Origin: an uncultured Spirochaetota bacterium
GTDB taxonomy: Bacteria; Spirochaetota; UBA4802; UBA5550
Length of the DNA stretch: 64,000 nt
Direction: 5' to 3'
Assembly: GCA_937872225.1 (NCBI GenBank)
Contig: CALMRZ010000047.1
Coordinates: 1 to 64,000 of the forward strand
The position numbers and the translations under genes were made by a program. The notes under the pieces were generated by a model. The model was not told where the DNA came from, made no database searches, and was given only the letters and a program-made list of their open reading frames with translations. Within the stretch, counting starts at the first letter, position 1; each line of letters starts with the position of its first letter. Below are positions 1 to 64,000 of the stretch, piece by piece.

Positions 1-56
1 CAGAAATTAATAGCATTTTTTATTCAAACCCACAAAATCTATGGGACAGCAGTGTC

Positions 57-84
57 TTGACATATTTTAATGGAGCGATAGGAT
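57..84 (+). promoter_or_regulatory. Putative sigma-70 promoter of the first STAS gene
   Basis: TTGACA at 57-62 and TAGGAT at 79-84 are separated by 16 bases. The -35 is perfect and the -10 matches four of six consensus bases. The predicted transcription start (about 91) falls at the edge of the ribosome-binding site AGGGAG (91-96), which would give a very short leader, so the assignment is tentative. Confidence 0.4.
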
Positions 85-104
85 AACCTGAGGGAGTTGG
101 GACT

Positions 105-446
105 ATGGTATTGATCACGGTCGAAGACCACGGCAAAGTCGTCATAGTGAATATTGACGGCGAATTCTACATAGACAGCGTGGAGAATGCTGAGAAGATC
201 TGGAACGAACAGCTTGCCCGGCATCCGAAAGTAATGGCGGTCAACTGCAAGAACATCAAGTATATCGATTCCTCGGCGATCGGGATCCTGGTGAAATTCC
301 TGAACAGCGCCATGAAGCAGAAGACTGAAATGATTTTTTACGATTTAAATGAAAACATCCTGGGAGTTTTTAAAACAGCGAAACTGAATAATTTTTTCAA
401 GATCATGACCAGGACCCAGTTCGAAATGGAGTACCTGGAGAAGTAG
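105..446 (+). CDS. STAS-domain anti-sigma-factor antagonist
   Basis: This 113-residue protein is a single STAS domain of the SpoIIAA/RsbV type. In this family the protein binds a serine-kinase anti-sigma factor or similar partner and is switched off by phosphorylation of a conserved serine. The motif IDSSAIG at about residues 54-60 supplies the serine pair where phosphorylation occurs. The start is supported by AGGGAG eight bases upstream. No kinase or phosphatase partner gene is adjacent, so its partner is unknown. A second stand-alone STAS gene lies at 33701. The AT-rich gap downstream separates it from the flagellar operon, so a motility role is not shown. Confidence 0.85.
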   Translation: MVLITVEDHGKVVIVNIDGEFYIDSVENAEKIWNEQLARHPKVMAVNCKNIKYIDSSAIGILVKFLNSAMKQKTEMIFYDLNENILGVFKTAKLNNFFKIMTRTQFEMEYLEK

Positions 447-701
447 TGTTTTTATCTGCAAGGGGCCTCGCCCCTTGAGCCCCTTTGTAACGTCGACGCT
501 GAGTTGCCGTTCCTTGACTTCTGCACCTGCTTGTAATGCACTAAAAATAGTTTCTTCGTTGTGATTTTATGCCGATACTACAATATGGGTGTTTTATGTA
601 TTAAGATTTTTTTTGAAAAACATTATTAATTATGAAAATATTCAAACAAAATCGGGGGTAAAAAAACTTATATTACACTTTTCTAAAAATGAATAAATTA
701 A

Positions 702-738
702 TTGACATAAATAGTCAGATGTGATAATTATGTCACAT
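702..738 (+). promoter_or_regulatory. Possible sigma-70 promoter overlapped by a CRP/FNR-like dyad
   Basis: TTGACA at 702-707 is followed by an extended -10-like TGTGATAAT (720-728), with a short spacer of 15. The dyad ATGTGA (719-724) and TCACAT (733-738) has eight bases between the arms. Its half-sites resemble those used by CRP/FNR-family regulators, although the usual E. coli CRP spacing is six. A protein bound here would cover the -10 region and so would more likely repress than activate. Confidence 0.3.
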
Positions 739-791
739 ATTTATACATTAATTTAATTATATTATTATTTTTGTGGTGTTTATAATTAGGT

Positions 792-818
792 TAAAAACGG
801 TCACACACAAGCTGATAA
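792..818 (+). promoter_or_regulatory. Sigma-28 (FliA) promoter of the fliL operon
   Basis: TAAA at 792-795, exactly 15 bases, then GCTGATAA at 811-818. The enterobacterial FliA consensus is TAAA-N15-GCCGATAA, so only one of the twelve defined bases differs. It lies 86 bases upstream of the fliL start, on the operon strand. The gene for a FliA-type sigma factor is in the same operon (11813), which suggests positive feedback. Confidence 0.65.
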
Positions 819-903
819 ATGTTGAATATCTGTCGGGAAGGAATATATTATTTAGATGCGGAGCCTACTATTAATAATCTTCAGATTATAAAAAGGAACT
901 GTC

Positions 904-1437
904 ATGGGCGAAGAAGAAAAGGATGAGATAATCGAAGAAGAAGAGGAAGCGCCAAAGGAACCGGAGGCGGGGCGACGCTTAGAGGCGTCGAAGATCGTCA
1001 AGATACTGTTGTATGTCGCGGGCGGCATCCTTCTTATCGTCCTGGTGACCGGCATTTCGTACCTGGTGGCCAAGTATGTGCAGGAGAGCAGCTACCAGAA
1101 ACGCCAGGATATTGTCGCGGCTCCGCCGCCACCGCCCCTTGCCAGCTTCGAACTGCCGGATTTTTCCAAGACCACGGCCGATGCGGAACCTCATTTCATC
1201 AAGATGAAGATTTCGCTGGCCTATGAGCCGAACGTCGAGCTCAACAATGAGCTGGTTCAGCGCCGGGACCAGATACAGCATGTGATAAACATCATTCTGC
1301 AGGGCAAGAAATACGAGGACCTTGACACGGTGAGCGACTCCGTCGCCCTGGCCGAGGAGATCAAGGCCCATGTGAACGTGATCCTGATATCGGGAAAAAT
1401 CAAGGAAGTGTATTTCAAGGAACTGGTGGTAAACTAG
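904..1437 (+). CDS. fliL: Flagellar basal-body protein FliL
   Basis: A single-pass inner-membrane protein of 177 residues that in this family associates with the stator around the basal body. An acidic N-terminal tail (residues 1-25) precedes one transmembrane helix (about 33-56). A proline-rich linker follows and then the periplasmic FliL domain, which ends in a typical VYFKELVVN-like strand. A ribosome-binding site AAGGAA lies six bases before the ATG. It is the first gene of the flagellar operon and is followed after 29 bases by fliY. Spirochaetes commonly carry fliL, fliM and fliY together; here no fliM lies between fliL and fliY. Confidence 0.9.
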   Translation: MGEEEKDEIIEEEEEAPKEPEAGRRLEASKIVKILLYVAGGILLIVLVTGISYLVAKYVQESSYQKRQDIVAAPPPPPLASFELPDFSKTTADAEPHFIKMKISLAYEPNVELNNELVQRRDQIQHVINIILQGKKYEDLDTVSDSVALAEEIKAHVNVILISGKIKEVYFKELVVN

Positions 1438-1466
1438 GCGGGATTTTTTAATCGTGGGAGGAGCAT

Positions 1467-2522
1467 ATGGGTGATGGATCATTATCACAAGACGAAATAG
1501 ATGCGTTATTGCAGGGCGCTGATGATATGTTGTCCCCGACCAGCGGGCCGTCGGCTGCTGACGCAGGCCGGGGCCGTGGAGGGATGTTCCCGCCGAGTGA
1601 ACTGAACGCGATACGCGACGCGCTCAATTCGGCAGTCGGGTCCGTGGCCCCGTCGCTCTCCGGTTATCTGGGCGGCAGGAACCTCCGGATATCGCGGCCT
1701 TTTATCGAAGTGAAGCACCAGGAGGCGGTGCGGTCCGATTTCTCCGGGCGGTATGTCCAGGTATCCATGGATTACACCGGGGCAATGAACGGAAGGAACC
1801 TCATCGTCTTCAATTACCAGGACGCGGGTTCCATTTCCTCCCTCATGATGGGGGACGACCGCGGCGTGCCTCCCGCGGAGCTGTCCGAGGCGCACCAGAG
1901 CACGATACAGGAGTTCACGAACCAGCTCCTTTCGTCGATGGCGACGCAGTTCAGCGGCTCCATTGGCGGGGCGATCAATACCACGCCGGCCACGCTCTCC
2001 CTTGCCACCGGCGGGAAGGACCTCGATCTGCCGGGGGGCGCGGACCTCGTCAAGGTAACCTATGATTTCGCCATAGACGGCGTGCTGAATTCAAAGCTGT
2101 TCCATATCATGGATGTTCCCCTGGCGCAGGCGTTGTCGAGCGCGACGGGCGGCATGGCCCAGACGGTCAGCCAGCCGCAGCAGTTCCCGGCCCATGCCGG
2201 CCAGGTGGGCATCAGCCCGGTCAAATTCCCGCCGCTGGACGAGGGGATCCCTCCCAGCGTCGGAGGAAATATATCCCTTATACTGGACGTCCCCATGACG
2301 CTGACGGTGGAGCTGGGACGCACCACGCAGCTCGTGCAGGACATACTGGGTCTCGGCGAGGGATCGATCATAGAGCTCGACAAGCTGGCCGGCGAACCGG
2401 TGGACCTGCTCGTCAACGGCAAGCTGATTGCCAAGGGCGAGGTCGTGGTCATCGACGAAAATTTCGGGGTCCGCGTGACGGATATCGTGAGTCCGGCCGA
2501 GAGGCTGTCGGGAATACAATAA
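1467..2522 (+). CDS. fliY: Flagellar motor switch protein FliY (FliN family)
   Basis: 351 residues in three parts. The N-terminal segment contains SQDEIDALLQG (residues 7-17), like the start of FliM. A CheC/FliM-like middle domain spans about 45-225. A FliN/SpoA domain at about 265-345 builds the C-ring. The middle domain has one CheC-type phosphatase motif by eye: S145, E149, N152 and P174, spaced S-x3-E-x2-N-x21-P. The family therefore predicts a switch component that can also remove phosphate from CheY. A strong site GGAGGAG precedes the ATG. The absence of a separate fliM next to it suggests that fliM is elsewhere in the genome. FliY rather than plain FliN is chosen because of length and the middle domain. 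Confidence 0.88.
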   Translation: MGDGSLSQDEIDALLQGADDMLSPTSGPSAADAGRGRGGMFPPSELNAIRDALNSAVGSVAPSLSGYLGGRNLRISRPFIEVKHQEAVRSDFSGRYVQVSMDYTGAMNGRNLIVFNYQDAGSISSLMMGDDRGVPPAELSEAHQSTIQEFTNQLLSSMATQFSGSIGGAINTTPATLSLATGGKDLDLPGGADLVKVTYDFAIDGVLNSKLFHIMDVPLAQALSSATGGMAQTVSQPQQFPAHAGQVGISPVKFPPLDEGIPPSVGGNISLILDVPMTLTVELGRTTQLVQDILGLGEGSIIELDKLAGEPVDLLVNGKLIAKGEVVVIDENFGVRVTDIVSPAERLSGIQ

Positions 2523-2555
2523 TATGGCGGTGGCGTTCATCGCCATATTTTTTAC
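2521..2555 (+). terminator. Hairpin plus T-tract between fliY and fliO (possible attenuator)
   Basis: AATATGGCG (2521-2529) pairs with CGCCATATT (2541-2549), and a run of Ts follows immediately. It has the form of an intrinsic terminator but sits inside the operon, so it may act as an attenuator or stability element. A 13-codon reading frame (ATG 2524, stop 2563-2565) overlaps it. Confidence 0.5.
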
Positions 2556-2564
2556 CGTTTTTTA

Positions 2565-3383
2565 ATGAGACATAACATGGATGTAGCAATGAACAAAACA
2601 AACCTGCGCACGATTTCCCTGGCTGCCATTATTATTTTTGCCCTGGCGGCCGTATTATGTCCCATTGACCTCGCCGCAAAGAAGAAGCGCCAGAAGCAGG
2701 AGACGGTACGGCAGGAGCAGAAAGCGCCGGCCGATGAGAAGCAGGCGGCCGCCGATGAATCCGAACCGGCGCAGGAAAGCGAAAAGGCCGGGGAGGTTGC
2801 AAATGAAAAGGATAAGGAAGCGGCCAAAGAGGAGACCGTGGGCGTCCCCACCAGGGATTTCAAGGACGAGGATTTCAAGCCGCAGGTGGACGAGCCTTCG
2901 GCCGCATGGATGTTCATAAAGATGATTATCGTCCTCGGTATTTTCGCCGGGGGTTTCTACTATTTCTACCGTTTCATCACGAAGAAGTCCGGCATTGGCC
3001 TTTTCGGCGGCGAGGCGATCAAGGTGCTCTCCGTGGCCCCCCTGGGACAGAACAAGTTCCTCCAGGTGGTCGACCTGGCCGGCAAGGTGCTGGTCATCGG
3101 CGTGTCGGACAGCGCCATCAACCTCATCTCGGAGATCACCGACCGGGACCAGATAGACCGCATCAGGATACTTTCGAACCGGACGCCGCCGGCGGACCGC
3201 CGGGTCGCCGGGTTCCAGGAATACGTGATGAAGGATATCGGCAGGCTGATCGAGAAGGTCCGTGAATTCAGGAGCCGGGGCGGCAAGACTAAAACGACCG
3301 TTATCGACAATCCGGAAGACATAAATTATTTGCGGCAGCAGAGAAACCGGCTCAAGGATTTGAATGGTTTGGATCATGAATAA
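2565..3383 (+). CDS. fliO: Flagellar biosynthesis protein FliO (FliZ/FliO family)
   Basis: FliO is a small membrane protein that helps FliP assemble into the export gate. This one has 272 residues, longer than the enterobacterial protein but normal for spirochaetes and Gram-positives. It has an N-terminal signal/membrane helix (about residues 16-32) and a charged Glu/Lys/Ala-rich linker. A second transmembrane helix (about 116-136) precedes the FliO cytoplasmic domain (IKVLSVAPLGQNKFLQVVDLAGKV). Three in-frame ATGs occur (2565, 2577, 2589); the last begins directly before the hydrophobic segment and may be the true start. Its 3' end overlaps fliP, so the two are probably translationally coupled. 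Confidence 0.8.
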   Translation: MRHNMDVAMNKTNLRTISLAAIIIFALAAVLCPIDLAAKKKRQKQETVRQEQKAPADEKQAAADESEPAQESEKAGEVANEKDKEAAKEETVGVPTRDFKDEDFKPQVDEPSAAWMFIKMIIVLGIFAGGFYYFYRFITKKSGIGLFGGEAIKVLSVAPLGQNKFLQVVDLAGKVLVIGVSDSAINLISEITDRDQIDRIRILSNRTPPADRRVAGFQEYVMKDIGRLIEKVREFRSRGGKTKTTVIDNPEDINYLRQQRNRLKDLNGLDHE

Positions 3384-4143
3384 GAAAGTCATCATTATGG
3401 CGGCGCTCCTGGCGCTCTTTAGCGCCGGAATCTGCTACGCCCAGGACATCGGCGGGGGCGTCCGCATGCCGATACCGAAGATCACCTTCGACATCAAGGA
3501 GGCGGCGGCGCCGCGCGACGTGGCCCTTTCGCTCCAGGTCCTGTTCCTGCTGACCATCCTCACCCTGGCCCCGGCCATCATCATGATGATGACGGCCTTC
3601 ACCCGGGTCGTGATCGTGATGGATTTCATCAAGCGGGCCCTCTCGCTCCAGCAGATGCCGCCGAACCAGATCATCATCGGTTTTTCCCTGTTCCTGACGT
3701 TTTTCATCATGGCCCCGACCTTCACGAAGATAAACGAGGACGCCCTCCAGCCGTACTTGAAGGGAAAGATCGACAACGAGGCATTTTTCAACAAGGGCAT
3801 GGAGCCGCTGCGCGTGTTCATGTTCAAGCAGACGCGGGAAAAGGACATCGCCCTGTTCATCAAGCTCGCCAAGCTGCCGAAGCCGAAGAACCAGAAGGAC
3901 GTGCCGACCTACTGCCTCATCCCGGCCTTCATGATCAGCGAGCTGAAGCGCGCCTTCGAGATCGGGGTGTTTATCTTCATTCCTTTCATTGTCATCGATA
4001 TGATCGTGGCAAGCGCCCTCATGGCCATGGGCATGATCATGCTGCCGCCGATCATGATCTCGCTGCCGTTCAAGATCATACTGTTTATCCTTGTCGACGG
4101 ATGGAACCTGCTGGCCTACGAGCTGGTGAGGTCCTTTAAATAG
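3376..4143 (+). CDS. fliP: Flagellar export gate protein FliP
   Basis: Core membrane protein of the flagellar type III export gate. The product has a cleavable signal-like N-terminus ending near CYA, followed by conserved FliP segments. These include LTLAPAIIMMMTAFTRVVIV and the C-terminal helices with ASALMAMGMIMLPP. Length (about 255 residues) is normal. I place the start at 3376 (MNKKVIIM) because the upstream alternative at 3364 adds four unlikely residues. The gene overlaps the end of fliO by eight bases, and fliQ follows after 12 bases. Confidence 0.93.
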   Translation: MNKKVIIMAALLALFSAGICYAQDIGGGVRMPIPKITFDIKEAAAPRDVALSLQVLFLLTILTLAPAIIMMMTAFTRVVIVMDFIKRALSLQQMPPNQIIIGFSLFLTFFIMAPTFTKINEDALQPYLKGKIDNEAFFNKGMEPLRVFMFKQTREKDIALFIKLAKLPKPKNQKDVPTYCLIPAFMISELKRAFEIGVFIFIPFIVIDMIVASALMAMGMIMLPPIMISLPFKIILFILVDGWNLLAYELVRSFK

Positions 4144-4155
4144 CGGGGTGGTGCA

Positions 4156-4419
4156 ATGACCGATGTGACCGTAATAACCATAATGCGCGAATCGCTGATG
4201 ACGATCCTCATCGTCTCCGCCCCGATGCTGGGAATAGGGATGTTCGTGGGCCTGATCATATCAATTTTCCAGACCACGACGTCGATCCAGGAGCAGACGC
4301 TGACCTTCGTGCCGAAGATCGTCGCCATCTTCGTGGTGTTGATCGTCTTCGGCTCGTGGATGATACGGTCGCTGGTGAATTACACGAACCATATTTTTTC
4401 GATGATTGAGAAATTGTGA
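4156..4419 (+). CDS. fliQ: Flagellar export gate protein FliQ
   Basis: An 87-residue protein with two transmembrane helices (about residues 15-40 and 50-75), the standard size and layout of FliQ, which surrounds the FliP-FliR core in the export gate. It contains the family segment FVGLIISIFQTTTSIQEQTLTFVPKI. A GGGGTGG site precedes the ATG. A 109-base gap with GC-rich tandem hairpins separates it from fliR, an unusual interruption in an otherwise tight gate cluster. Confidence 0.93.
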   Translation: MTDVTVITIMRESLMTILIVSAPMLGIGMFVGLIISIFQTTTSIQEQTLTFVPKIVAIFVVLIVFGSWMIRSLVNYTNHIFSMIEKL

Positions 4420-4420
4420 C

Positions 4421-4450
4421 GGGGGCTCGCCCCCACCCCTCCCAGAGGGG
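4421..4450 (+). repeat. GC-rich tandem hairpins between fliQ and fliR
   Basis: Two hairpins lie side by side: GGGGGC (4421-4426) with GCCCCC (4429-4434), and CCCCTC (4436-4441) with GAGGGG (4445-4450). There is no T-tract. The same arrangement of C-run, short loop and G-run recurs at 459 and at 44461-44608, so this may be a dispersed palindromic repeat rather than a terminator. Confidence 0.45.
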
Positions 4451-4528
4451 GTTGCCGGTGCTGATGAGAATTTGTGTTAAGATTGTTGCAAGTCCACCTC
4501 CGGGGGATGTAGGGGGCTACAAAGGCTC

Positions 4529-5308
4529 ATGTACTACTTTGTGTACCATTTCCAGGTGTTTCTGCTCATCATGATGCGCCTGAACGCCATGATCATGATA
4601 GCCCCCTTTTTCTCGAGCGACGTGATACCGTTCCGGATCAAGGCGCTCATCTCGTTTCTCGTGACGCTGGTCATCTTTCCCATGGTGGCGGCCAAGGGGT
4701 ACAGGGTCCCGGGCGACATGGGGGGATATTTCCTCCTCGTTCTGTCCGAGGTCGCCATCGGCCTGTTCATAGGGTTCCTGATCTCGGTGATCTTTGCAGC
4801 GTTCCAGCTGGCCGGTGAATTTTTCGCGGTACAGATCGGATTCGGGATCAACGAGGTCCTCGATCCCATCGGGCAGGTCAGCGTGCCGCTGGTGGGGCAG
4901 TTCAAGAACCTCATCGGCCTCCTGGTGCTCCTGGCGATGAACGGGCACCACCTGATGCTCCAGGGGATCTACCGCTCCTACGAACTGGCCCCGGTGATGG
5001 GCGTCAGCAAGGCCTTTATGGGCGGCCTGTTCAAATATTTATTGTATACCTTTTCAGGGATGTTCGTGGTGGCCCTGAAGATAGCGCTCCCCATCGTGGG
5101 CATCATTTTTTTGATGGAAGTAAGTCTCGGAGTGCTGTCGAAGGTCGCGCCCCAGATGAATATAATGATGCTGGGCTTCCCCTTCAAGATCGTCATCGCC
5201 TTCGTGGTGATGATCGTGGTGACGCCCCTCATCGTGCGGATCATGTGGGTGTCCCTTGAGCGGGCCTTTGGGTTCATATTCAAGATGCTGGCCCACTGGC
5301 CGGGATGA
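4529..5308 (+). CDS. fliR: Flagellar export gate protein FliR
   Basis: A 259-residue integral membrane protein that completes the FliPQR export gate. It has six hydrophobic segments and typical FliR stretches. These are an N-terminal LLIMMRLNAMIMIAPFFSS, then QIGFGINEVLDPIGQVSVPLVGQF, and a C-terminal APQMNIMMLGFPFKI. The predicted start gives MYYFVYHFQVF, typical of the family; no strong ribosome-binding site is visible (GGCTC only), so the start is less certain. A long perfect inverted repeat follows the stop codon. Confidence 0.92.
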   Translation: MYYFVYHFQVFLLIMMRLNAMIMIAPFFSSDVIPFRIKALISFLVTLVIFPMVAAKGYRVPGDMGGYFLLVLSEVAIGLFIGFLISVIFAAFQLAGEFFAVQIGFGINEVLDPIGQVSVPLVGQFKNLIGLLVLLAMNGHHLMLQGIYRSYELAPVMGVSKAFMGGLFKYLLYTFSGMFVVALKIALPIVGIIFLMEVSLGVLSKVAPQMNIMMLGFPFKIVIAFVVMIVVTPLIVRIMWVSLERAFGFIFKMLAHWPG

Positions 5309-5320
5309 TTGATTAATAAT

Positions 5321-5359
5321 ATGCCCCGCGAATGCCGCAGTGCGGCATTCGCGGGGCAT
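5321..5359 (+). repeat. 39-bp perfect inverted repeat between fliR and flhB
   Basis: The 19 bases at 5321-5339 are the exact reverse complement of the 19 bases at 5341-5359, around a single G at 5340. The repeat ends 11 bases before the flhB start codon that I prefer and has no T-tract, so it is not a standard terminator. In RNA it would form a near-continuous duplex upstream of flhB and could be a processing site or translation control element. Confidence 0.75.
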
Positions 5360-5370
5360 GGTACAAATAT

Positions 5371-6552
5371 ATGACCGTGTACATACAGACATTCAACAAG
5401 TACAACCGCTTCGACGATCGGCTGTTTTTTGACCGTTTCTGGGACCTCCAGCTTTTCGCGGCGGAGGACGAGGGCCGCACCGAGGAACCGACCGAGAAAA
5501 AGCTCCGCGAGGCCAGGGAAAAGGGCCAGGTGGCCAAGACCGTCGAGCTGCCCCAGGCCATCGTCGTCATTTTCGGCTTCATGGTGATCCTGATCTTCGG
5601 GTCGTGGATCTTTGATATACTGGCGCGCGTGACCAAATATTACCTATCATCGTTTTCGCGCCTCAGCATCACCGAGCGGGGCATGTACCGCGAGTTCATC
5701 GCCATAATCTATGAATCGGGTAAGATATTGCTGCCGATATTCGTGGCCTCGATGGTGGCCGCCATCCTGGGCAACGTTGTCCAGGTCGGGTTCCAGTTTT
5801 CGGCGCACCCGCTCAAGATAGACTGGAGCAAAATCAAGTTCGACCCCGCCACCGTCATGAAGCGGATATTCTTTTCGAAACAGGTGGCCATGAACCTGTT
5901 CAAGTCGATATTCAAGGTCGTGGCCATCGGGTTCGTGGCCTATCTCATCATCATGGCCGACATGGACGACATTCTGAAAACGCCGGACGTTTCCGTCGCC
6001 ATGGCCCTCAGGATCATCATGATGACGGCCTTCAAGATCATCATCTGGTCAGCGGTCCTTCTCCTGGCCCTTTCCATACCGGACTACTTTTTCCAGAAGC
6101 GGGAGTTCATCGAATCGTTGAAAATGACCAAGGAAGAGATGAAAGAGGAATTGAAGGAGACCATCGGCGACCCGTACATCAGGGCGCGCCTGCGCGAGAT
6201 GCAGCGGCAGAACCTGCTCCGCGCCATGATGAGCAAGGAAGTGCCCCGGGCCGACGTGGTGGTCACCAACCCGACGCACTTCGCGGTGGCGCTGCAGTAC
6301 GACCGGTATACGATGCCGGCGCCCACGGTCGTGGCCAAGGGCGAAGACAGCATCGCCCTGAAGATCCGGGAAGTGGCAGCGGAACACGGCATTCCCCTCA
6401 TCCAGAACCGGCCCCTGGCCCAGGAAATGTACCAGCGGCTTGAGGTGGGGGACATCATTCCGGAAGACCTCTTTTACGCCGTTTCCTTGATATACGGCGA
6501 GATCATACGCAAGTACCCCGAGCGGTACCGGAAGCTGCAGGAGGCAATATAG
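5371..6552 (+). CDS. flhB: Flagellar export switch protein FlhB
   Basis: FlhB regulates the change of export substrate from rod/hook to filament. The product has an N-terminal charged region with TEEPTEKKLREAREKGQVA, four transmembrane segments and a cytoplasmic domain. That domain carries the self-cleavage motif NPTH (Asn at about residue 300 from this start) in the segment VVTNPTHFAVALQY. Reading could begin at 5332, but that would place the start inside the perfect inverted repeat. 5371 (MTVYIQTF) gives 393 residues and is preferred, although no good ribosome-binding site is seen for either. flhA follows 15 bases downstream. Confidence 0.92.
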   Translation: MTVYIQTFNKYNRFDDRLFFDRFWDLQLFAAEDEGRTEEPTEKKLREAREKGQVAKTVELPQAIVVIFGFMVILIFGSWIFDILARVTKYYLSSFSRLSITERGMYREFIAIIYESGKILLPIFVASMVAAILGNVVQVGFQFSAHPLKIDWSKIKFDPATVMKRIFFSKQVAMNLFKSIFKVVAIGFVAYLIIMADMDDILKTPDVSVAMALRIIMMTAFKIIIWSAVLLLALSIPDYFFQKREFIESLKMTKEEMKEELKETIGDPYIRARLREMQRQNLLRAMMSKEVPRADVVVTNPTHFAVALQYDRYTMPAPTVVAKGEDSIALKIREVAAEHGIPLIQNRPLAQEMYQRLEVGDIIPEDLFYAVSLIYGEIIRKYPERYRKLQEAI

Positions 6553-6567
6553 CAATGAGGTGGCACC

Positions 6568-8682
6568 ATGGCTGAAGCACGGGCGCGGGGAGGAGGGTTC
6601 GCGGCATTGCTCGAGAACACCCGGTGGATGCAGAAGACCGACATCCTGATGGGCATCGGTATCATCGCCGTGGTGACGATGCTCATCATACCGCTGCCGA
6701 CGTTCCTTCTCGACTTTTTCCTGGTCATCAGTATCATGTCGGGGCTGCTGATCCTCATGATCGTCATGTTCATCGGGCGGACCTTCGACTTTTCAATATT
6801 TCCGTCGCTGCTCCTGATCACCACGGTATACCGCCTGGCCCTGAACGTGTCGTCGACGCGTCTCATCCTGCTCCAGGGGGCGGCCTTCGACGGCAAAATC
6901 ATCAGGGCCTTCGGCGAGTTCGTCGTGGGAGGCAACTACGTCGTCGGCTTCATCATCTTCATCATCCTGGTCGCGGTGCAGTTCATCGTCATCACCAAGG
7001 GCGCGACGCGGACGGCCGAGGTCGCCGCCCGGTTCACCCTGGACGCCATGCCCGGCAAGCAGATGAGCATCGATTCCGACCTGTCCAACGGCCTTATCAC
7101 CGAGGACGAGGCGCGGAAGCGGCGCGAGGAGATCCGGAAAGAGGCCGATTTCTACGGTGCCATGGACGGTGCCTCGAAGTTCGTGCAGGGCGACGTCAAG
7201 GTCGCCATCGTCATTACGTTTATCAATATCATCGGCGGCTTCATCATCGGCATGGTGATGCGGAACGAACCCTTTGACGTCGCGCTGAAGACGTACACCC
7301 TGCTGACCATCGGCGAGGGCCTGGTGGCCCAGATCCCGTCGCTCCTGATCACCACGGCAACCGGTATCATCGTCACCCGGGCCGTGTCCAACGAGAACAT
7401 GGGCCAGGACTTGGCCGACCAGCTCGGGTCGCAGCCGCGGGCGCTCCTTATCACCGCGGCCACCCTGGGCGTCGCCATCGTGATCCCGGGCTTCCCGAAG
7501 CTCGCGCTCCTGATCCTCTCCGTCGGCCTCGGCGCCCTGGGGTATGTCCTTCTGCAGTCCCAGACCGAGGAGAAGGAAAAGGTCGAGCGCAAGGAGAAAG
7601 AGGCGGCGCTGAAGGAGCACCGGCCCGAGGAAGTCACCCAGCTCGTGCAGGTGGACCCCCTTGAAGTTGAGATCGGCTACAACCTGATACCGCTGGTTGA
7701 CCCGGAGCAGGGCGGCACGCTTCTCGAACGGATCACCAATATACGGCGGCGGAGCGCCCTTGACATGGGCCTCATCGTGCCGCCCATCCGCATTAGGGAC
7801 AACATGGAGCTTGAGCCCGAGGTCTATTCCATCCTGATCAAGGGCGTCGAGGTCGGCCGCGGCAGCCTGCAGGTCGACAAGCTCATGGCCATGGATTCGG
7901 GAGAGGTCGCGGAGAAGATCGAGGGACAGGAGTTCACCGAGCCGGTCTTCGGACTCAAGGCCATATGGATCAAGACGGACGTCCGCGACGTCGCGGAGAG
8001 CAGGGGCTACACCGTCGTCGACTGCCCGACCATCATCGCCACGCACCTCACGGAGATCATCAAGCGCCACGCGGACGAAATCCTGGGGCGGCAGGAGGTA
8101 CAGAAGCTCATCGACACCGTGAAGGAGGATTACCCGGCGGTGGTTCGGGAGCTGGTGGAGGACCACAAGATGTCCCTGGGCGAGATACAGAAGGTGCTCC
8201 AGGCGCTGCTCCGCGAACGCGTTTCGATACGGAACATCGTCACCATCCTGGAAACGCTTTCGAGCTACGTGAGTTACTCCAAGGACCCGAGCTTCCTCAC
8301 CGAGTACGTGCGGATCGCCCTGTCGCGGCAGATAACGAAAGACTACGTGGACAAGACGAACACGCTGTCGGTCATCACGGTCGACCCGGAAATAGAAACG
8401 ATCATACGGAATTCAATACACGAGGACCCGATCGAGGGGCCGGTTCTGGCCATGGACCCGACCACGCACCAGACCGTCGTGTCAGCGCTGCTTGACGCGT
8501 ATCGTCGCTCCAAGAGCATGGGACACGCGCCGGTGTACCTGGTCTCGCCGCAGATCCGGCGGGTGACCTTTACGCTCCTCGAGCGGGAGATGCCGGCGCC
8601 GGTGGTGCTTTCGTACAGCGAGATTTCGAGCGCCGTCAAGGTAGAAGTTGTGGTTTCCGCGCTGTTATCGAGTGCCGCGTAG
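6568..8682 (+). CDS. flhA: Flagellar export apparatus protein FlhA
   Basis: At 704 residues this is a full-length FlhA, the membrane protein that forms the cytoplasmic ring of the export gate and docks substrates and chaperones. About eight transmembrane helices fill residues 1-330. The conserved loop includes ATRTAEVAARFTLDAMPGKQMSIDSDL. The soluble C-terminal domain follows. GAGGTGG lies before the ATG. The last codons are embedded in a 22-bp hairpin with the stop codon in its loop. Confidence 0.95.
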   Translation: MAEARARGGGFAALLENTRWMQKTDILMGIGIIAVVTMLIIPLPTFLLDFFLVISIMSGLLILMIVMFIGRTFDFSIFPSLLLITTVYRLALNVSSTRLILLQGAAFDGKIIRAFGEFVVGGNYVVGFIIFIILVAVQFIVITKGATRTAEVAARFTLDAMPGKQMSIDSDLSNGLITEDEARKRREEIRKEADFYGAMDGASKFVQGDVKVAIVITFINIIGGFIIGMVMRNEPFDVALKTYTLLTIGEGLVAQIPSLLITTATGIIVTRAVSNENMGQDLADQLGSQPRALLITAATLGVAIVIPGFPKLALLILSVGLGALGYVLLQSQTEEKEKVERKEKEAALKEHRPEEVTQLVQVDPLEVEIGYNLIPLVDPEQGGTLLERITNIRRRSALDMGLIVPPIRIRDNMELEPEVYSILIKGVEVGRGSLQVDKLMAMDSGEVAEKIEGQEFTEPVFGLKAIWIKTDVRDVAESRGYTVVDCPTIIATHLTEIIKRHADEILGRQEVQKLIDTVKEDYPAVVRELVEDHKMSLGEIQKVLQALLRERVSIRNIVTILETLSSYVSYSKDPSFLTEYVRIALSRQITKDYVDKTNTLSVITVDPEIETIIRNSIHEDPIEGPVLAMDPTTHQTVVSALLDAYRRSKSMGHAPVYLVSPQIRRVTFTLLEREMPAPVVLSYSEISSAVKVEVVVSALLSSAA

Positions 8683-8703
8683 CGGCACTCGATAACAGCG
8701 CGG
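8657..8703 (+). repeat. 22-bp perfect hairpin spanning the flhA stop codon
   Basis: 8657-8678 is the exact reverse complement of 8682-8703, leaving a three-base loop GTA at 8679-8681. The flhA stop codon TAG (8680-8682) sits in and beside this loop, so the left arm is coding sequence and the right arm is not. No T-tract follows. The arm sequence differs from the palindrome at 5321, so the two are not copies of one element. Confidence 0.75.
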
Positions 8704-8738
8704 TATATGGTTTAATATAATTGAAGAATATCGGGATG

Positions 8739-8838
8739 GGCGCACCACATTTCGTTCGCCCGCCGCGGATATGCATCCGTGTATACCGCGGCTCCTGGCG
8801 ACCTCCCTGTCGCCGGCTCACTGAAATGTGGATGCGCC
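8739..8838 (+). repeat. Branched inverted-repeat element ahead of flhF (three-way junction fold)
   Basis: An outer stem pairs GGCGCA (8739-8744) with TGCGCC (8833-8838) and CCACATTTC (8745-8753) with GAAATGTGG (8823-8831), with A8832 bulged. It encloses two hairpins: GCCGCGG (8762-8768) with CCGCGGC (8786-8792), and GGCGAC (8797-8802) with GTCGCC (8809-8814). Both inner loops contain a related core (CATCCGTG and CCTCCCTG). That points to a palindromic repeat family as readily as to a regulatory RNA. It ends 31 bases before the flhF start codon. Confidence 0.6.
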
Positions 8839-8869
8839 TCATGCAGACTACGTGATAGGAGTGATTACT

Positions 8870-10264
8870 ATGAGGTACATCAAAATTCGGGGCAACAATT
8901 ACAACGAGGTCATGATGAAGCTCAAGATGGAGCATGGCGACGATGCAATCCCCATCAGCCATAAATTCGTGAAGGAAGGAGGGCTCTTCAACTCCAAGCT
9001 CTTCGCCAAGGAGGTCGTGGAATTGACCGCGGCGGTGCAGGAGCGGAAGATGAAGTCAGGCTTTCTGGGCGAGAAAAAGAAGAAGATCGATTTCACCGTG
9101 GATGACGGGGATGCGGGCGTCACCGACCTCGGCAGGTCCCGGGTGAGCGATGCCATGGACCGTCCCGCGACCGCGGCGGCGGCCCCGGCGCCCGATCGCA
9201 CGGACACTTTCGAAAAACGGCCCGCCGGCTTCACCTTCAACGAGAAACTGAATGAAGTGTACACCGGCATAGCCGAGCACAAGAAGGCGGCCCCGTCCCC
9301 CGAGCCGATACGGACGGCCCCCCCCGCCGGGCCGGCGGAAGAGGCGAGGAAGGCCGAGCCGGATCAGGCCCCGGCCGGCGGCGTCCGCTTTGAAAAGGAG
9401 CTCGACGAGATCAAGCGGGCCATCTACAAGATGACCAGCGAACGCATGAACGCCTGCGAGGCGCATGCTGCCGATGAGGCCAGCATCCGGCCTTTCCGCC
9501 AGGTCCTGAGGAACAACGACTATGATGACGAGCAGTGTTCGGCCCTGCTCAACGAGATGAAGAATTCCATCAGCAAAGAGGACCTTAAGGATAAGTACAA
9601 AATAGAAAAGAGCCTGAAGGACCTCCTGAAAAGCAAGATCGTCACCACCGGCCCCATCAAGACCGGCAACCGGAAAAAGATCGTCATGTTCATCGGCCCC
9701 ACGGGAGTGGGCAAGACGACCACCATGGCCAAGCTCGGGGCTATCAATTCCCTCCGGGAGGGGCACTCGGTCGCCTTCGTCACCATAGACAATTACCGGA
9801 TCGCCGCTACGGAGCAGCTGAAAAAGTACGCGGAAATCATGAATATCCCCATCTACGCGGTCAACAACCAGAAGGAGTTCAAGGACATCGTCACATCCGA
9901 CAAATCGGACATCATCATGGTGGACACATCGGGGAGGAGCCACCGGAACGACCTCAAAATCTCAGAGATCAAGAGCTTCGCGGACCTGGTGGATTATGAC
10001 TGCGAAAAGATCCTCTGCGTGAGCGCGAACACCAAAAAATGCGACCTGAACGACGTTTTCAGGGCCTTTGACGCCATCCATTTCGACAGCATTATCATTA
10101 CCAAGGTCGATGAGACTTCTTATATCGGCAATGTCATCGATATTGCCGATAAATATAATAAGCCGATATCATATTATACCAACGGGCAGGAGGTCCCGAA
10201 CGATATCGTGATCGCCGACCCCGATAAGATTGTTGACATGATGATCGGCAATGTTTATAATTAA
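8870..10264 (+). CDS. flhF: SRP-like GTPase FlhF, flagellar placement
   Basis: FlhF is a signal-recognition-particle-type GTPase that determines where and how many flagella are built. The basic N-terminal segment (MRYIKIRGNNYNEVMMKLK) and a variable Ala/Pro-rich linker lead to the NG domain. Its P-loop is GPTGVGKTTTMAKLG, the G3 region is VDTSGRSHRND and the G4-like motif is TKVDE. I start at 8870 rather than the upstream in-frame codon at 8828. TAGGAG precedes it, and the product then begins like known FlhF. flhG follows after 30 bases. Confidence 0.93.
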   Translation: MRYIKIRGNNYNEVMMKLKMEHGDDAIPISHKFVKEGGLFNSKLFAKEVVELTAAVQERKMKSGFLGEKKKKIDFTVDDGDAGVTDLGRSRVSDAMDRPATAAAAPAPDRTDTFEKRPAGFTFNEKLNEVYTGIAEHKKAAPSPEPIRTAPPAGPAEEARKAEPDQAPAGGVRFEKELDEIKRAIYKMTSERMNACEAHAADEASIRPFRQVLRNNDYDDEQCSALLNEMKNSISKEDLKDKYKIEKSLKDLLKSKIVTTGPIKTGNRKKIVMFIGPTGVGKTTTMAKLGAINSLREGHSVAFVTIDNYRIAATEQLKKYAEIMNIPIYAVNNQKEFKDIVTSDKSDIIMVDTSGRSHRNDLKISEIKSFADLVDYDCEKILCVSANTKKCDLNDVFRAFDAIHFDSIIITKVDETSYIGNVIDIADKYNKPISYYTNGQEVPNDIVIADPDKIVDMMIGNVYN

Positions 10265-10294
10265 TCCAGGCAGAAGAGCATAAGGAGGTCCCCC

Positions 10295-11173
10295 GTGGAT
10301 CAGGCGGCAAATCTAAGAAGACTGGTGCTCGAGAGCGACGCCAAGAAACAGAAAAAGACCAGGACGATAGCCATCACCAGCGGCAAGGGGGGCGTCGGCA
10401 AGACAAGCGTGGCGGTGAGCCTGTCCATAGCGCTCGCCCGCGGTGGTTCGTCGGTGACGCTCCTTGACGCCGATCTCGGCCTTGCCAACATCAATGTCAT
10501 CCTGGGCATAATACCGAAATACAACCTGTACCATGTCATAAAGGGGCAGAAGAAGCTGAAGGACATCGTGATCGAGGTCCCGGAGGGGATCAAGATCATA
10601 GCCGGGGCCTCCGGCTTCCACCAGCTGGCGAACCTGGACCCGAAGCAGCGGAACGAGTTCATCGGCGCCGTCTCGGAGCTCGACTCCGACGATTACATGG
10701 TCGTTGACACGGGCGCCGGCGTTTCCCAGAACGTCCTCTCCTTCGTCATGGCTGCCGACGAGATCATCGTCGTCACCACCCCGGAGCCGACGGCCATCAC
10801 CGACGCCTACGGCATCATCAAGTCGATCGCCGCGCAGTCTCCGGACAAGATGATCAAGATCATCGTGAACCGCGTCCAGTCCGTGGCCGAGGGGAACCGC
10901 GTCGCGCAGCGCGTGATCAACATCGCCGGCCAGTTCCTGAACATCAAGGTGGAAAACCTGGGATTCATATTTGACGACGTGTATGTGCCCAAGTCGGTGC
11001 GCAACCAGAAGCCCTTCATCGTGAGCTACCCGAAATCGAAGGCGTCCGGCTGCATCACGATAATCGCCGACAGGATCGGCAACAGAGAGATCGGCGCCGT
11101 GAAAGGCTCCGGGCTCGCGTCGTTCTTCAAGAACCTGTTCGTATCCCATGAGGACGAGGAGGACGGACAGTAG
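10295..11173 (+). CDS. flhG: MinD-like ATPase FlhG (FleN)
   Basis: A MinD/ParA-type ATPase of 292 residues that works with FlhF to limit flagellar number. The deviant Walker A is SGKGGVGKTSVAVSLS. DADLGLANINVILG is the segment typical of FlhG/YlxH, and a DTGAGVS switch motif follows. The gene starts with GTG at 10295, supported by a strong AAGGAGG at 10282-10288. Pairing of flhF and flhG is the normal arrangement in spirochaetes. Confidence 0.93.
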   Translation: MDQAANLRRLVLESDAKKQKKTRTIAITSGKGGVGKTSVAVSLSIALARGGSSVTLLDADLGLANINVILGIIPKYNLYHVIKGQKKLKDIVIEVPEGIKIIAGASGFHQLANLDPKQRNEFIGAVSELDSDDYMVVDTGAGVSQNVLSFVMAADEIIVVTTPEPTAITDAYGIIKSIAAQSPDKMIKIIVNRVQSVAEGNRVAQRVINIAGQFLNIKVENLGFIFDDVYVPKSVRNQKPFIVSYPKSKASGCITIIADRIGNREIGAVKGSGLASFFKNLFVSHEDEEDGQ

Positions 11174-11243
11174 AAAAAGGCTTGATCCGTCAGTCGCGCT
11201 GTGAAACTATAACCGTGCGAGGAAAGGGGTTCCCGTTTTCAGT

Positions 11244-11795
11244 ATGGTCACTCTGAATAAAATAAATCTTGAGTATAAATCCACCGTTCTCTTCGGATTT
11301 ACCGCCCTGCTGCTGTCTTTCATAGTAGGGATGATCGCGGGCGTCCGGTGGAACGTGGTGTTGTTGAGATCGCTTCTGCTCATGGCGGTGTTCGCGGTCA
11401 TCGGCTTCGGCGTGTCCTATATTTTCAAGAAATACGTACCCGAGATATACGAGCTTGTCTCCTCGCTGGCGGCGCTGCCCGGCGGCGGCAAGGAGGGCGA
11501 AACGGCCGCCGTCCCCGGAAGCGGGGAGGCGTCGGCGGAAAGCATGGAATTCGAGGCGCGCGATGCCGGGGGGGGCGGGGACGCGTCCGAAGGGCAGCCG
11601 TCGAATGCGGATTTCAGAGAGCTTGAAAAGGAAGGTCTGTCGCACTATTCGACCACTCCGGGCGGGGCTGGCTCGATACACACTAAGTCGGGGAAACTGG
11701 GGAAGCATATCCTGGAATCCGAGAAGCTGGCGAAATACGAGCCGAAAATTATGGCCCAGGCGGTGCGGACCATGATGGGCAAGGATAGAGAATAA
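11244..11795 (+). CDS. Membrane protein of unknown function between flhG and fliA
   Basis: I do not recognise a named family. The 183-residue product has a short cytoplasmic start and two adjacent transmembrane helices (about residues 15-33 and 36-59). A long polar tail rich in Gly, Glu and Ser follows and ends in a helical segment ([28 protein letters not shown]). The position between flhG and fliA, 17 bases before fliA, says it is co-transcribed with the motility genes. The ribosome-binding site (GGAAAGGGG) is rather far from the ATG. Confidence 0.7.
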
Positions 11796-11812
11796 CACCC
11801 GGGACCACAGGT

Positions 11813-12613
11813 ATGAATAATAAAAAATATAACGAGCTGGATGCCATCGGTGAAGACAAGCTCTGGGAGAAGTTCATCAAGAAAAACGACCAGGACATAC
11901 GCGATTATTTCGTCGTCAAGTACGCGCCCCTGGTCAAGTATGTCGCCGGCAAGATATCCATGGGCATGCCGTCGAACATAGAGTTCGACGACCTGGTCTC
12001 CTACGGCATCTTCGGCCTCCTCGACGCCATCACCAAGTTTGATCCCGCCCGGGGGATCAAGTTCAAGACCTACGCCATGACCAGGATCCGCGGGGCCATC
12101 TTCGACGAGCTCCGCTCGATCGACTGGATCCCGCGCTCCATCCGCCAGAAGGCGAAGCAGGTCGAGCTGGTCATCACCGAGCTGGAGAACAGGCTCGGCC
12201 GGACCGTCGAGGACGAGGAGATCGCGCGGGAGCTGGGGGTTTCCACCGAAGAATTCCAGTCCCTGCTGTCAAAGCTTTCCGGCACGTCGATGCTTTCTCT
12301 GAACGACATCTGGTACCTCGGCGACGACAGCGACGAGCTCTCCATCCTGGAGACGCTGGAGGCTCCGGAGAACATGAACCCTGATATTTTGATTGAAAAG
12401 CAGGAAATCCGCGATTATATTATAGATGCTATTAAGAAGCTCCCGGACAAGGAGAAGAAGGTCATCGTTCTCTACTATTACGAAGATCTCACCCTGAAGG
12501 AAATCGGCGATGTGCTGGAAGTCACGGAGAGCCGGGTTTCCCAGCTCCATACCAAGGCTATCATGAGGCTGAGGGGCCGGCTCGGGCGTATCAAGCAGAA
12601 CATCGTCGGATAA
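11813..12613 (+). CDS. fliA: RNA polymerase sigma-28 factor FliA (WhiG)
   Basis: 266 residues with regions 2 to 4 of a group 3 sigma factor. Region 2 reads [25 protein letters not shown], followed by the FliA signature [11 protein letters not shown]. Region 4 contains [31 protein letters not shown]. It directs transcription of late flagellar and chemotaxis genes and is held by FlgM, whose gene is at 24783. Near-consensus sites for it occur upstream of this operon (792-818) and of flgM (25106-25132). The start at 11813 is the first ATG after the preceding gene. Confidence 0.93.
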
Positions 12614-12684
12614 TGTGGGTGCCGTTATCCGCGACGGAAGCGTCATGTTGTTGTGCCCGGGGCTGGGCTGATACCGAGGTTTCG

Positions 12685-14652
12685 ATGGCGAATATCAAAG
12701 ATCTATTCATGCGACTGGACGTGTCCGACCACGCAGAGGATAATGCTGTCGAGGTCTACGCCGATTCCGTTGCGCAGGCGCTCGAGGTGGCATCGAGGGA
12801 GCTGGGCATTGATATCAATCTCCTCGACTACCAGGTCCTCGACAAGGGGACCAGGGGGTTCCTTGGGATCGGCCGGGTGCCGTACCGCGTCCTGATAATC
12901 CCCATGGTGGGGAGCGAGGAGCATGCTGATCTCGCCACGCTCGAGCAGAAGCTTACCCGCGAACACGCCTTGCGCGGAGCTTCCATGAAGGCGAATGCCG
13001 ACGGCTCCTTCAGAGTGCGCGTCACCAAGTCCGGCATATGGCTCACCGTCATCCCGCCCAAGGGGAACGGCCTCAAGGTAACCCCCGATGAAGTGAAGAA
13101 CAAGCTCTATTCCCTGAAGATCGACGCCGACGAGTCGAAGATCATCAGGGAAGTTGATAAGGCGACGGGTAAGCCGGTGAAGATCGGCTCGTGGACCGCC
13201 AACCCGCAATACGACAGCTCCATGACCCTGGAAATGACCGATGATGAAATGAAGGTCTTCGTCCATTTCGTCCCGCCCCGCTATTCCGGCAGGCACATTG
13301 AGTATGACGAGGTCATTGACGCGCTGAAGAAGGCCGGCGTTAAGATAGGTATAAAGGAACAGGAAATAAAGGAATACCTGGAGGAGATGGACTATACCAG
13401 GCCGCTCCTGGCCGCCGAAGGCACCAGGGTGGTCAACGGCAGGGACGCCTACATCGAGTACAAGGTCCGCGTCGACAACAAGAACGTCTCCTTCGAGGAG
13501 GACGAGCAGGGCAAGGTGGATTTCCGCAACCTCGAGCTCCTGGAGAACGTCGTGGTGGGACAGCTCCTGGCGGTGAAGGTCCCGGCCGAGCAGGGCGTGC
13601 AGGGCCGGACGGTGACCAACCGCATCATCCCGGCGCGGCCCGGCAAGGACGTCAAGATACTCCACGGCAAGGGCACGATCCTGTCCGAGGACGGCACCGA
13701 ACTCACCGCGGAGATCAACGGGCAGGTGACCTTCAAGGGCGGCCGCCTCAGCGTCGAGCCCGTCTATGTCGTCAACGGGGACGTTTCGCTGGAAACCGGC
13801 AACATCGTGTTCCTCGGTTCGGTCATCATAGCCGGCAGCGTGCAGGACAATTTCGAGGTGAAGGCGGCGGGCAACATCGAGGTGCGCGGCACGGTGCAGA
13901 AGGCCTTCCTGGAGGCTGAAGGCGATATCATCGTGTTCCAGGGCATCACCGGCCGCGACGAGGCGAAGATCGAGTCCACCGGCGGATCCGTGTATGCCAA
14001 GTTCATACAGAACGCCTTTGTCTTCGCCGAGAACGACGTCATCGTACCCGAGGGCATCATGCATTCGAACGTCGATGCCGGCAACAGGGTCGTTTCCATC
14101 GGCAAGCGGGCGCGGATCGTCGGCGGCATCATCCGGGCCGGGGACGAGGTGAATGCCCGCTTCCTCGGCACTGACGTGTCCACCAGGACCGAGATACGCG
14201 TGGGGATCCACCCGAAGGTGCTGCAGCAGCATTCCGACCTCACCGGCATGAAGACGAAAATCGAAGAAGAGCAGACCCAGCTCAAACTTAACCTCCGGAC
14301 CCTGGAGACCCAGAAGAGGAACGCCGGAAGCAAGTTCCCGAAGGACAAGGAAAAACTCCTGAAAGACCTCCAGGCCCGGGACGCCAAGCTGAACGAACGG
14401 ATGAACGAAATCAAGGGAGAGCTTGACGAGGTCAACTCCTACATCGGCATGATCGAGCACAAGGGAAAAGTCTGCGCCGAGCGCACGGCCCACGGGGGCG
14501 TTGAGATATACATCAAGGACAAGAGCTTCATCATGAAGGATCCGTACAACCACGTGAAATTTTCCCTCCAGGGCGACCAGATCCGCATTGGCGAGTACGA
14601 GCCGCCGGAGGGCGTCGAGGGGAGGATGATCATCTCGAGACGGAGGAGATGA
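12685..14652 (+). CDS. Jag-N/FapA (DUF342) domain protein
   Basis: 655 residues from MANIKDLFM. The first part (about residues 13-75, ending KGTRGFLGIGRVPYRVLI) matches the Jag N-terminal domain. The body is the FapA/DUF342 beta-helix region, with LPDGKGTIL-like and repeated Gly-Asn/Val-x-Gly turns. It ends in a coiled coil (about 530-600) and a short beta domain. FapA proteins are cytoplasmic polymer-like proteins linked to cell division or morphology. Combination with Jag-N and position after fliA is common in spirochaetes and clostridia. An upstream in-frame start (12613) would overlap the fliA stop and is less likely. The molecular role is not established. Confidence 0.82.
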   Translation: MANIKDLFMRLDVSDHAEDNAVEVYADSVAQALEVASRELGIDINLLDYQVLDKGTRGFLGIGRVPYRVLIIPMVGSEEHADLATLEQKLTREHALRGASMKANADGSFRVRVTKSGIWLTVIPPKGNGLKVTPDEVKNKLYSLKIDADESKIIREVDKATGKPVKIGSWTANPQYDSSMTLEMTDDEMKVFVHFVPPRYSGRHIEYDEVIDALKKAGVKIGIKEQEIKEYLEEMDYTRPLLAAEGTRVVNGRDAYIEYKVRVDNKNVSFEEDEQGKVDFRNLELLENVVVGQLLAVKVPAEQGVQGRTVTNRIIPARPGKDVKILHGKGTILSEDGTELTAEINGQVTFKGGRLSVEPVYVVNGDVSLETGNIVFLGSVIIAGSVQDNFEVKAAGNIEVRGTVQKAFLEAEGDIIVFQGITGRDEAKIESTGGSVYAKFIQNAFVFAENDVIVPEGIMHSNVDAGNRVVSIGKRARIVGGIIRAGDEVNARFLGTDVSTRTEIRVGIHPKVLQQHSDLTGMKTKIEEEQTQLKLNLRTLETQKRNAGSKFPKDKEKLLKDLQARDAKLNERMNEIKGELDEVNSYIGMIEHKGKVCAERTAHGGVEIYIKDKSFIMKDPYNHVKFSLQGDQIRIGEYEPPEGVEGRMIISRRRR

Positions 14653-14662
14653 GGATAGCGCC

Positions 14663-14983
14663 ATGGCAATCAGGCCCATAGACATGCAGACCAATATGTC
14701 ACAGGTCACCGAAGTCGGCAAGGACGCCCAGGCCCGCATGGACGCCGTCGTGGGGCAGCAGCACGGTCTTGAAAAGGAATCCGGGGAGAAGGCCCGCCTG
14801 GCGAACACGAAGCTCGACGAACTGAAAAAAGGCGAGAGCGCCACCATACGGGACCAGCAGAAGAAGGGAGGGAAAAAGCGTGAAGAGGTCCCGGAGGAAC
14901 GGCAGGGCGAAGGCAAAAAAAAGCTCCGGACCGGAAGAAGCAAGGATTCCAGGATGGGGAATATTATCGATATATTGAAGTAA
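14663..14983 (+). CDS. Small charged hypothetical protein following FapA
   Basis: A 106-residue, highly charged protein with no membrane segment. It begins MAIRPIDMQTNMSQVTEVGKD, continues as a helical or disordered Lys/Glu-rich stretch and ends GNIIDILK. It starts 10 bases after the FapA-like gene with GAGGATAG before the ATG, so it is clearly part of the operon. I do not recognise a function; a structural or adaptor role with the FapA-like protein is only a guess from position. Confidence 0.7.
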   Translation: MAIRPIDMQTNMSQVTEVGKDAQARMDAVVGQQHGLEKESGEKARLANTKLDELKKGESATIRDQQKKGGKKREEVPEERQGEGKKKLRTGRSKDSRMGNIIDILK

Positions 14984-15018
14984 TTTTTTTAAAGGTTATG
15001 CGACATAATCATTGAAAG

Positions 15019-15046
15019 GAAGGCGCGGCCTAGGGACCGCGCCTTC
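15019..15046 (+). other. Ten-base-pair hairpin after the small FapA-linked gene
   Basis: GAAGGCGCGG (15019-15028) pairs perfectly with CCGCGCCTTC (15037-15046) around an eight-base loop. A T-run (14984-14990) precedes rather than follows it on the + strand, so it is not a clean intrinsic terminator. It may partially terminate or protect the upstream mRNA. Confidence 0.5.
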
Positions 15047-15078
15047 AATAAACATGACTCATCGAATGAGGAAATTAT

Positions 15079-15906
15079 ATGCAATTTTTCTTTTTACTCC
15101 TGTTCAATGTGTTTCTCGGTGCCGTGCTCTACCTGGTCATCAGCCTGAAGCTGGAGCGTTCGGCCACCGAGTTCCGCGAGCGGAGGTTCCGTAAAGAAAT
15201 GGATGAGATCATCAAGGAGTTCAATACCACGGCGGAACGGAACATTTCCCTTCTGGAGAGCAGGATACGGCAGCTCCGGAGGCTGATGGAAAAAACCGGC
15301 GAAATCCGGACCCTCGACATCACCCTTGACGAAGAGGATGCCGGGGACCTGCGCGGCACGGCGGGACATGCGTGTGAACCCTCCATGCCGCAGGTACGGG
15401 AAAACCCGGATGGCGCCCGCGGTGGATTCTCCGGCGGCGGGACCGCGGCCGTGAAAGAAAACAATGGGGGCGGCCTTATAAAAAAAGGCTTGCTAATATT
15501 ATCCGAAAAAATTATAGATAAATTATCGTTGAAGAAGGCCTCCGGGACCGGGCAGCATGGCGCTGATAAAGCGGCCATGCGCTATGCCGATGAATTTGCC
15601 GGAACATCAGAGGAACGGTTCCCGGCGCCCGGCGCTCTGTCCGGCAGAGGAAGCGCGATCATAGAAAAAGACATGACCGTGATGATACCTGCAGAAACGA
15701 CGGATCCGGTGGATAAGCGCCGGAGTCTTTCGGCGGCAGAGATCGAGGCGATCGTGGCGGCATCGGATGACCGGTACCGGCTGGTATCGGTCCTCTTCGA
15801 CAGCGGCTGTCCTGTCGACGAGATCTCAAGGTATTCCGGTATCCCGGCCGGTGAAGTGCGGCTGGTGCTGAACCTGAACCGCAGCAGGGATGCGTCGGGC
15901 GCTTAA
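15079..15906 (+). CDS. Membrane-anchored coiled-coil protein resembling SwrB/DUF6115
   Basis: 275 residues. An N-terminal transmembrane helix (2-22) is followed by a coiled coil (about 25-80) and a long low-complexity linker. A short C-terminal helix-turn-helix-like region (about 215-268) contains DEISRYSGIPAGEVRLVLNLNR. This layout and the ending resemble SwrB/YlxL-type (DUF6115) proteins of Gram-positive flagellar operons, which promote assembly of the export apparatus. Similarity is judged by eye only. Its place between the fliA cluster and cheR supports a motility role. Confidence 0.6.
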   Translation: MQFFFLLLFNVFLGAVLYLVISLKLERSATEFRERRFRKEMDEIIKEFNTTAERNISLLESRIRQLRRLMEKTGEIRTLDITLDEEDAGDLRGTAGHACEPSMPQVRENPDGARGGFSGGGTAAVKENNGGGLIKKGLLILSEKIIDKLSLKKASGTGQHGADKAAMRYADEFAGTSEERFPAPGALSGRGSAIIEKDMTVMIPAETTDPVDKRRSLSAAEIEAIVAASDDRYRLVSVLFDSGCPVDEISRYSGIPAGEVRLVLNLNRSRDASGA

Positions 15907-15940
15907 CGGAAGATTCGGCGCCGGGTGACGCCCCGGCGAC

Positions 15941-16861
15941 ATGACCAGTAACGTGCAGCTCGAGATTATGCCAAATGAAACTACCAACATATTCCGCGGT
16001 GACTTCGGCATTGAGCCGGCCATCAAGCGGCTTACCGAGGAGGAGTTCGGCAAGTTCGCCCGCCTCATTTACGATGAAAGCGGCATATTCCTGAAGGACA
16101 CCAAGATAACCCTCCTGTCGAACAGGCTGCGGAAACGCCTCCAGGCGCTCAATATCAGCGAATTTTCAGATTATTACAATTATCTCCAGTCCCTGAACCC
16201 GAAGGAAAAGACCATCGAGTACGAGAAGATGCTCGACGTGGTCTCCACCAATGAAACGTATTTTTTTAGAAATGAGCGGCATTTCGAGGCGTTGACCCAT
16301 GAATGCCTGCCGGAGATCGCAAAGGTTAAAAGCAATAAAAAGCTCCGCATATGGAGCGCGGCCTGTTCCACCGGCGAGGAGCCGTACACGATCGCGATAT
16401 GCGTGAAGGAGAAGGCCCACCTCTTCGCCGGATGGGACATCGAGATCCTTGCCACCGATATCGCGCCGTCGGTCCTTGAATTCGCCAACATTGCCGAATA
16501 CTCCGGCAGGAGGATCGAAAAGGTCCCGCCGGAATTCCTGAAGAAGTATTTTACCCCCAAGAATGACGACAAGCAGAATTACATCGTCAATGATGACGTG
16601 AAAAAACTGGTGAAGTTCTATTACCATAACTTTTTTAAAAGCCCCTTCCCAAAAGATATTGACATTATTTTCTGCAGAAACGTTATGATCTACTTTGATA
16701 AAAAGCACCAGATGGAACTGGTGTCGAAATTCTATCAGTCAATTCTCGATCACGGGTATCTGTTCATCGGCCATTCAGAAACGCTGCATTCGATATCGGA
16801 AGATTTCAGCTATAAAAAAATATTGGAAGCGCCCGTTTACGTGCCGAACCCCAGGAGATAA
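15941..16861 (+). CDS. cheR: Chemotaxis protein methyltransferase CheR
   Basis: CheR uses S-adenosylmethionine to methylate glutamates of chemoreceptors. The 306-residue protein has the N-terminal helical domain (about 25-105) and NETYFFRNERHFEAL. The methyltransferase fold carries IWSAACSTGEEPYTIAI and the FCRNVMIYFD motif. The start could be at 15941 or at the later ATG 15968, and neither has a strong ribosome-binding site. cheD follows after three bases, so the two are probably one transcription unit. Confidence 0.94.
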   Translation: MTSNVQLEIMPNETTNIFRGDFGIEPAIKRLTEEEFGKFARLIYDESGIFLKDTKITLLSNRLRKRLQALNISEFSDYYNYLQSLNPKEKTIEYEKMLDVVSTNETYFFRNERHFEALTHECLPEIAKVKSNKKLRIWSAACSTGEEPYTIAICVKEKAHLFAGWDIEILATDIAPSVLEFANIAEYSGRRIEKVPPEFLKKYFTPKNDDKQNYIVNDDVKKLVKFYYHNFFKSPFPKDIDIIFCRNVMIYFDKKHQMELVSKFYQSILDHGYLFIGHSETLHSISEDFSYKKILEAPVYVPNPRR

Positions 16862-16864
16862 TCA

Positions 16865-17344
16865 ATGGATTTCCAGTTGATAAATGTCGGGATTGCCGAT
16901 TACAACATATCATCGTCGCCCGATGTCTTGAGGACCATCCTCGGATCCTGTGTGGGCATCTGTCTCTATGATTCCGGGAAAAAAATCGGCGGCATGTGCC
17001 ATATCATGCTGCCGGCGATGAAGGAGCAGGGCGCGTCGGTGAAAAAGTACGCCGATACGGCCATTCCCCTGATGTTAGACGAGATGAAGAGCAGGGGCGC
17101 CGATGTCTCCCGGATACAGGCGAAGATCGTCGGCGGGGCCCGGATGTTCAACGTGTCGGAGAACAGCATGATGGGAGAGATCGGGAACAACAATGTCTTG
17201 AAGGTGAGGGAGGTTCTCGGTGAACTGGCCATCGGCATTGTCTCCGAGGATATCGGCGGTAACTACGGACGCACCATCGATTTTTATCTTGATTCGGGAA
17301 TGGTGAAGATCCGATCCATGGGCAAGGAAGAGAAAATCATATAA
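16865..17344 (+). CDS. cheD: Chemoreceptor glutamine deamidase CheD
   Basis: 159 residues, the usual size of CheD, which deamidates receptor glutamines and in some species modulates CheC-type phosphatases. The catalytic cysteine lies in LGSCVGICLYD (about residue 29) and the histidine in IGGMCHIMLP. The C-terminal GGNYGRTIDFYLDSG is typical. The presence of CheD is of interest because FliY in the same operon retains a CheC-like motif. A GC hairpin follows the stop codon. Confidence 0.93.
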   Translation: MDFQLINVGIADYNISSSPDVLRTILGSCVGICLYDSGKKIGGMCHIMLPAMKEQGASVKKYADTAIPLMLDEMKSRGADVSRIQAKIVGGARMFNVSENSMMGEIGNNNVLKVREVLGELAIGIVSEDIGGNYGRTIDFYLDSGMVKIRSMGKEEKII

Positions 17345-17346
17345 CA

Positions 17347-17369
17347 GCCGGCGGGCATGCCCGGCCGGC
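17347..17369 (+). other. GC hairpin after cheD
   Basis: GCCGG (17347-17351) pairs with CCGGC (17365-17369) outside an inner GGGC/GCCC stem (17353-17362). No T-tract follows. It marks the probable end of the motility transcript but is not a convincing intrinsic terminator. Confidence 0.4.
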
Positions 17370-17415
17370 CTCCATATCTTTCATAATAATGAGCGCCACC
17401 GGCAGGTAACATTTC

Positions 17416-18282
17416 ATGGACAGTATGACAGGCTACGCGTTTCTGGAAAAAAGCACAGAACAGTTCTCCTATTCAGTGGAGCTCAAGTCGCTCAATTCGC
17501 GCTACCTTGAGATATATGTCAACGTGCCGAAAATCATCAAGAACGAGGAAAATGATCTCCACAATCTCCTCAAGCAGCGCTTCGGCCGAGGCAAGCTCGA
17601 GCTGAATATCGATATCTTCGACTGGGTGGTTTCCAAGCCGATCGCCATCAATTCCGATATGATAAAAAAATATTACCGGGAGCTGCGCCACGTGCACCGG
17701 GAGCTGGGGATCGCCGAGCCGCTCCGCTTCGAATCGGTGCTGAAGCTTGACGGCATCAGCCAGCGGGACCGCTCGGCCATATCGCGGACCTCGCGGGGCG
17801 ATATCTATGCCACCATCGGCAGGGTTGTCGACAGGGCCCTGGACATGCGGAGGAAGGAAGGGGCCGCCATCAGGAAGGACCTGGCGAAGCTCGTGTCGGA
17901 GATAGCGGGGCACATCGGGGCGATCAAAAACGCCACGAAGAATTCGGTGAAGGACAAGAAGGAAACGCTCAGGAAAAGGATAGAGAACGTCGCCGGGGCA
18001 AAGGTCGACGACGTGCGCCTCTGCACCGAGATCGCCATCCTGGCGGACAAGCTCGACATCAACGAGGAGATCATCCGCCTGAAGGACCATATACAGAAAT
18101 TCAAAGCGATGATGAAGGCGGGCGGCCAGGTCGGCAAGAAGCTTGATTTTCTCGCCCAGGAAATGTTCAGGGAGGTCAATACCATCGGATCGAAATCAAA
18201 CAACGCCGAGATCGCCCACATGGTGGTTGACATGAAGAACCATATCGAAATGATCCGTGAGCACTGCAGGAACGTAGTATGA
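17416..18282 (+). CDS. yicC: YicC/YloC-family endoribonuclease
   Basis: 288 residues with the family opening [13 protein letters not shown] and [20 protein letters not shown]. The C-terminal DUF1732 region ends [23 protein letters not shown]. YicC-family proteins are hexameric RNases that cut small RNAs and mRNAs in the cytoplasm. The gene heads a yicC-remA-gmk-rpoZ cluster, the order also seen in Firmicutes (yloC-remA-gmk-rpoZ). Its stop overlaps the remA start by four bases. Confidence 0.92.
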
Positions 18283-18530
18283 AAACCACTCTTATAAATA
18301 TCGGATTCGGCAATGCCGTGGTCGCCGAGCGGGTCATTGTCGTGATAACGCCGGCATCCGCGTCGGGGAAGCGCCTCCGCGAGGAGGCGAAAGAGAACAA
18401 CCTCCTCATAGACGCGACCCACGGCAGGAAGACCAGGGCGATCATCGTCATGGACAGCAACCACGTCATCCTCTCGGCCATGCAGCCGGAGACCATCGCA
18501 AACCGGTTGATGAACCTTGAAAGCGAATAA
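18279..18530 (+). CDS. remA: RemA/YlzA-family (DUF370) regulator
   Basis: An 83-residue DUF370 protein, the RemA family, whose Bacillus member is a DNA-binding regulator of extracellular-matrix genes. Recognisable segments are [37 protein letters not shown] and [16 protein letters not shown]. It overlaps yicC by four bases and gmk by 14, which implies coupled translation. Its targets here are unknown; no matrix operon is seen in the window. Confidence 0.9.
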
Positions 18531-19143
18531 CCTGTCACTCGTTATAAGCGCTCCGTCCGGCGCCGGCAAAACCACGCTGATCAACAGGCTCCTGTCGGAC
18601 GACAGCCGTTTCTGTTTTTCGATATCAACAACGACCAGGGCGCGGCGGAACAACGAAATTGACGGTACAAGCTACTATTTTGTCCCGGAAAACGAGTTCA
18701 GGGGCATGATTGATCGCGACGAGTTTATAGAATGGGCCCGGGTGCACGGCAACTACTACGGGACATCAAAAAAAGAGATTGACAGAATTTGTTGTATTGG
18801 AAAAATCCCGATATTCGACGTGGATGTCCAGGGCGCCAGGAGTCTGAAGGGCAGGCTGGAAGGCGCGGTTTACATTTTTATAGTGCCTCCCTCCCGGGAA
18901 GTGCTTGAATCGAGGCTGAGAAACCGGAAAACCGATTCAGAAGAGCAGATACAGATACGGATGCGCAACGCCCTCAGGGAACTGGGAGAGTATGCGCAGT
19001 ACGAGTATATAGTGGTCAATGACGATCTCGACGTCGCTCTGAATGAACTCCGTTCAATTGTAACCGCAGAATTATGCAAAACAGGTTATATGTATCATAT
19101 AATTACCGACATGCTGGAGGAGAACCGTGATAATTCCGCTTGA
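18517..19143 (+). CDS. gmk: Guanylate kinase
   Basis: Guanylate kinase phosphorylates GMP to GDP with ATP. 208 residues with the P-loop [16 protein letters not shown], the GMP-binding [18 protein letters not shown] and [11 protein letters not shown]. Translation would begin at TTG 18517, giving [10 protein letters not shown], inside the end of remA; no later ATG precedes the P-loop. It overlaps rpoZ by 17 bases. Length and motifs are normal. Confidence 0.95.
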
Positions 19144-19336
19144 TAAATTGCTTACGTATAATAAGAATAAATATATTTTTTCCCGCGCAACCATGGAGGC
19201 CGTGGAAAAAATAGGCAACATGAGGTCTTTTCCCGAGGACGATTCCAAGTGGAAGGTCGTTCCCAACATCCTGAAACTGATGCTGAACAACGACGTCAAG
19301 TTCATCAACTACGAGGAACCGGAGAAGGAACAGTAA
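19127..19336 (+). CDS. rpoZ: RNA polymerase omega subunit
   Basis: A 69-residue protein beginning [30 protein letters not shown]. It fits the divergent short omega subunits of spirochaetes, which help assemble RNA polymerase. The position directly after gmk, as in many bacteria, supports the call. Its ATG is within the end of gmk, preceded by GGAGGAG. The stop TAA (19334-19336) is overlapped by the likely beginning of miaA. Confidence 0.82.
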   Translation: MIIPLDKLLTYNKNKYIFSRATMEAVEKIGNMRSFPEDDSKWKVVPNILKLMLNNDVKFINYEEPEKEQ

Positions 19337-20274
19337 TTATAGCCGGCGGTGAGGAACATATCAGGTACGCGGTCCTGGTGGGGCCCACGGCAGTCGGAAA
19401 GACCGGCGTGTCCCTTGCGGTTGCCGGCATCGATTTTGAGATCATATCGGCCGATTCCGTGCAGGTCTATCGGTATCTTGATATCGGGAGCGGCAAGCCG
19501 GACCGCTCGGAACGGGAACGGGTACGGCATTACGTCATCGATTGCGTTGATCCGGATGTCCCCTTCACGGCGGGTGATTTCTGCCGGGAGGCCCGGGGGG
19601 CCGCAGAGGCGATCCACGCGCGCGGCAGGAAGCCCCTGATCGTGGGCGGCACCGGCCTCTACATCGATTCTTTCTTCCAGGGGCTGTCCGAAATTCCCGC
19701 AATTCCCCTGGAGGTGAGGAGGGCGGTGAAAAGCGAGGCCGCGGAGCGGGGCCTTCAGGCCCTCCACGACGAGTTGGTCAGGATTGATCCGGACTTCGGG
19801 AACCGGATACATCCCAACGATACGCAGAGGATCACCAGGGGCATCGAGGTGTACCGTGGGACCGGGAAGCCCCTTTCGAGTTATTTCAGCAGCAAGCACC
19901 GCTACGGGTCGGACGACACGCTTTTCATAGGGCTCCGAGAGGAAAAGGACGTGCTGCAGAGGAAGATAGACGAGCGCGTTGACCGGATGATGGAGCGCGG
20001 TTTCCTGGAAGAGGTCCGGTCGCTCAGGGAACGCGGTTTCGGTCCCGGTCTCAAGTCGATGAAGTCGATCGGGTATGCCGAGCTCAATGATTATATAGAC
20101 GGCGCCTGCAGTGTTGACGAGGCGGTCAGGTTGATCAAGACCGTCACCAGGCAATACGCCAAGCGCCAGATGACCTGGTTCCGCAAGAACAGGCGTATCA
20201 ACTGGTTCGGTCCCGGTGAAGTGAAAAAAATAGATGAGCTGTTGCGGCTATGGCTGGACAGCGGAACAAAATAA
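19336..20274 (+). CDS. miaA: tRNA dimethylallyltransferase MiaA
   Basis: MiaA adds a dimethylallyl group to A37 of tRNAs reading UNN codons. Family motifs are LVGPTAVGKTGVSL (P-loop), ISADSVQVYRYLDIGSGKP, VGGTGLYIDS and the C-terminal RQYAKRQMTWFRKN. The start is unresolved. No ATG, GTG or TTG lies just upstream of the P-loop. ATT at 19336 overlaps the rpoZ stop and follows GGAGAAGGA, and ATC at 19360 follows GTGAGG. GTG at 19249 would add about 29 residues inside rpoZ. Spacing and family length favour 19336 or 19360. hfq follows, as in many genomes. Confidence 0.9.
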   Translation: MIAGGEEHIRYAVLVGPTAVGKTGVSLAVAGIDFEIISADSVQVYRYLDIGSGKPDRSERERVRHYVIDCVDPDVPFTAGDFCREARGAAEAIHARGRKPLIVGGTGLYIDSFFQGLSEIPAIPLEVRRAVKSEAAERGLQALHDELVRIDPDFGNRIHPNDTQRITRGIEVYRGTGKPLSSYFSSKHRYGSDDTLFIGLREEKDVLQRKIDERVDRMMERGFLEEVRSLRERGFGPGLKSMKSIGYAELNDYIDGACSVDEAVRLIKTVTRQYAKRQMTWFRKNRRINWFGPGEVKKIDELLRLWLDSGTK

Positions 20275-20303
20275 AAAAATAGAACAGGGAAAGGTTAAGC
20301 ACA

Positions 20304-20540
20304 ATGGCGGTACAATACAACAACTTGCAGGACCATTTTTTAAACACCGCGAGAAAAGAGAAGATTGATATCAATATTTATCTCGTAAACGGCGTCCCCA
20401 TCAAGGGGAAGGTCTTGAGCTTCGATAATTTCACCATCCTCATGGAAGTTGAAAAGAGGCAAAACCTCATCTACAAGCACGCGGTGTCGACCATCGTGCC
20501 CCTGCGGCCCATACCATACAAAGATGAAGAAGGAAAATAG
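20304..20540 (+). CDS. hfq: RNA chaperone Hfq
   Basis: 78 residues with the complete Sm-like fold. [37 protein letters not shown] forms Sm1, and [10 protein letters not shown] is the Sm2 motif. Hfq binds small RNAs and AU-rich mRNA regions as a hexamer and promotes their pairing. AGGGAAAGG lies before the ATG. The short C-terminal tail ([10 protein letters not shown]) is much shorter than in E. coli. Located directly after miaA, the classical neighbour. Confidence 0.96.
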
Positions 20541-20560
20541 CCTGGACCGGGTTAACCTCA

Positions 20561-21463
20561 ATGAAAAACTTTCTGATTAAAACCATTGCCGTTGTCTTCG
20601 TTGTCGGGATCGTCTACGGCCTCTTTTTTTCCGTTGAGAAAATTGATGCCGGGACGTTATGCGTGGTCCAGGACCTGCGGAGCAAAACGGTGGTCCGCGT
20701 TGCCCGGCCCATCGTCGGAAATTACGCCTTCGTGTGGCAGGGCGCCCTGCCCTGGTGGTTTTCGATATCAAATCTGCCGGTCAGGAGGTCCGCGGGTATC
20801 ACAGTGAAAATAAGTTTTCCGGAACTGAGCCTCCTCAAGGACGATAATTACCACCTGTGGGTGCCCCTGAGGGTCGTATACCGGATTGACGGTGATAGCT
20901 TTGCCGAAACGGCCAGGCTCGGGGACGGGGGCCGCGGCCTTGATGAACTGGTAACCGCGCTTTTTCAGGGGGAACTGCAGGAGGAACTGCACCCCCTGCT
21001 TGCGCCGGCTTATCAGCGTGAAGTGCTGGCGGCCCAGCTGGCGCCCGCCATTGAAAGGGCGGCAAAGAAACTAGAGGGCGATTTCAAGACCTCAGGCATC
21101 AAGCTGGTAAGCGCGAAGATGAGCGGAACGCCGGTGCTTCCAGAGAAGGCGGTCTATAACGAGGCTGTTATTCACGCTGCCGATCTGCGCAAGATGAACC
21201 GGGCCCGGGAGATGGATCTTATCGGTATACAGGCCTCGCTGGAGCGCGATAAGCTGAAAAACGAGCAATTCTACGCGAATCTCCTCAGGATATCCACGAT
21301 AATAAGCGCGAATCCCGACATTTTGAAATATATTTATATTGACAAATTAGGGGCCAATGTAAACGTGATACTCTCGTCGGATAGTTCGGGCATTCCGCGG
21401 ATGCTTGAAAAATCGGATAAGCCGGTGAAGGGAAAACCGAAAGAAATTGACAATCTCAGGTAA
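20561..21463 (+). CDS. SPFH/band-7-like membrane-anchored protein
   Basis: 300 residues. One N-terminal transmembrane helix (5-23) precedes a beta-rich region starting VEKIDAGTLCVVQDLRSKTVVRV and a helical segment AIERAAKKLEGDFKTSGIKLVSAKM. That is the general pattern of SPFH (stomatin/prohibitin) domains, which form membrane-bound cages or scaffolds. The similarity is by eye and the protein is divergent. The polar C-terminus ends in a Lys/Pro-rich stretch. It starts 20 bases after hfq and is probably co-transcribed. Confidence 0.6.
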   Translation: MKNFLIKTIAVVFVVGIVYGLFFSVEKIDAGTLCVVQDLRSKTVVRVARPIVGNYAFVWQGALPWWFSISNLPVRRSAGITVKISFPELSLLKDDNYHLWVPLRVVYRIDGDSFAETARLGDGGRGLDELVTALFQGELQEELHPLLAPAYQREVLAAQLAPAIERAAKKLEGDFKTSGIKLVSAKMSGTPVLPEKAVYNEAVIHAADLRKMNRAREMDLIGIQASLERDKLKNEQFYANLLRISTIISANPDILKYIYIDKLGANVNVILSSDSSGIPRMLEKSDKPVKGKPKEIDNLR

Positions 21464-21491
21464 TACGCTATCCTGAAATTGTTGAACGATG

Positions 21492-21590
21492 TCATTTCGA
21501 CGAATCCCCGTATTCCGGATTGAGGAGAAATCCTGATGATGTGGTTGTCGCGACAGGATTTCTCGCCCCGCGTGGCGGGGCTCGAAATGA
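21492..21590 (+). repeat. Nested palindromic intergenic repeat, about 99 bp
   Basis: Terminal arms TCATTTCGA (21492-21500) and TCGAAATGA (21582-21590) enclose GAGAAATCCTG (21525-21535) paired with CAGGATTTCTC (21554-21564). A palindrome TGTCGCGACA (21546-21555) lies between them, and a hairpin GCCCCGC/GCGGGGC (21565-21581) follows. The TCATTTCGA...GAGAAATC...TCGAAATGA pattern resembles palindromic repeats scattered in intergenic DNA of many bacteria, so this is probably a copy of a dispersed, non-coding element. Confidence 0.65.
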
Positions 21591-21668
21591 AGAATGCAGA
21601 AGACAACAAGTACACTGTAGAATAGATATCATAAAATAAAACACATGGAGTGAATCAAGGAGCCGCTT

Positions 21669-21761
21669 ATGCCCTGTGGTAGAAAAAAGAAAAGAAAAAA
21701 AATAGCTAATCACAAACGGAAAAAGCGCAGAAGGGCTAACCGTCATAAAAAGAAGCTATAA
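21669..21761 (+). CDS. Tiny basic AURKAIP1/COX24 (mS38)-like protein
   Basis: Thirty codons encode a protein that is more than half Lys/Arg, beginning MPCGRKKKRKKIANHKRKKR and ending HKKKL. This matches the short bacterial members of the AURKAIP1/COX24 family (DUF1713), related to mitochondrial ribosomal protein mS38, and suggests a ribosome-associated role. AAGGAG (21657-21662) lies six bases before the ATG, and a strong intrinsic terminator follows ten bases after the stop, so it forms its own short transcription unit. Confidence 0.75.
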   Translation: MPCGRKKKRKKIANHKRKKRRRANRHKKKL

Positions 21762-21770
21762 GGTGAAATG

Positions 21771-21814
21771 AAAAGAGATTGGCCTGATCATTATGAACCA
21801 ATCTCTTTTAATTT
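21771..21814 (+). terminator. Intrinsic terminator after the COX24-like gene
   Basis: AAAAGAGATTGG (21771-21782) pairs with CCAATCTCTTTT (21798-21809), and further A/T-rich sequence follows. The 12-bp stem with its U-rich 3' arm directly after a short gene is a convincing terminator. The A-run on the 5' side could let it work on the other strand too. Confidence 0.8.
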
Positions 21815-21826
21815 AATAGGTATCGC

Positions 21827-22555
21827 ATGTTGAAGAAAAAAGCCTCGAACATTGTTCTTGATACCGCCCAGCATACATGGAAAAAACGCCCCTCCGAGAT
21901 TCGCGGCTATCAGAGGACCTTCTACATAACCTCGGAGGACGGCGACTACATACGTGTTGATTACAACCTCAAGGATAAGCGTGTCCGTCTTTACGTCGAG
22001 ATAGAGGAAGAAGGCGGAAACGCGTACTATTCGGTCATTACCGACGGCAAGATAACGGCAGAACGGAGCGTATCCACCGGCAGGAGTTTCGGCTTCACCG
22101 AGAAATTCCGCGAACGGGCCATGATTTTTTCCACCCTCCCCAACAGCCAGGTGCTCAAACTGATCAACCGCAACTACGGCATCCAGCGGGGAAAGGCCGT
22201 GGAGAAGGAAAAGCCGCAAACGGAGAAAGAGAAGCTCCTCAAGGAAACGAAACAGCGCTATTTCAAACCGGAGTTCTACCAGGCGGGCGAGGACGAGGGA
22301 AGGGCCGGCGGGAGGATCTTCAAGACCCTGGGCCTTGTCGACCTCATAGACTTCATGATCGGCCTGCTGATAGCCGGTTCGGTATTTTTATATTTCGGTT
22401 ACAGCTATATCGCCATGGGCGTGGCAGCCGCGTTTTTCGGTATCATCATCGGATTCGTGGACATGTTTTTCCGCGGCCGGTCCCCCGTAATCTCCAAAGT
22501 CGGCTTTTTCCTCCTTTCGGGCGCCGTCCTGTATGTCTACGGCTATTTCCTGTGA
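21827..22555 (+). CDS. Hypothetical protein with C-terminal transmembrane pair
   Basis: I do not recognise the family. 242 residues: an N-terminal soluble part rich in beta strands (for example TFYITSEDGDYIRVDYNLKD) and a charged helical linker (about 125-150). Two or three hydrophobic segments complete it (about 171-188, 190-212 and 222-241). It starts just after the terminator of the COX24-like gene. No ribosome-binding site is obvious (TAGGT), so the start is tentative. Confidence 0.7.
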   Translation: MLKKKASNIVLDTAQHTWKKRPSEIRGYQRTFYITSEDGDYIRVDYNLKDKRVRLYVEIEEEGGNAYYSVITDGKITAERSVSTGRSFGFTEKFRERAMIFSTLPNSQVLKLINRNYGIQRGKAVEKEKPQTEKEKLLKETKQRYFKPEFYQAGEDEGRAGGRIFKTLGLVDLIDFMIGLLIAGSVFLYFGYSYIAMGVAAAFFGIIIGFVDMFFRGRSPVISKVGFFLLSGAVLYVYGYFL

Positions 22556-23014
22556 CAGGGCCCCGTATAACCACCCGGATATCGTTCACACTGTCATTTG
22601 TTGCATGTATTTGCTGTTAACGCCACGTCCCCGCCACCTATCCCTACCATGGAAAGGCGAACGCAGGCATGGATCCAATAATTCGGAACCTTCTCCTTTT
22701 GAAAAGAAGAGAGGCGCCAATCAGGATGATTGAGTGCCGGACGAGGACAGGATGTCCTAAACGCCCCCGCGGGGGCGGAGCGCGGGTGATATCCCCGAGG
22801 GCCTTCCAGGGGTTCCGGGCTTTGAAAATCCTCATTAATAAATATTTTATACTTGAAAACTATATTTGATTAATTACAGTAGTACCGGACGGATGGTTGC
22901 CCTCGCGGGGAAAACCCCTGTCGGAGGATCGCAGCTCGGGAGTGCATGGTAACGCGCCCCGCGGCCAGGGGCCGCCGGGCGGTAGTGCAACACTACATTA
23001 AACGGTTGGCACAT
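22556..23014 (+). other. Gap with several GC hairpins before cheW
   Basis: No convincing gene is seen. The stretch holds a palindrome GGACAGGATGTCC (about 22746-22758), an adjacent CGCCCCCGCGGGGGCG hairpin and a short AT-rich segment (about 22830-22880). It also holds GGGGAAAACCCC, and a GTAGTG-CAA-CACTAC hairpin ends about 20 bases before the cheW ATG. The cheW reading frame stays open upstream to 22946, but that extension is low-complexity and basic and I regard it as leader. Confidence 0.5.
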
Positions 23015-23476
23015 ATGGAAAAAAAAGAAAACTTCTTTTCCTCTCTCCAGATCGTCTGTTTCAAGATCGGAAACGAGGAATACGGCATCGATATACTCCA
23101 GGTGCAGGAAATCCTGAAACTCCCGAAAGTCACCAAGCTGCCCAAGTCCAAGCCCTATATCATGGGCGTCATAGATCTCAGGGGCAAGGTCCTCCCGATC
23201 GTTGACCTGAGCAAGCGCTTCAGCATCGATGCCAATAAGCTTACCGAGAACAGCAGGGCCATTGTCGTGACCATCGGCGGGAAGAAGGTGGGGCTGGGCA
23301 TCGATTCCGTAAGCCACGTTATAAAGGTAAATTCAGGCGACATCGAGCCCCCGCCCCCGGTTGTGAGGGGCATTTCCGGGAAGTATATTGTCGGAATCGC
23401 AAAAGTCGATGAAGGGTTTGTCGTCGTCCTTGATATCACCCAGCTTTTTTCCGCCGATGAGCTGGGATCCCTCTAA
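23015..23476 (+). CDS. cheW: Chemotaxis coupling protein CheW
   Basis: CheW links chemoreceptors to the kinase CheA. From the ATG at 23015 the 153-residue product contains the whole domain: QIVCFKIGNEEYGIDILQVQEIL, MGVIDLRGKVLPIVDLSKRF, VGLGIDSVSHVIKV and the ending KVDEGFVVVLDITQLFS. No strong ribosome-binding site precedes it; a small hairpin lies just upstream. No cheA is in the window. It converges with the Fe-ADH-like gene, with only six bases between the stop codons. Confidence 0.93.
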   Translation: MEKKENFFSSLQIVCFKIGNEEYGIDILQVQEILKLPKVTKLPKSKPYIMGVIDLRGKVLPIVDLSKRFSIDANKLTENSRAIVVTIGGKKVGLGIDSVSHVIKVNSGDIEPPPPVVRGISGKYIVGIAKVDEGFVVVLDITQLFSADELGSL

Positions 23477-23482
23477 AACGCG

Positions 23483-24646
23483 TCAATACGCCGCTATCAG
23501 AATCGTCTCGATCTCGTTGGTGTTGACTTCCCGCGGTGTGTTGTCAAGGAAGGGATAGGTGATCGCCAGGTCAGCGATCTCCTTGAACAGTGACTTCGAT
23601 ATGTCGTAGTTCGAGAGCCGCTGCGGAATATCGACGTCCGATTCCAGCTTGCGTATCGCTTCCACCGCCTTGATGGCAGCCTCGATGACCGTTACCTCGC
23701 GCACGTCTTCCCCCATGACCTTCGACATCTGCACGTATTTGCCCGGCGACGACGTCAGGTTGAATTCCATGATGTGGGGGAGGATGATGCTCATGGCGCT
23801 TTCAATGTCAAGGCTGGTCTTCGAGACAAGTGCCAGCGAGATGGCAAGGGTTATGGACAGGAACGATACGGCGAAGGCGATCCCGGTCATGACGGAGGAT
23901 GTCGAAAGGGCCATGCGCGGGGCGCTGTTCTGCGACTCGCGGTACGCCACCGGGATGTTCCGGAAGAGCATGTCGATGGACTTCAGGGCATAGGTGTTTA
24001 TGATGTCGTTGTTCTTCTTGGAAATGACCGATTCCGCGGCCAGGGCCAGGGTGCTGATCCCGCTTTTCAGTATCTTTTCCTCCGGGCAGTGGAGGGTTAT
24101 CAGGGGATCAACGATGGTGGCCTCCGGATAGAGGTCCGGGTTGTGGTATATCCTCTTTGTCAACTCGTGGATCTCCTCGAGGTAGAAGAGTGGGGCGATC
24201 TCGAAGCCGAACATGGGACTCCCCGGGATGGTGATGAATTTCATCGGCTTCCTGTTGAGCTTCGGGTTGGTGAAAAGGTCATGGCAAAAGTAATAATTGG
24301 TGGCCAGGATCGTCAGGGCCTTGGCCGCGTTGATCGAATCGATGCCGCCGAAGCCTATGATCAGGTCGCTGTTGGTTTTCTTGATATAGGCCGCGGCGGT
24401 GTCAATTTCCTCCGTGTTGGGAGGGTTCACGATCTCGTCATAGACGATGCATCCGACATCGGCGTCCTTCAATTGCCTGGATATCATCTCGATGACGCTG
24501 CCGTAGAGTTCCAGGTCGTCGGCGGTGGTGACCAGTATCGCGCGGGAGCCGAACCGGGACGCGAGTTTCCCGATTTCCTTGATGATGTCCTGCCTGATAT
24601 AAATCTGGCTGGGGAGGTGGAAATCTGGTCTAAGTTCTGTTGTCAC
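23483..24646 (-). CDS. Iron-alcohol-dehydrogenase-fold protein lacking the metal site
   Basis: 387 residues with the two-domain layout of group III (iron-containing) alcohol dehydrogenases and landmarks such as ATIVDP (177-181) and IILPHIMEFN (288-296). By eye alignment to FucO-type enzymes all four metal ligands are replaced. The usual D and H of the GxDALxH segment are S198 and L202, and the two later histidines are L267 and I281. The NAD-binding GGGSxxD is GGIDSIN and the PTTAGTGSE loop is also changed. It is intact in frame, so it is probably a conserved pseudoenzyme rather than a pseudogene. Role unknown. Confidence 0.75.
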   Translation of the reverse strand: MTTELRPDFHLPSQIYIRQDIIKEIGKLASRFGSRAILVTTADDLELYGSVIEMISRQLKDADVGCIVYDEIVNPPNTEEIDTAAAYIKKTNSDLIIGFGGIDSINAAKALTILATNYYFCHDLFTNPKLNRKPMKFITIPGSPMFGFEIAPLFYLEEIHELTKRIYHNPDLYPEATIVDPLITLHCPEEKILKSGISTLALAAESVISKKNNDIINTYALKSIDMLFRNIPVAYRESQNSAPRMALSTSSVMTGIAFAVSFLSITLAISLALVSKTSLDIESAMSIILPHIMEFNLTSSPGKYVQMSKVMGEDVREVTVIEAAIKAVEAIRKLESDVDIPQRLSNYDISKSLFKEIADLAITYPFLDNTPREVNTNEIETILIAAY

Positions 24647-24718
24647 CGCTGATCCCGCCTTTACCGTCCTGTTGTCCCGCCGCAGCCGCCGGGCGGACTT
24701 CTATGCTACCAATTGCAT

Positions 24719-24752
24719 AAAAAAAGCGGACATATCAATGGTATCTCCGCTT
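24719..24752 (-). terminator. Intrinsic terminator of flgM
   Basis: On the minus strand AAGCGGA (24752-24746) pairs with TCCGCTT (24730-24724), and the T-run extends to 24719. It lies about 30 bases after the flgM stop codon and before the Fe-ADH-like gene, so flgM appears to be a single-gene transcript. Confidence 0.75.
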
Positions 24753-24782
24753 CTTGCCGTTTCATGATAAGATAGGTCCCGT

Positions 24783-25076
24783 CTATTTTCGCACCAGAAA
24801 GTTTGCTATTCTGTCAGCGACCATCTCCAGTATTTCGGGTTTATCAAAATTATATGACCCATTGGCTATCTGTTCCTTGATTTCCCTGACGCGGTCCACC
24901 CTGATATCGGATGCTTCTTTCACGATCTGAGCGAGCCTGGAAACCTCGGCGGCGTTCTTGGCTTCGGATGAAATCTGAACAGAATCCTTTTTCTTGGTCT
25001 CTTTCGCGCCCGCTACAGGATTCGATTTCTTCGGTTCGATGATGTTGTTTATGTTGCCTATTTTATCGATAACCAT
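24783..25076 (-). CDS. flgM: Anti-sigma-28 factor FlgM
   Basis: A 97-residue protein of FlgM type. The N-terminal half is disordered and polar (IEPKKSNPVAGAKETKKKDSV), and the C-terminal sigma-binding part reads VDRVREIKEQIANGSYNFDKPEILEMVADRIANFL. FlgM holds FliA inactive until it is exported through the completed hook-basal body. The gene stands apart from the flagellar operon, between a sigma-28 promoter and an intrinsic terminator, so it is predicted to be controlled by the factor it inhibits. Confidence 0.92.
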   Translation of the reverse strand: MVIDKIGNINNIIEPKKSNPVAGAKETKKKDSVQISSEAKNAAEVSRLAQIVKEASDIRVDRVREIKEQIANGSYNFDKPEILEMVADRIANFLVRK

Positions 25077-25105
25077 TTTGATAACCCTTGTTTATTCTAC
25101 TATTA

Positions 25106-25132
25106 CTATCGGCCAAATTTGTCAATTCTTTA
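25106..25132 (-). promoter_or_regulatory. Sigma-28 promoter of flgM
   Basis: Read on the minus strand: TAAA (25132-25129), exactly 15 bases, GCCGATAG (25113-25106). Eleven of the twelve defined bases of the FliA consensus TAAA-N15-GCCGATAA match. It is about 30 bases upstream of the flgM start codon, an ideal distance. Confidence 0.8.
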
Positions 25133-25456
25133 ATAAAAATGGCCCAACTGCCGCATAAATTTTTCCAAAGTATACAAATATCAATATTGTATACTTATTT
25201 GACCGATATTTACCCGCATTACGTAATTGTAACACCCCCGGAATATTTTTTATGGGTTTCCGACGCTGACTTTCATCATTATAAGTATAGCTAAAAATCC
25301 GATTCATTTCAATTATTTAAGATGCCGCTAAACTCTCATTTATGGGAAACCCGCTGGCCCTGGTTGAAGAGAAATCATTGCAGATGGTAACTGATTTGTG
25401 ATTTGTTGCCAGGTCCTGTTAACGTAGGACTGGTCCGGAACGCGGCTGGAATGCCT
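25133..25456 (+). other. AT-rich gap between flgM and rsmI
   Basis: No gene, RNA or clear repeat is visible. The part nearest flgM is strongly AT-rich and contains GTATACAAATATC...GTATAC-like segments; the part nearest rsmI is more balanced. Both flanking genes are on the minus strand, so this stretch holds the flgM upstream region and the rsmI 3' trailer. Confidence 0.5.
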
Positions 25457-26179
25457 CTACGTCACATCCGTATCATCATCGGGTTCCCCATTGTAATCCC
25501 TGATGTCGTTATAGACAATCACGGAAAATTCGCCTTTTTCTTTCACGGAATCGATGGCTGAGATGATTTCGTCCACTTTTCCATATATGAATTCTTCATG
25601 CAGTTTGGTCATCTCCCGCCCGATAAGCAGCATCCTTCCCGGAAAAACCTCCCCGATGGCGACGATAAGCTTTTTTATCCGGTACGGCGATTCATACAGG
25701 ACTATGATGCCGTTGAATTCCCTGAACGCGGCCAGCTCTTTTTTCCTCCTGCCTTCCTTTTTACTCAGAAAGCCGCCGAAGATTATGCTTTTGCCGTGAT
25801 ACCCGGAGACAGACACGATGGCGGCCAGGGCGGAAGGACCCGGCACCGGACATACCGGGATCCCCTGTTCCCGGGCCGCGGAGACCAGCCTGCTGCCGGG
25901 GTCGCTGAGGCCCGGCGTGCCGGAATCCGTTGCGTACGCTATGGACTTCCCTCCCTTGATAAGATCTATGACACCTTCGATTTTCTGGGGGGACGAGTGG
26001 GTGTGAAGGGAGAGGGCAGGCACGGAAATTCCATAGTGGCTGAGCAGTTTTCTCGTCTGCCTGGTGTCTTCGCAGTATACCACGTCGACATTTTCACGGA
26101 GAAGCCTGACCGCCCTGAAGGTGATATCTTCCATGTTGCCTATGGGGGTGGCCAGGATATACAGTATACCGGATGACAT
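25457..26179 (-). CDS. rsmI: 16S rRNA C1402 ribose 2'-O-methyltransferase RsmI
   Basis: RsmI methylates the 2'-O of C1402 in the ribosomal decoding centre using S-adenosylmethionine. 240 residues with MSSGILYILATPIGNMEDITFRAVRLL at the start, YCEDTRQTRKLLSHY, the glycine-rich SDPGSRLV motif and PGPSALAAIVSVSGY. This is a SAM-dependent methylase of the tetrapyrrole (SPOUT-unrelated) fold. The start is the first ATG of the conserved region. It is slightly shorter than the E. coli protein but complete. Confidence 0.93.
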   Translation of the reverse strand: MSSGILYILATPIGNMEDITFRAVRLLRENVDVVYCEDTRQTRKLLSHYGISVPALSLHTHSSPQKIEGVIDLIKGGKSIAYATDSGTPGLSDPGSRLVSAAREQGIPVCPVPGPSALAAIVSVSGYHGKSIIFGGFLSKKEGRRKKELAAFREFNGIIVLYESPYRIKKLIVAIGEVFPGRMLLIGREMTKLHEEFIYGKVDEIISAIDSVKEKGEFSVIVYNDIRDYNGEPDDDTDVT

Positions 26180-26276
26180 GGGGGAACGTTACTCACAGGT
26201 CCGGGTTTTGTAAAATCATTTCCATTTACCGTGAATAAAAATTTTAGGGGCGTTAAAAATACTTGCTATTTATCTA

Positions 26277-26296
26277 AAATCAACTGAAGTTGATTT
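26277..26296 (+). repeat. 20-bp palindrome upstream of a membrane-protein gene
   Basis: AAATCAACT (26277-26285) is the exact reverse complement of AGTTGATTT (26288-26296), around GA. It is followed at once by GACCCC and GC-rich repeats to about 26390. It could be an operator for the gene at 26414 or part of a dispersed repeat; a TTGATTTGACCCC-like ending is reminiscent of sequences associated with REP-type elements. Confidence 0.45.
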
Positions 26297-26413
26297 GACC
26301 CCGGCCATGCCGGCCGGCGGAAGGGGCTCCGGCGGGCATGGCATGTCCACGGCCCGTGCCGGGTCATGTGATGCAGACCCCATACAATATCTTCCGAGGA
26401 GGAACATGGTGCC

Positions 26414-27343
26414 ATGAATTTTGACGAGATAAAAAAATACTTTACCAGGGAGAAGATACAGCGGGATTCCCTGGTCACTGCTATATTCATTTTCGCCGGC
26501 CTGGTGCTGTTTACCCTGATGTTTATCATGGCCTCTCTCTTCCAGAGGGGCGGGAGCATATACCACCTGCTGCAGAACCTGGGCATCTTTTTCGTCTTCG
26601 CGGGCATGGCCCTCGCCTTTGCGGCCATCCACCGCGGCAATGTCTCCCCGGGCGAGCAAACCGTCCGCTCCCTGGCCGTGGCCACGGCGAAGCAGGCCCC
26701 TGTCGTGACCGGCATCCTGTTCTGCTCGGTCATCGCCATTTTTATCGTCGCGCTGGCGGAGCTCGTCCTGTCGCTCATCGGATATATCCCGTACGCGGGA
26801 CCGGTCATGGTCGCCCTCCTGTCCCTCCCCCTGTTCGCGGTCAACTTCGCGGTGATAGCCGCCGTTGTCATGGTATGGATGGTGCTGCCTCCCATGGCGG
26901 GCGAGGGAACGGACCTCAGGAAAATGCCGATGGATTTTTACACTCTGATGAAAAAACGCGGGCTGATCATTTTCGGCTACACTATGATCACCATTGTGAT
27001 CTTTGTGGTCATCTTCGGCGGCGTCCTCATCGTCATCCGGTATGCCACCGGCATAACCCGTTCAGTGCAGTGGAACATAGCCCCTGCCTATCCGCCCGTC
27101 TTTAAGGCCATCATAAGCTCTTCGTATATCACCGACGTGATATCGAAGATCGCGCCGCGGACAGACCCGATCGCCGCGCTCCGCGAGTACGGGTCCGGCA
27201 TTTTCAATTATATAGACATGCTCGGCACGCTGCTCAAAGTGATATACGGGGTAACGCTGGCCGTCATCGCGTCCTTTGTCCTGGGGGTTTTTTTCAATGT
27301 GCTCTCGCATTTATATGTCCGCGCGAAGAAGGATGTCATCTGA
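26414..27343 (+). CDS. Multi-pass membrane protein of unknown function
   Basis: 309 residues with about five or six transmembrane segments (roughly 20-45, 55-75, 95-125, 128-152, 180-210 and 275-300). Soluble loops lie between them, including a conserved-looking MPMDFYTLMKKRG. I do not recognise a family; the layout would fit a small transport or membrane-organising protein. The ATG is preceded by GAGGAGG at a wide spacing. It is followed by the broken chemoreceptor-like gene on the same strand. Confidence 0.72.
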   Translation: MNFDEIKKYFTREKIQRDSLVTAIFIFAGLVLFTLMFIMASLFQRGGSIYHLLQNLGIFFVFAGMALAFAAIHRGNVSPGEQTVRSLAVATAKQAPVVTGILFCSVIAIFIVALAELVLSLIGYIPYAGPVMVALLSLPLFAVNFAVIAAVVMVWMVLPPMAGEGTDLRKMPMDFYTLMKKRGLIIFGYTMITIVIFVVIFGGVLIVIRYATGITRSVQWNIAPAYPPVFKAIISSSYITDVISKIAPRTDPIAALREYGSGIFNYIDMLGTLLKVIYGVTLAVIASFVLGVFFNVLSHLYVRAKKDVI

Positions 27344-27468
27344 AAATTTAGTGCGGGATTTTCCCGAGACACGGAGGGTTTTATGGCGTGGGGATCGCCA
27401 GGCTGTGCGTATATGCCGTATCATGCTGAGCAGTACTGGAGAAGGTAAATGAAAAAGTACTACTTGTT

Positions 27469-28839
27469 GTGGCAGCTGTTATCCTGCCAAGTTTGATCAT
27501 TGCCGTTGTCTGCCTCCTGCTGCCGTATGATCTGGCGATACGGATTGCGACCGGACTGGTCGGAGTTCTGTCGGTACTCATATTCGCCGGTAATTTGATC
27601 ACTCTGTTCCGCGGGTCGCGGCCGGCGCGGTTTATCGTCGCCGGCTTCACAGGCCTTGTCGTCGGCATCGTCCTGTACGTGCTCAAGTCCTTCGGCGTCC
27701 TTCCGGGCATGTTCCTCACCGAGTGGGGGGTCCAGATCGGATCGTCCCTGGTGGTCATCTTCCTCTCCCTGGCCCTCGCGGACAGGATCAATATCATGGG
27801 GAAAGACCTGGCGATGCTCCTCGAGGAACAGCGGGAGCACGAGAAGGAGACGAAGGAGCGGGCGGAATACCTCGAGGGGATCGTGAACACCGCCGCCGGA
27901 CTTTCCGAGAAGTTCGTCCGGGTCAACGCAAAGCTCCAGGCCATCACGGCCAGGTTCTCGGAGCTTTCCATGGAGCAGGCGGCGACAAGCGAGGAAATGC
28001 CCTCGACCTTCGAGGATCTCCTGGCCTCGGTGGAAACCATTTACCAGGCGACCATCAGCCAGAAAATCGGGGGGGGAGAAATCGAAACTGATGGTGGATG
28101 ATCTCCACGTGGCCCAGAAGGATCTCATCGAGGAAAGCATGAAGGTGGAAAAAACGCTGAAGAAGATCGTCAACTCCACCACCTCCACCGGCGACAGCCT
28201 CCATAAGATGACCGACACGATGAACGTCATCAACACCGGCGGCAAGGAGATCAACCAGTTCATCGCCATGATCGACGACATCTCCGACCGCATCAACCTC
28301 CTCAGCCTGAACGCCGCCATCGAGGCGGCCCGGGCCGCGGCTTCGCCGTTGTCGCTGACGAGATCGGAAAGCTCGCCCAGGCCACGTCTGACAACTCCAA
28401 GGAGACCGCCCGCCAGATATCCAGGATCATCACCGACATCGAGGCCGGGGCGCGCATCGTCACCGACACGAAGGAATCGACCGACGTGATCTTCAAGATG
28501 GTGGGGGCCATCGGCGCGGGGATCAACTCGGTGCGGGAGCTGATGCTGAAGCAGAACCAGGCCATGGAAATGGTCATCAAGCAGGCGGGGGTCATCGACA
28601 CCATGTCAAAAGAGGTGGTCACCTCGACCAACGAGCGGAAGAATTCCATGGCGCGCACCCAGTGGACCATCGACCGGCTCTCGGAAATGGCGCAGGAAAT
28701 TTCCCAGTCCGACAGCCTCATCATTGATTGCGCGAAGATCATCCATGACAAGGCCCTGGAGCTTGACCGGGTGATACGCAGCAGGAGGGATGATGCCGGC
28801 GCCGTACCGGCAGGGGTTCCTGAACCGGCGCAGTCCTAG
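27469..28839 (+). pseudogene. Chemoreceptor-like (MCP) gene broken by two frameshifts
   Basis: The first part (27469-about 28070) encodes several transmembrane helices and a linker with TSEEMPSTFEDLLASVETIYQA. The frame then changes at a run of eight G (28069-28076); seven would restore it, and the next frame continues EKSKLMVDDLHVAQKDL. At about 28335 the receptor hairpin core IEAARA jumps to GFAVVADEIGKLAQATSDNSKETA in another frame. About 13 bases of the conserved AGExGR stretch are missing. The last part ends at 28839. The start (GTG 27469) is also weak. Either a decayed gene, a phase-variable gene or sequence errors; the second lesion favours real decay. Confidence 0.8.
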
Positions 28840-30398
28840 GCGTTCCGCACCTTCACCACGACAATACCCTTGTCCGGCCTGGTGGGGCACTTGAGCTCGC
28901 AGATGGCGCAGCCGATGCACAGGTCGGCCACGACATGGGGCAGCATAACCTTCCTGCCCTTAACGATTCCTTCTTTTACCCTGATGGCCTTCTCGGGGAC
29001 CGGGCAGTGTTCCTCGCACACGATGCAGTTCTCGCCTTTGGCGTACGGTATGCAGATTGTTTTGTTGAACACGCCGGTGCCTATCTGCACTTTCTGTTTC
29101 CGCTCCAGGGGCAGCTCCGCTATCGCGTCCGTGGGACAGACCCGGCCGCAGAGGTTGCACCGGTATTCGCAGTAGCCCCGCCGGGTGTCCAGCACCGGCG
29201 ACCAGGCCCGGGCAAGACCATCCGATATCGGCAGGGGCTGGAGCACATTGGTGGGGCACACCTTCATGCAGTTGCCGCAGCGGATGCAGCGCTGGATGAA
29301 TTCCTCCTCCGGCAGGGCGCCGGGCGGCCGTATCAGCGAGATCGTGCCGGGCCGGGGCGGCTTCCGCGGACGGTTCGCCCTTTCAGCGGAGGGGGCCGCT
29401 GAAGCCGGCGGTGCCGCCAGGACCGCGCCGGCCATGGCTATAAAGCTTCCGCGGGTCATGAGGGCTCCCCCGGCCTGCACGGCGGGGGCTTCGGCCCGCT
29501 GTTTCCCGAACGTGAAGGCGGCCCTGTCATTGGGACAGAGGGCCACGCAGTCAAGGCAAAGTATGCATTCTTCCTTTATGTAGGAATTGTCCATCCTGAT
29601 TGCATTCATGCGGCAGAGGTTGCGGCAAAGGCCGCAGTTTTTCTCGCACCGGCTCACGTCGCGCCGCAGCGGCGAAAAACGGGCGGGCAGGGCCAGGGCG
29701 GCGCCCAGGGGGCAGAGGTGCCGGCACCAGAACCTCCGCTTGATCAACGACAGGAACAGAATAACAAGAAGGATGATCAGGATGGAACCCGCGTGGTTGA
29801 ATTCGGGAGTCGACAGGTTCAGGAACCCCTCGCGAAGATAATCGTAGGCCCACTCCAGCCACCCCGGATAATCCGCAGCCGCAAGGAGCGACGTGAACGC
29901 GCGGTCGATGGAGCCGCTCACCAGGGGATGTATGGTGAAGGAAAAGGCGCGCACGAAGATGGTGATCGGATCAAGGAACCACGCCAGCTGCACCCCCGCG
30001 AGGGCCGCGATGACGGTCGCTCCCAGGAAGAGATACTTTCCGTACCGCAGGGGAAGAGGATCGTTTTCTCTCTCTTTTTTCCGGAAGATTCTCATGACAA
30101 GGCTTTTACAGTATGAAAGAAAATCGAGGAGCGCCCCCAGGGGACAGATCCAGCCGCAGAAGCCGCGGCCCACGACGAAGGTGATGACAAGAAGGACGGC
30201 GGCGTAGATAAGCCCCGGCAGCAGCACCCGCTCCGCTATGGACGTGACGATCATGGCGAAGGGGTCAATCAGGAAGTAGAATTCAGGATTGATGTATCCC
30301 GAAAGCGGGTACCGCGTGTTCCAGAGTATATACGCCAGGACGAACACCGATACGGTCTGCGCCAGCCGGCGCAGCAGGAGCAGGCGCCTGGATGCCAC
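28836..30398 (-). CDS. NapH/NapG-like membrane polyferredoxin
   Basis: 520 residues. The N-terminal half has about four or five transmembrane helices and NapH-type cysteine motifs (GWICPLGALLDF, RHLCPLGAALAL), then two 4Fe-4S sites (CEKNCGLCRNLC; CILCLDCVALCP). The second half, after a further hydrophobic stretch (SFIAMAGAVLAAPP), resembles NapG. Its motifs are CIRCGNCMKVCP, CNLCGRVCP, CIVCEEHCP and CIGCAICELKCP. It is a membrane-bound electron-transfer protein carrying several iron-sulphur clusters. It lies three bases after the DUF362 gene on the same strand and ends four bases into the pseudogene on the other strand. The partner oxidoreductase is not in the window. Confidence 0.85.
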   Translation of the reverse strand: MASRRLLLLRRLAQTVSVFVLAYILWNTRYPLSGYINPEFYFLIDPFAMIVTSIAERVLLPGLIYAAVLLVITFVVGRGFCGWICPLGALLDFLSYCKSLVMRIFRKKERENDPLPLRYGKYLFLGATVIAALAGVQLAWFLDPITIFVRAFSFTIHPLVSGSIDRAFTSLLAAADYPGWLEWAYDYLREGFLNLSTPEFNHAGSILIILLVILFLSLIKRRFWCRHLCPLGAALALPARFSPLRRDVSRCEKNCGLCRNLCRMNAIRMDNSYIKEECILCLDCVALCPNDRAAFTFGKQRAEAPAVQAGGALMTRGSFIAMAGAVLAAPPASAAPSAERANRPRKPPRPGTISLIRPPGALPEEEFIQRCIRCGNCMKVCPTNVLQPLPISDGLARAWSPVLDTRRGYCEYRCNLCGRVCPTDAIAELPLERKQKVQIGTGVFNKTICIPYAKGENCIVCEEHCPVPEKAIRVKEGIVKGRKVMLPHVVADLCIGCAICELKCPTRPDKGIVVVKVRNA

Positions 30399-30401
30399 GG
30401 C

Positions 30402-31394
30402 CTACACCGAGATTTTCCTGATGTTCGCCCCGGCTATATTCATGGTGCCCAGGCCGGCCTCCGCGCCGTTTTTTATATAGCCGATGTCTCCCGGGCTGAT
30501 GCCGAAGAGCGTGGCCGCGTAGGCGTCCGCCAGGACCGGGTCGGTGCCGGCGATGACCGTTTTCGTCAGCTTGACGTCCTTGAGGTTCCCGCCGGAAGGG
30601 CCGTTCCGCAGCAGGATGCGGTAGGCGTCGATGACCGTCAGGTCAGGCCTGATGAAGCGCGTCAGATCAGTCAGCTTTTCGTCGATGTTCCAGTGCATCT
30701 CTCCCCGGTTGCCGCCGCAGATCCCCATCAGGTTTTTCATGGAGAGGGTGAGCCGCGAAAGACCGTGGTGCTTGGCGATGGGCGCGTTGATGAAGCAGTC
30801 GCACTCCACCGCGTCGCGGTAGATCGGCCACGATTTCATGGGGCTTGATTCGGAAAACGCTCCCGGGATGAATTTGTCTTTGTTGATGTGGGAAATGTGC
30901 CCGCCGGCCTTCTTGACCGCGTCGGCTATGCCGCTGTTGAGGTAGCACATGGGGGCCGAGTTGCAGGTATTGTCGAACACCTTAACTTTTTTGGCGCCGG
31001 AGTCGTAGCAGAGCCTGACCAGGGCCGCGACGACCTCGGGATTGGTGTTGGCGGCGTATTTCGGCTCGCGGTCCCAGCCGATGTTCGGCTTGATGACGAC
31101 AATGGCGCCGGGCTTCACGAACCTGCCCATGCCGCCGACCGCCTCGACCGCTTTCCGGGTTATGGCCGCGGGGCTGTCGCCTTTGACCACGGCGAGGTCG
31201 CAGAGGGTCTTCACCGCTCGCCTGGGCCGGGGCTTAAGCTTCTCCGCGGCCCGCGCCTCCGCCGGCCGGAAGAGCGCGCGTATGAACGGGGTTGAGGCGA
31301 ATGCGACGGCCATGCTGCGGAGAAAGTCTTTCCGGGACGTGCGCCCGGCGCGGTCCACGTTGCCGCCTGACAGGAATGAAAATATTTTTTTCAT
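30402..31394 (-). CDS. DUF362-domain protein, probable Tat-exported
   Basis: From ATG 31394 the protein has 330 residues and an N-terminal targeting region with SRKDFLRSMAVAFASTP, like a twin-arginine signal. The body is a DUF362 domain with GAIVVIKPNIGWDREPKYAANTNPEVVAALVRLCYDSGAKKVKVFDNT. DUF362 proteins are often found with ferredoxins; their activity is poorly known. Start chosen because GGAG lies eight bases upstream; 31412 would add six residues. The adjacent NapH/NapG-like gene suggests a shared extracytoplasmic redox role. Confidence 0.85.
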   Translation of the reverse strand: MKKIFSFLSGGNVDRAGRTSRKDFLRSMAVAFASTPFIRALFRPAEARAAEKLKPRPRRAVKTLCDLAVVKGDSPAAITRKAVEAVGGMGRFVKPGAIVVIKPNIGWDREPKYAANTNPEVVAALVRLCYDSGAKKVKVFDNTCNSAPMCYLNSGIADAVKKAGGHISHINKDKFIPGAFSESSPMKSWPIYRDAVECDCFINAPIAKHHGLSRLTLSMKNLMGICGGNRGEMHWNIDEKLTDLTRFIRPDLTVIDAYRILLRNGPSGGNLKDVKLTKTVIAGTDPVLADAYAATLFGISPGDIGYIKNGAEAGLGTMNIAGANIRKISV

Positions 31395-31466
31395 GGTTCC
31401 ATCTCCTATCAATGAATTATAATCGGCCGCCGCTCAAATGCGGCTGGCGCCTCAATGAGAACGAGA

Positions 31467-32138
31467 TTACTTGACTTCCAGCAGCTCCACTTCGAATATC
31501 AGGACTGAATTGCCCGGGATCGACTGGTTGTCCCGGTCGCCGTAGGCCAGGCCGCTCGGGATGGTAAGCTCGTACTTGGACCCGACCTTCATGAGCTGGA
31601 GGCCTTCCGTCCATCCGGGGATCACCTGGTTCAGCTGGAACTCGGCCGGCTGGTTCCTTTTATAGGAGCTGTCGAATTCGGTGCCGTCGATCAGGGTGCC
31701 TTTGTAGTGGACCTTCACCTTGCTGGTGGCGACGGGGGAGATGCCGGTCCCTTCCTTGAGCACCCGGTACTGAAGGCCGCTCGCGGTGGTCTTGACGCCC
31801 GCTTTTTCCTTGTTCTTTTTAAGGTACTCTTCGCCTTTCTTCAAGTTTTCACTGGAGCGGGCTGTCTGTTTCTTCATCATTTCCTCGGATATTTTCTGAA
31901 AGGCCGCGCGTATCTCGTCATCGGTCAGCCGGCTCTTGGTGCCTTTGTAAACGTCCTCAACGGCCTGATTGAAGGCCTTCATGTCGAGGTCCATGCCGCG
32001 GTTTTTCATGTCCTTGGCGAACTGCATGCCGATGCCGTAGCTCACCTTGGCGTTGTCGGAGCTGAGGTTGGCGTTGCACGATACGGCGGAAAAGACGAAT
32101 AGGAAGCCGATTAAACCCAGAAAGTGTAGCAATTTCAT
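31467..32138 (-). CDS. FKBP-type peptidyl-prolyl isomerase, probable lipoprotein
   Basis: 223 residues of the Mip/FkpA type. A signal peptide with a lipobox-like FSAVSCNA ends at a cysteine near residue 21. The N-terminal dimerisation domain has [22 protein letters not shown], followed by a long helix. The C-terminal FKBP domain contains [27 protein letters not shown] and [17 protein letters not shown]. It catalyses cis-trans isomerisation of proline bonds and acts as a folding helper outside the cytoplasm. AAGGA precedes the ATG. Confidence 0.9.
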
Positions 32139-32446
32139 TTGTTTATCCTTGGTTTTTATAGATTTGGTTCACAGTGCGTGATGATTACAGGTTCACGTTG
32201 AAGATAATTGTGTCAATTGATTTTTTGCATGGGGGTAATCGTCATCATAAGTGAAATCATTTTGATGAATAAGTAAGTCATTTGATAATAAAGTTACAAA
32301 GATGCCCGGTTTAAGGCAGGATCATGCCCGTTGGAAGTGGGGGTGTGTTTGGTGGCGGGGCAGGCTGCATATGAAGGCGGGTTACGCGATCCATCTGCGC
32401 CCCAATTTCCATTTGACATTTCCTCCCGGTATCCTGCAATACCTCC
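32139..32446 (+). other. Divergent intergenic region between the FKBP gene and tgt
   Basis: No gene is evident. On the minus strand there is TTGACA about 75 bases before the FKBP start but no well-placed -10, so that promoter is not convincing. The segment 32215-32300 is AT-rich; 32300-32446 is GC-rich leader in front of tgt. Confidence 0.45.
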
Positions 32447-33568
32447 ATGCAATTCAAGGTCATAGCTCACGATACAGAAACCGCAGCCCGCACCGGCGAG
32501 ATAACCACCTCCCGGGGCATTATCCGCACGCCGGTCTTCATGCCAGTGGCAACAAGGGGCGCGGTGCGTGCCCTGTCGGGCCGCGACGTTGACGAGCTCG
32601 ACTTCGATATCATTTTGTCCAATACCTACCACCTCTACCTGCGGCCGGGGCTGGACGTGCTGCGCGCGGCCGGGGGCCTTCACGGGTTCATGAATTTCCA
32701 CCGGCCCATCCTTACCGACTCCGGCGGGTTCCAGGTCTTTTCGCTTTCCGATTTCTGCAAGGTCTACGACGACGGGGTCGAGTTCCGGTCCCACGTGGAC
32801 GGGTCGCCGCACTATTTTTCCCCCGAGTCGGTCCTGGACGCGCAGAAGGGGATCGGCTCGGACATCATGATGGTGCTGGACCAGTGCACGCACTATCCCG
32901 TGGCCGAGAAGGAGGCGCGGGATGCCGTGGACCGGACGGTGCGCTGGGCCGGAGCCTCGCACCGGTACTGGCATGAACGCTTCGATCATGATAAGCAGGC
33001 CCTCTTCGCCATCGTGCAGGGGAGCGTGTTCAGCGGCCTCAGGAAAGAGTGCGTCGAACGCCTGCTGGAACTGCCCTTTCCCGGCTATGCCATCGGCGGG
33101 CTTTCCGTGGGAGAGCCGAAGGAGCTGTACCGGGAGATTACGGAATTCACCATGGCCCTTCTCCCGGAGGAACGGCCTCGGTACATGATGGGAGTGGGGA
33201 GCCCCCTGGAGATACTCTACGCCATCAGCCAGGGCACGGACATGTTCGACTCGGTCATGCCGACGCGCATTGCGCGCAACGGCACCCTCTTCACCTCCAA
33301 CGGCAGGGTGAACATCAAGTCAGCCGCGTTCGAATCGGACCTGTCCCCCCTTGATCCCGCGTGCGGCTGCTACGTGTGCCGCACCTGTTCCCGGGCCTAC
33401 CTGCGGCACCTGTTCAGGTCCGGCGAGATATCGGCCCTGATCTACAACACCTTTCACAACCTTTATTTCATGAATTACTTCATGAGGGAAGTCAGGGAGA
33501 GCATAGCCGGGGGCTTTTTTGTAGACGTTTACCGAAGATGGGAAGCCCTGTACGAGGGCGACATTTAG
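32447..33568 (+). CDS. tgt: tRNA-guanine transglycosylase
   Basis: Tgt exchanges guanine 34 for preQ1 in tRNAs with GUN anticodons during queuosine synthesis. 373 residues with TPVFMPVATRGAVRALSGRD, the active-site LTDSGGFQVFSLSDF, VQGSVFSGLRKECVERL, GYAIGGLSVGE and DSVMPTRIARNGTLFT. The zinc ligands are CGCYVCRTCSRAYLRHLF with a later His. Complete, of normal length. No other queuosine genes lie nearby. Confidence 0.96.
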   Translation: MQFKVIAHDTETAARTGEITTSRGIIRTPVFMPVATRGAVRALSGRDVDELDFDIILSNTYHLYLRPGLDVLRAAGGLHGFMNFHRPILTDSGGFQVFSLSDFCKVYDDGVEFRSHVDGSPHYFSPESVLDAQKGIGSDIMMVLDQCTHYPVAEKEARDAVDRTVRWAGASHRYWHERFDHDKQALFAIVQGSVFSGLRKECVERLLELPFPGYAIGGLSVGEPKELYREITEFTMALLPEERPRYMMGVGSPLEILYAISQGTDMFDSVMPTRIARNGTLFTSNGRVNIKSAAFESDLSPLDPACGCYVCRTCSRAYLRHLFRSGEISALIYNTFHNLYFMNYFMREVRESIAGGFFVDVYRRWEALYEGDI

Positions 33569-33619
33569 CTTTAAATGTATAAAAATATTCTTGACCAACC
33601 TTAATTAAAATAAATAATC

Positions 33620-33648
33620 TTGACATAAAAAAGAGACGCAATTATATT
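33620..33648 (+). promoter_or_regulatory. Strong sigma-70 promoter of the second STAS gene
   Basis: TTGACA (33620-33625), a 17-base spacer and TATATT (33643-33648). This is nearly the full housekeeping consensus with ideal spacing, about 50 bases before the STAS ATG at 33701. High basal expression of the STAS protein is expected. Confidence 0.8.
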
Positions 33649-33700
33649 GTTGGCGGCATAATTTTTCGTAAAATGGCATAATGAGGGGGCTGGGGAGCAC

Positions 33701-34039
33701 ATGGATATTTCGACCAGATCAAAAGGAGATGTCGTCGTACTCGATATAGCCGGCGAAATTGATCTCTACAACGCGCCTGAAATAAAAGACATCATTAACA
33801 AGCTCATTGAAGAAAGAAAATATAATGTCATAATCAACCTCGAAAAGGTGTCCTACATAGATTCTTCCGGAATCGGCGCTCTCATCTCCAGCCTTTCAAA
33901 CCTCAAGAAATACCAGGGCGGTCTTAAGATAATCAACGTGTTCGCGTCAGTGCGGAAGGTGTTCGAGCTGACCAAGCTCACATCCTTTTTTGAGATTTTT
34001 GATTCTGAGGACGATGCGGTAAGTTCGTTTGCCGGATAA
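33701..34039 (+). CDS. STAS-domain anti-sigma-factor antagonist (second copy)
   Basis: 112 residues, a complete SpoIIAA/RsbV-like STAS domain: EIDLYNAPEIKDIINKLIEE, NVIINLEKVSYIDSSGIGALISS (phosphorylatable serine in IDSSGIG), and a C-terminal FELTKLTSFFEIFDSEDDA. It resembles the first STAS protein at 105 in style but is clearly a different paralogue. No kinase/phosphatase partner is adjacent. The gene has its own strong promoter and is followed by the DUF4398/LysM lipoprotein gene. Confidence 0.9.
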   Translation: MDISTRSKGDVVVLDIAGEIDLYNAPEIKDIINKLIEERKYNVIINLEKVSYIDSSGIGALISSLSNLKKYQGGLKIINVFASVRKVFELTKLTSFFEIFDSEDDAVSSFAG

Positions 34040-34116
34040 CGGTTTCGCCTTGCCATTATCGGGCAGCGGCATAACATCATTCTAAACCGATTATAATTAT
34101 ACTCAACGAGGTCACC

Positions 34117-35301
34117 ATGAAGCGGATAAGTAATGTTTCGATCATAGCCATTGCCGTCATGTCCCTGGCCATGTGCATCGCGTGCCGGGCGAATATACCG
34201 ATCCGGGAAATGTCCTACGCGAAGAAAGACATCAGCGCGGCGCAGAAGGTGAAAGCCGAGAAGTACGCCCCCGAGGAACTGGACGCCGCCAACAAGAAGC
34301 TCTTTGAAAGCCATGACCAGGCGGTCAAGGAAGACGACAAGGCGGCCAAGAAGTCGGCCGAGGAGGCCTCTAATCTTGCCCGGGTCGCGTACAACAAGGC
34401 GCTGCCGCTGCTGGCAAAGGACACCATCTCCATAGCGGAGAAGAGCATCGGCGAGGCCGGCGAGGCCTACGCCGAGCGGCTTGCCGCAGAAGAGTACCAT
34501 GAGGCCGAGGAGGCACTCAAGCAGGCCAACGACCAGTTCCAGAACAGGCAATACGAGCAGGCCTACGCTTCGGCGGTCAGGGCCGATGAAAAAGCGAAGA
34601 ACGCCCGCAACATTGCCCTGGGCAAGAAAGACGTCCTGCGCGACTCCATCGTCGAGGTGAAGCGGACCCTGGAGGATGCGGAGAAATACGGGGCGAAGAA
34701 ATACGCGGCCGACAAGTTCAACCTTGCCAATGAAAACATCGAGGTGGCCGAGAAGGCCTACGACGCGCGGGAGCTGAAGAAGGGGTTTTCGGCCGTTGAA
34801 GTGGCGAAGCTGAACGCCGACGAGGCCCTCCTCGCGGCGCTGAAGAACACGGCGGCCGAGAGGCTCGCCGCCGCGGAAAAAATGGTGGGACAGGCTGAAA
34901 AATCGAAATACGCCTCGCAGAAAAAAGCAGAGATGAACGCCGCCAGGGAATCACTTGAAAACGCAAAATCAAAGCTGGCCGACGCTCAATACAAGGACTC
35001 GATCGCCGCTTCAGACGAGGCGATGCGCCTTGCCATGCTGGTCATGTCGAAAAAGACCGAGGGAACGGAAATCGCCGAGGGCGGCGACGTGAACCAGCAG
35101 CAATTCGATGAGAAGGACTACTGGGAATATACGGTCGTTTACCGCCAGCGTTACAAGGACTGCCTCTGGTATATCTCGAAGAAGTTTTACCATAACCCGC
35201 GCAAATGGAAAACAATTTACGAATTTAACAAGGACCAGATTAAGAACCCGAACCTGATATTACCCGGCTGGGTGCTGAAGGTGCCCAAACCTAAAAAATA
35301 G
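34117..35301 (+). CDS. DUF4398/LysM lipoprotein
   Basis: 394 residues. A lipoprotein signal ends MCIACRAN, with the cysteine near residue 23. A long helical body follows, made of repeated segments such as KYAPEELDAANKKLFESHDQAV and KYAADKFNLANENIEVAEKAY, typical of DUF4398 repeats. The C-terminal LysM domain (about 345-392) reads DCLWYISKKFYHNPRKWKTIYEFNKDQIKNPNLILPGWVLKVP. The protein is predicted to be outer-membrane or periplasm-anchored and to bind peptidoglycan. Such proteins are frequent in spirochaetes. CGAGG precedes the ATG. Confidence 0.85.
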   Translation: MKRISNVSIIAIAVMSLAMCIACRANIPIREMSYAKKDISAAQKVKAEKYAPEELDAANKKLFESHDQAVKEDDKAAKKSAEEASNLARVAYNKALPLLAKDTISIAEKSIGEAGEAYAERLAAEEYHEAEEALKQANDQFQNRQYEQAYASAVRADEKAKNARNIALGKKDVLRDSIVEVKRTLEDAEKYGAKKYAADKFNLANENIEVAEKAYDARELKKGFSAVEVAKLNADEALLAALKNTAAERLAAAEKMVGQAEKSKYASQKKAEMNAARESLENAKSKLADAQYKDSIAASDEAMRLAMLVMSKKTEGTEIAEGGDVNQQQFDEKDYWEYTVVYRQRYKDCLWYISKKFYHNPRKWKTIYEFNKDQIKNPNLILPGWVLKVPKPKK

Positions 35302-35617
35302 GAAGCAGGCGGCAGGATCAATCCCTTTTGCCGGCAGGTTACTATGCCGCTGTTGCACGGCGCTCCGGCGGCGGGCAGCGCGGGAGGTTGAATGTTCATT
35401 TTCCACTTCTGTTTACCGGGGACGTGATTTTCTACTGCGGCTGATATCATCCGCTGCTGTCCGCGGCCCTATGAATATGGCTTGACGGTATCCGGGGTTT
35501 GCTCCATCACTATCCTTGCCTGAACGCGGCGGTTGTTACCCGCAGATAAGGATAGCTCCCAAACGCCGCCATGCCGGCGGACAGGCAGTATCAACAAAGC
35601 GAACTGATCACGGTGAT
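35302..35617 (+). other. Leader region of the sigma factor gene with a stem-loop
   Basis: No gene is seen. A stem pairs CTATCCTT (35510-35517) with AAGGATAG (35548-35555) around a 30-base loop, about 60 bases before the sigma-factor ATG. The sigma-factor frame remains open upstream to 35516, but that extension is within this structure and lacks a ribosome-binding site. A structured leader controlling translation is possible. Confidence 0.4.
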
Positions 35618-36637
35618 ATGAAAAGACAGACCAAGAAAGGGCACGATGCCGAGAAAGACCGGGGCGAAAAGGACCAGGAAGCGACGTCTGATGTAATGCA
35701 GGGTCCTGATGCGGCCGATGAAAATCCCGACCTTGATTTCATTGATGATATCGACATCGACATCCGCAAGGTCACCTCGAACGTCAAGAAAAAAGAATCC
35801 GCAGGCTATTCAGACTCCTCCATTTCATGGTACCTTGACCAGATAAACAAGATACCTCTCCTGTCCCGCGAGGAGGAAGACCGCCTGGCCCGGGGCGCCC
35901 GGGACGGCGATGAGAACGCGAAGAACCGCCTCATAAAGGCAAACCTCCGCTTTGTCGTTTCGATCGCGAAGAAATACCAGACCAGCGGGATATCCCTCCT
36001 TGACCTGATCAACGAGGGGAACATGGGGCTTATAAAGGCCGCTGAAAAATTCGACCCGGACCGCGGCTTCCATTTCATATCCTACGCCGTGTGGTGGATC
36101 CGGCAGGCCATCATTCTCGCGATTTCGCAGAAGGCCTCGCTGATCAGGCTCCCTCTGAACCGCACCGCCGACATCCAGAAGATCGAAAAGGTCCACAAGA
36201 AGCTTGAAAGCAAGCTCGGCAGGGAGCCCAGCCCCGGCGAGATCGCCGAGGACCTCGATATGGACGACGACGAGATAAACCACCTGCGCAACATCACGCA
36301 GGACTACATATCCCTCGATTCATCCTACGGCGACTCCGAGGACACCACCATCCTGAGCATGATCGTGGACCAGCGGGTCGATTCCCCGGACAAAAAGGTG
36401 CTGGACGAGTCGCTCTCCTCGGCCCTGGATGACGTCCTGAAGACCCTGACCGAGTCGGAGCGGCAGATCATCAAGATGCGCTTCGGCCTTGACGGGTACG
36501 AGCCGATGTCGCTCCAGCAGATCGGCGACGAGTTCAAGCTCTCCAAGGAGCGGATACGGCAGATCGAAAAAAAGGCGATACGCCGCCTGAGACACCCCTC
36601 GCGGAGCCAGCGGCTGAAAAGCTTCCTCCAGGATTGA
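35618..36637 (+). CDS. Sigma-70-family factor, group 2 (RpoD/RpoS-like)
   Basis: 339 residues from ATG 35618. An acidic N-terminus is followed by region 1.2 (SISWYLDQINKIPLLSREEEDRLA) and region 2 (LRFVVSIAKKYQTSGISLLDLINEGNMGLIKAAEKFDPDRG, YAVWWIRQAI). Regions 3 and 4 complete it (LQQIGDEFKLSKERIRQIEKKAIRRLRHP). It lacks the large region 1.1 and non-conserved insert of the primary sigma factor, so a general-stress or stationary-phase role like RpoS is more likely. The ribosome-binding site is weak (GGTG) and a leader hairpin lies upstream. Confidence 0.88.
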   Translation: MKRQTKKGHDAEKDRGEKDQEATSDVMQGPDAADENPDLDFIDDIDIDIRKVTSNVKKKESAGYSDSSISWYLDQINKIPLLSREEEDRLARGARDGDENAKNRLIKANLRFVVSIAKKYQTSGISLLDLINEGNMGLIKAAEKFDPDRGFHFISYAVWWIRQAIILAISQKASLIRLPLNRTADIQKIEKVHKKLESKLGREPSPGEIAEDLDMDDDEINHLRNITQDYISLDSSYGDSEDTTILSMIVDQRVDSPDKKVLDESLSSALDDVLKTLTESERQIIKMRFGLDGYEPMSLQQIGDEFKLSKERIRQIEKKAIRRLRHPSRSQRLKSFLQD

Positions 36638-36640
36638 GCC

Positions 36641-37720
36641 ATGTGGTATTTTTTCCCGGGATTCATAGCAGGCGCCATGGCGGCGCTGTTTCTCTTTTCC
36701 CCCGCTCCGGCGGTCGAGATCTGCCCCGAGTGGTGGGGCGGTTTGAAGAACCTATCCGCCATCGAGAAGTCCCCCGGCGGCACTCCCAAGGCCTCCTTCT
36801 TCGTGCGGGCCGGCGACCGGGACTATTTTCTCCTCAAGGGCGACGGCGGGGTCTCCGTTTCCGGCTCCGTGACCGACGGCCTTGCCGCCTTCAGCGGCAA
36901 CGGTCTCTTCTATGCCAGGTACCAGAAGGTGGGGAACGATGTCGAGTTCTTCAACGCGAAGGGCGACCGCTTCTGGAAGATCGATTCCATGGAGTACCCG
37001 TACCTCTCCTTCGGCGGCAAGGTCGTCCTGCTGATGAACGGCGACCAGTCGGGCATACGCATGGTGGATTACAACGGCAATCTCGCGAACATCCGCATCT
37101 CCGGCAGGACCTGCACCGCCATCGCCTTTTCCGACGCCGGCGATTACAGCGCCGTGGGGTTCCTTGACGGATCGTATTACTTCCTCAGCCCGAAGGGAAC
37201 AATGATCCATTACGGAATGACGCCGAAGGGAACCATGGTGAAGGGACTGGCGGTTAACCGCGACGGCTCCCATGGCGCCGTGCATTACGGGAACACGGAG
37301 ACAGACCGGGTCCGTGTCGTTGCTATCGCTTCGGATGATTATGACGAGGTCGACCTTGCCCACGCGCATCCGGTCAAGACGTCGCTCCATGTCAACGGCG
37401 GCGGTTACTGCACCATTATAGATACCGACCGGGTCCTCTATATTTCACCCTCGGGAAGCGTGAAGCTGAACATCCCCGTCCCGGCGAAGCGGGAGGGCCA
37501 TTCGTCGATAAGTTGTTCCGGCGCCCTCTATGCCGTTTCATACACCATGCGGACCGGCCCGTCCAGGCTCCTCCTCTTCCGGGATGACGGCGTCATGCTC
37601 TTCACGAAGGATTTCCCCGGGGAATCGTTTCTCGACGCTTCGCTGCGGGAGGGGCTCCTGTTCCTGCGCGGGTCCGACAGCGTGTTCTGCTACAGCCTCC
37701 ACGGGATCCAGACGCCCTGA
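36641..37720 (+). CDS. Secreted beta-propeller-like protein of unknown function
   Basis: 359 residues. An N-terminal hydrophobic signal (about 2-22) precedes a body of repeated short beta strands with Gly/Asp turns, such as FLKGDGGVSVSGS, YSAVGFLDGSYYFLSPKG and LYISPSGSVKLNIP. This suggests a WD40- or PQQ-type propeller. No catalytic motif is visible. It begins three bases after the sigma-factor stop codon, so the two are probably co-transcribed, which is a curious pairing. Confidence 0.7.
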   Translation: MWYFFPGFIAGAMAALFLFSPAPAVEICPEWWGGLKNLSAIEKSPGGTPKASFFVRAGDRDYFLLKGDGGVSVSGSVTDGLAAFSGNGLFYARYQKVGNDVEFFNAKGDRFWKIDSMEYPYLSFGGKVVLLMNGDQSGIRMVDYNGNLANIRISGRTCTAIAFSDAGDYSAVGFLDGSYYFLSPKGTMIHYGMTPKGTMVKGLAVNRDGSHGAVHYGNTETDRVRVVAIASDDYDEVDLAHAHPVKTSLHVNGGGYCTIIDTDRVLYISPSGSVKLNIPVPAKREGHSSISCSGALYAVSYTMRTGPSRLLLFRDDGVMLFTKDFPGESFLDASLREGLLFLRGSDSVFCYSLHGIQTP

Positions 37721-37744
37721 AGCCGGGTGCGCGTCTTTCAGCCC

Positions 37745-38086
37745 CTACAGGAAGACCATCATCAGTATGAATCCCGCCAGGGATACGACCGCGGAGACCA
37801 CCAGTGAAATGCGGAACCGGTCAGACTTTCTCTTGTTCCGCATCATGTTCATGCCCATGCCCCAGACGCAGAGCAGGAAGTTCAGGAACAGGAGCACCTT
37901 CGCGATGATGACGCCGGCGCTGAAATCCACGAGGGACTGCCGTATCGAGTTGTAGCTTGTTCCCGATGGGTGCGTCATCTGGTAAATGAAGAACGCGAGG
38001 ATGACCATCAGCCAGGATGCAACGCTGCAGAAGGTGATCATCCTGGCCATGGTGTCTGGCCCCCGCCTGCGGTTTTGAATAGCCAT
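37745..38086 (-). CDS. Small membrane protein of unknown function
   Basis: 113 residues from ATG 38086, which has GGAGGGG four bases upstream; a start at 38098 would add four residues. Three transmembrane segments are visible (about residues 18-36, 58-79 and 92-113), separated by a loop with THPSGTSYNSIRQSLVDFS and a basic MMRNKRKSDRFR. The family is not recognised. It is convergent with the propeller-like gene. Confidence 0.7.
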   Translation of the reverse strand: MAIQNRRRGPDTMARMITFCSVASWLMVILAFFIYQMTHPSGTSYNSIRQSLVDFSAGVIIAKVLLFLNFLLCVWGMGMNMMRNKRKSDRFRISLVVSAVVSLAGFILMMVFL

Positions 38087-38225
38087 ATACCCCTCCATCG
38101 TACGTATTGAATGGCGGCTGACAGTCCCGATAGTTGATCAGCGGCCATGGTCTCGTATTTGTCGTGTGAGGATTGCCGTGTTGAACGTGTCCCACGTATA
38201 CTCCATGGTGCGGGAATAATCAACA

Positions 38226-39143
38226 TTATTTTTCAACAGTCCGCGCCGGGGGACGCTGCTCCGGCAGGTCGGTCTCTTCCAGGAGGAATTTCGCGTCGGC
38301 GGCGGTCGCGGTCCCTCCGCCGATGCCGGCGATGAGCGAGCGGAGGCGGCCGGCGAAAAAGTCCCGGTCCCGTTTCAGGGCCCCGGCAAGGAGGATGCGG
38401 GCCTTCTCCAGGGCCATGGCCTCCGCGCTGCTGCGGTATTCCGGGGGGAGGGCGACGCCGTCATCAGCCAGGAGCTTCACGATCGAATAGACCCTGAAGC
38501 GGTCCATGGCAGGGTACCGGGCGGAGAGCTGGTCCCGGTGACCGCCGTGGCGGACGACGAGCTTCTCGGGGATGAAGCCGACCCGTTCCCGGGCGGTGAC
38601 CCTGAGCCAGAGGTCGTAATCCTCACAGGCCGCCAGGTCCTCGTCGAAGGGGCCGTACCGGTCGAAGCACTGCCGTGACAGCGCTGTTGCCGAGGGGCTT
38701 ATCAGGCAGAGAGCGAGGGATTCGACGAAAATGTTTCCCTCCCGCTTCAGGTGCCGGAGCCTCGGGTTCACCCGGCGCCCCTTCCGTATCCATTCCTCGC
38801 CGGTCTGGTGGATCGCCACGCCGGGGTTCTCCCTGATGAAGCGCTCCTGGCGCGCGAGCTTTTCCGGGAGCCACCGGTCGTCGGAATCGAGGAAGGCGAT
38901 CCAGGGGGAGGATGACACCGTGACGCCGGCGTTGCGGGCGGCGCTCACCCCGCGGTGATCCCTGCGGAGGTACCTGATGCGGCCGCAGTATTCGTCGGCG
39001 AGGGCCGGGGTGCCGTCCGTGGACCCGTCGTCCACCACGATGAGCTCGAAGTCGGTAAAGGTCTGGGCCAGGACCGACTCGATGGCGTCTCTCACAGAAA
39101 GATGCCTGTTGTATACCGGTATGATGACGGAGAAGAAGGGCAT
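38226..39143 (-). CDS. Family 2 glycosyltransferase
   Basis: 305 residues with a complete GT-A fold: SVIIPVYNRHLSVRDAIESVLAQT, ELIVVDDGSTDGT (first DxD region), GVSAARNAGV and WIAFLDSDDRWLPEKL (metal-binding DSDD). The acceptor side has the CEDYDLWLRV motif. It transfers a sugar from a nucleotide donor, probably in envelope or protein glycosylation. The start MPFFSVI at 39143 is typical; an upstream GTG at 39182 is possible. It points away from the riboswitch-controlled gene. Confidence 0.9.
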   Translation of the reverse strand: MPFFSVIIPVYNRHLSVRDAIESVLAQTFTDFELIVVDDGSTDGTPALADEYCGRIRYLRRDHRGVSAARNAGVTVSSSPWIAFLDSDDRWLPEKLARQERFIRENPGVAIHQTGEEWIRKGRRVNPRLRHLKREGNIFVESLALCLISPSATALSRQCFDRYGPFDEDLAACEDYDLWLRVTARERVGFIPEKLVVRHGGHRDQLSARYPAMDRFRVYSIVKLLADDGVALPPEYRSSAEAMALEKARILLAGALKRDRDFFAGRLRSLIAGIGGGTATAADAKFLLEETDLPEQRPPARTVEK

Positions 39144-39197
39144 GCTAATGCTGTGATGAAGGAGTAACGCGGTGGCAACCACTTTTTTATTGAAAAA

Positions 39198-39322
39198 CGG
39201 TCCCGTGAAGTCCCGGTGCCATTACGGGAGCGGCCTAATCTCGTGGACTGCCCGCGACTGTGAAAAAGATGTTGCAAAGACACGGGGCTCCCGGCATGGT
39301 AAACGATCCCTTCAGCGGACCG
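39198..39322 (+). promoter_or_regulatory. Cobalamin riboswitch
   Basis: The conserved core GGACTGCCCGCGACTGTGA (39245-39263) closely matches the cobalamin-riboswitch signature GCTGCCCCCGCAACTGTAA. The ends pair as CGGTCC (39198-39203) with GGACCG (39317-39322), and TCCCG (39211-39215) pairs with CGGGA (39225-39229). The distal GCCACTG...GGGAAGGC part is degenerate or missing, so some B12-box elements are unclear. It lies just upstream, on the same strand, of the CbiR-like gene. Confidence 0.72.
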
Positions 39323-39371
39323 GCGGAGAAGGCGGGAAAAAGCGGTTTGAGGGGTTGTACATTCCGGGAAT

Positions 39372-39400
39372 AGGAGAAAACAGGGACCCCCGGTTCTCCT
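39372..39400 (+). promoter_or_regulatory. Hairpin at the start of the CbiR-like gene (possible expression platform)
   Basis: AGGAGAA (39372-39378) pairs with TTCTCCT (39394-39400), ending one base before GGAAAG, the only ribosome-binding-site-like sequence ahead of the ATG at 39410. With the riboswitch 50 bases upstream, it may be the switching element that limits translation when cobalamin is bound. Confidence 0.4.
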
Positions 39401-39409
39401 GGAAAGCTC

Positions 39410-40303
39410 ATGATTATTGAATATAGCTCAGTCTGTTTAAACGAAGACAATTACATCGAAAAAATCGAGGAGGCCCGCGGCCTCGTTTCCGCCGCTGGCT
39501 ATGAATTCGGCGTTCAGATACACAATTCCATAGACGAATCGTTCCTATGCAAGCTGGTTCCCCTGGCCGGCGAGCTCCCTTTTTCCGTGCATTCGCCGAT
39601 TCTGGCCAAATACTTTCTGAACCTTGCCGCGGGGGACATCGGGACGCTCAAACCAGACCTGGTGTCCGCGGCGTCAAAGCTCGCACTGTTCGGAACGGAC
39701 CTCTTTTTTTTCCATGGCTTTTTCCTCACCGATAAGCCGATCGTTCATGACATGAAAAATTACCGCGCAGCGATGCGCGAGGGCATCGGCCCGGAGTATT
39801 CGCTGCGCGGATCCTTCATCATGGACCCGGCGTTTTTCGAGACAGAACAGTACCGGGCGATGAAGGAAAATTTCAGGAACAATCTGGCCGCGGCAAAGGA
39901 TCTGTTTCCCGGCCTGACCGTCGCGCTGGAAAACGATTTTGTCGGCATAGGCAGCGGCCTCCAGCGGCCGCAGGAGATCGTCGAGCTTGTAGACGACCTC
40001 TGGTTCGATACGGGCCACTTCTGGTGCGCGTCCCTTGTGCATGGGTTCGATTTCCATGAGGAGTGCCGGCGCGTCCTGGACTCGGTGAAGGTCCACGGGG
40101 TCCACGTCAATCATAACCTGTTGACGGACGCCGATCCCCCGGAAACCATCAGGGACAGCCATGCCCATCTGTACGCCCCGTCCGGGCAGAACCTGAAACC
40201 CATCGTACGGTATATCCGTGACCGGAATATTCCGCGGCTCACCCTCGAGATCGTGGATGGAGACATTGAAGACCTGAAGATAGTGCTTGGCTGGATGGAT
40301 TAG
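39410..40303 (+). CDS. cbiR: TIM-barrel enzyme, probable cobamide-remodelling protein CbiR
   Basis: 297 residues of the AP-endonuclease-2/xylose-isomerase-like barrel superfamily, with metal-binding-type residues in LPFSVHSPILAKY, FFHGFFLTDKP, TVALENDF, WFDTGHFWCASL, VHGVHVNHN and LTLEIVDGD. Such barrels are often annotated as sugar isomerases. The cobalamin riboswitch directly upstream points instead to CbiR, the cobamide-remodelling enzyme of this superfamily that cleaves imported cobamides at the nucleotide loop so that the base can be exchanged. The barrel family is seen in the sequence; the CbiR function is inferred from the riboswitch. No other cobamide genes are in the window. Confidence 0.7.
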   Translation: MIIEYSSVCLNEDNYIEKIEEARGLVSAAGYEFGVQIHNSIDESFLCKLVPLAGELPFSVHSPILAKYFLNLAAGDIGTLKPDLVSAASKLALFGTDLFFFHGFFLTDKPIVHDMKNYRAAMREGIGPEYSLRGSFIMDPAFFETEQYRAMKENFRNNLAAAKDLFPGLTVALENDFVGIGSGLQRPQEIVELVDDLWFDTGHFWCASLVHGFDFHEECRRVLDSVKVHGVHVNHNLLTDADPPETIRDSHAHLYAPSGQNLKPIVRYIRDRNIPRLTLEIVDGDIEDLKIVLGWMD

Positions 40304-40317
40304 CGTCGGGTGTAAAT

Positions 40318-40347
40318 AATAGGGCCGGGTTTAAACCCGGCCCTATT
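40318..40347 (+). terminator. 30-bp perfect palindrome between cbiR and tRNA-Ala (probable bidirectional terminator)
   Basis: The 15 bases at 40318-40332 are the exact reverse complement of 40333-40347, with a TTTAAA centre. It lies 15 bases after the cbiR-like stop and directly after the 3' end of the convergent tRNA gene. The tail is only weakly T-rich on either strand, so termination is probable rather than proven. Confidence 0.6.
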
Positions 40348-40348
40348 G

Positions 40349-40422
<74 letters not shown>

Positions 40423-40439
40423 GTGAGGTGTCATAGGTA

Positions 40440-40468
40440 AATGTATTGAAAGGCCCTTAATCTGTCAA
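40440..40468 (-). promoter_or_regulatory. Sigma-70 promoter of tRNA-Ala
   Basis: On the minus strand TTGACA (40468-40463), a 17-base spacer, then TACATT (40445-40440), about 20 bases before the tRNA 5' end at 40422. Perfect -35, four of six bases in the -10, ideal spacing. Confidence 0.7.
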
Positions 40469-40558
40469 TACTATTGTTGCATAATATTTTCAATAGTGCC
40501 CGAATCCGGCCGTTTATTGGTGTTTTTGCCGGCGCCGACTTGCCGGTTTCTATGCCCT

Positions 40559-42034
40559 TCAGCGGACGCCCCTGAAGAATCCCCTGGCTAATAGCGACGC
40601 GTTTCCGACGGCTATGCACACGGCACACCCTATGAAGGTATGCCAGGTATAATCGATACCCGTAAAAAACAGCACCCCCGCCATGGTTCCGATTGCGGAA
40701 ATAAAACCGGCGCATGCGTCTATGGTCCCCGTTTTTTTGAAGAACAATCCCAGGAAGAAGGTCCCGAGGAGCCCCCCGTAGGTGATGGACGCGATTTTAA
40801 GCCCCAGCTCCACGACCGGGTTCGTGGTGTGTGTGAAGAGCATCGCCCCGCCCGTCAGGGTAATCCCCCACAGGAGCGTGAACAGCCTCGACCAGAACAG
40901 GCCACCGTCGTCAGGTATGCCGGCGCGCTGACGCGCGGGCCTGAACAGGTCGAGGTACGTCGATGAGGCGAGGGAGCTGATCGACGAAGACAGGGAACCC
41001 ATGGCTGATGCGAGGACCCCGGCGATGACGAACCCGGAAATGCCCGCGGGCAGGTTGTCTATTATGAATTTCGGGAAGATCTCGTCGGAAGAAGCAAGTC
41101 CGAGCTGCTGGTACGTCACGCCGCCGTAAAAGGCGTAGAGGCAGAGCCCCAGCACGAGGAAAAACAGGAACTGCACGACGATGAGCGTCGCGTCGAGCAT
41201 CAGGGCCTTTTGGCCGTCCCGGGCCGACCTGCACCCGATGAGCCGCTGCACCAGGAGCTGGTCGGTCCCGTGGGAGGCCATGGTGAGGAACGTTCCTCCC
41301 AGCAGGCCGCCGATGAGGGTGTAGGGGGATGACAAAAACCCGATGAGGCTGTTCCCGAAATGACAATTGATGACCTCGAATTTGTTCGCCCCCTCAGTGA
41401 CGGCGAACGACATCACGTCGTCCCATCCCCGCGGCAGATGGTTCAGGATGATGTACATGGACAGGGCCGCCCCGCCGACGTAGATGAAGAGCTGGACCAC
41501 GTCCATGGCGACGACGGCCCGCAGTCCCCCGGTATAGGTGTAGATGAGCGTGAAAACGCCGATGACCAGGATGCAGACGCCGTAGTCCCACCCGGTGATA
41601 ATGTGGACCGGTATCGAAGTCGCGAAGAGGCGGACCCCGGAAGCGAGCACCCGCGTGACGATGAAAACCGAGGACATGAATTTTCTGATAAAGGGGCCGA
41701 AGCGCCTGCCGAGAAAGTCATAGGCGGTTTCAAGCCCGCCGCGGTAGTAGGCGGGAATGAAGACCAGGCTGACGATTATCCTGCCGATAAAATATCCGAA
41801 CACGAGCTGGAGGAAGTGCATGTTCGATTTGAACGCCAGGCCCGGGATGCTGATGAAGGTCAGGGTGCTGGTTTCGCTGGCGACGATGGAAAAGCCCACC
41901 GCCCACCATGACATGGTCTTCCCCCCGAGGAAATAATCATTTACGGATTTCTGTTTTCCCCCCGACAGTATGCCGAACCCGGCCACGCCGACCAGGTACA
42001 CGGTGATGACGATGTAATCGACAAGCCTGTCCAT
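40559..42034 (-). CDS. Sodium:solute symporter (SSS family)
   Basis: 491 residues from ATG 42034, preceded by GCGAGG. About 13 transmembrane helices are visible with family features. These include DYFLGGKTMSWWAVGFSIVASETSTLTFISIPG near the start, YDFLGRRFG and TYTGGLRAVVAMDVVQLFIY. The Na+-site region SAMGSLSSSISSLASSTYLDLFRP is also present. It imports a solute with sodium; the substrate cannot be told from sequence. The frame extends upstream to 42103 but that part is not typical of the family. Confidence 0.92.
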   Translation of the reverse strand: MDRLVDYIVITVYLVGVAGFGILSGGKQKSVNDYFLGGKTMSWWAVGFSIVASETSTLTFISIPGLAFKSNMHFLQLVFGYFIGRIIVSLVFIPAYYRGGLETAYDFLGRRFGPFIRKFMSSVFIVTRVLASGVRLFATSIPVHIITGWDYGVCILVIGVFTLIYTYTGGLRAVVAMDVVQLFIYVGGAALSMYIILNHLPRGWDDVMSFAVTEGANKFEVINCHFGNSLIGFLSSPYTLIGGLLGGTFLTMASHGTDQLLVQRLIGCRSARDGQKALMLDATLIVVQFLFFLVLGLCLYAFYGGVTYQQLGLASSDEIFPKFIIDNLPAGISGFVIAGVLASAMGSLSSSISSLASSTYLDLFRPARQRAGIPDDGGLFWSRLFTLLWGITLTGGAMLFTHTTNPVVELGLKIASITYGGLLGTFFLGLFFKKTGTIDACAGFISAIGTMAGVLFFTGIDYTWHTFIGCAVCIAVGNASLLARGFFRGVR

Positions 42035-42300
42035 GGGGAGCCTCGCTTTTTTTTGATGCCGCCGGGACCAGGGGTCGGCGGACCTGTTGATGAAAACAGG
42101 CAACGGGGATACCGGTCAACAAAAATTCAGCGGCATGGCGGCCGGCGTGAATCATAACCGGCCGTAAGGGCCGGGGCCCTTCGGCACCCGTCGTCCCGTA
42201 TTTATCTATTGACAGTACCGCGTTCCCCGGCGTTGATGTAAGCTCCCCAAGGCTGGCCATTGATTCAAGGCCGGATAGAGCGTCGGTCGCCCGTTCCCTT

Positions 42301-43256
42301 GTGCTGGAGGGCGAGTTTGTCGTGAATTACGCGAGAATGGAAATGGCGGTGTGCGTTCCCGCGTCCTACTTTTCCCTGCTGCTCCCCCAGGCGCTGAAGC
42401 CGCGGGATTGCCAGCGTCCTGGCGACTCTCCCGCTGATTCACTGGCAGCGGTGCTGGCCCTTAATGCCGCGCTCTTCAGCAGCTGTATCGGGACCTTCAT
42501 GAAAAAATACCGGGGGGCCTCGCGTTCCTGCCGGCGAACACGACCTGCATCCCCCTCTACGAACTCATGGATCTCATGGATGACCGCGATCTCCGGATAC
42601 TGCTGCAGAACATCCTCGTGCCGAAGTATTCGGCCGGCATTGCCAGGTTCTTCAATATCGGGGTGACGGTCAGGGCAGAGGGGGAGGAGGGGGATGAAGG
42701 GCCCCGCGTGAAAATATTCCAGGTCGCCTATGACAGGGAACGGATCAACAGGATGATCCCTCCCCTCATTATCGGGGAAATGGACCGCCTGAAAGATTAC
42801 ACGCCGGCGGAAGAATTCGATTCCTTCAACAAAAAGCTTCTGAAGGAGATATCAAAATCGATTTCCGCGGGCACCGTGATGTTTTCTTGCAGGACGCGGT
42901 GTATATTCACACACGAGATTTTCGACATCATCAATGAGGAGGAAGCGCGCCGCCTGGGCGAGCTGCGCTCGCAGGGCATTCCCTTCGGAGCGATGCGAAA
43001 GCTGTCGAACAGCGAGCTGATAAACCTCGTCAACAAGATCGGCAACCATGACCTCTGCAGGAGTGTCATCGACAGCGAAGGGGACATCCCCCTGCTCATG
43101 AACTGCATGAGCAGGGGGAGGAAAAGACAGTTCATGTACGGCCTCGAATACTACCGGCGGCAATACGCGGGCGGACGGCTTGCGGCGGAGGAAATGATCG
43201 CGGCAAAGCTCAGGATTAATTCTTTTCTGGAGAAGAAACGCGCTGAGGGTATCTGA
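42301..43256 (+). pseudogene. Unknown gene interrupted by a one-base frameshift at a poly-A run
   Basis: A GTG start (42301, or 42322 with GGAGGGCGAG upstream) opens a frame up to FMKKY near 42510. The adjacent frame continues from there as IPGGLAFLPANTTCIPLYELMDLMDDRDLRILLQNIL to 43256. A run of six A (42502-42507) marks the join; seven would give one protein of about 318 residues. The rest is a charged, mostly helical soluble protein with no family that I recognise. It may be a sequencing error or a true frameshift. It converges with exbD, with one base between the stop codons. Confidence 0.65.
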
Positions 43257-43257
43257 C

Positions 43258-43686
43258 TCAGTCCTTCTTCTGGAGCTCGATGGATATGCTCACCTTGTTC
43301 AGCCCGGCCTGCTTGGCCGCATCGAGGACCTTGACGAAAAAATCCACCGACGCCCGCTTGTCCGCCTTGACGATGACGCCGTTCTTTTTCGCGTCCGCAG
43401 AATACCTTTCAAGCTCTTTGTGGAGCGCCTGTTCCGACACCCTGTTGTTGGCGATATAGATCTCGTTTTTCGCGGTCACGGCCACCACCAGAGGGTTCTC
43501 GCCCTTGATCTTGGAAATGGTCATCCCCTTGGGCAGGTTCACCTTGATCTTCGACTCCTGCTGCGGGTTGAAGGTGTACAGGAGGCTGAAGGTGATGAAG
43601 AAAAAAATGAACATGTTCATGACGATATCGGTCATGGCGACCGACTCCAGGGTCAGGAATTGCTTGTTGGTTGTCCGTACCTTCAT
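43258..43686 (-). CDS. exbD: ExbD/TolR-family biopolymer transport protein
   Basis: 142 residues: one N-terminal transmembrane helix with the proton-path aspartate region VAMTDIVMNMFIFFFITFSLLY, then the periplasmic ExbD domain (VVAVTAKNEIYIANNRVSEQALHKELERYSADAKKNGVIVKAD). With ExbB it uses the proton gradient to power an outer-membrane energiser such as TonB, or another envelope machine. Its start overlaps the exbB stop by four bases. No tonB gene is in the window. Confidence 0.9.
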   Translation of the reverse strand: MKVRTTNKQFLTLESVAMTDIVMNMFIFFFITFSLLYTFNPQQESKIKVNLPKGMTISKIKGENPLVVAVTAKNEIYIANNRVSEQALHKELERYSADAKKNGVIVKADKRASVDFFVKVLDAAKQAGLNKVSISIELQKKD

Positions 43687-44318
43687 TTCTTCTTCCTCGA
43701 AGAGATGTCTTTCAATACATGGACCAGTTTTTCGCCGTAGTGGTTCATGTCACGGGCGATGCCGTTTATCCTGTTAATATAGATGCTGTAGATGATGTAA
43801 TAGGGAATGGCCACGCTAAGTCCGCCGGCCGTGCTGATCATTGCCTGGTAGATGCCGCCGGCGAGTTTTTCCACCGTGACGGCCGCTCCCGCCGCCTCCC
43901 AGGCCATGAAAGCGCCGATGAGGCCGATGATGGTGCCGAGGAAGCCCAGCATCGGCTCGACCCCGACGATGACCAGGAATACGTGCATGTTCTTTTCAAG
44001 GAGGGCGACCTCTTCGTTGCCGATGTGCTCCATGTGGCGCTCGATCTCGGCCGGTTCGTTTCCCCGGTGGCTCAAACCCACGCCGAGCACCCTGCCGATG
44101 GGGTGCTCGGTCTTTGCGCACTCCTCGATGGCCAGGTCGACGTGGCCCTTTTCAAGGAGGGAGAATATCGTATCGGTGAATTTCTTCACATCAAGCCTGA
44201 TTTTCCAGAGGAGCATGCCCCGCTCGACGGTAAGCCCCAGGGCGACGATGGAGCCCAGGATGATGGGAATCATGACCCATCCGCCCTTGACGATTATATT
44301 GTTGGTGAGAATATCCAT
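43683..44318 (-). CDS. exbB: ExbB/TolQ/MotA-family proton channel protein
   Basis: 211 residues with three transmembrane segments (about 15-35, 105-130 and 150-172). The family core is MLGFLGTIIGLIGAFMAWEAAGAAVTVEKLAGGIYQAMISTAGGLSVAIPYYIIYSIY. The residue pattern is ExbB/TolQ rather than MotA, supported by the exbD gene that overlaps its stop codon. It forms the ion channel of the energising complex in the inner membrane. Starts with ATG following GAGGTATTTTAC. Confidence 0.9.
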   Translation of the reverse strand: MDILTNNIIVKGGWVMIPIILGSIVALGLTVERGMLLWKIRLDVKKFTDTIFSLLEKGHVDLAIEECAKTEHPIGRVLGVGLSHRGNEPAEIERHMEHIGNEEVALLEKNMHVFLVIVGVEPMLGFLGTIIGLIGAFMAWEAAGAAVTVEKLAGGIYQAMISTAGGLSVAIPYYIIYSIYINRINGIARDMNHYGEKLVHVLKDISSRKKK

Positions 44319-44682
44319 GTAAAATACCTCGAGATTATATATGTCTAATGGACACCGGGAAAAACATTTTGTTGCAAAGAATACAACGTCGATCGGATTT
44401 TCTGATCATGGTCATTATTCTTGCAAATTCGTCAAATGATTAATCACGATACACACAAAATCAAGCCCCCCGTCCCCCTGAGGGGGCGTTGAGGAAATGA
44501 TGATATGGGAAAATGGATTAATGCGAGTTATATGATAGATATACATCCAAGTATGAATTATTAAATTCAATTGCATCGTGCCCCCCTCAGGGGGGCAGGG
44601 GGGTGTCAATATAGTTAATGAACAACTGTTCCGGAGCATGTGCATAAAAAATACTTGTCAATCTCCTCCAATAAACCGTATC
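44319..44682 (+). other. AT-rich gap containing an inverted pair of GC repeats
   Basis: No gene is supported here. Two related GC-rich units in opposite orientation (44461-44494 and 44575-44608) flank about 80 bases of AT-rich DNA; see the repeat entry. The frame of ispG is open back to 44578, but that part translates the repeat itself and is not taken as coding. Confidence 0.55.
44461..44608 (+). repeat. Inverted pair of REP-like GC hairpins
   Basis: Unit 1 (44461-44494) contains CCCCC-TGA-GGGGG at 44474-44486. Unit 2 (44575-44608) contains GCCCCCC-TCA-GGGGGGC at 44580-44596 followed by AGGGGGGTGTCA. The reverse complement of unit 2 aligns with unit 1 across about 30 bases. Two palindromic units in inverted orientation around a short spacer are typical of REP doublets, non-autonomous elements moved by RAYT transposases. 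No transposase is present in the window. Confidence 0.55.
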
Positions 44683-45774
44683 ATGCGGCCGATGACACGC
44701 CAGAGAAGAAAAACCAGGCAGGTCAGGGCCGGCTCCCTCGCCATAGGCGGGGGGGCGCCCGTGTCGATCCAGACCATGGCCACTGTCCCCATCGAGCGGA
44801 CCGATGATGCTATCGCCCAGGTGCGGGCCCTGGCGTCGGCGGGGGCGGAGCTGGTCCGGGTCGCGCTGCGGAGCGCGGAAGCGGCCGAACTTCTGCGGAA
44901 GCTGATCCCGGCCGTGCAGGTGCCCGTCTGCGCCGACATCCATTTCGACCACCGCATCGCCCTGGCCGCGATCAGGGCCGGGGTGCACAAGGTGCGCATC
45001 AATCCCGGCAACATCGGCGATCCAAAGGGGGTGCGCGAGGTCGTGGCCGCGGCGCGGGACCGCGGCGTGCCGATCCGCATAGGCGTGAACAGCGGCTCCG
45101 TGGACCGGCGCAGGTTCCCGGAGGTGACCCCGAAGAGCCTGGTGGCCTCCGCCATGGAGCACGTGGTGATCCTCGAGGAGAACGGATTCGCCGACATCGT
45201 GGTGTCCATCAAGGCGTCGGACATAGCCCGGACCGTGGCGGCCAACGAGCTCTTCGCGTCGCAGCGGGACTATCCGCTCCACGTGGGCCTCACGGAGGCC
45301 GGGTACGGCATGACCTGCATCGTGCAGAGCTCGGTGGCCATCGGCCATCTCCTCATGGAGGGGATCGGCGACACCATCCGGGTGTCGATGACCGGCGACC
45401 CGGCGGAGGAGATCATCGTGGCCCGGAAGATCCTCGAGTCCGCGGGCGAGCGCGAGGCGTGGGTGCGCATCGTGGCGTGCCCCACCTGCGGCCGCACCGA
45501 TCCCTCCCTCGATATCCTCGTCCTGGCCAAAGAGGTCGACGCCGCGGTGACCGCGCGCTTCGAGAAGACCATGCGGGAGAGGGGGAGGACCCTCCACGTG
45601 GCGGTCATGGGGTGCGAGGTGAACGGCCCCGGCGAGGCGAAGGACGCCGACGCGGGCCTTGCCGGCATCCGCGACGGAAGGCTCCTCCTTTTCGCGAAGG
45701 GGGCCAAGATCAGGACCGTTGAATACCGCGACGCGGTCGCGGCGCTCATGGAAGAGATAGAAAGGATCATATGA
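44683..45774 (+). CDS. ispG: 4-hydroxy-3-methylbut-2-enyl diphosphate synthase IspG (GcpE)
   Basis: IspG makes HMBPP from the cyclic diphosphate MEcPP in the MEP isoprenoid pathway. The protein has the TIM-barrel half (GAPVSIQTMATVPIERTDDAIAQ, HKVRINPGNIGDPKGV, RIGVNSGSV) and the 4Fe-4S half with CPTCGRT and GCEVNGPGEAKDAD supplying the three cysteines. The start is uncertain between 44683 and 44692; neither has a good ribosome-binding site. It overlaps the methyltransferase gene by four bases. Confidence 0.94.
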   Translation: MRPMTRQRRKTRQVRAGSLAIGGGAPVSIQTMATVPIERTDDAIAQVRALASAGAELVRVALRSAEAAELLRKLIPAVQVPVCADIHFDHRIALAAIRAGVHKVRINPGNIGDPKGVREVVAAARDRGVPIRIGVNSGSVDRRRFPEVTPKSLVASAMEHVVILEENGFADIVVSIKASDIARTVAANELFASQRDYPLHVGLTEAGYGMTCIVQSSVAIGHLLMEGIGDTIRVSMTGDPAEEIIVARKILESAGEREAWVRIVACPTCGRTDPSLDILVLAKEVDAAVTARFEKTMRERGRTLHVAVMGCEVNGPGEAKDADAGLAGIRDGRLLLFAKGAKIRTVEYRDAVAALMEEIERII

Positions 45775-46460
45775 CCAGAGAACGATCCCCGGTCCCCTTC
45801 GACGCCGGTTATTTCAGGAAAAAGGCGGAAAAGGGGGAGCGCTTCACAACCGCAGAGGCCTTTGCCCATATCTATGAGACCAATCACTGGGCCGGAAAGG
45901 ATTCCGTCTCCGGCGAGGGGTCCGATCTTGTCCAGACTGCCGCAGTACGGCAGGAGCTGGCGAATATCCTGAAGGAATTCAATGTCAGTGTCTTCCTTGA
46001 CCTTCCCTGCGGCGATTTCGGCTGGATGAGCTCGCTGGAGCTGCCGGTGGATGCCTATATCGGCGGCGACATTGTCGAGGACCTGGTGCGGAGGAACAGG
46101 GAGCTATACGGAAATGAAAGGAGGAAATTCATGGTCCTGGATATCACCGGGGACACCCTGCCGGCGGCGGACCTCCTCTTCTGCCGGGACTGCCTGGTGC
46201 ACTTCTCCTTTGAAGATACGGGAAAAGCCCTCCGCACGGTCCGCGGCTCAACCATTCGGCATATCCTTACCACCACGTTTCCCGAATGCGAAAAGAACGA
46301 CTATATCGTCACAGGGGACTGGCGGGTCATCAACCTTGAACGGCCGCCCTTCAATTTTCCAAAGCCGTTAAGGCTCATCAATGAGCGCTGCACCGAGGGC
46401 GGCGGCACCTACGCGGACAAGAGCCTGGGGCTGTGGGAGGTGCGGTCGCTGCCGGCGTGA
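45771..46460 (+). CDS. Class I SAM-dependent methyltransferase, substrate unknown
   Basis: 229 residues. The SAM-binding motif is FLDLPCGDFGWMSSL (about residues 74-88), followed by YIGGDIVEDLVRRNRELYG and LLFCRDCLVHFSFEDTGKAL. The N-terminal part (ETNHWAGKDSVSGEGSDLVQT) resembles methyltransferases that act on sugars or lipids of the cell surface; this is a guess. It overlaps ispG by four bases and so is translationally coupled to it. Confidence 0.85.
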   Translation: MTRERSPVPFDAGYFRKKAEKGERFTTAEAFAHIYETNHWAGKDSVSGEGSDLVQTAAVRQELANILKEFNVSVFLDLPCGDFGWMSSLELPVDAYIGGDIVEDLVRRNRELYGNERRKFMVLDITGDTLPAADLLFCRDCLVHFSFEDTGKALRTVRGSTIRHILTTTFPECEKNDYIVTGDWRVINLERPPFNFPKPLRLINERCTEGGGTYADKSLGLWEVRSLPA

Positions 46461-46475
46461 TGATAAATTATTGTT

Positions 46476-46880
46476 TTACAGGCCGATATTTTTTATTGCG
46501 CTGATCATGCCCCTGTCGAGGCTCATCAGTTTTGACCTTGTCCTCAAGGCCAGTTCTATATAAGCGGCATCATAGGATGACAAACCATATAATTGGGTTA
46601 TCTCAAAAACGTCTTTTAAATATTGAGCGCCGTAGATGATATCGGTCTCCAGGGGCAGTTTCCCCAGCAGTTCCATTACTGTTGATGCGTCATTGAAACT
46701 TAACCGCTTTCTCTTCGTCGCGACATTCAAAACATTTGTTGTCTCATGCCACCAGAGCGAGGGTACCAATACCTGGTCGGCCTGTTTCAGATTGATGAAA
46801 AAATTCCGGGCATGATCCGATTTTTCATCGGGCAGGAACAACGCGGAAGAAAAAGAGCAGTCTATCACGTATTTCATCAA
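46476..46880 (-). CDS. vapC: PIN-domain toxin (VapC-like)
   Basis: 134 residues of a PIN-type RNase. The acidic active-site residues are in YVIDCSFSSALFLPDE (Asp near residue 7), WWHETTNVL (Glu), YGLSSYDAAYIELAL (Asp) and LMSLDRGM (Asp). VapC toxins cut tRNA or rRNA when not bound by their antitoxin. The start overlaps the antitoxin stop by four bases, the normal toxin-antitoxin order. Confidence 0.87.
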   Translation of the reverse strand: MMKYVIDCSFSSALFLPDEKSDHARNFFINLKQADQVLVPSLWWHETTNVLNVATKRKRLSFNDASTVMELLGKLPLETDIIYGAQYLKDVFEITQLYGLSSYDAAYIELALRTRSKLMSLDRGMISAIKNIGL

Positions 46881-47131
46881 TACTTTCTTCCTTCGTTGAT
46901 GTATTCCCTTGTATCGGTTTTTCCTTTAACTGAATTCCTGATGGCGTCCAGCTGGGCGATTATTTCATCCGGTTTAACGGCATCGGCCGTGTCCCCGTAT
47001 TTCGCCAGCCTGGCGACCGGTTTGCCCCGTTTCGTGATGATGAATTCAACGCCCCTCTGGACCTCGTCAAGCAGGTGCGCCAGGTGGGTCTTGGCGTCGA
47101 ATGACCCGATCGATTTCTGTTTTGTTTTCAT
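46877..47131 (-). CDS. vapB: Phd/YefM-type antitoxin (VapB partner)
   Basis: 84 residues with the Phd/YefM N-terminal DNA-binding fold: SIGSFDAKTHLAHLLDEVQRGVEFIITKRGKPVARLAKYG. A C-terminal toxin-binding tail (DEIIAQLDAIRNSVKGKTD) follows. It should neutralise the adjacent PIN toxin and repress the operon. No ribosome-binding site precedes its ATG. The predicted transcription start falls on the start codon, suggesting a leaderless mRNA. Confidence 0.87.
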   Translation of the reverse strand: MKTKQKSIGSFDAKTHLAHLLDEVQRGVEFIITKRGKPVARLAKYGDTADAVKPDEIIAQLDAIRNSVKGKTDTREYINEGRKY

Positions 47132-47166
47132 AAAACTAGTTTAATAAACCAGTTTTAAAATGTCAA
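47132..47166 (-). promoter_or_regulatory. Promoter and operator of the toxin-antitoxin operon
   Basis: On the minus strand TTGACA (47166-47161), 17 bases, then TAAACT (47143-47138). A near-perfect 25-bp palindrome (47132-47156, AAAACT-x-GTTT/AAAC-x-AGTTTT) covers the -10 and runs up to the antitoxin start codon. It is a likely site for autorepression by the antitoxin or the complex. Confidence 0.7.
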
Positions 47167-47378
47167 TGGCTTATCGCTGTTTTATGTAAAATTGTTTGAA
47201 GGAGCGTTCAGGCAGGATAGATAATACCGGGGGCAGGGGGCTGGATCCCCAATTATTTCTTTCTTGGAAGCGAGATTGTGTTTGATTATTTTAATGTTAC
47301 CCATCCCAATGGCATTTCACTGATTGAAAACCATGCCCCGCCCCAACCGGCGGGAACCATGCTAACAGGCTGATTTCC

Positions 47379-48188
47379 ATGAACGAAATAGTAAAATCAA
47401 TAATCCTCGGCGTTGTAGAGGGGGTTACCGAGTTCCTGCCGATATCCTCGACGGGGCACCTGATCATCATCAACCGCTTCATCGACTTCACCGGGCCCTT
47501 CGCGAAGGCCTTCGACGTGGTCATCCAGCTGGGGGCGATCCTGTCCGTGGTCGTGTATTTCTGGAAAAGGCTCATCCCCTTCGGCCCCCACCTGGCGCCG
47601 GAAAAGAGGAGAGACGTCTGGGACTTGTGGAAAAAGACCATTGTCGGGGTCATCCCCGCCCTGGTCCTGGGGGCACTCTTCGGCGGCATCATAAAGGAAT
47701 ACCTCTTCAACCCCATCACCGTGTCGATAGCGCTGATCGCCGGCGGCATTGTATTGATCTATCTCGAAGGACGGCACAAGTTGGCGGAAATAACATCCGT
47801 CGCCTCCTTGGGCTACGGCAAAGCCCTTGCGATAGGCCTGATACAGTGCCTTGCCATGGTGCCGGGGACGTCGCGTTCCGCCGCCACCATCATCGGCGCC
47901 ATGTTCCTGGGTGCGTCCCGCGTGGTGGCCGCGGAGTTTTCGTTTTTTCTGGCAATCCCGACGATGTGCGCGGCGTCGGCCTATTCCCTGCTCAAGGTCG
48001 GACGGATGCTGACGCCGGATGAGCTTATAGTGCTCGGCGTGGGCTTCGCGGTCTCCTTCATCGTGGCGCTGGCGGTCATTGCGGGATTCATGAAGTTTAT
48101 TTCCAGGAGGGACTTCAGGCCCTTCGGCTATTACCGGATTGTGCTGGGCGCAGCGGTGCTTGTCTATTTTCTCATCATTGCCGGATGA
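47379..48188 (+). CDS. uppP: Undecaprenyl-diphosphatase UppP (BacA)
   Basis: UppP recycles the lipid carrier by dephosphorylating undecaprenyl diphosphate and gives some bacitracin resistance. 269 residues with EGVTEFLPISSTGHLIII (catalytic Glu-rich motif), FDVVIQLGAILSVVVYF and GTSRSAATIIGAMFLGASR (second signature PGxSRSxxT). About seven or eight transmembrane helices. Complete; the ATG begins MNEIVKSIILG. Confidence 0.95.
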   Translation: MNEIVKSIILGVVEGVTEFLPISSTGHLIIINRFIDFTGPFAKAFDVVIQLGAILSVVVYFWKRLIPFGPHLAPEKRRDVWDLWKKTIVGVIPALVLGALFGGIIKEYLFNPITVSIALIAGGIVLIYLEGRHKLAEITSVASLGYGKALAIGLIQCLAMVPGTSRSAATIIGAMFLGASRVVAAEFSFFLAIPTMCAASAYSLLKVGRMLTPDELIVLGVGFAVSFIVALAVIAGFMKFISRRDFRPFGYYRIVLGAAVLVYFLIIAG

Positions 48189-48236
48189 TTACACTTCGGC
48201 CAGGCATTAATCTTCGTTATACAGGGGAGGGGGTCC

Positions 48237-48557
48237 ATGCGGAATGCGGTTCTCTGGATGCTTTTTTCGTTATTGCTGGCATCGGCATACGCGTATGTTG
48301 AGATACTGATCATGGCTGTTGCCCTGAGCAATTCACACTATTCGCTCTATTTTGCCCTATCGGGCGCCGCCGGCTTATTCTGCTGGATCCGGGGGCTGAA
48401 ATCATACCGCATTGCAGCGGCAACGCCGGAGCGGAACACAATCGGATGGAATATTGCGTTCAAATCAGGAAGCCTCCTCTTCTTCTTCGCTCTGGGACTC
48501 GGCTGCCTGGGACTGCTGGGCAATATATACTTCCTGATCCTGGGGAAAATGTCCTGA
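48237..48557 (+). CDS. Small membrane protein of unknown function
   Basis: 106 residues with three hydrophobic segments (about 5-27, 34-50 and 78-100). The family is not recognised. It lies 48 bases after uppP on the same strand, with GGGGAGGGGG before the ATG, and is followed by the DUF3820 gene after 20 bases; the three may form one unit. Confidence 0.65.
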   Translation: MRNAVLWMLFSLLLASAYAYVEILIMAVALSNSHYSLYFALSGAAGLFCWIRGLKSYRIAAATPERNTIGWNIAFKSGSLLFFFALGLGCLGLLGNIYFLILGKMS

Positions 48558-48577
48558 CAGGCAACGGCGCGTAAAAC

Positions 48578-48790
48578 ATGTTCAATCCTGAAATCTTGTT
48601 AAAACTGGTAACGGTACGGATGCCCTTCGGCAAATACAAGGACTATATCCTGTGCGACCTGCCTGAACATTATATCATGTGGTTCCAGAAGAAGGGGTTC
48701 CCCCGGGGGGAACTGGGAATCCTCCTGGCCGCCCTCTACGAGATACAGCTCAACGGGCTGGAGCACCTGTTAAAGCCGTTGAGGAAATAG
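48578..48790 (+). CDS. DUF3820-family protein
   Basis: 70 residues with the family core RMPFGKYKDYILCDLPEHYIMWFQKKGFPRGELGILLAALYEI. DUF3820 proteins are small, widespread and also called putative quorum-sensing-regulated factors; their biochemical role is not settled. The core resembles the N-terminal module found next to some 3'-5' exonucleases. Start ATG at 48578 is the only option before the core. Confidence 0.82.
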   Translation: MFNPEILLKLVTVRMPFGKYKDYILCDLPEHYIMWFQKKGFPRGELGILLAALYEIQLNGLEHLLKPLRK

Positions 48791-48893
48791 GGCTGTTTCG
48801 GGCGAACATTAGACCTCGGATGCGCCGGGTGATTTTTTCTTTAAATCATTCATGATCTACGTCTCAAATAATCCGCATAACACATTAATGCTG

Positions 48894-48922
48894 TTGACAG
48901 ATTCGAATTGTAAGGCCACAAT
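48894..48922 (+). promoter_or_regulatory. Sigma-70 promoter upstream of the gene at 48970
   Basis: TTGACA (48894-48899), a 17-base spacer, CACAAT (48917-48922). Perfect -35, -10 with four of six matches. The ATG of the next gene lies 47 bases downstream of the -10, with AAAGGAGG in between. Confidence 0.6.
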
Positions 48923-48969
48923 TCATCATTCAAGTCAAATACAGAAGACACAGTCTCAAAGGAGGCAGT

Positions 48970-49731
48970 ATGAACAAATTTGAAGAAATTATGCTTAAGA
49001 TATCAAAGATTTTCGGTCTCGCCCTGCTGTCATGTACCCTGCTGCTGATAGTAACCCTGATAATCGTCCAGATTGTTATGTCCGGGGCAAAGCTTCTGGA
49101 GAAAAAAACGCCGAAAGTCACATTCCAGAAATATGATTTTGTCGAAGCGTCCCGGCAGACAGTGGATGAAGCGCGTCCGGAACGTAAAACCGCCATAATG
49201 GTAAAAGACGCTGTCGCCGAGATGAAGCCGCTGTATGAAAAAAAAGTGGATGCCTACCTCCAGGAAAAATCCGAAGAATTATTTAAAAACGCGAACACCA
49301 GGGAAGAAAAGAAGGCCAGTTACCGGAACGACAAGGTCGCTTCCTTCGAAACCGGCAGTCAAAATTCCCTGAACAATGTAATTCAGGACCTTGAGGAAAA
49401 ATTCCGGAAGCCGTATGTTGCCGGTCTTGTTAAGTATGTGAAGGAAGCTGACAATGAAGGGATTGAAGCCTTCACCCAGAACAAGGTCCCGGTCGCGTCG
49501 ATCGCGTATTCAAAGGTGTTTTACAAATACAACCAGGAATTTTCCAGGCAGATGAGGGAAATCAAGGCCCGCGAACAATCGGATTCAGGAATCCAGGGGC
49601 TTCTGGAAAAATCCGCGGTGTATATCATGTTGTTCTTCCTGATATCAATATTCCTTATGGTAAGCGTGATGTTTGCCATAATACGAATTGAAGACAAGAT
49701 CAAGTATCACTTCGTGGCCCTGAAGAAATAG
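48970..49731 (+). CDS. Two-helix membrane protein with long helical periplasmic domain
   Basis: 253 residues: one N-terminal transmembrane helix (about 13-37) and a large helical charged domain (about 40-215). The domain includes VKDAVAEMKPLYEKKVDAYLQEKSEELFKNA. A second membrane helix (about 217-240) completes the protein. The family is not recognised. The topology places the middle domain on one side of the membrane. A strong AAAGGAGG and a promoter precede it. It is lower in GC than its neighbours. Confidence 0.72.
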   Translation: MNKFEEIMLKISKIFGLALLSCTLLLIVTLIIVQIVMSGAKLLEKKTPKVTFQKYDFVEASRQTVDEARPERKTAIMVKDAVAEMKPLYEKKVDAYLQEKSEELFKNANTREEKKASYRNDKVASFETGSQNSLNNVIQDLEEKFRKPYVAGLVKYVKEADNEGIEAFTQNKVPVASIAYSKVFYKYNQEFSRQMREIKAREQSDSGIQGLLEKSAVYIMLFFLISIFLMVSVMFAIIRIEDKIKYHFVALKK

Positions 49732-49907
49732 GATGCCGGAATACATGCCCGGCTGAGGGTTCCGCAGGCAACTGATGGTTGCGGCCCATGTTTTTTTCTT
49801 GCCATGATTAATCTCCTCTGGTATTGTTTCCGGGGTTTCAACCATACATGGAGATGTCAAGCGCTTCACTCGTCATAACCAAAACAAGCTATAAAGGAGG
49901 ATCCATC

Positions 49908-50156
49908 ATGAAAAAGATTTCAGCCGTGGTCGCGTCTGTTGTTTTCCTTGTTGCAGTTCTCATACTGTCCATAGCGGTGTCAGCCGCTAATAAAAAAGAT
50001 CCAAACTGCATCAACAGGTGCAATGTCGACTATACTTCCTGCATGAAGGTCGCCAAAAACAATAATCCGAACATCATAGACCGCATGGCCAGCGAGGATG
50101 AATGCCTGAGGGTGAAACGGACCTGCTATGGATTGTGCTCGGAAAGATTGCAGTAG
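49908..50156 (+). CDS. Small secreted cysteine-containing protein
   Basis: 82 residues from ATG 49908, preceded by AAAGGAGGATCC. A signal peptide (about 1-26, ending VSAA) leads to a mature part of about 55 residues. It has five or six cysteines in paired spacing (NCINRCNVDYTSCM...ECLRVKRTCYGLCSERL), which suggests disulphide bonds in the periplasm. The family is not recognised. A strong terminator follows the stop codon immediately. Confidence 0.78.
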   Translation: MKKISAVVASVVFLVAVLILSIAVSAANKKDPNCINRCNVDYTSCMKVAKNNNPNIIDRMASEDECLRVKRTCYGLCSERLQ

Positions 50157-50160
50157 TAAA

Positions 50161-50188
50161 AAACCCCTGAGTACCTCAGGGGTTTTTT
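50161..50188 (+). terminator. Intrinsic terminator after the small secreted protein
   Basis: CCCCTGAG (50164-50171), loop TAC, CTCAGGGG (50175-50182), then six T (50183-50188). Textbook form. It also separates this gene from the convergent tRNA-Lys gene, and the A-run on its 5' side would allow use from the other strand. Confidence 0.92.
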
Positions 50189-50197
50189 AGTTTTCTG

Positions 50198-50270
<73 letters not shown>

Positions 50271-50300
50271 GAAAACAGTTCCATTATTGCCGGATTGTTC

Positions 50301-50329
50301 ATACAATAAATTTCTTCTTTCATTGTCAA
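50301..50329 (-). promoter_or_regulatory. Sigma-70 promoter of tRNA-Lys
   Basis: On the minus strand TTGACA (50329-50324), 17-base spacer, TTGTAT (50306-50301), about 30 bases ahead of the tRNA 5' end at 50270. Same -35 and spacing as the tRNA-Ala promoter. Confidence 0.65.
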
Positions 50330-50375
50330 GGATTTTGTTTGATTTATTTTCACTAATAATGGCGATGTCGTATCC

Positions 50376-51518
50376 ATGAATATACAATCGAAGCTACCCG
50401 CAGTGGGGGTTACCATTTTTACCGTGATGTCCCGCCTTGCCAACGAGCAGGGCGCCATCAACCTGTCCCAGGGTTTTCCCGATTTCGACGTCGACCCGGA
50501 GCTCATCGGCCTGGTGGACCACTACATGAGGCAGGGGAACAACCAGTATGCCCCCATGCAGGGCGTCATGGACCTGCGGGAGCGGATCTCGGAGAAGGTC
50601 CGGGAGCTCTACGGCGCGGTGTACGCGCCGGCGGAGGAGATCACGGTGACCTCCGGCGGCACCGAGGCGCTCTTCGCGGCGATCACCGCCGTGGTGCATC
50701 CCGGGGACGAGGCGATCCTCTTCGAGCCGGCCTATGATTCCTACGCGCCCACCGTGGCGCTCTGCGGCGGCACGCCGGTCTACTGCCCCATGCGCTTCCC
50801 CGGCTATTCCATCGACTGGGACATGGTGAAGGATTCCATCACGCCCCGGACGCGCTGCATCATCATCAACTCGCCGCACAACCCGTCGGGGGCGGTGCTG
50901 TCCGCCGCCGACATCGAGGCCCTGAAGCAGGTCACGGCGGGCACCGGCATGTACATCGTGAGCGACGAGGTGTACGAGCACATTCTCTTCGACGGCCGAC
51001 GGCACGAGAGCATGTCCCGCTACCCGGAGCTGGCGGCGCGGAGCTTCGTGATCAGCTCTTTCGGAAAGACCTATCACGCCACGGGGTGGAAGATCGGCTA
51101 CTGCCTGGCGCCGAAGCCCCTCTCCGTCGAGTTCCAGAAGATACACCAGTACCTGACCTTCGCCTCCAACACGCCGGTGCAGTGCGCCTACGCGAAGTTC
51201 ATGGAGAAGAAGGAAAAGTACCTGTCGGTGCCGAAGTTCTACGAGGCGAAGCGGGACCTCTTTCTCTCGCTGATACAGGGGTCGCGATTCAAGGTCACGC
51301 CCAGCAGGGGCACCTACTTCCAGATGCTCGACTACTCGGAGATCACCGATGAGGCGGACACGGCCTTCGCCCGGAGGATGACCATCGAGCACGGGGTTGC
51401 CGCCATCCCGCCGTCGGTCTTTTACCATGACGGCCGGGACAACAGGGTGCTCCGGTTCTGCTTCGCAAAAAAAGACGAGACCCTCGAGCGGGCCGCGGAG
51501 CGCCTATGCGGGATCTGA
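50376..51518 (+). CDS. PLP-dependent aminotransferase (glutamine/methionine type, YbdL-like)
   Basis: 380 residues of fold-type I class I/II aminotransferases. Landmarks are INLSQGFPDFDVDPEL, NQYAPMQGVMDLRERI, VTSGGTEALFAAI, INSPHNPSGAVL and YIVSDEVYEHILFD. The PLP lysine is in SSFGKTYHATGWKIGY. The closest pattern is the glutamine transaminase/methionine aminotransferase YbdL. The adjacent omega-amidase gene, overlapped by 13 bases, supports a glutamine-transaminase/omega-amidase pathway that regenerates methionine or phenylalanine from keto acids. Confidence 0.9.
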   Translation: MNIQSKLPAVGVTIFTVMSRLANEQGAINLSQGFPDFDVDPELIGLVDHYMRQGNNQYAPMQGVMDLRERISEKVRELYGAVYAPAEEITVTSGGTEALFAAITAVVHPGDEAILFEPAYDSYAPTVALCGGTPVYCPMRFPGYSIDWDMVKDSITPRTRCIIINSPHNPSGAVLSAADIEALKQVTAGTGMYIVSDEVYEHILFDGRRHESMSRYPELAARSFVISSFGKTYHATGWKIGYCLAPKPLSVEFQKIHQYLTFASNTPVQCAYAKFMEKKEKYLSVPKFYEAKRDLFLSLIQGSRFKVTPSRGTYFQMLDYSEITDEADTAFARRMTIEHGVAAIPPSVFYHDGRDNRVLRFCFAKKDETLERAAERLCGI

Positions 51519-52282
51519 ACGTAACCATCATACAAACCGACCTGGCCTGGCACGACGCGGAGACAAACTGTACCCGCCTTGACGGCGTCATCAGGTCCAT
51601 TGCCGGGCCGACCGACCTGGTGCTCCTCCCGGAGATGTTTTCCACCGGGTTCACCATGGAGCCGGCGGCCTGCGCCGAAGGCATGGACGGCATCGCGGTG
51701 AAGCGCCTCCTCGAATGGGCGCGGGAGAAGAACGCCGACGCGGCCGGGAGCGTCGCCGTCAGGGAGGAAGGCCGGTTCTACAACCGCCTCGTGTGGGCGC
51801 GGCCCGGCGGCTCCGTCATCACCTATGACAAGCGGCACCTCTTCCGCATGGCCGGCGAGGAGAAGGTGTACACGGCCGGCGGCGCCAGGCCGGTGATCGA
51901 GCTCAACGGCTGGAAGATCAGGCCCTTCATATGCTACGACCTCCGCTTCCCGGTGTGGTCGCGGAACAGGAACCTGGAATATGACATTGCCGTCTACGTC
52001 GCCAACTGGCCGGAGAAACGCGCCGCGCACTGGCGGGCCCTCCTCAGGGCCCGGGCCATAGAGAACCAGTGTTACGTCATCGGCGTAAACCGCATCGGCG
52101 CTGACGGCAACGGCGTGTCCTACTGCGGCGATTCCGCCGTGATAGATTTCACGGGGAACACCCTGTTCGAAAAGGGGAACGGCGAATGCGCGGCCACCGT
52201 CGCGCTCTCCTTCGGCGTCCTCGCCGACTACCGGCGCGCCTTCCCGGCATGGAAGGACGCCGATGAATTCGTCCTCCCGTGA
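51506..52282 (+). CDS. Nitrilase-family omega-amidase (YafV-like)
   Basis: 258 residues with the Glu-Lys-Cys triad of carbon-nitrogen hydrolases: LVLLPEMFSTGF (Glu), TYDKRHLFRMAGE (Lys) and IRPFICYDLRFPVWSRN (Cys), plus NWPEKRAAHWRALLRARAIENQCYVIGVNRIG. It is very close to YafV-type omega-amidases, which hydrolyse alpha-ketoglutaramate or alpha-ketosuccinamate. Start ATG lies in the end of the aminotransferase gene; translation is probably coupled. Confidence 0.92.
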   Translation: MRDLNVTIIQTDLAWHDAETNCTRLDGVIRSIAGPTDLVLLPEMFSTGFTMEPAACAEGMDGIAVKRLLEWAREKNADAAGSVAVREEGRFYNRLVWARPGGSVITYDKRHLFRMAGEEKVYTAGGARPVIELNGWKIRPFICYDLRFPVWSRNRNLEYDIAVYVANWPEKRAAHWRALLRARAIENQCYVIGVNRIGADGNGVSYCGDSAVIDFTGNTLFEKGNGECAATVALSFGVLADYRRAFPAWKDADEFVLP

Positions 52283-52315
52283 CGGCATTCGGCCCGGCAA
52301 TTCAGGATAACAACA

Positions 52316-52990
52316 ATGAAGATCATATCATCATGGAGCGGGGGCAAGGACAGCGCCCTGGCCTGCTACCGCGCGATGAAAGAAGGCCACACCGTGGAGT
52401 GCCTTCTCAACCTGGTGTCCGCGCAGGAAAAGCGCTGCTGCTTCCACGGCACCGATGCGCGCCTTCTCGCTGACCAGGCGCGGTGTATCGGCATACCCCT
52501 CGTCCAGAAGGAGATGGGCGAGGACATGGGGGAATACGAGCGGGATTTCAAGGAAGCCGTCCATGGCCTCGGGTCCTCCGGCATGGAGGGGATGGTCTTC
52601 GGCGACATTTACCTTGACGAGCACCGGGAGTGGGTTGAGCGGGTGTGCGGCGATATCGGCATCGTTCCCCTGGAGCCCCTCTGGAACAGCGATCCGCGGG
52701 GCGTGATAGACGAGTTCCTCGACGCGGGTTTCAGGGCGGTCATCGTCAGCTGCAGGGAGGAGCTGGGAAAGGATTTCGTGGGCCGCGAGGTGGACCGGGA
52801 GGCGCTGGCGCGCCTTGAACGCCTCGGCCTGTGCCCCTGCGGCGAGCGCGGAGAATATCACACCATCGTCGTTGACGGGCCGATCTTCAGCAAGCGGATA
52901 CGGATAACAAAGGCGGAGCCCGTGCTCAAGGAAGGGTTCTGGCGCCACTGGTTTCTCGATATTCGGGAATATGAACTGGAGGATAGATGA
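52316..52990 (+). CDS. Dph6-like ATP pyrophosphatase
   Basis: 224 residues of the PP-loop (adenine nucleotide alpha-hydrolase) family. The ATP motif SWSGGKDSALACYRAM lies near the start, and the family ending GERGEYHTIVVDGPIFSKRI follows. The archaeal/eukaryotic member makes diphthamide, but bacteria lack diphthamide, so the bacterial substrate is unknown. AGGA precedes the ATG. It lies 33 bases after the omega-amidase and overlaps the next reading frame by four bases. Confidence 0.88.
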   Translation: MKIISSWSGGKDSALACYRAMKEGHTVECLLNLVSAQEKRCCFHGTDARLLADQARCIGIPLVQKEMGEDMGEYERDFKEAVHGLGSSGMEGMVFGDIYLDEHREWVERVCGDIGIVPLEPLWNSDPRGVIDEFLDAGFRAVIVSCREELGKDFVGREVDREALARLERLGLCPCGERGEYHTIVVDGPIFSKRIRITKAEPVLKEGFWRHWFLDIREYELEDR

Positions 52991-53425
52991 TGGTTCAGGC
53001 AAGACGCGGCGATTTATCCGAAGAGGAGAAGGGAAGGCCCTATGCCGGGTATTATTACCGGGAGCCGGCGCCGGTCCCCGGCGCTATCCTGGAAGCGATC
53101 AACGGCGGCCCCATTGATCCCCTGGACGCGCTTTCCTTCAGCGAAATAAACAGACTCCTTGAACCGGGGTACCTCCCGAAAGAAACCGGCCACTGCATCC
53201 GGCGTGGAGATGCGGAGCCGCTTCTGGATCGGCGGGAACCTCAGGGTCAACTGGCTCCCGGAGCGGTCGCCGGTGAACCGGCCCGTCAACTCGCGCCTCG
53301 TCCGCAGGCTGGCGCTACCCCGGGACGCGGCGCTGCAGATGGCCCTCCATTGCGCCCATGAATACAACAATCTTGCGGCGATACTGCCTGAGTTATACCG
53401 GGATTATGGAAAAAACGGGTGCTGA
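52987..53425 (+). pseudogene. Degraded gene, possibly DAPG-hydrolase-like
   Basis: The first frame (52987 to about 53195) gives a sensible protein up to FSEINRLLEPGYLPKETGHCI. The second frame (about 53205-53425) resumes with VEMRSRFWIGGNLRVNWLPE and HCAHEYNNLAAILPELYRDYG. The two parts resemble the beginning and end of DAPG-hydrolase-family (PhlG-like) proteins, which usually have a longer catalytic centre between them. An internal deletion with frameshift is therefore likely. Family assignment is by memory of the pattern and is uncertain; the break in frame is clear. Confidence 0.5.
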
Positions 53426-53465
53426 TTGCCGTCCGCGGGCCCGCTGCCGCGCGGCATGATGAGCG

Positions 53466-54386
53466 TCAGTCCTTGAGGAGTATGCCCGGGTTCACGGCCA
53501 CGTCGCCGCGCCGGACTTCAAAGTGGAGGTGCGGGCCCGTGGTCCTTCCGGTATTCCCTGAAAGGCCGACGACTGCCCCCCGCTTGACCGTGTCTCCCGG
53601 GCGGACGAGGGGGCGCGACAGGTGACCGTAGTAGCTCCGGTAGCCGCACTCGTGCTGGACAACCACCAGGTTGCCGTATCCTCCCTCGAAGCCGGTGAAA
53701 ATCACCTTGCCGTCGCGGGCCGCCAGTACCTCGGAGCCACGGGGGCATGACACGTCAACGCCGGAATGAAACTCGATGTCGCGATAATTGAAAGGATTGC
53801 GCCTTTTTCCAAAGCGCGACGTCAGGTGCGGCGCACGTTTCTGCGGCAGGGGATACATGAAGCCGGTCCCCAGGAAAAGGGACCGTTCCAGGTTGGATAT
53901 CTTGCCGCAGGGTATGAAGAGATATTTTTTTTCGAAGCCGCTGCACCTGTTCACCCGGTACACGTATTCCGGGCGTATCTGGTTTTCCCGGAGCATCCGG
54001 GAGATTTTTTTCGCGTCGCTGCCGCTGACGACGGTCCCCCGCATGTTGGGGATGTAGATTTTCCTGCCGGGCACGATATCCTTCGGCGTCGAAAAGCCGT
54101 TGACCGAAAGGAGCGTGTCAATGTCCTGGGAGGAGCGGGCCAGGATCGTCCAGAAGGTGTCGTTTTTTTTAACGGTGTAGGCGTAGAATTTCAGCTCCGG
54201 AAGCTCATGATCCGGTCGCCTGCTTTTTATCACGTAGATGCTTTTCCTGACATCGTTCCTGATCGATTTCACCGTCTCTCCGGAGGAATCCAGGGTTGCG
54301 AGCTCCCTGACCTGGTCAACGCCCGCCTCCGCCACGAAGGGAACGACAAGCACCAGGAGGATTGTACAGACGGAAATTATTTTCAT
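53466..54386 (-). CDS. LysM/M23 peptidase, cell-wall endopeptidase
   Basis: 306 residues from ATG 54386. A signal peptide (MKIISVCTILLVLVVPFVAEA) is followed by a LysM region (AYTVKKNDTFWTILARSSQDIDTLLSVNGF...VPGRKIYIPN). The zinc metallopeptidase domain has HSGVDVSCPRGSEVLAARDGKVIFTGF and GPHLHFEVRRG (H-x3-D and HxH ligands). It would cut peptide cross-links in peptidoglycan, or act as a division activator if inactive. All ligands are present. The upstream frame extension to 54530 is not typical of a signal peptide. Confidence 0.9.
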   Translation of the reverse strand: MKIISVCTILLVLVVPFVAEAGVDQVRELATLDSSGETVKSIRNDVRKSIYVIKSRRPDHELPELKFYAYTVKKNDTFWTILARSSQDIDTLLSVNGFSTPKDIVPGRKIYIPNMRGTVVSGSDAKKISRMLRENQIRPEYVYRVNRCSGFEKKYLFIPCGKISNLERSLFLGTGFMYPLPQKRAPHLTSRFGKRRNPFNYRDIEFHSGVDVSCPRGSEVLAARDGKVIFTGFEGGYGNLVVVQHECGYRSYYGHLSRPLVRPGDTVKRGAVVGLSGNTGRTTGPHLHFEVRRGDVAVNPGILLKD

Positions 54387-54574
54387 GACTGCGATCAACC
54401 GTACCCGCGCAAATAGGTAAATCCTGCCGTGATTCCCATGAGAGCCTGGAATGCTGCCCCGTTTCATGCCTAAGGGCGGCGGTTCATGGACCGACAGGTT
54501 TGGAACACGTCTACTTGTTTTTCGGTACAATACGGCCGCGGGTTTAGAGAATATCTAATCCGACATAATATTTT

Positions 54575-55762
54575 TTAGCGGTGTCCGTCACGGGGAGGCA
54601 ATGTTTCCCTCAGAAGCCGTAATACATTCCCGCCCATGATGAGGCCGACCTCGTCTTCGGAAAAAGCGCTGTTGAGAAGGGCGTCGGCCAGGCCGGGCAG
54701 GCCGGCAGTGTCAAAAGGGACCTGGACCAGGCCGTCGTAATCGGAGCCGAGCGCGACATGCCGTATGCCGGCACGGTCAGCGGCGTACCGTATCGAACGC
54801 ACGACGGCATCAATGGATTCGCCGCAGGTTGCCTTGGGGAAATAGCCGATGCCGATGACGCCGCCTTTTTCCGCTATCATCCTGATATGGCGGTCGCTGA
54901 TGTTGCGCACGCCGGGGCAAACTCCCCGGACACCGGTGTGGGACACGACCATCGGCCGGGTGGCCATGGCAAGGACGTCATCGATGGTCCTGGGCGACGC
55001 GTGTGCCAGGTCTATGATCATCCCCTTCGCTTCCATGAGACGAATCATTGTCTTTCCTTTCTTCGTGAGGCCGTATTTCTCCGCGCCGTGGGCCGAGCCG
55101 GCCATGTCGTTATCGAAGAAATGGGTGGGCGACATCATGCGGAAACCGGCGCGGTAGAGGACGTCGATGTTGGCCGTGTCGCCTTCCAGCACCTGGGCGC
55201 CCTCGATGGAAAGAAGAGCGGCGGTGATGGCCTGGTCCTTCGCGCGGCGCTCCAGGTACCGGTTGAGGCTTTCCACCGAGGTTATAATGGAGCACCGGCC
55301 TCCCGACGTGCGGCAATACTCATGCAGCCGTTCGGACTGGTACAGAGCGCGCTCCCTCATGCTGAACCAGGTGCGCGCCGGCCAGCGCTGAGCTATGAGT
55401 CCCATCGTCTCAAGGTCGCAGCTGTCGCGGACATTGTCTCCGTATCCCATCATGCCCAGGGGCGCTTTGGATACGACGGAAAAAGTCTGCAGGGCCGCAC
55501 CGCCCTCGATGAGGCGCGGAATATCCACGTGGCCGCGGCTGTTCCGTTCGCGGAGGTCCCGGTTCCACAGGAGCGCGTCGCAGTGAAGGTCGGCTATGAA
55601 GCTCTTTTGGACCAGGGCCCGGGCCCGTGATGACGGACGAGACAGGGGCTTTCCGCCGATGCGGTTAGTAAGAGTGTCGAGGAGGACCGGAAAGAGGGTA
55701 AAGAAAAAAACTGCAAGAACGGAGATGATGATGCCGGCGACCTTGAGGGTTTTTCTTATCAT
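54575..55762 (-). CDS. Membrane dipeptidase (renal dipeptidase family M19)
   Basis: 395 residues from ATG 55762 with AGGAG upstream. An N-terminal membrane anchor (about 9-30) precedes an M19 TIM-barrel. Metal ligands are in FIADLHCDALLWNRD (HxD), LLSIEGAQVLEG (Glu), MIIDLAHASPRTIDDVL and PMVVSHTGVRGVC (His), with a final Asp in HVALGSDYDGLVQVP. It hydrolyses dipeptides, probably outside the cytoplasm. Complete. Confidence 0.9.
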   Translation of the reverse strand: MIRKTLKVAGIIISVLAVFFFTLFPVLLDTLTNRIGGKPLSRPSSRARALVQKSFIADLHCDALLWNRDLRERNSRGHVDIPRLIEGGAALQTFSVVSKAPLGMMGYGDNVRDSCDLETMGLIAQRWPARTWFSMRERALYQSERLHEYCRTSGGRCSIITSVESLNRYLERRAKDQAITAALLSIEGAQVLEGDTANIDVLYRAGFRMMSPTHFFDNDMAGSAHGAEKYGLTKKGKTMIRLMEAKGMIIDLAHASPRTIDDVLAMATRPMVVSHTGVRGVCPGVRNISDRHIRMIAEKGGVIGIGYFPKATCGESIDAVVRSIRYAADRAGIRHVALGSDYDGLVQVPFDTAGLPGLADALLNSAFSEDEVGLIMGGNVLRLLRETLPPRDGHR

Positions 55763-55905
55763 GACAGGCTCCTGTATGGTTGCATCATGTCTGGATATAC
55801 CCGAGCAGATATGGCGGGAAAAGTAAACCACTTTCTTTTCCCGCCATAATGTACTTGACCGCAGTCGGAAAAAGTATCAAACAAAACAGAGCGGTTGGAT
55901 GCATC

Positions 55906-56667
55906 ATGGGTATCAATTATCAGGACATAGCGGGGACCTATGATAACTGGCGGTCATATTCTCCGGACGTGGTTAGAACACTATGCCGGCTGGGGAATCT
56001 TCGCGACGGCGCACGTGTGCTGGATATCGGGTGCGGCACCGGGAGCCTGGGATCTCAAATCCATGAATACGCCGGAGCTACAGTGACCGGTATTGATCGG
56101 TCGCTGCAGATGCTCGCGGGTGCCGGAGGCAGATACGTGCGCCCCTTATGCGGGGACCTTGACGGGACAAGCCTCCCTTTTAAAGATGACGTCTTCGATG
56201 CGATAATCGGGACCTACGTCATCCACCATGTCCGCCATCTCGGGCCGCTCTTTTCGGAGTGCTTCCGGGTCCTGCGCGCCGGCATGATCTTGCTCCTCAC
56301 GTCGAGTCATGAACAGATAGAGTGTTATCATCCCGTCTTAAAGAAATTTTTCCCCGGTTTTGTGGAGCTCGAAAAAAACCGTTTTCCAGATATCTGCGCT
56401 GTGACATCGCTCCTTGATCGCGCAGGTTTTCGCCATGTCGAGTTCCATGATGTATTTCTGGAGAAGATCGTTCTTGATCGTGCATATCTGGAAAAAGTCG
56501 AAGGGAAATTCGTTTCGACATATCATCTGCTTCCGAAGGAAGAATTTGACCGCGGGGCAAGAATGCTCAGGCGCTATATCGAAGAGTCCGGAGCGCCGGT
56601 ATGTCAGGAATGGCGCGGAACTCTCATTGCGGGTAAAAAATATACCCGCCCCGTAAAATCATATTGA
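55906..56667 (+). CDS. Class I SAM-dependent methyltransferase
   Basis: 253 residues from ATG 55906 (MGINYQDIAGTYDNW). The SAM-binding motif is VLDIGCGTGSLGSQIHEY, and GTYVIHHVRHLGPLFSECFRVLRAG follows, as in UbiE/Methyltransf_11 enzymes. The substrate is unknown. An upstream open frame (55780) is not typical. Base composition is slightly more AT-rich than its neighbours. A clear promoter for the next gene lies between them. Confidence 0.88.
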   Translation: MGINYQDIAGTYDNWRSYSPDVVRTLCRLGNLRDGARVLDIGCGTGSLGSQIHEYAGATVTGIDRSLQMLAGAGGRYVRPLCGDLDGTSLPFKDDVFDAIIGTYVIHHVRHLGPLFSECFRVLRAGMILLLTSSHEQIECYHPVLKKFFPGFVELEKNRFPDICAVTSLLDRAGFRHVEFHDVFLEKIVLDRAYLEKVEGKFVSTYHLLPKEEFDRGARMLRRYIEESGAPVCQEWRGTLIAGKKYTRPVKSY

Positions 56668-56693
56668 CAATAAAAATTACACGGATGTATAGT
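56664..56693 (+). promoter_or_regulatory. Sigma-70 promoter of the bactofilin gene
   Basis: TTGACA (56664-56669), an 18-base spacer, TATAGT (56688-56693) with TG just before the -10. The ATG at 56726 is preceded by AGAGG. Good promoter. Confidence 0.7.
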
Positions 56694-56725
56694 GGCCGCA
56701 AATGTCTAAGAGATAAGAGGTCAGT

Positions 56726-57157
56726 ATGGCTATCGCAAAGGCAAGCGGTGATATAGCGAATAATGTGATCGGCGAAAATTCCTATTTCACCGGGACCTTC
56801 CTTATAAACGGATCGCTCAGGATCGACGGGAGGTTCGAGGGCAAGTACCTCCAGGCCGAACAGCTTTATATCGGCTCCACCGGCAAGATCCGCACCAACA
56901 TTAACGCGGTGTCCGTCATCGTTGAAGGGCTGGTCATAGGCAACATCAACGCCTCGAGCCGGGTGCTCCTCATGCCCACGGCCAAAATACTCGGCGACAT
57001 CAAGACCCCGGAGCTCATCATCCAGAACGGCGTCATCCTCGAGGGGCGCTGCACCATTGCCAACGATCTCCGTTCGTCGGCCAAGGACCTCATCGGCGCC
57101 GAATACGAGAAGAACAAGATAATCCCTGAGGAGTTTCTTGCAAAGAGAAGTTCTTAA
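56726..57157 (+). CDS. Bactofilin (polymer-forming cytoskeletal protein)
   Basis: 143 residues. The beta-helical bactofilin core reads SYFTGTFLINGSLRIDGRFEGKYLQAEQLYIGSTGKIRTNINAVSVIVEGLVIGNINASSRVLLMPTAKILGDIKTPELIIQNGVILEGRC, with short charged ends. Bactofilins polymerise without nucleotide and help set cell shape in spirochaetes. Nearby genes for an M23 peptidase (53466) fit the common bactofilin-peptidase link. It overlaps pdxA by 20 bases. Confidence 0.93.
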   Translation: MAIAKASGDIANNVIGENSYFTGTFLINGSLRIDGRFEGKYLQAEQLYIGSTGKIRTNINAVSVIVEGLVIGNINASSRVLLMPTAKILGDIKTPELIIQNGVILEGRCTIANDLRSSAKDLIGAEYEKNKIIPEEFLAKRSS

Positions 57158-58166
57158 GCTCGGCGTTACCGCGGGGGACCCCGCCGGTATCGGACCCGAG
57201 GTGGCCCTGAAGTCAATCAACGCCCTCGACGACCATTCGATCATTCCAATATTAATCGGCCGCGCCACTGCGCTGGAAAAGAATTATCCAGGCCTGTTCT
57301 CAGGATATGAAATCATTTCCCGGCAGGATGAAAAGCCTGTGCCCGGGAAGAAGTATCTGCTTGACGTTCCCCTCGACCTTCCTGTCCCCAAACCGGGAGG
57401 CGGCACTATTGATACGGGCAGGGAGGCCCTTGCCTGCATCGACGCGGCCATAGAACTGTGGCGCTCGGGAGCGATAGACGCCGTTGTCACCGCCCCGGTG
57501 AGCAAGGGCCTCATAGAAAAAACCGGCGTTCACTTCACCGGCCACACGGAATACATGGCTGAAAAAATCGGCGAAGCGGACCGCCCCCTCATGATGATGT
57601 TTTCGGAAAAGTACCGGGTGCTGCTCGCGTCGACCCATGTGCCGGTGTCCGGCGTAACCGGGAGCCTCGGCCTCGATCGGATACTGGCGGTCATCAGGGC
57701 CGGGTACGCTTCAATCAGGTCAATCGACGGCGGCGCCGTCAGGCTTGCCATCACCGGCCTTGACCCCCATTGCGGCGACGACGGCGCCATCGGGACCTTC
57801 GACCGGGAGGTCACCTCCCGCGCGGTTGCGATTGCCCGGGAGGAAAAAATTCCGGTCGAAGGGCCCTTTGCCGCTGACACCCTCTTCATCCCCTCCGTGT
57901 GGGAGCGCTACAGCCTGGTTATCGCCCAGTACCACGACCAGGGCCTTATCCCCTTTAAGATGCTCGCCTTTGACGAAGGCGTCAACGTTACCCTCGGTCT
58001 CTCCATGGTGCGTACCTCCGTGGACCACGGCACGGCCTTTGGCATAGCCGGGAATAACATGGCGCGATGGAGCAGCATGACCGAAGCGATCATGCTTGCG
58101 CGGCGCCTGGCGTCAGTGCGGGGCGGGCAGGCGACATCAAGGCGGGGATGTCATACTGCGCCGTAG
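57138..58166 (+). CDS. pdxA: 4-hydroxythreonine-4-phosphate dehydrogenase PdxA
   Basis: PdxA oxidises 4-hydroxythreonine phosphate in pyridoxal phosphate synthesis. 342 residues with LGVTAGDPAGIGPEVALKS, VVTAPVSKGLIEKTGVHFTGHTEYMAE and ITGLDPHCGDDGAIGTFDRE. The segment AQYHDQGLIPFKMLAFDEGVNVTLGL holds metal-binding His residues. Translation starts at TTG 57138 within the bactofilin gene. Complete apart from a slightly unusual basic C-terminus. Confidence 0.94.
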   Translation: MQREVLKLGVTAGDPAGIGPEVALKSINALDDHSIIPILIGRATALEKNYPGLFSGYEIISRQDEKPVPGKKYLLDVPLDLPVPKPGGGTIDTGREALACIDAAIELWRSGAIDAVVTAPVSKGLIEKTGVHFTGHTEYMAEKIGEADRPLMMMFSEKYRVLLASTHVPVSGVTGSLGLDRILAVIRAGYASIRSIDGGAVRLAITGLDPHCGDDGAIGTFDREVTSRAVAIAREEKIPVEGPFAADTLFIPSVWERYSLVIAQYHDQGLIPFKMLAFDEGVNVTLGLSMVRTSVDHGTAFGIAGNNMARWSSMTEAIMLARRLASVRGGQATSRRGCHTAP

Positions 58167-58228
58167 TATATCGAAGATGATGCATCAACCGGTACCGGTC
58201 GGAGCGGCGGCCTGGTTGGGTAGGCCTC

Positions 58229-58609
58229 CTACTGCTTCGCCAGCGTATCGTTTACAACACGGGCAAAATTAAGCAGTATCTGCTCCCGGCTTGCACCGGA
58301 GGCCGTGACAAAAAGGGCCTTGCGGAGGACCCTGTTTGATTTGCATTTGATAAGGGCTTTTATCTCGCCTTTCGTCTGCGATTCCTTCATGGCGTTATTA
58401 TCGTTGTAGGAGAATTTCTCAATGCCCTGGGAGAAATAATATATTATGATTTCAATCCGGTCATAGCCGCTCCTCGTCCGCATGCTGCCGGGAAGGTCCG
58501 CCCGCACTTCATCTTCCTTCAGACTTATGCCGGCCGGGATTTTCACCACCAGTTCGCCGACGGGAGGTGCGGCAAGGATAATTGACAGGACTATTGATAG
58601 CAAATGCAT
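58229..58609 (-). CDS. Small exported protein of unknown function
   Basis: 126 residues from ATG 58609. A hydrophobic start (MHLLSIVLSIILAAPPVGELV) looks like a signal peptide, followed by a mixed alpha/beta domain with GSMRTRSGYDRIEIIIYYFSQG and ALIKCKSNRVLRKALFVTAS. The family is not recognised. The upstream frame to 58642 is less typical of a signal sequence. It is convergent with pdxA. Confidence 0.65.
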   Translation of the reverse strand: MHLLSIVLSIILAAPPVGELVVKIPAGISLKEDEVRADLPGSMRTRSGYDRIEIIIYYFSQGIEKFSYNDNNAMKESQTKGEIKALIKCKSNRVLRKALFVTASGASREQILLNFARVVNDTLAKQ

Positions 58610-58828
58610 ATTGTTTCCGCCGGGAGAATTTCTATCCTGCAACTTTTACAGGGTAGAACATACGCGTTTAAATGTAAATACAATAACGGAACCATGGGCT
58701 TTTTCCATGAAAAACGGGGTGCGGATTTATAATCATGAATTGATCATTTTGTTCCGATTACTAATAAGGAAGCATTTTATATTGCCAGACCCTGTACGCT
58801 GTTATATAATGATATATGAGGAATGGAT

Positions 58829-59272
58829 ATGAATGAAGCATTGATAATAAAGTCAGTATTTCTCTTTATGGTGGTATGGACAATCGGGATTGCGATGCTC
58901 TGGTTCAGGCCCAGGGTCGAGATTGTATGGAAGATCATTGCAACGGTCATCCTGGTGTTTTATACATGGTTCTTTTTCGATGAGATCAGCAGCGGCTATA
59001 ACAGCTTTTCCGCAGGATGGTACGGCTTCATCCTCAATTTCCTGAAGGAGGTTCTCTCCCTCGTGTTCGTGAACCTTTTCTTCATATGGCCCGTGGCCCT
59101 GATCATTATATTCTACAAGGCGGACGCCATCGGCGCCGAGAAACTCCTGAAATTTCTCTGCGTCCTTACCCTGGTGCTGTGGATCGTTTTCATCCTGTAT
59201 TTCTTTTTCAGCAAGGGTATCGACGAGTTCATGATCAAAAACTTCAAGGAAATGGTGCCCGGTGCGAAATAA
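58829..59272 (+). CDS. Integral membrane protein of unknown function
   Basis: 147 residues from the second ATG (58829), which has GAGG at better spacing than the one at 58823. Four transmembrane helices (about 7-25, 33-52, 66-92 and 107-133) fill nearly the whole protein. The family is not recognised. It overlaps the TPR gene by 11 bases, so the two are probably translated together. Confidence 0.7.
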   Translation: MNEALIIKSVFLFMVVWTIGIAMLWFRPRVEIVWKIIATVILVFYTWFFFDEISSGYNSFSAGWYGFILNFLKEVLSLVFVNLFFIWPVALIIIFYKADAIGAEKLLKFLCVLTLVLWIVFILYFFFSKGIDEFMIKNFKEMVPGAK

Positions 59273-59780
59273 ATTTTTCATGGGGGCCGCCGTCGCTCTG
59301 TTCGCGTTATCCCTTGCGGCAACGGCCGGCGCGACCCCGCGGGAAAATTCCTCGGAACTCTACCGCAAGGGAGCCCGCCTTGCCATTGACGGGCAGCTGG
59401 ACAAGGCAATCCTGGTTTTCAAAAAGGTGGTGGAGATAAGCCCCTATTACTGCATGGGACATTACGGCCTGGGGAAGGCATATCTGTATAAATACGGCAT
59501 GATGAATGACGCCATTCGGCACCTGAAAACGTCTGTAAAACTGGACAGGAAGCTCGTGAAGGGGTATTTTTATCTGGGCATAGCCTATTTCATGGGGAAA
59601 CATTACCGGGAGGCCGCGTCAGCGTTCAAGTCCGCCTACAGCTATGATGATACCTATCTTGAAGCCCTGTACAACCTCGGCGTGGTGTATGAAATAATGG
59701 AGCAGCAATACAAATCATCGGTTTATTACAATAGATACCTTGAGGAAAGGGCAAAGGAATCGGAAGATCTTGTCTTTTAG
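59262..59780 (+). CDS. Exported tetratricopeptide-repeat protein
   Basis: 172 residues starting with GTG at 59262. A signal peptide (about 1-25, ending AGAT) is followed by at least three TPR units: ELYRKGARLAIDGQLDKAILVFKKVVEISPYY, GHYGLGKAYLYKYGMMNDAIRHLKTSVKLDRK and GYFYLGIAYFMGKHYREAASAFKSAYSYDD, plus a fourth. TPR arrays bind partner proteins; the partner may be the membrane protein encoded just upstream. Confidence 0.85.
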   Translation: MRNKFFMGAAVALFALSLAATAGATPRENSSELYRKGARLAIDGQLDKAILVFKKVVEISPYYCMGHYGLGKAYLYKYGMMNDAIRHLKTSVKLDRKLVKGYFYLGIAYFMGKHYREAASAFKSAYSYDDTYLEALYNLGVVYEIMEQQYKSSVYYNRYLEERAKESEDLVF

Positions 59781-59793
59781 AATCCCCTGACGT

Positions 59794-59946
59794 TCAGCCG
59801 TTTTTCATGTAATTCCTGACAATCCGAGCAATGGATTTGCCATAATGCCTCTCGATCTCGTTGAGACAGCGATATTGCTCCGATGGTGTTTCTTTGCGGA
59901 TGAATCCGTAGAGGCACAGGCCGGCTATTATTTCGTCAGTGGTCAT
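59794..59946 (-). CDS. Short conserved-looking protein of 50 residues
   Basis: From ATG 59946, with AGGA upstream, to TGA at 59794-59796. It reads MTTDEIIAGLCLYGFIRKET, continues with QYRCLNEIERHYGKSIARIV and ends NYMKNG. Amphipathic helices and a proper ribosome-binding site make it plausible, but no family is recognised. It is convergent with the TPR gene. Confidence 0.5.
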   Translation of the reverse strand: MTTDEIIAGLCLYGFIRKETPSEQYRCLNEIERHYGKSIARIVRNYMKNG

Positions 59947-60097
59947 CGTTTATCCTGCTGATAGTAGAAATTTCGCACATTGAGCATGGCTGTTGAATCG
60001 GGCACTGCCGTGCGTGGCGGTCCCAAGCCCTTTCTCCTTGCATCATGCCCGATAGTCACTATAGTTATCGGAACAATAGGCGCAGGATATTAATTCA

Positions 60098-60403
60098 CTA
60101 TACTTTGAACAGGCTCCCGGCCTTCTTTTTGCCCAACTCGTGATCGTAATCGCTGTAATCGACGAACACGAGATCGGGAAGTTTCTTCTTCGTCCTCATC
60201 ACGATCTCAAATTTACCCCCCTGGGCCTCTTTTGAGGTGACGTATTTAAATTCCCTTCCGCATGAAGGGCATTTTTTCAGGTCCTTGAGCTCTATGCCGA
60301 TCTTCTTGCAGCCGGGACAATGGCCGTACTTGTCATCAACCATTACAATGTGTTCCTCTATGTCCTTGATGTCGACTTCGGTCCAGACTCTTAAATATTC
60401 CAT
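60098..60403 (-). CDS. Zinc-ribbon protein of unknown function
   Basis: 101 residues with two cysteine pairs, CPGCKK (about residues 29-32) and CPSCGREFKY (about 45-48), forming a zinc ribbon. The N-terminal part (MEYLRVWTEVDIKDIEEHIV) and a beta-rich C-terminus carry DYSDYDHELGKKK. Such proteins often bind nucleic acid or another protein. AGGAGC precedes the ATG. The dusB gene lies upstream on the same strand, with 27 bases between. Confidence 0.78.
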   Translation of the reverse strand: MEYLRVWTEVDIKDIEEHIVMVDDKYGHCPGCKKIGIELKDLKKCPSCGREFKYVTSKEAQGGKFEIVMRTKKKLPDLVFVDYSDYDHELGKKKAGSLFKV

Positions 60404-60430
60404 ATCTTGCTCCTTCCTGGTTTATTGCAA

Positions 60431-61444
60431 TCATGATGCCTTGAAGGCAATTCCTGTTCTGATGTCAAAATGCCTGATTGATTCGTGACTGTTTCGGGTA
60501 AAGTAATCGTTAACGATGTCGATGATTGGCCCGATGGTTTCTTCCTTTCGTATCCTGGTGAAAAGCTCGTGGCCGTACCGCGCGTTCTGTGAGTAATAGA
60601 CTGAAAAACGGTGGCTCCTGCTTTTATGGAGACGTTCCGGCAGGTATTCCCTGATGCGCTCGAGCGTCCTGATGAAAATATCGCGGACATTGACTTCCAG
60701 GCCGGCCTCCCCGGTATTGATCAGGTCCGCTGCGAGCCTGAAAATCCAGGGTGATTTGACAGCTTCCCGTCCGATCATGACGCCGTCACATCCGGTTTCA
60801 TGCATCCTTTCAATGGCGGATTGCGGCGTGTCGATATCCCCGTTGCCGATAACCGGAATTGATACGGTCTGTTTTGCCAGGGAGACCAGACGCCAGTCCG
60901 CTTTCCGACGGAAGGAAAGCCTGGCATACCGTGGGTGAACGGTTATGAAATCGACACCTTCGCCTTCGATCATTTTAATGAAATTGATGAAGCGCTCCTC
61001 ATTGCTGTCCTCGTAGCCGGTCCGCATTTTCACCGATAGCCGTGTCGGACAGGCTTTACGGCAGGCCTTTATGATGCTTTGCGCCCGATTGTTATCGGTC
61101 AGCAGGTACGCACCCTGGCCTTTTTTTACTATATCATGGTTGGGACAGCCCATGTTGATGTCCACGCCGAAGCATCCGGTGTCGGAGAGAATTGAGCAGG
61201 CCCTAGCCATCACGCCGGGATCTGACCCGACGATCTGGTAGATGAGAGGGTCGTCAAAACCACGCCTGGTAACCATTGGCTCATTGTTGGGTGCGTGGGC
61301 TGCGATCGCGCCGGCGCTCAGCATCTCGGAGAAAAGAACCGTTTCCGGGCATATTTCCTTTATGACATGGCGCAGGGCCGGCGTTGAAGTTTCAGCCATG
61401 GGGGCCAGGAAGAGTTTTCCGGGCAGTATATTCATAACCTTCAT
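60431..61444 (-). CDS. dus: tRNA-dihydrouridine synthase (Dus family)
   Basis: Flavoenzyme that reduces uridines in tRNA to dihydrouridine. 337 residues from ATG 61444 (another ATG at 61435). The family elements are PGKLFLAPMAETSTPALRHV, QIVGSDPGVMARACSILSDTGCFGVDINMGCPNHDIVKKGQGAYLL (catalytic Cys in NMGCP), VKMRTGYED, ITVHPR and IPVIGNGDIDTPQSA. The subtype (DusB-like) is not certain. The upstream frame to 61516 contains no family sequence. Confidence 0.9.
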   Translation of the reverse strand: MKVMNILPGKLFLAPMAETSTPALRHVIKEICPETVLFSEMLSAGAIAAHAPNNEPMVTRRGFDDPLIYQIVGSDPGVMARACSILSDTGCFGVDINMGCPNHDIVKKGQGAYLLTDNNRAQSIIKACRKACPTRLSVKMRTGYEDSNEERFINFIKMIEGEGVDFITVHPRYARLSFRRKADWRLVSLAKQTVSIPVIGNGDIDTPQSAIERMHETGCDGVMIGREAVKSPWIFRLAADLINTGEAGLEVNVRDIFIRTLERIREYLPERLHKSRSHRFSVYYSQNARYGHELFTRIRKEETIGPIIDIVNDYFTRNSHESIRHFDIRTGIAFKAS

Positions 61445-61657
61445 TGTGAGCTCAAGTTGTAAATTGTCAATTTGAATTTTACAGTATTTGTTCCCGGATG
61501 GGTTTGTCTGTGACAAGTACTTTTTTCCGATAACTATCAGGCAGGGTCGATCAAATTGTTAAGAAAAATTGCTTGGAAAACGCGATCTGGAAAAAAATTT
61601 CATAAATCATTTTCTAAATCGTAAGTAGTAAAAAGTCTTCATGCAAGAGGTTTGGTT

Positions 61658-62107
61658 ATGAATATAGATACTACTATTAATATCAATTCACATGTTTACG
61701 GATTGCTTTCCAAAGCGATTGTATTGACCGGTTATTCCAAAAATCAGATTATATCAAGCCTGATGCGAAGGATCGGGGATGATCATGATGCGATGATCGC
61801 AACGTGGACCCGCATTAGATACCAGAAACGCGGGAATAAAGAGGATTGGCGCCAACTGCATCTGACACTCAGGCCTGATGAGTATGAGTTTTTTCTTGAT
61901 CTCAGGAAGGTGTTCAAGTTTTCCGTGTCATGCCTTGTAGCCTATGCAGTTGAGAAATATCTTGATGAGATTTTGAAAAAGTTATATAAAGGTGACGATA
62001 ACTATAGATATAAGAACTATATGTTTCAGCGTATTATTGTTGATGGTGTAGTCTGCTGGATGCTGTCCTGGGGAATACCGCAAAGCATAGTTGTCAGTCA
62101 TTATTGA
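61658..62107 (+). CDS. AT-rich hypothetical protein, possibly ribbon-helix-helix-like
   Basis: 149 residues from ATG 61658 with AGAGG upstream. The first 35 residues (TININSHVYGLLSKAIVLTGYSKNQIISSLMRRI) have the size and pattern of a ribbon-helix-helix DNA-binding motif. The remainder is mixed, with WRQLHLTLRPDEYEFFLDLRKVFKFSVSCLVAYAVEKYLDEI, a second similar-looking segment. It is noticeably more AT-rich than the surrounding genes and stands alone between two leader regions, which may point to acquisition. Function unknown. Confidence 0.6.
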   Translation: MNIDTTININSHVYGLLSKAIVLTGYSKNQIISSLMRRIGDDHDAMIATWTRIRYQKRGNKEDWRQLHLTLRPDEYEFFLDLRKVFKFSVSCLVAYAVEKYLDEILKKLYKGDDNYRYKNYMFQRIIVDGVVCWMLSWGIPQSIVVSHY

Positions 62108-62240
62108 GTTAATAGCTGATTTGCCGTATATTTGTAGGATTACACACCAACCATATTGATTTTACGAACAATCTGCATAGTTCTTGACGGCATGAAAAAA
62201 TATTATTAAAAGGACATTTAAATAAAATAAGGAGTCTATC

Positions 62241-63575
62241 GTGGAATTAAAAAGGCAGATAGGTTTGGTTACGGCAATGATGATTATCATAGCCGATGTA
62301 ATAGGAACCGGGATTTTCATGACTACCGGTGAAGTGCTTGGCATGACGGGGAGCGCTGTGGCAGTGCTTGTTCTTTTCGGCATAGGAGGTGTCATTGCCT
62401 TGACCGGTTCCCTGTGCTATGCGGAACTGGCCACCATGTGGCCTGAAGATGGCGGTGAGTATGTTTATCTGAAAAAGATCTATGGCCACCTGCCTTCATT
62501 CCTGTCTGGATGGATCTCCCTTATCATTGGTTTCTCCCTGGCTGCTTCAATGTCTGCAATAACAGCTGTAAACTATGTAAACAAGCTTTCCCCTGAAGGC
62601 ATTTTCACCGGTTCATGGCTCCCGAAATTTGTCGCAGCAGGAATAATTGTATTTTTCAGCATGATACACCTGATCGGTGTGCAGAAAGGCAGTCTGGTGC
62701 AGAACATATTGACGATATTAAAACTTTTAGTAGTCTTTTTGTTCATAGCATTAGGTTTCTATTTCGCGGACTGGTCTACGGTTGGCAGATTGTCCGATAA
62801 CTATCAGGTGGGAGATGGATCCTCTGTCTTTAAATGGGGGTCGGCCCTCATTATTATTATGTATGCTTACTCCGGATGGAACGGCACAACCTATATCGCG
62901 GGAGAGATACGGGATCCCGATAAGAATCTGCCCCGGGCCCTGTTTCTGGGAACGCTTCTGATCACCGTGATTTATCTCGCCATGAACGTGGTATACCTGA
63001 TGTCGGCTCCCGGGGATGTGATCATGACTGAAGGGAAGTACACCATAGGAGCGCTGGCCGCGAAAAATCTCTTCGGCCCGAACATAGGCCCTGTGTTCGA
63101 TGCCAGCATCGTCCTTATCCTGCTTTCGTCAGTATCAGTTCAGATGATGATCGGCCCCCGCGTAACCTTCGCAATGGCCAAGGACAGGACTATATTCGGG
63201 TCCCTGGGGCGCGTAAACCTGCGCTTCCAAACGCCTGACCTCGCCATTGTGGTGCAGATGGTCATCGCTGTTTTTTACGTGTTCATCGGCTTTGACGCGA
63301 TCCTGAAAATGCTTATTTACATGGGGTTTGCCCTGAGTATTTTTCCTCTCATGACAGTTATCGGAATGGTCTACACCAGGATTAAAAAACCTGAACTGGC
63401 GCGTCCCTTCAGGGTGCCGCTTTTTCCGTTGATCCCGTTGATATATATCACCCTGATGATTGCAGTTATTATTACAACATTAATTGAGAAAACAGTACCA
63501 TCATTGTTTGCCGTTGGCGTAGTTCTGGTGGGAATTGTTATTTTCTTTATAAGAAGCAGGATAGTGAAGGAGTAG
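62241..63575 (+). CDS. APC-family amino-acid permease
   Basis: 444 residues and about 12 transmembrane helices. The family start IGLVTAMMIIIADVIGTGIFMTTGEVLGMTGS carries the glycine-rich substrate motif. SLCYAELATMWPEDGGEYVYLKKIYG and AYSGWNGTTYIAGEIRDPDKNLPRA are also typical of L-type/APC permeases. It exchanges or imports amino acids; the substrate is not evident. GTG start at 62241 follows AAGGAG. A terminator follows the stop. Confidence 0.93.
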   Translation: MELKRQIGLVTAMMIIIADVIGTGIFMTTGEVLGMTGSAVAVLVLFGIGGVIALTGSLCYAELATMWPEDGGEYVYLKKIYGHLPSFLSGWISLIIGFSLAASMSAITAVNYVNKLSPEGIFTGSWLPKFVAAGIIVFFSMIHLIGVQKGSLVQNILTILKLLVVFLFIALGFYFADWSTVGRLSDNYQVGDGSSVFKWGSALIIIMYAYSGWNGTTYIAGEIRDPDKNLPRALFLGTLLITVIYLAMNVVYLMSAPGDVIMTEGKYTIGALAAKNLFGPNIGPVFDASIVLILLSSVSVQMMIGPRVTFAMAKDRTIFGSLGRVNLRFQTPDLAIVVQMVIAVFYVFIGFDAILKMLIYMGFALSIFPLMTVIGMVYTRIKKPELARPFRVPLFPLIPLIYITLMIAVIITTLIEKTVPSLFAVGVVLVGIVIFFIRSRIVKE

Positions 63576-63583
63576 GATAGTAT

Positions 63584-63627
63584 GCCGGCGCAATTCATGA
63601 ATGGAACGGCGCCGGCTCGTTTTATTT
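63584..63627 (+). terminator. Terminator between the permease and the chorismate mutase gene
   Basis: GCCGGCGC (63584-63591) pairs with GCGCCGGC (63609-63616), then TCGTTTTATTT. Eight-bp GC stem with a 17-base loop and a T-rich tail. It sits between the convergent permease and aroH genes. Confidence 0.7.
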
Positions 63628-64000
63628 CTCCGATGTATAAAACTTGTTCTTGCTCGCAGTTCCCAGGTCCGGGCGCAATTTTTCCGCCTCATGAAGATAC
63701 ACATGCTTCATTTCTTCCTGTTTAAGATCGGTATTGACGTGCAACAGAACGCGGATGCAGCTTTTTAGGCTTCCCTGAACCGGTATCTCCATCGTGCAGA
63801 AAAGTGGTGTGTACAACCACCCCATCTGGCGGGCGGCAACTGCCGGGAATTCCGCGTTCAGGTCTTCGGTTACTGAAAAAATTGCCGATGCTATGTCATC
63901 AGTCCGGATATCATTGAGCCTGACCAGTGTCTCAAGCATTTCCTTTGTCCTGGCCACGATATCGCTTTTCGTGTTGGCGGGGGCCGTTGTGGCACCCCGT
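63622..64000 (-). CDS. aroH: Chorismate mutase AroH, 5' end beyond the window
   Basis: Converts chorismate to prephenate in phenylalanine/tyrosine synthesis. The AroH-type trimeric fold is clear: RGATTAPANTKSDI at the window edge, SAIFSVTEDLNAEFPAVAARQMGWLYTPLFC, GSLKSCIRVLLHVNTD and KHVYLHEAEKLRPDLG. Catalytic-type residues (Arg of the RGATT segment and of CIRVL, Glu in MEIPV) are present. The conserved RGATT part lies before the first internal GTG (63957), so the true start is past base 64000 and only a few residues are missing. Confidence 0.9.
   Translation of the reverse strand, partial: RGATTAPANTKSDIVARTKEMLETLVRLNDIRTDDIASAIFSVTEDLNAEFPAVAARQMGWLYTPLFCTMEIPVQGSLKSCIRVLLHVNTDLKQEEMKHVYLHEAEKLRPDLGTASKNKFYTSEK

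Follow-up and report, generated by a model that had tools for sequence, protein, structure and literature searches.

Iron-dependent alcohol dehydrogenase homologues without metal ligands are encoded next to flgM in many Spirochaetota

The genome of an uncultured Spirochaetota bacterium contains, directly downstream of the gene for the anti-sigma-28 factor FlgM, a gene for a protein with the fold of the iron-dependent alcohol dehydrogenases (Fe-ADHs), in which all four metal ligands have been replaced. The locus raises the question of what this protein, here termed ADHx, is kept for: it could be a decaying enzyme, an enzyme of another kind, or a non-enzymatic protein with a role in motility or regulation. 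The features of the window (the whole stretch of DNA that was analysed, 64,000 nucleotides) on which the argument draws are as follows.

6568..8682, plus strand: flhA, flagellar export gate (PF00771 at G000:C47:6670-8637), in the window's flagellar gene region
11813..12613, plus strand: fliA, sigma-28 factor (TIGR02479 above cut-off at G000:C47:11912-12583), in the same flagellar gene region
22946..23476, plus strand: cheW, convergent neighbour of ADHx
23483..24646, minus strand: ADHx, Fe-ADH-fold protein without metal ligands, 387 aa, GTG start
24719..24752, minus strand: intrinsic-terminator-like hairpin and T run, between flgM and ADHx
24783..25076, minus strand: flgM, anti-sigma-28 factor, 97 aa (PF04316, E 4e-13; TIGR03824 above cut-off), upstream of and codirectional with ADHx
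25106..25132, minus strand: sigma-28-type promoter of flgM, TAAAGAAT-N11-GCCGATAG, close to the sigma-28 consensus
25457..26179, minus strand: rsmI, 16S rRNA 2'-O-methyltransferase (TIGR00096 above cut-off), conserved upstream of flgM

The preliminary description of this DNA had presented the gene as a full-length, intact Fe-ADH-fold frame, and this is borne out. The minus-strand reading frame has 387 codons and zero internal stops, and the N- and C-terminal Fe-ADH domains (PF00465 and PF25137) are recognized with E values of 5.9e-25 and 1.7e-28 (88.2 and 100.1 bits, far above the gathering scores of 31.3 and 27). The assignment of S198, L202, L267 and I281 to the Asp/His/His/His ligand positions, originally made by eye, is reproduced by a phmmer alignment to 3bfj and by a MAFFT alignment to E. 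coli FucO, the ligands of which are D195, H199, H262 and H276 in the MG1655 protein (D196, H200, H263 and H277 in the usual FucO numbering). Two loops are altered as well, as had been claimed: ADHx has GGIDSIN where the NAD loop GGGSxxD is expected, and GSPMFGFE where TTAGTGSE is expected. A search for alternative Asp or His ligands near the metal site revealed no replacement His within these segments, and Asp279, which lies close by, is not conserved across the ADHx family. The AlphaFold2 model (pLDDT 94.3, pTM 0.91) superposes over its full length on the FucO fold (1rrm; Z 52.4, 1.8 Å rmsd over 378 residues), with both an N-terminal nucleotide-binding and a C-terminal helical domain. Support for the ligand assignment comes from the two alignments and this full-length structural match rather than from measured atom positions. 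A divergent family member (L185, from family f24) is likewise predicted to adopt the Fe-ADH fold (pLDDT 92.2), and the best PDB matches of the models at both ends of the ADHx family are Fe-ADHs.

ADHx is not peculiar to this genome. Orthologues with about 47-93% identity were found in 44 of 45 genomes of the same order, and more weakly matching relatives of full length in 12 of the 13 genomes sampled from other Spirochaetota families; a public genome collection contains 31 loci with ADHx, nearly all of them from Spirochaetes. A profile search of 392 Spirochaetota genomes, combined with inspection of flgM neighbourhoods, revealed far more divergent members in Treponema-type and other families. 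An earlier delimitation of the family to scores under about E 1e-87 proved wrong on account of these neighbourhoods. In a phylogenetic tree, 131 of 131 ADHx sequences group in a single clade with support 1.0, separate from FucO and from the canonical Fe-ADH paralogues of the same phylum, which retain the ligands (DHHH, in some cases DQHH).

The loss of the active site residues is a property of the whole family. In a collection of about 140 ADHx sequences (about 40 effective) from across the Spirochaetota, the ligands are retained at His267 in 0%, at His281 in 2%, at His202 in 4% and at Asp198 in 33% of members, and no member has the complete set; every orthologue examined for the same losses thus turned out to lack it. 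The NAD loop is equally degenerate (G102 retained in 1%, S103 in 2%, D106 in 0%). In the 19 canonical Fe-ADHs used for comparison, the same ligand and loop positions are conserved to 100%, except for His202 (82%). Within the window's genus, dN/dS values of 0.04-0.09 indicate purifying selection, although dS is high in most pairs. Since orthologues occur in 44 of the 45 genomes of the order, all of those examined lack the ligand set and dN/dS is this low, the ligand loss is not a matter of chance, and local decay is ruled out. The notion of a decaying pseudogene of a genuine alcohol dehydrogenase, which would account for the disappearance of four out of four ligands, is already contradicted by the phylum-wide full-length frames, the dN/dS values and the conservation of the C-terminal half, and deserves practically no credence. 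As the ligand loss is common to a monophyletic, phylum-wide family under strong purifying selection, ADHx must be retained for some purpose, which agrees with its preliminary description as a pseudoenzyme.

It is a separate question whether this purpose is catalytic. ADHx is probably catalytically dead, judging from its residues, with which some residual activity would still be compatible. One may envisage an enzyme that performs some other chemistry without the Asp-His-His-His metal, and whose gene lies close to flgM as a legacy of an old gene order, not because of a role in motility. There is a precedent in the maleylacetate reductase PcpE, a member of the Fe-ADH superfamily whose activity depends on His172, Lys238 and the like, all of them basic (PMC5741723), and ADHx does retain G100, P141, D180 and mostly K/R109. 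However, unlike in a conserved active site, there are no common replacement residues: the quartet at the ligand positions varies by family, from SLLI to EYAQ, DVTK and AAYF, and the Gly, Ser and Asp of the NAD loop are gone throughout. An enzyme of this kind is therefore unlikely. The nearly invariant, family-specific residues of ADHx include Arg332, Pro341, Arg343 and Leu344.

Two further observations concern the ligand positions. An acidic residue at position 198 is often paired with Lys, Arg or Gln at position 281 (DVTK, EFQK, DNAK), frequently so outside the window's order; within the order, both positions are hydrophobic or small. Perhaps a salt bridge or hydrogen bond between 198 and 281 takes the place of the metal in the former proteins. 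Other Fe-ADH paralogues are altered too. The genome carries a tandem pair (L007, G000:C49:52918-53538, and L004, G000:C49:54647-55477), of which one combines the quartet IHHA with a degenerate loop at the NAD site, GNGPEVD, and the other has DHHH; similarly spaced pairs are present in many genomes of the order. An Fe-ADH-like region in an 810-codon frame (L006, G000:C45:23394-24044) has the quartet HLHH and the loop GHGYTLD.

The genomic context points to flagella. The preliminary description had placed the gene between cheW and flgM, which is correct, flgM being codirectional with ADHx and cheW convergent, and had raised the question whether orthologues follow cheW/flgM. This applies to flgM only. 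The codirectional arrangement rsmI-flgM-ADHx recurs across the window's order and in most other Spirochaetota families, and by a tally over neighbourhood listings flgM lies directly upstream of ADHx in about 41 of the 49 families with ADHx. In contrast, cheW adjoins ADHx only in genomes of the window's order, which rules it out as a functional neighbour. Thus flgM is an ancient neighbour of ADHx, and the link to cheW is local. ADHx is detached from flgM in families f15, f20, f30, f31, f32, f34, f35 and f42, and in one genus of f24; f15 is the Brachyspira-type family, with the Serpulina VSP family in 5 of 5 sampled genomes. In several families of the window's order (L055-L061, L064-L067), about 1.9 kb separate ADHx from cheW, apparently because of an extra gene. 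A possibly conserved gene with a start like KLASLEPRTRNRK is found downstream of ADHx at L204, L206, L207, L235 and L238, and a gene with such a start directly follows flgM at L209, in a genome (G205) where ADHx was not found.

Promoter sequences provide a second line of evidence. The mapped promoter of T. denticola flaB2 has a CCGATAA -10 element and a TTAA -35 element (PMC9481697). With a sigma-28 weight matrix built on 72 flgM sites, and the shuffled 95% level as the score threshold, sites were detected in 95 of 103 flgM upstream regions (a number that includes training sequences) and in 28 of 30 flgM regions outside the training set. The controls gave 4 of 88 for rsmI, 1 of 18 for canonical Fe-ADHs and 28 of 400 for other long ORFs. 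For relocated ADHx genes, 10 of 27 upstream regions scored above threshold (binomial P about 8e-6, with the reservation that relatives are not independent and that the hits fall in few lineages). In the Brachyspira genus, 21 of 21 regions have TTCCGA 38-54 nt before the ADHx start, with an A-rich TTAAA-type element upstream, and two genomes of this genus have the flgM promoter variant GCCGAAAA. No convincing sigma-28 site was seen for the relocated copies in f32.

ADHx genes that have stayed behind flgM have few such sites (11 of 103, little above background), and a promoter of their own within the flgM locus is thus unsupported. Here, a sigma-28-type promoter lies upstream of the transcription unit in the form of the flgM promoter; ADHx would belong to this unit, in spite of the intervening hairpin. 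Hairpins of this terminator-like type occur in 73 of the 82 flgM-ADHx gaps of at least 45 nt (4.5 expected from shuffles), and weaken the idea of a plain flgM-ADHx operon. Beyond the window's order, flgM and ADHx are often no more than 1-30 nt apart, too close for such a hairpin. In view of the hairpin and the scarcity of own promoters, tight co-expression of flgM and ADHx is no more than a possibility. With the hairpin in between, ADHx is presumably made by read-through and at a level below that of FlgM, and the hairpin could control the FlgM:ADHx ratio by attenuation.

The proximity of the two genes might also be a matter of hitch-hiking, with ADHx serving some unrelated housekeeping function and remaining beside flgM through slow rearrangement. 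The example of rsmI, which encodes an rRNA methylase without an obvious flagellar role and yet stays beside flgM, shows that neighbours of this sort exist. Relocated ADHx genes, however, are enriched for sigma-28-like promoters, and rsmI and the canonical Fe-ADHs are not; in addition, several separate lineages in which no FlgM was found yielded no ADHx either. Hitch-hiking is therefore improbable.

The distribution of ADHx follows that of FlgM in one direction. Among 56 sampled genomes, it is present in 38 of the 44 with a FlgM match and in 0 of the 12 without one (Fisher P 3e-8, ignoring relatedness); where the best match alone was inspected, a very divergent ADHx could have escaped notice behind a higher-ranking canonical paralogue. 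The genomes without FlgM include those of f37, which keep FlhA and have no sigma-28 match above cut-off, and f47, none of whose genomes has an FlhA match among the matches listed. In the family without FlhA, the best matches in 13 of 13 sampled genomes were canonical Fe-ADHs and not ADHx, which speaks once more against an enzyme of other chemistry. Conversely, ADHx was not found in the FlgM-bearing genomes G154, G205, G230, G262 and G161, or in the small genome G093. With no ADHx found in these six, the protein is not required for FlgM function everywhere, and this suggests that it is dispensable in some FlgM-bearing lineages. Together with the hairpin, the loss in several such lineages argues against ADHx as a simple obligate partner of FlgM.

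The question of a motility-related or regulatory role can thus be answered with some support: the linkage to flgM, the sigma-28-type promoters of flgM and of many relocated ADHx genes, and the absence from the sampled FlgM-less genomes all favour a pseudoenzyme kept for such a purpose. As a ligand-less protein beside flgM is found nearly throughout the phylum, ADHx has probably long been a non-enzymatic part of motility control. We consider it likely, from gene context and residue conservation, that ADHx is a dead Fe-ADH kept as an accessory or regulator of the late, sigma-28-dependent stage of flagellar synthesis. It would have originated from an ancient duplicate of an Fe-ADH in which the metal site and the canonical NAD loop disappeared before the Spirochaetota began to spread or soon afterwards, and would have taken on a non-enzymatic function in the late flagellar programme. 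The gene would be transcribed behind flgM from the sigma-28 promoter, usually past the hairpin and hence probably at a lower level, or, when relocated, often from a sigma-28-like promoter of its own. The protein would reside in the cytoplasm and most likely work by protein-protein contact, as a feedback or assembly accessory at the FliA/FlgM stage, with the conserved stretch around Arg332 and Pro341-x-Arg343-Leu344 as the putative contact surface.

The identity of the partner is more speculative. FlgM, or the FlgM-FliA complex, is a tentative candidate. According to a review (PMC12655853), FliA of T. denticola is reportedly stabilised by FlgM, and flagellin expression reportedly falls when FlgM is lost; this makes a further player at this checkpoint plausible. 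It is conceivable, though doubtful, that ADHx forms an ancestral third part of the sigma-28/FlgM checkpoint of spirochaetes, binding FlgM, FliA or a late export substrate, and tuning how much flagellin is expressed and how many periplasmic flagella are formed.

By analogy with ErcA of Pseudomonas, ADHx might also be a non-catalytic sensor of NAD(H) or another nucleotide that couples the FlgM/FliA stage to the redox state. ErcA is the best NCBIfam model for the window ADHx, and 48 of 48 scanned ADHx sequences match it significantly; the title of Hempel et al. 2013, as cited in PMC12997753, presents ercA, a putative Fe-ADH gene, as having a part in the regulation of ethanol use in Pseudomonas. 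G100 and G101 of the nucleotide binding loop are largely retained in ADHx, but G102, S103 and D106 are lost, and the scores against the ErcA model NF041833 (152.4 bits for the window ADHx, 122.1 for the f24 member L185) are far below the equivalog cut-off of 550 bits. Such a sensor is distinctly unlikely; it and the metal-independent enzyme remain the main rivals of the accessory or regulator of the sigma-28 stage.

Proteins of the ADHx type can be expected to be annotated as iron-containing alcohol dehydrogenases, a label that hides a phylum-wide flagellar component and puts false dehydrogenases into metabolic models. If the motility role is true, ADHx offers a direct experimental handle on the unusual behaviour of FlgM in spirochaetes, and exemplifies how an enzyme fold can persist, from close to the base of a phylum, after its active site has gone. 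In the open-access papers covered by the search, we found neither the ADHx family nor a comparable third protein at the FlgM-FliA checkpoint described; the primary papers on T. denticola FlgM and on ErcA lay outside the search and may hold an earlier notice of the neighbouring gene.

Among known proteins, the canonical Fe-ADHs (the lactaldehyde reductase FucO, 1rrm; 1,3-propanediol oxidoreductase, 3bfj; B. methanolicus methanol dehydrogenase, 8zwd) share with ADHx the complete two-domain fold and the length, at 19-23% identity and Z of about 52. Unlike them, ADHx has no metal ligands, a broken NAD loop and a sigma-28/flgM context. The maleylacetate reductases (3hl0, 3w5s, 3jzd; PcpE) resemble ADHx in that they belong to the Fe-ADH superfamily and have an altered active site, and are structurally more remote (Z 43-44). 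They are enzymes with a basic cluster and the motif LHHKLCHTLGG (PMC5741723), whereas ADHx lacks such a cluster and in the window reads SFLSITLAISLALVSK in this segment. ErcA is similar in that an Fe-ADH scaffold has been named regulatory, but belongs to another phylum and context, and the likeness is one of scaffold. With the FlgM-FliA (sigma-28) checkpoint, including that of T. denticola FlgM (TDE0201), ADHx has in common the location of its gene beside flgM and probable control of the sigma-28 type.
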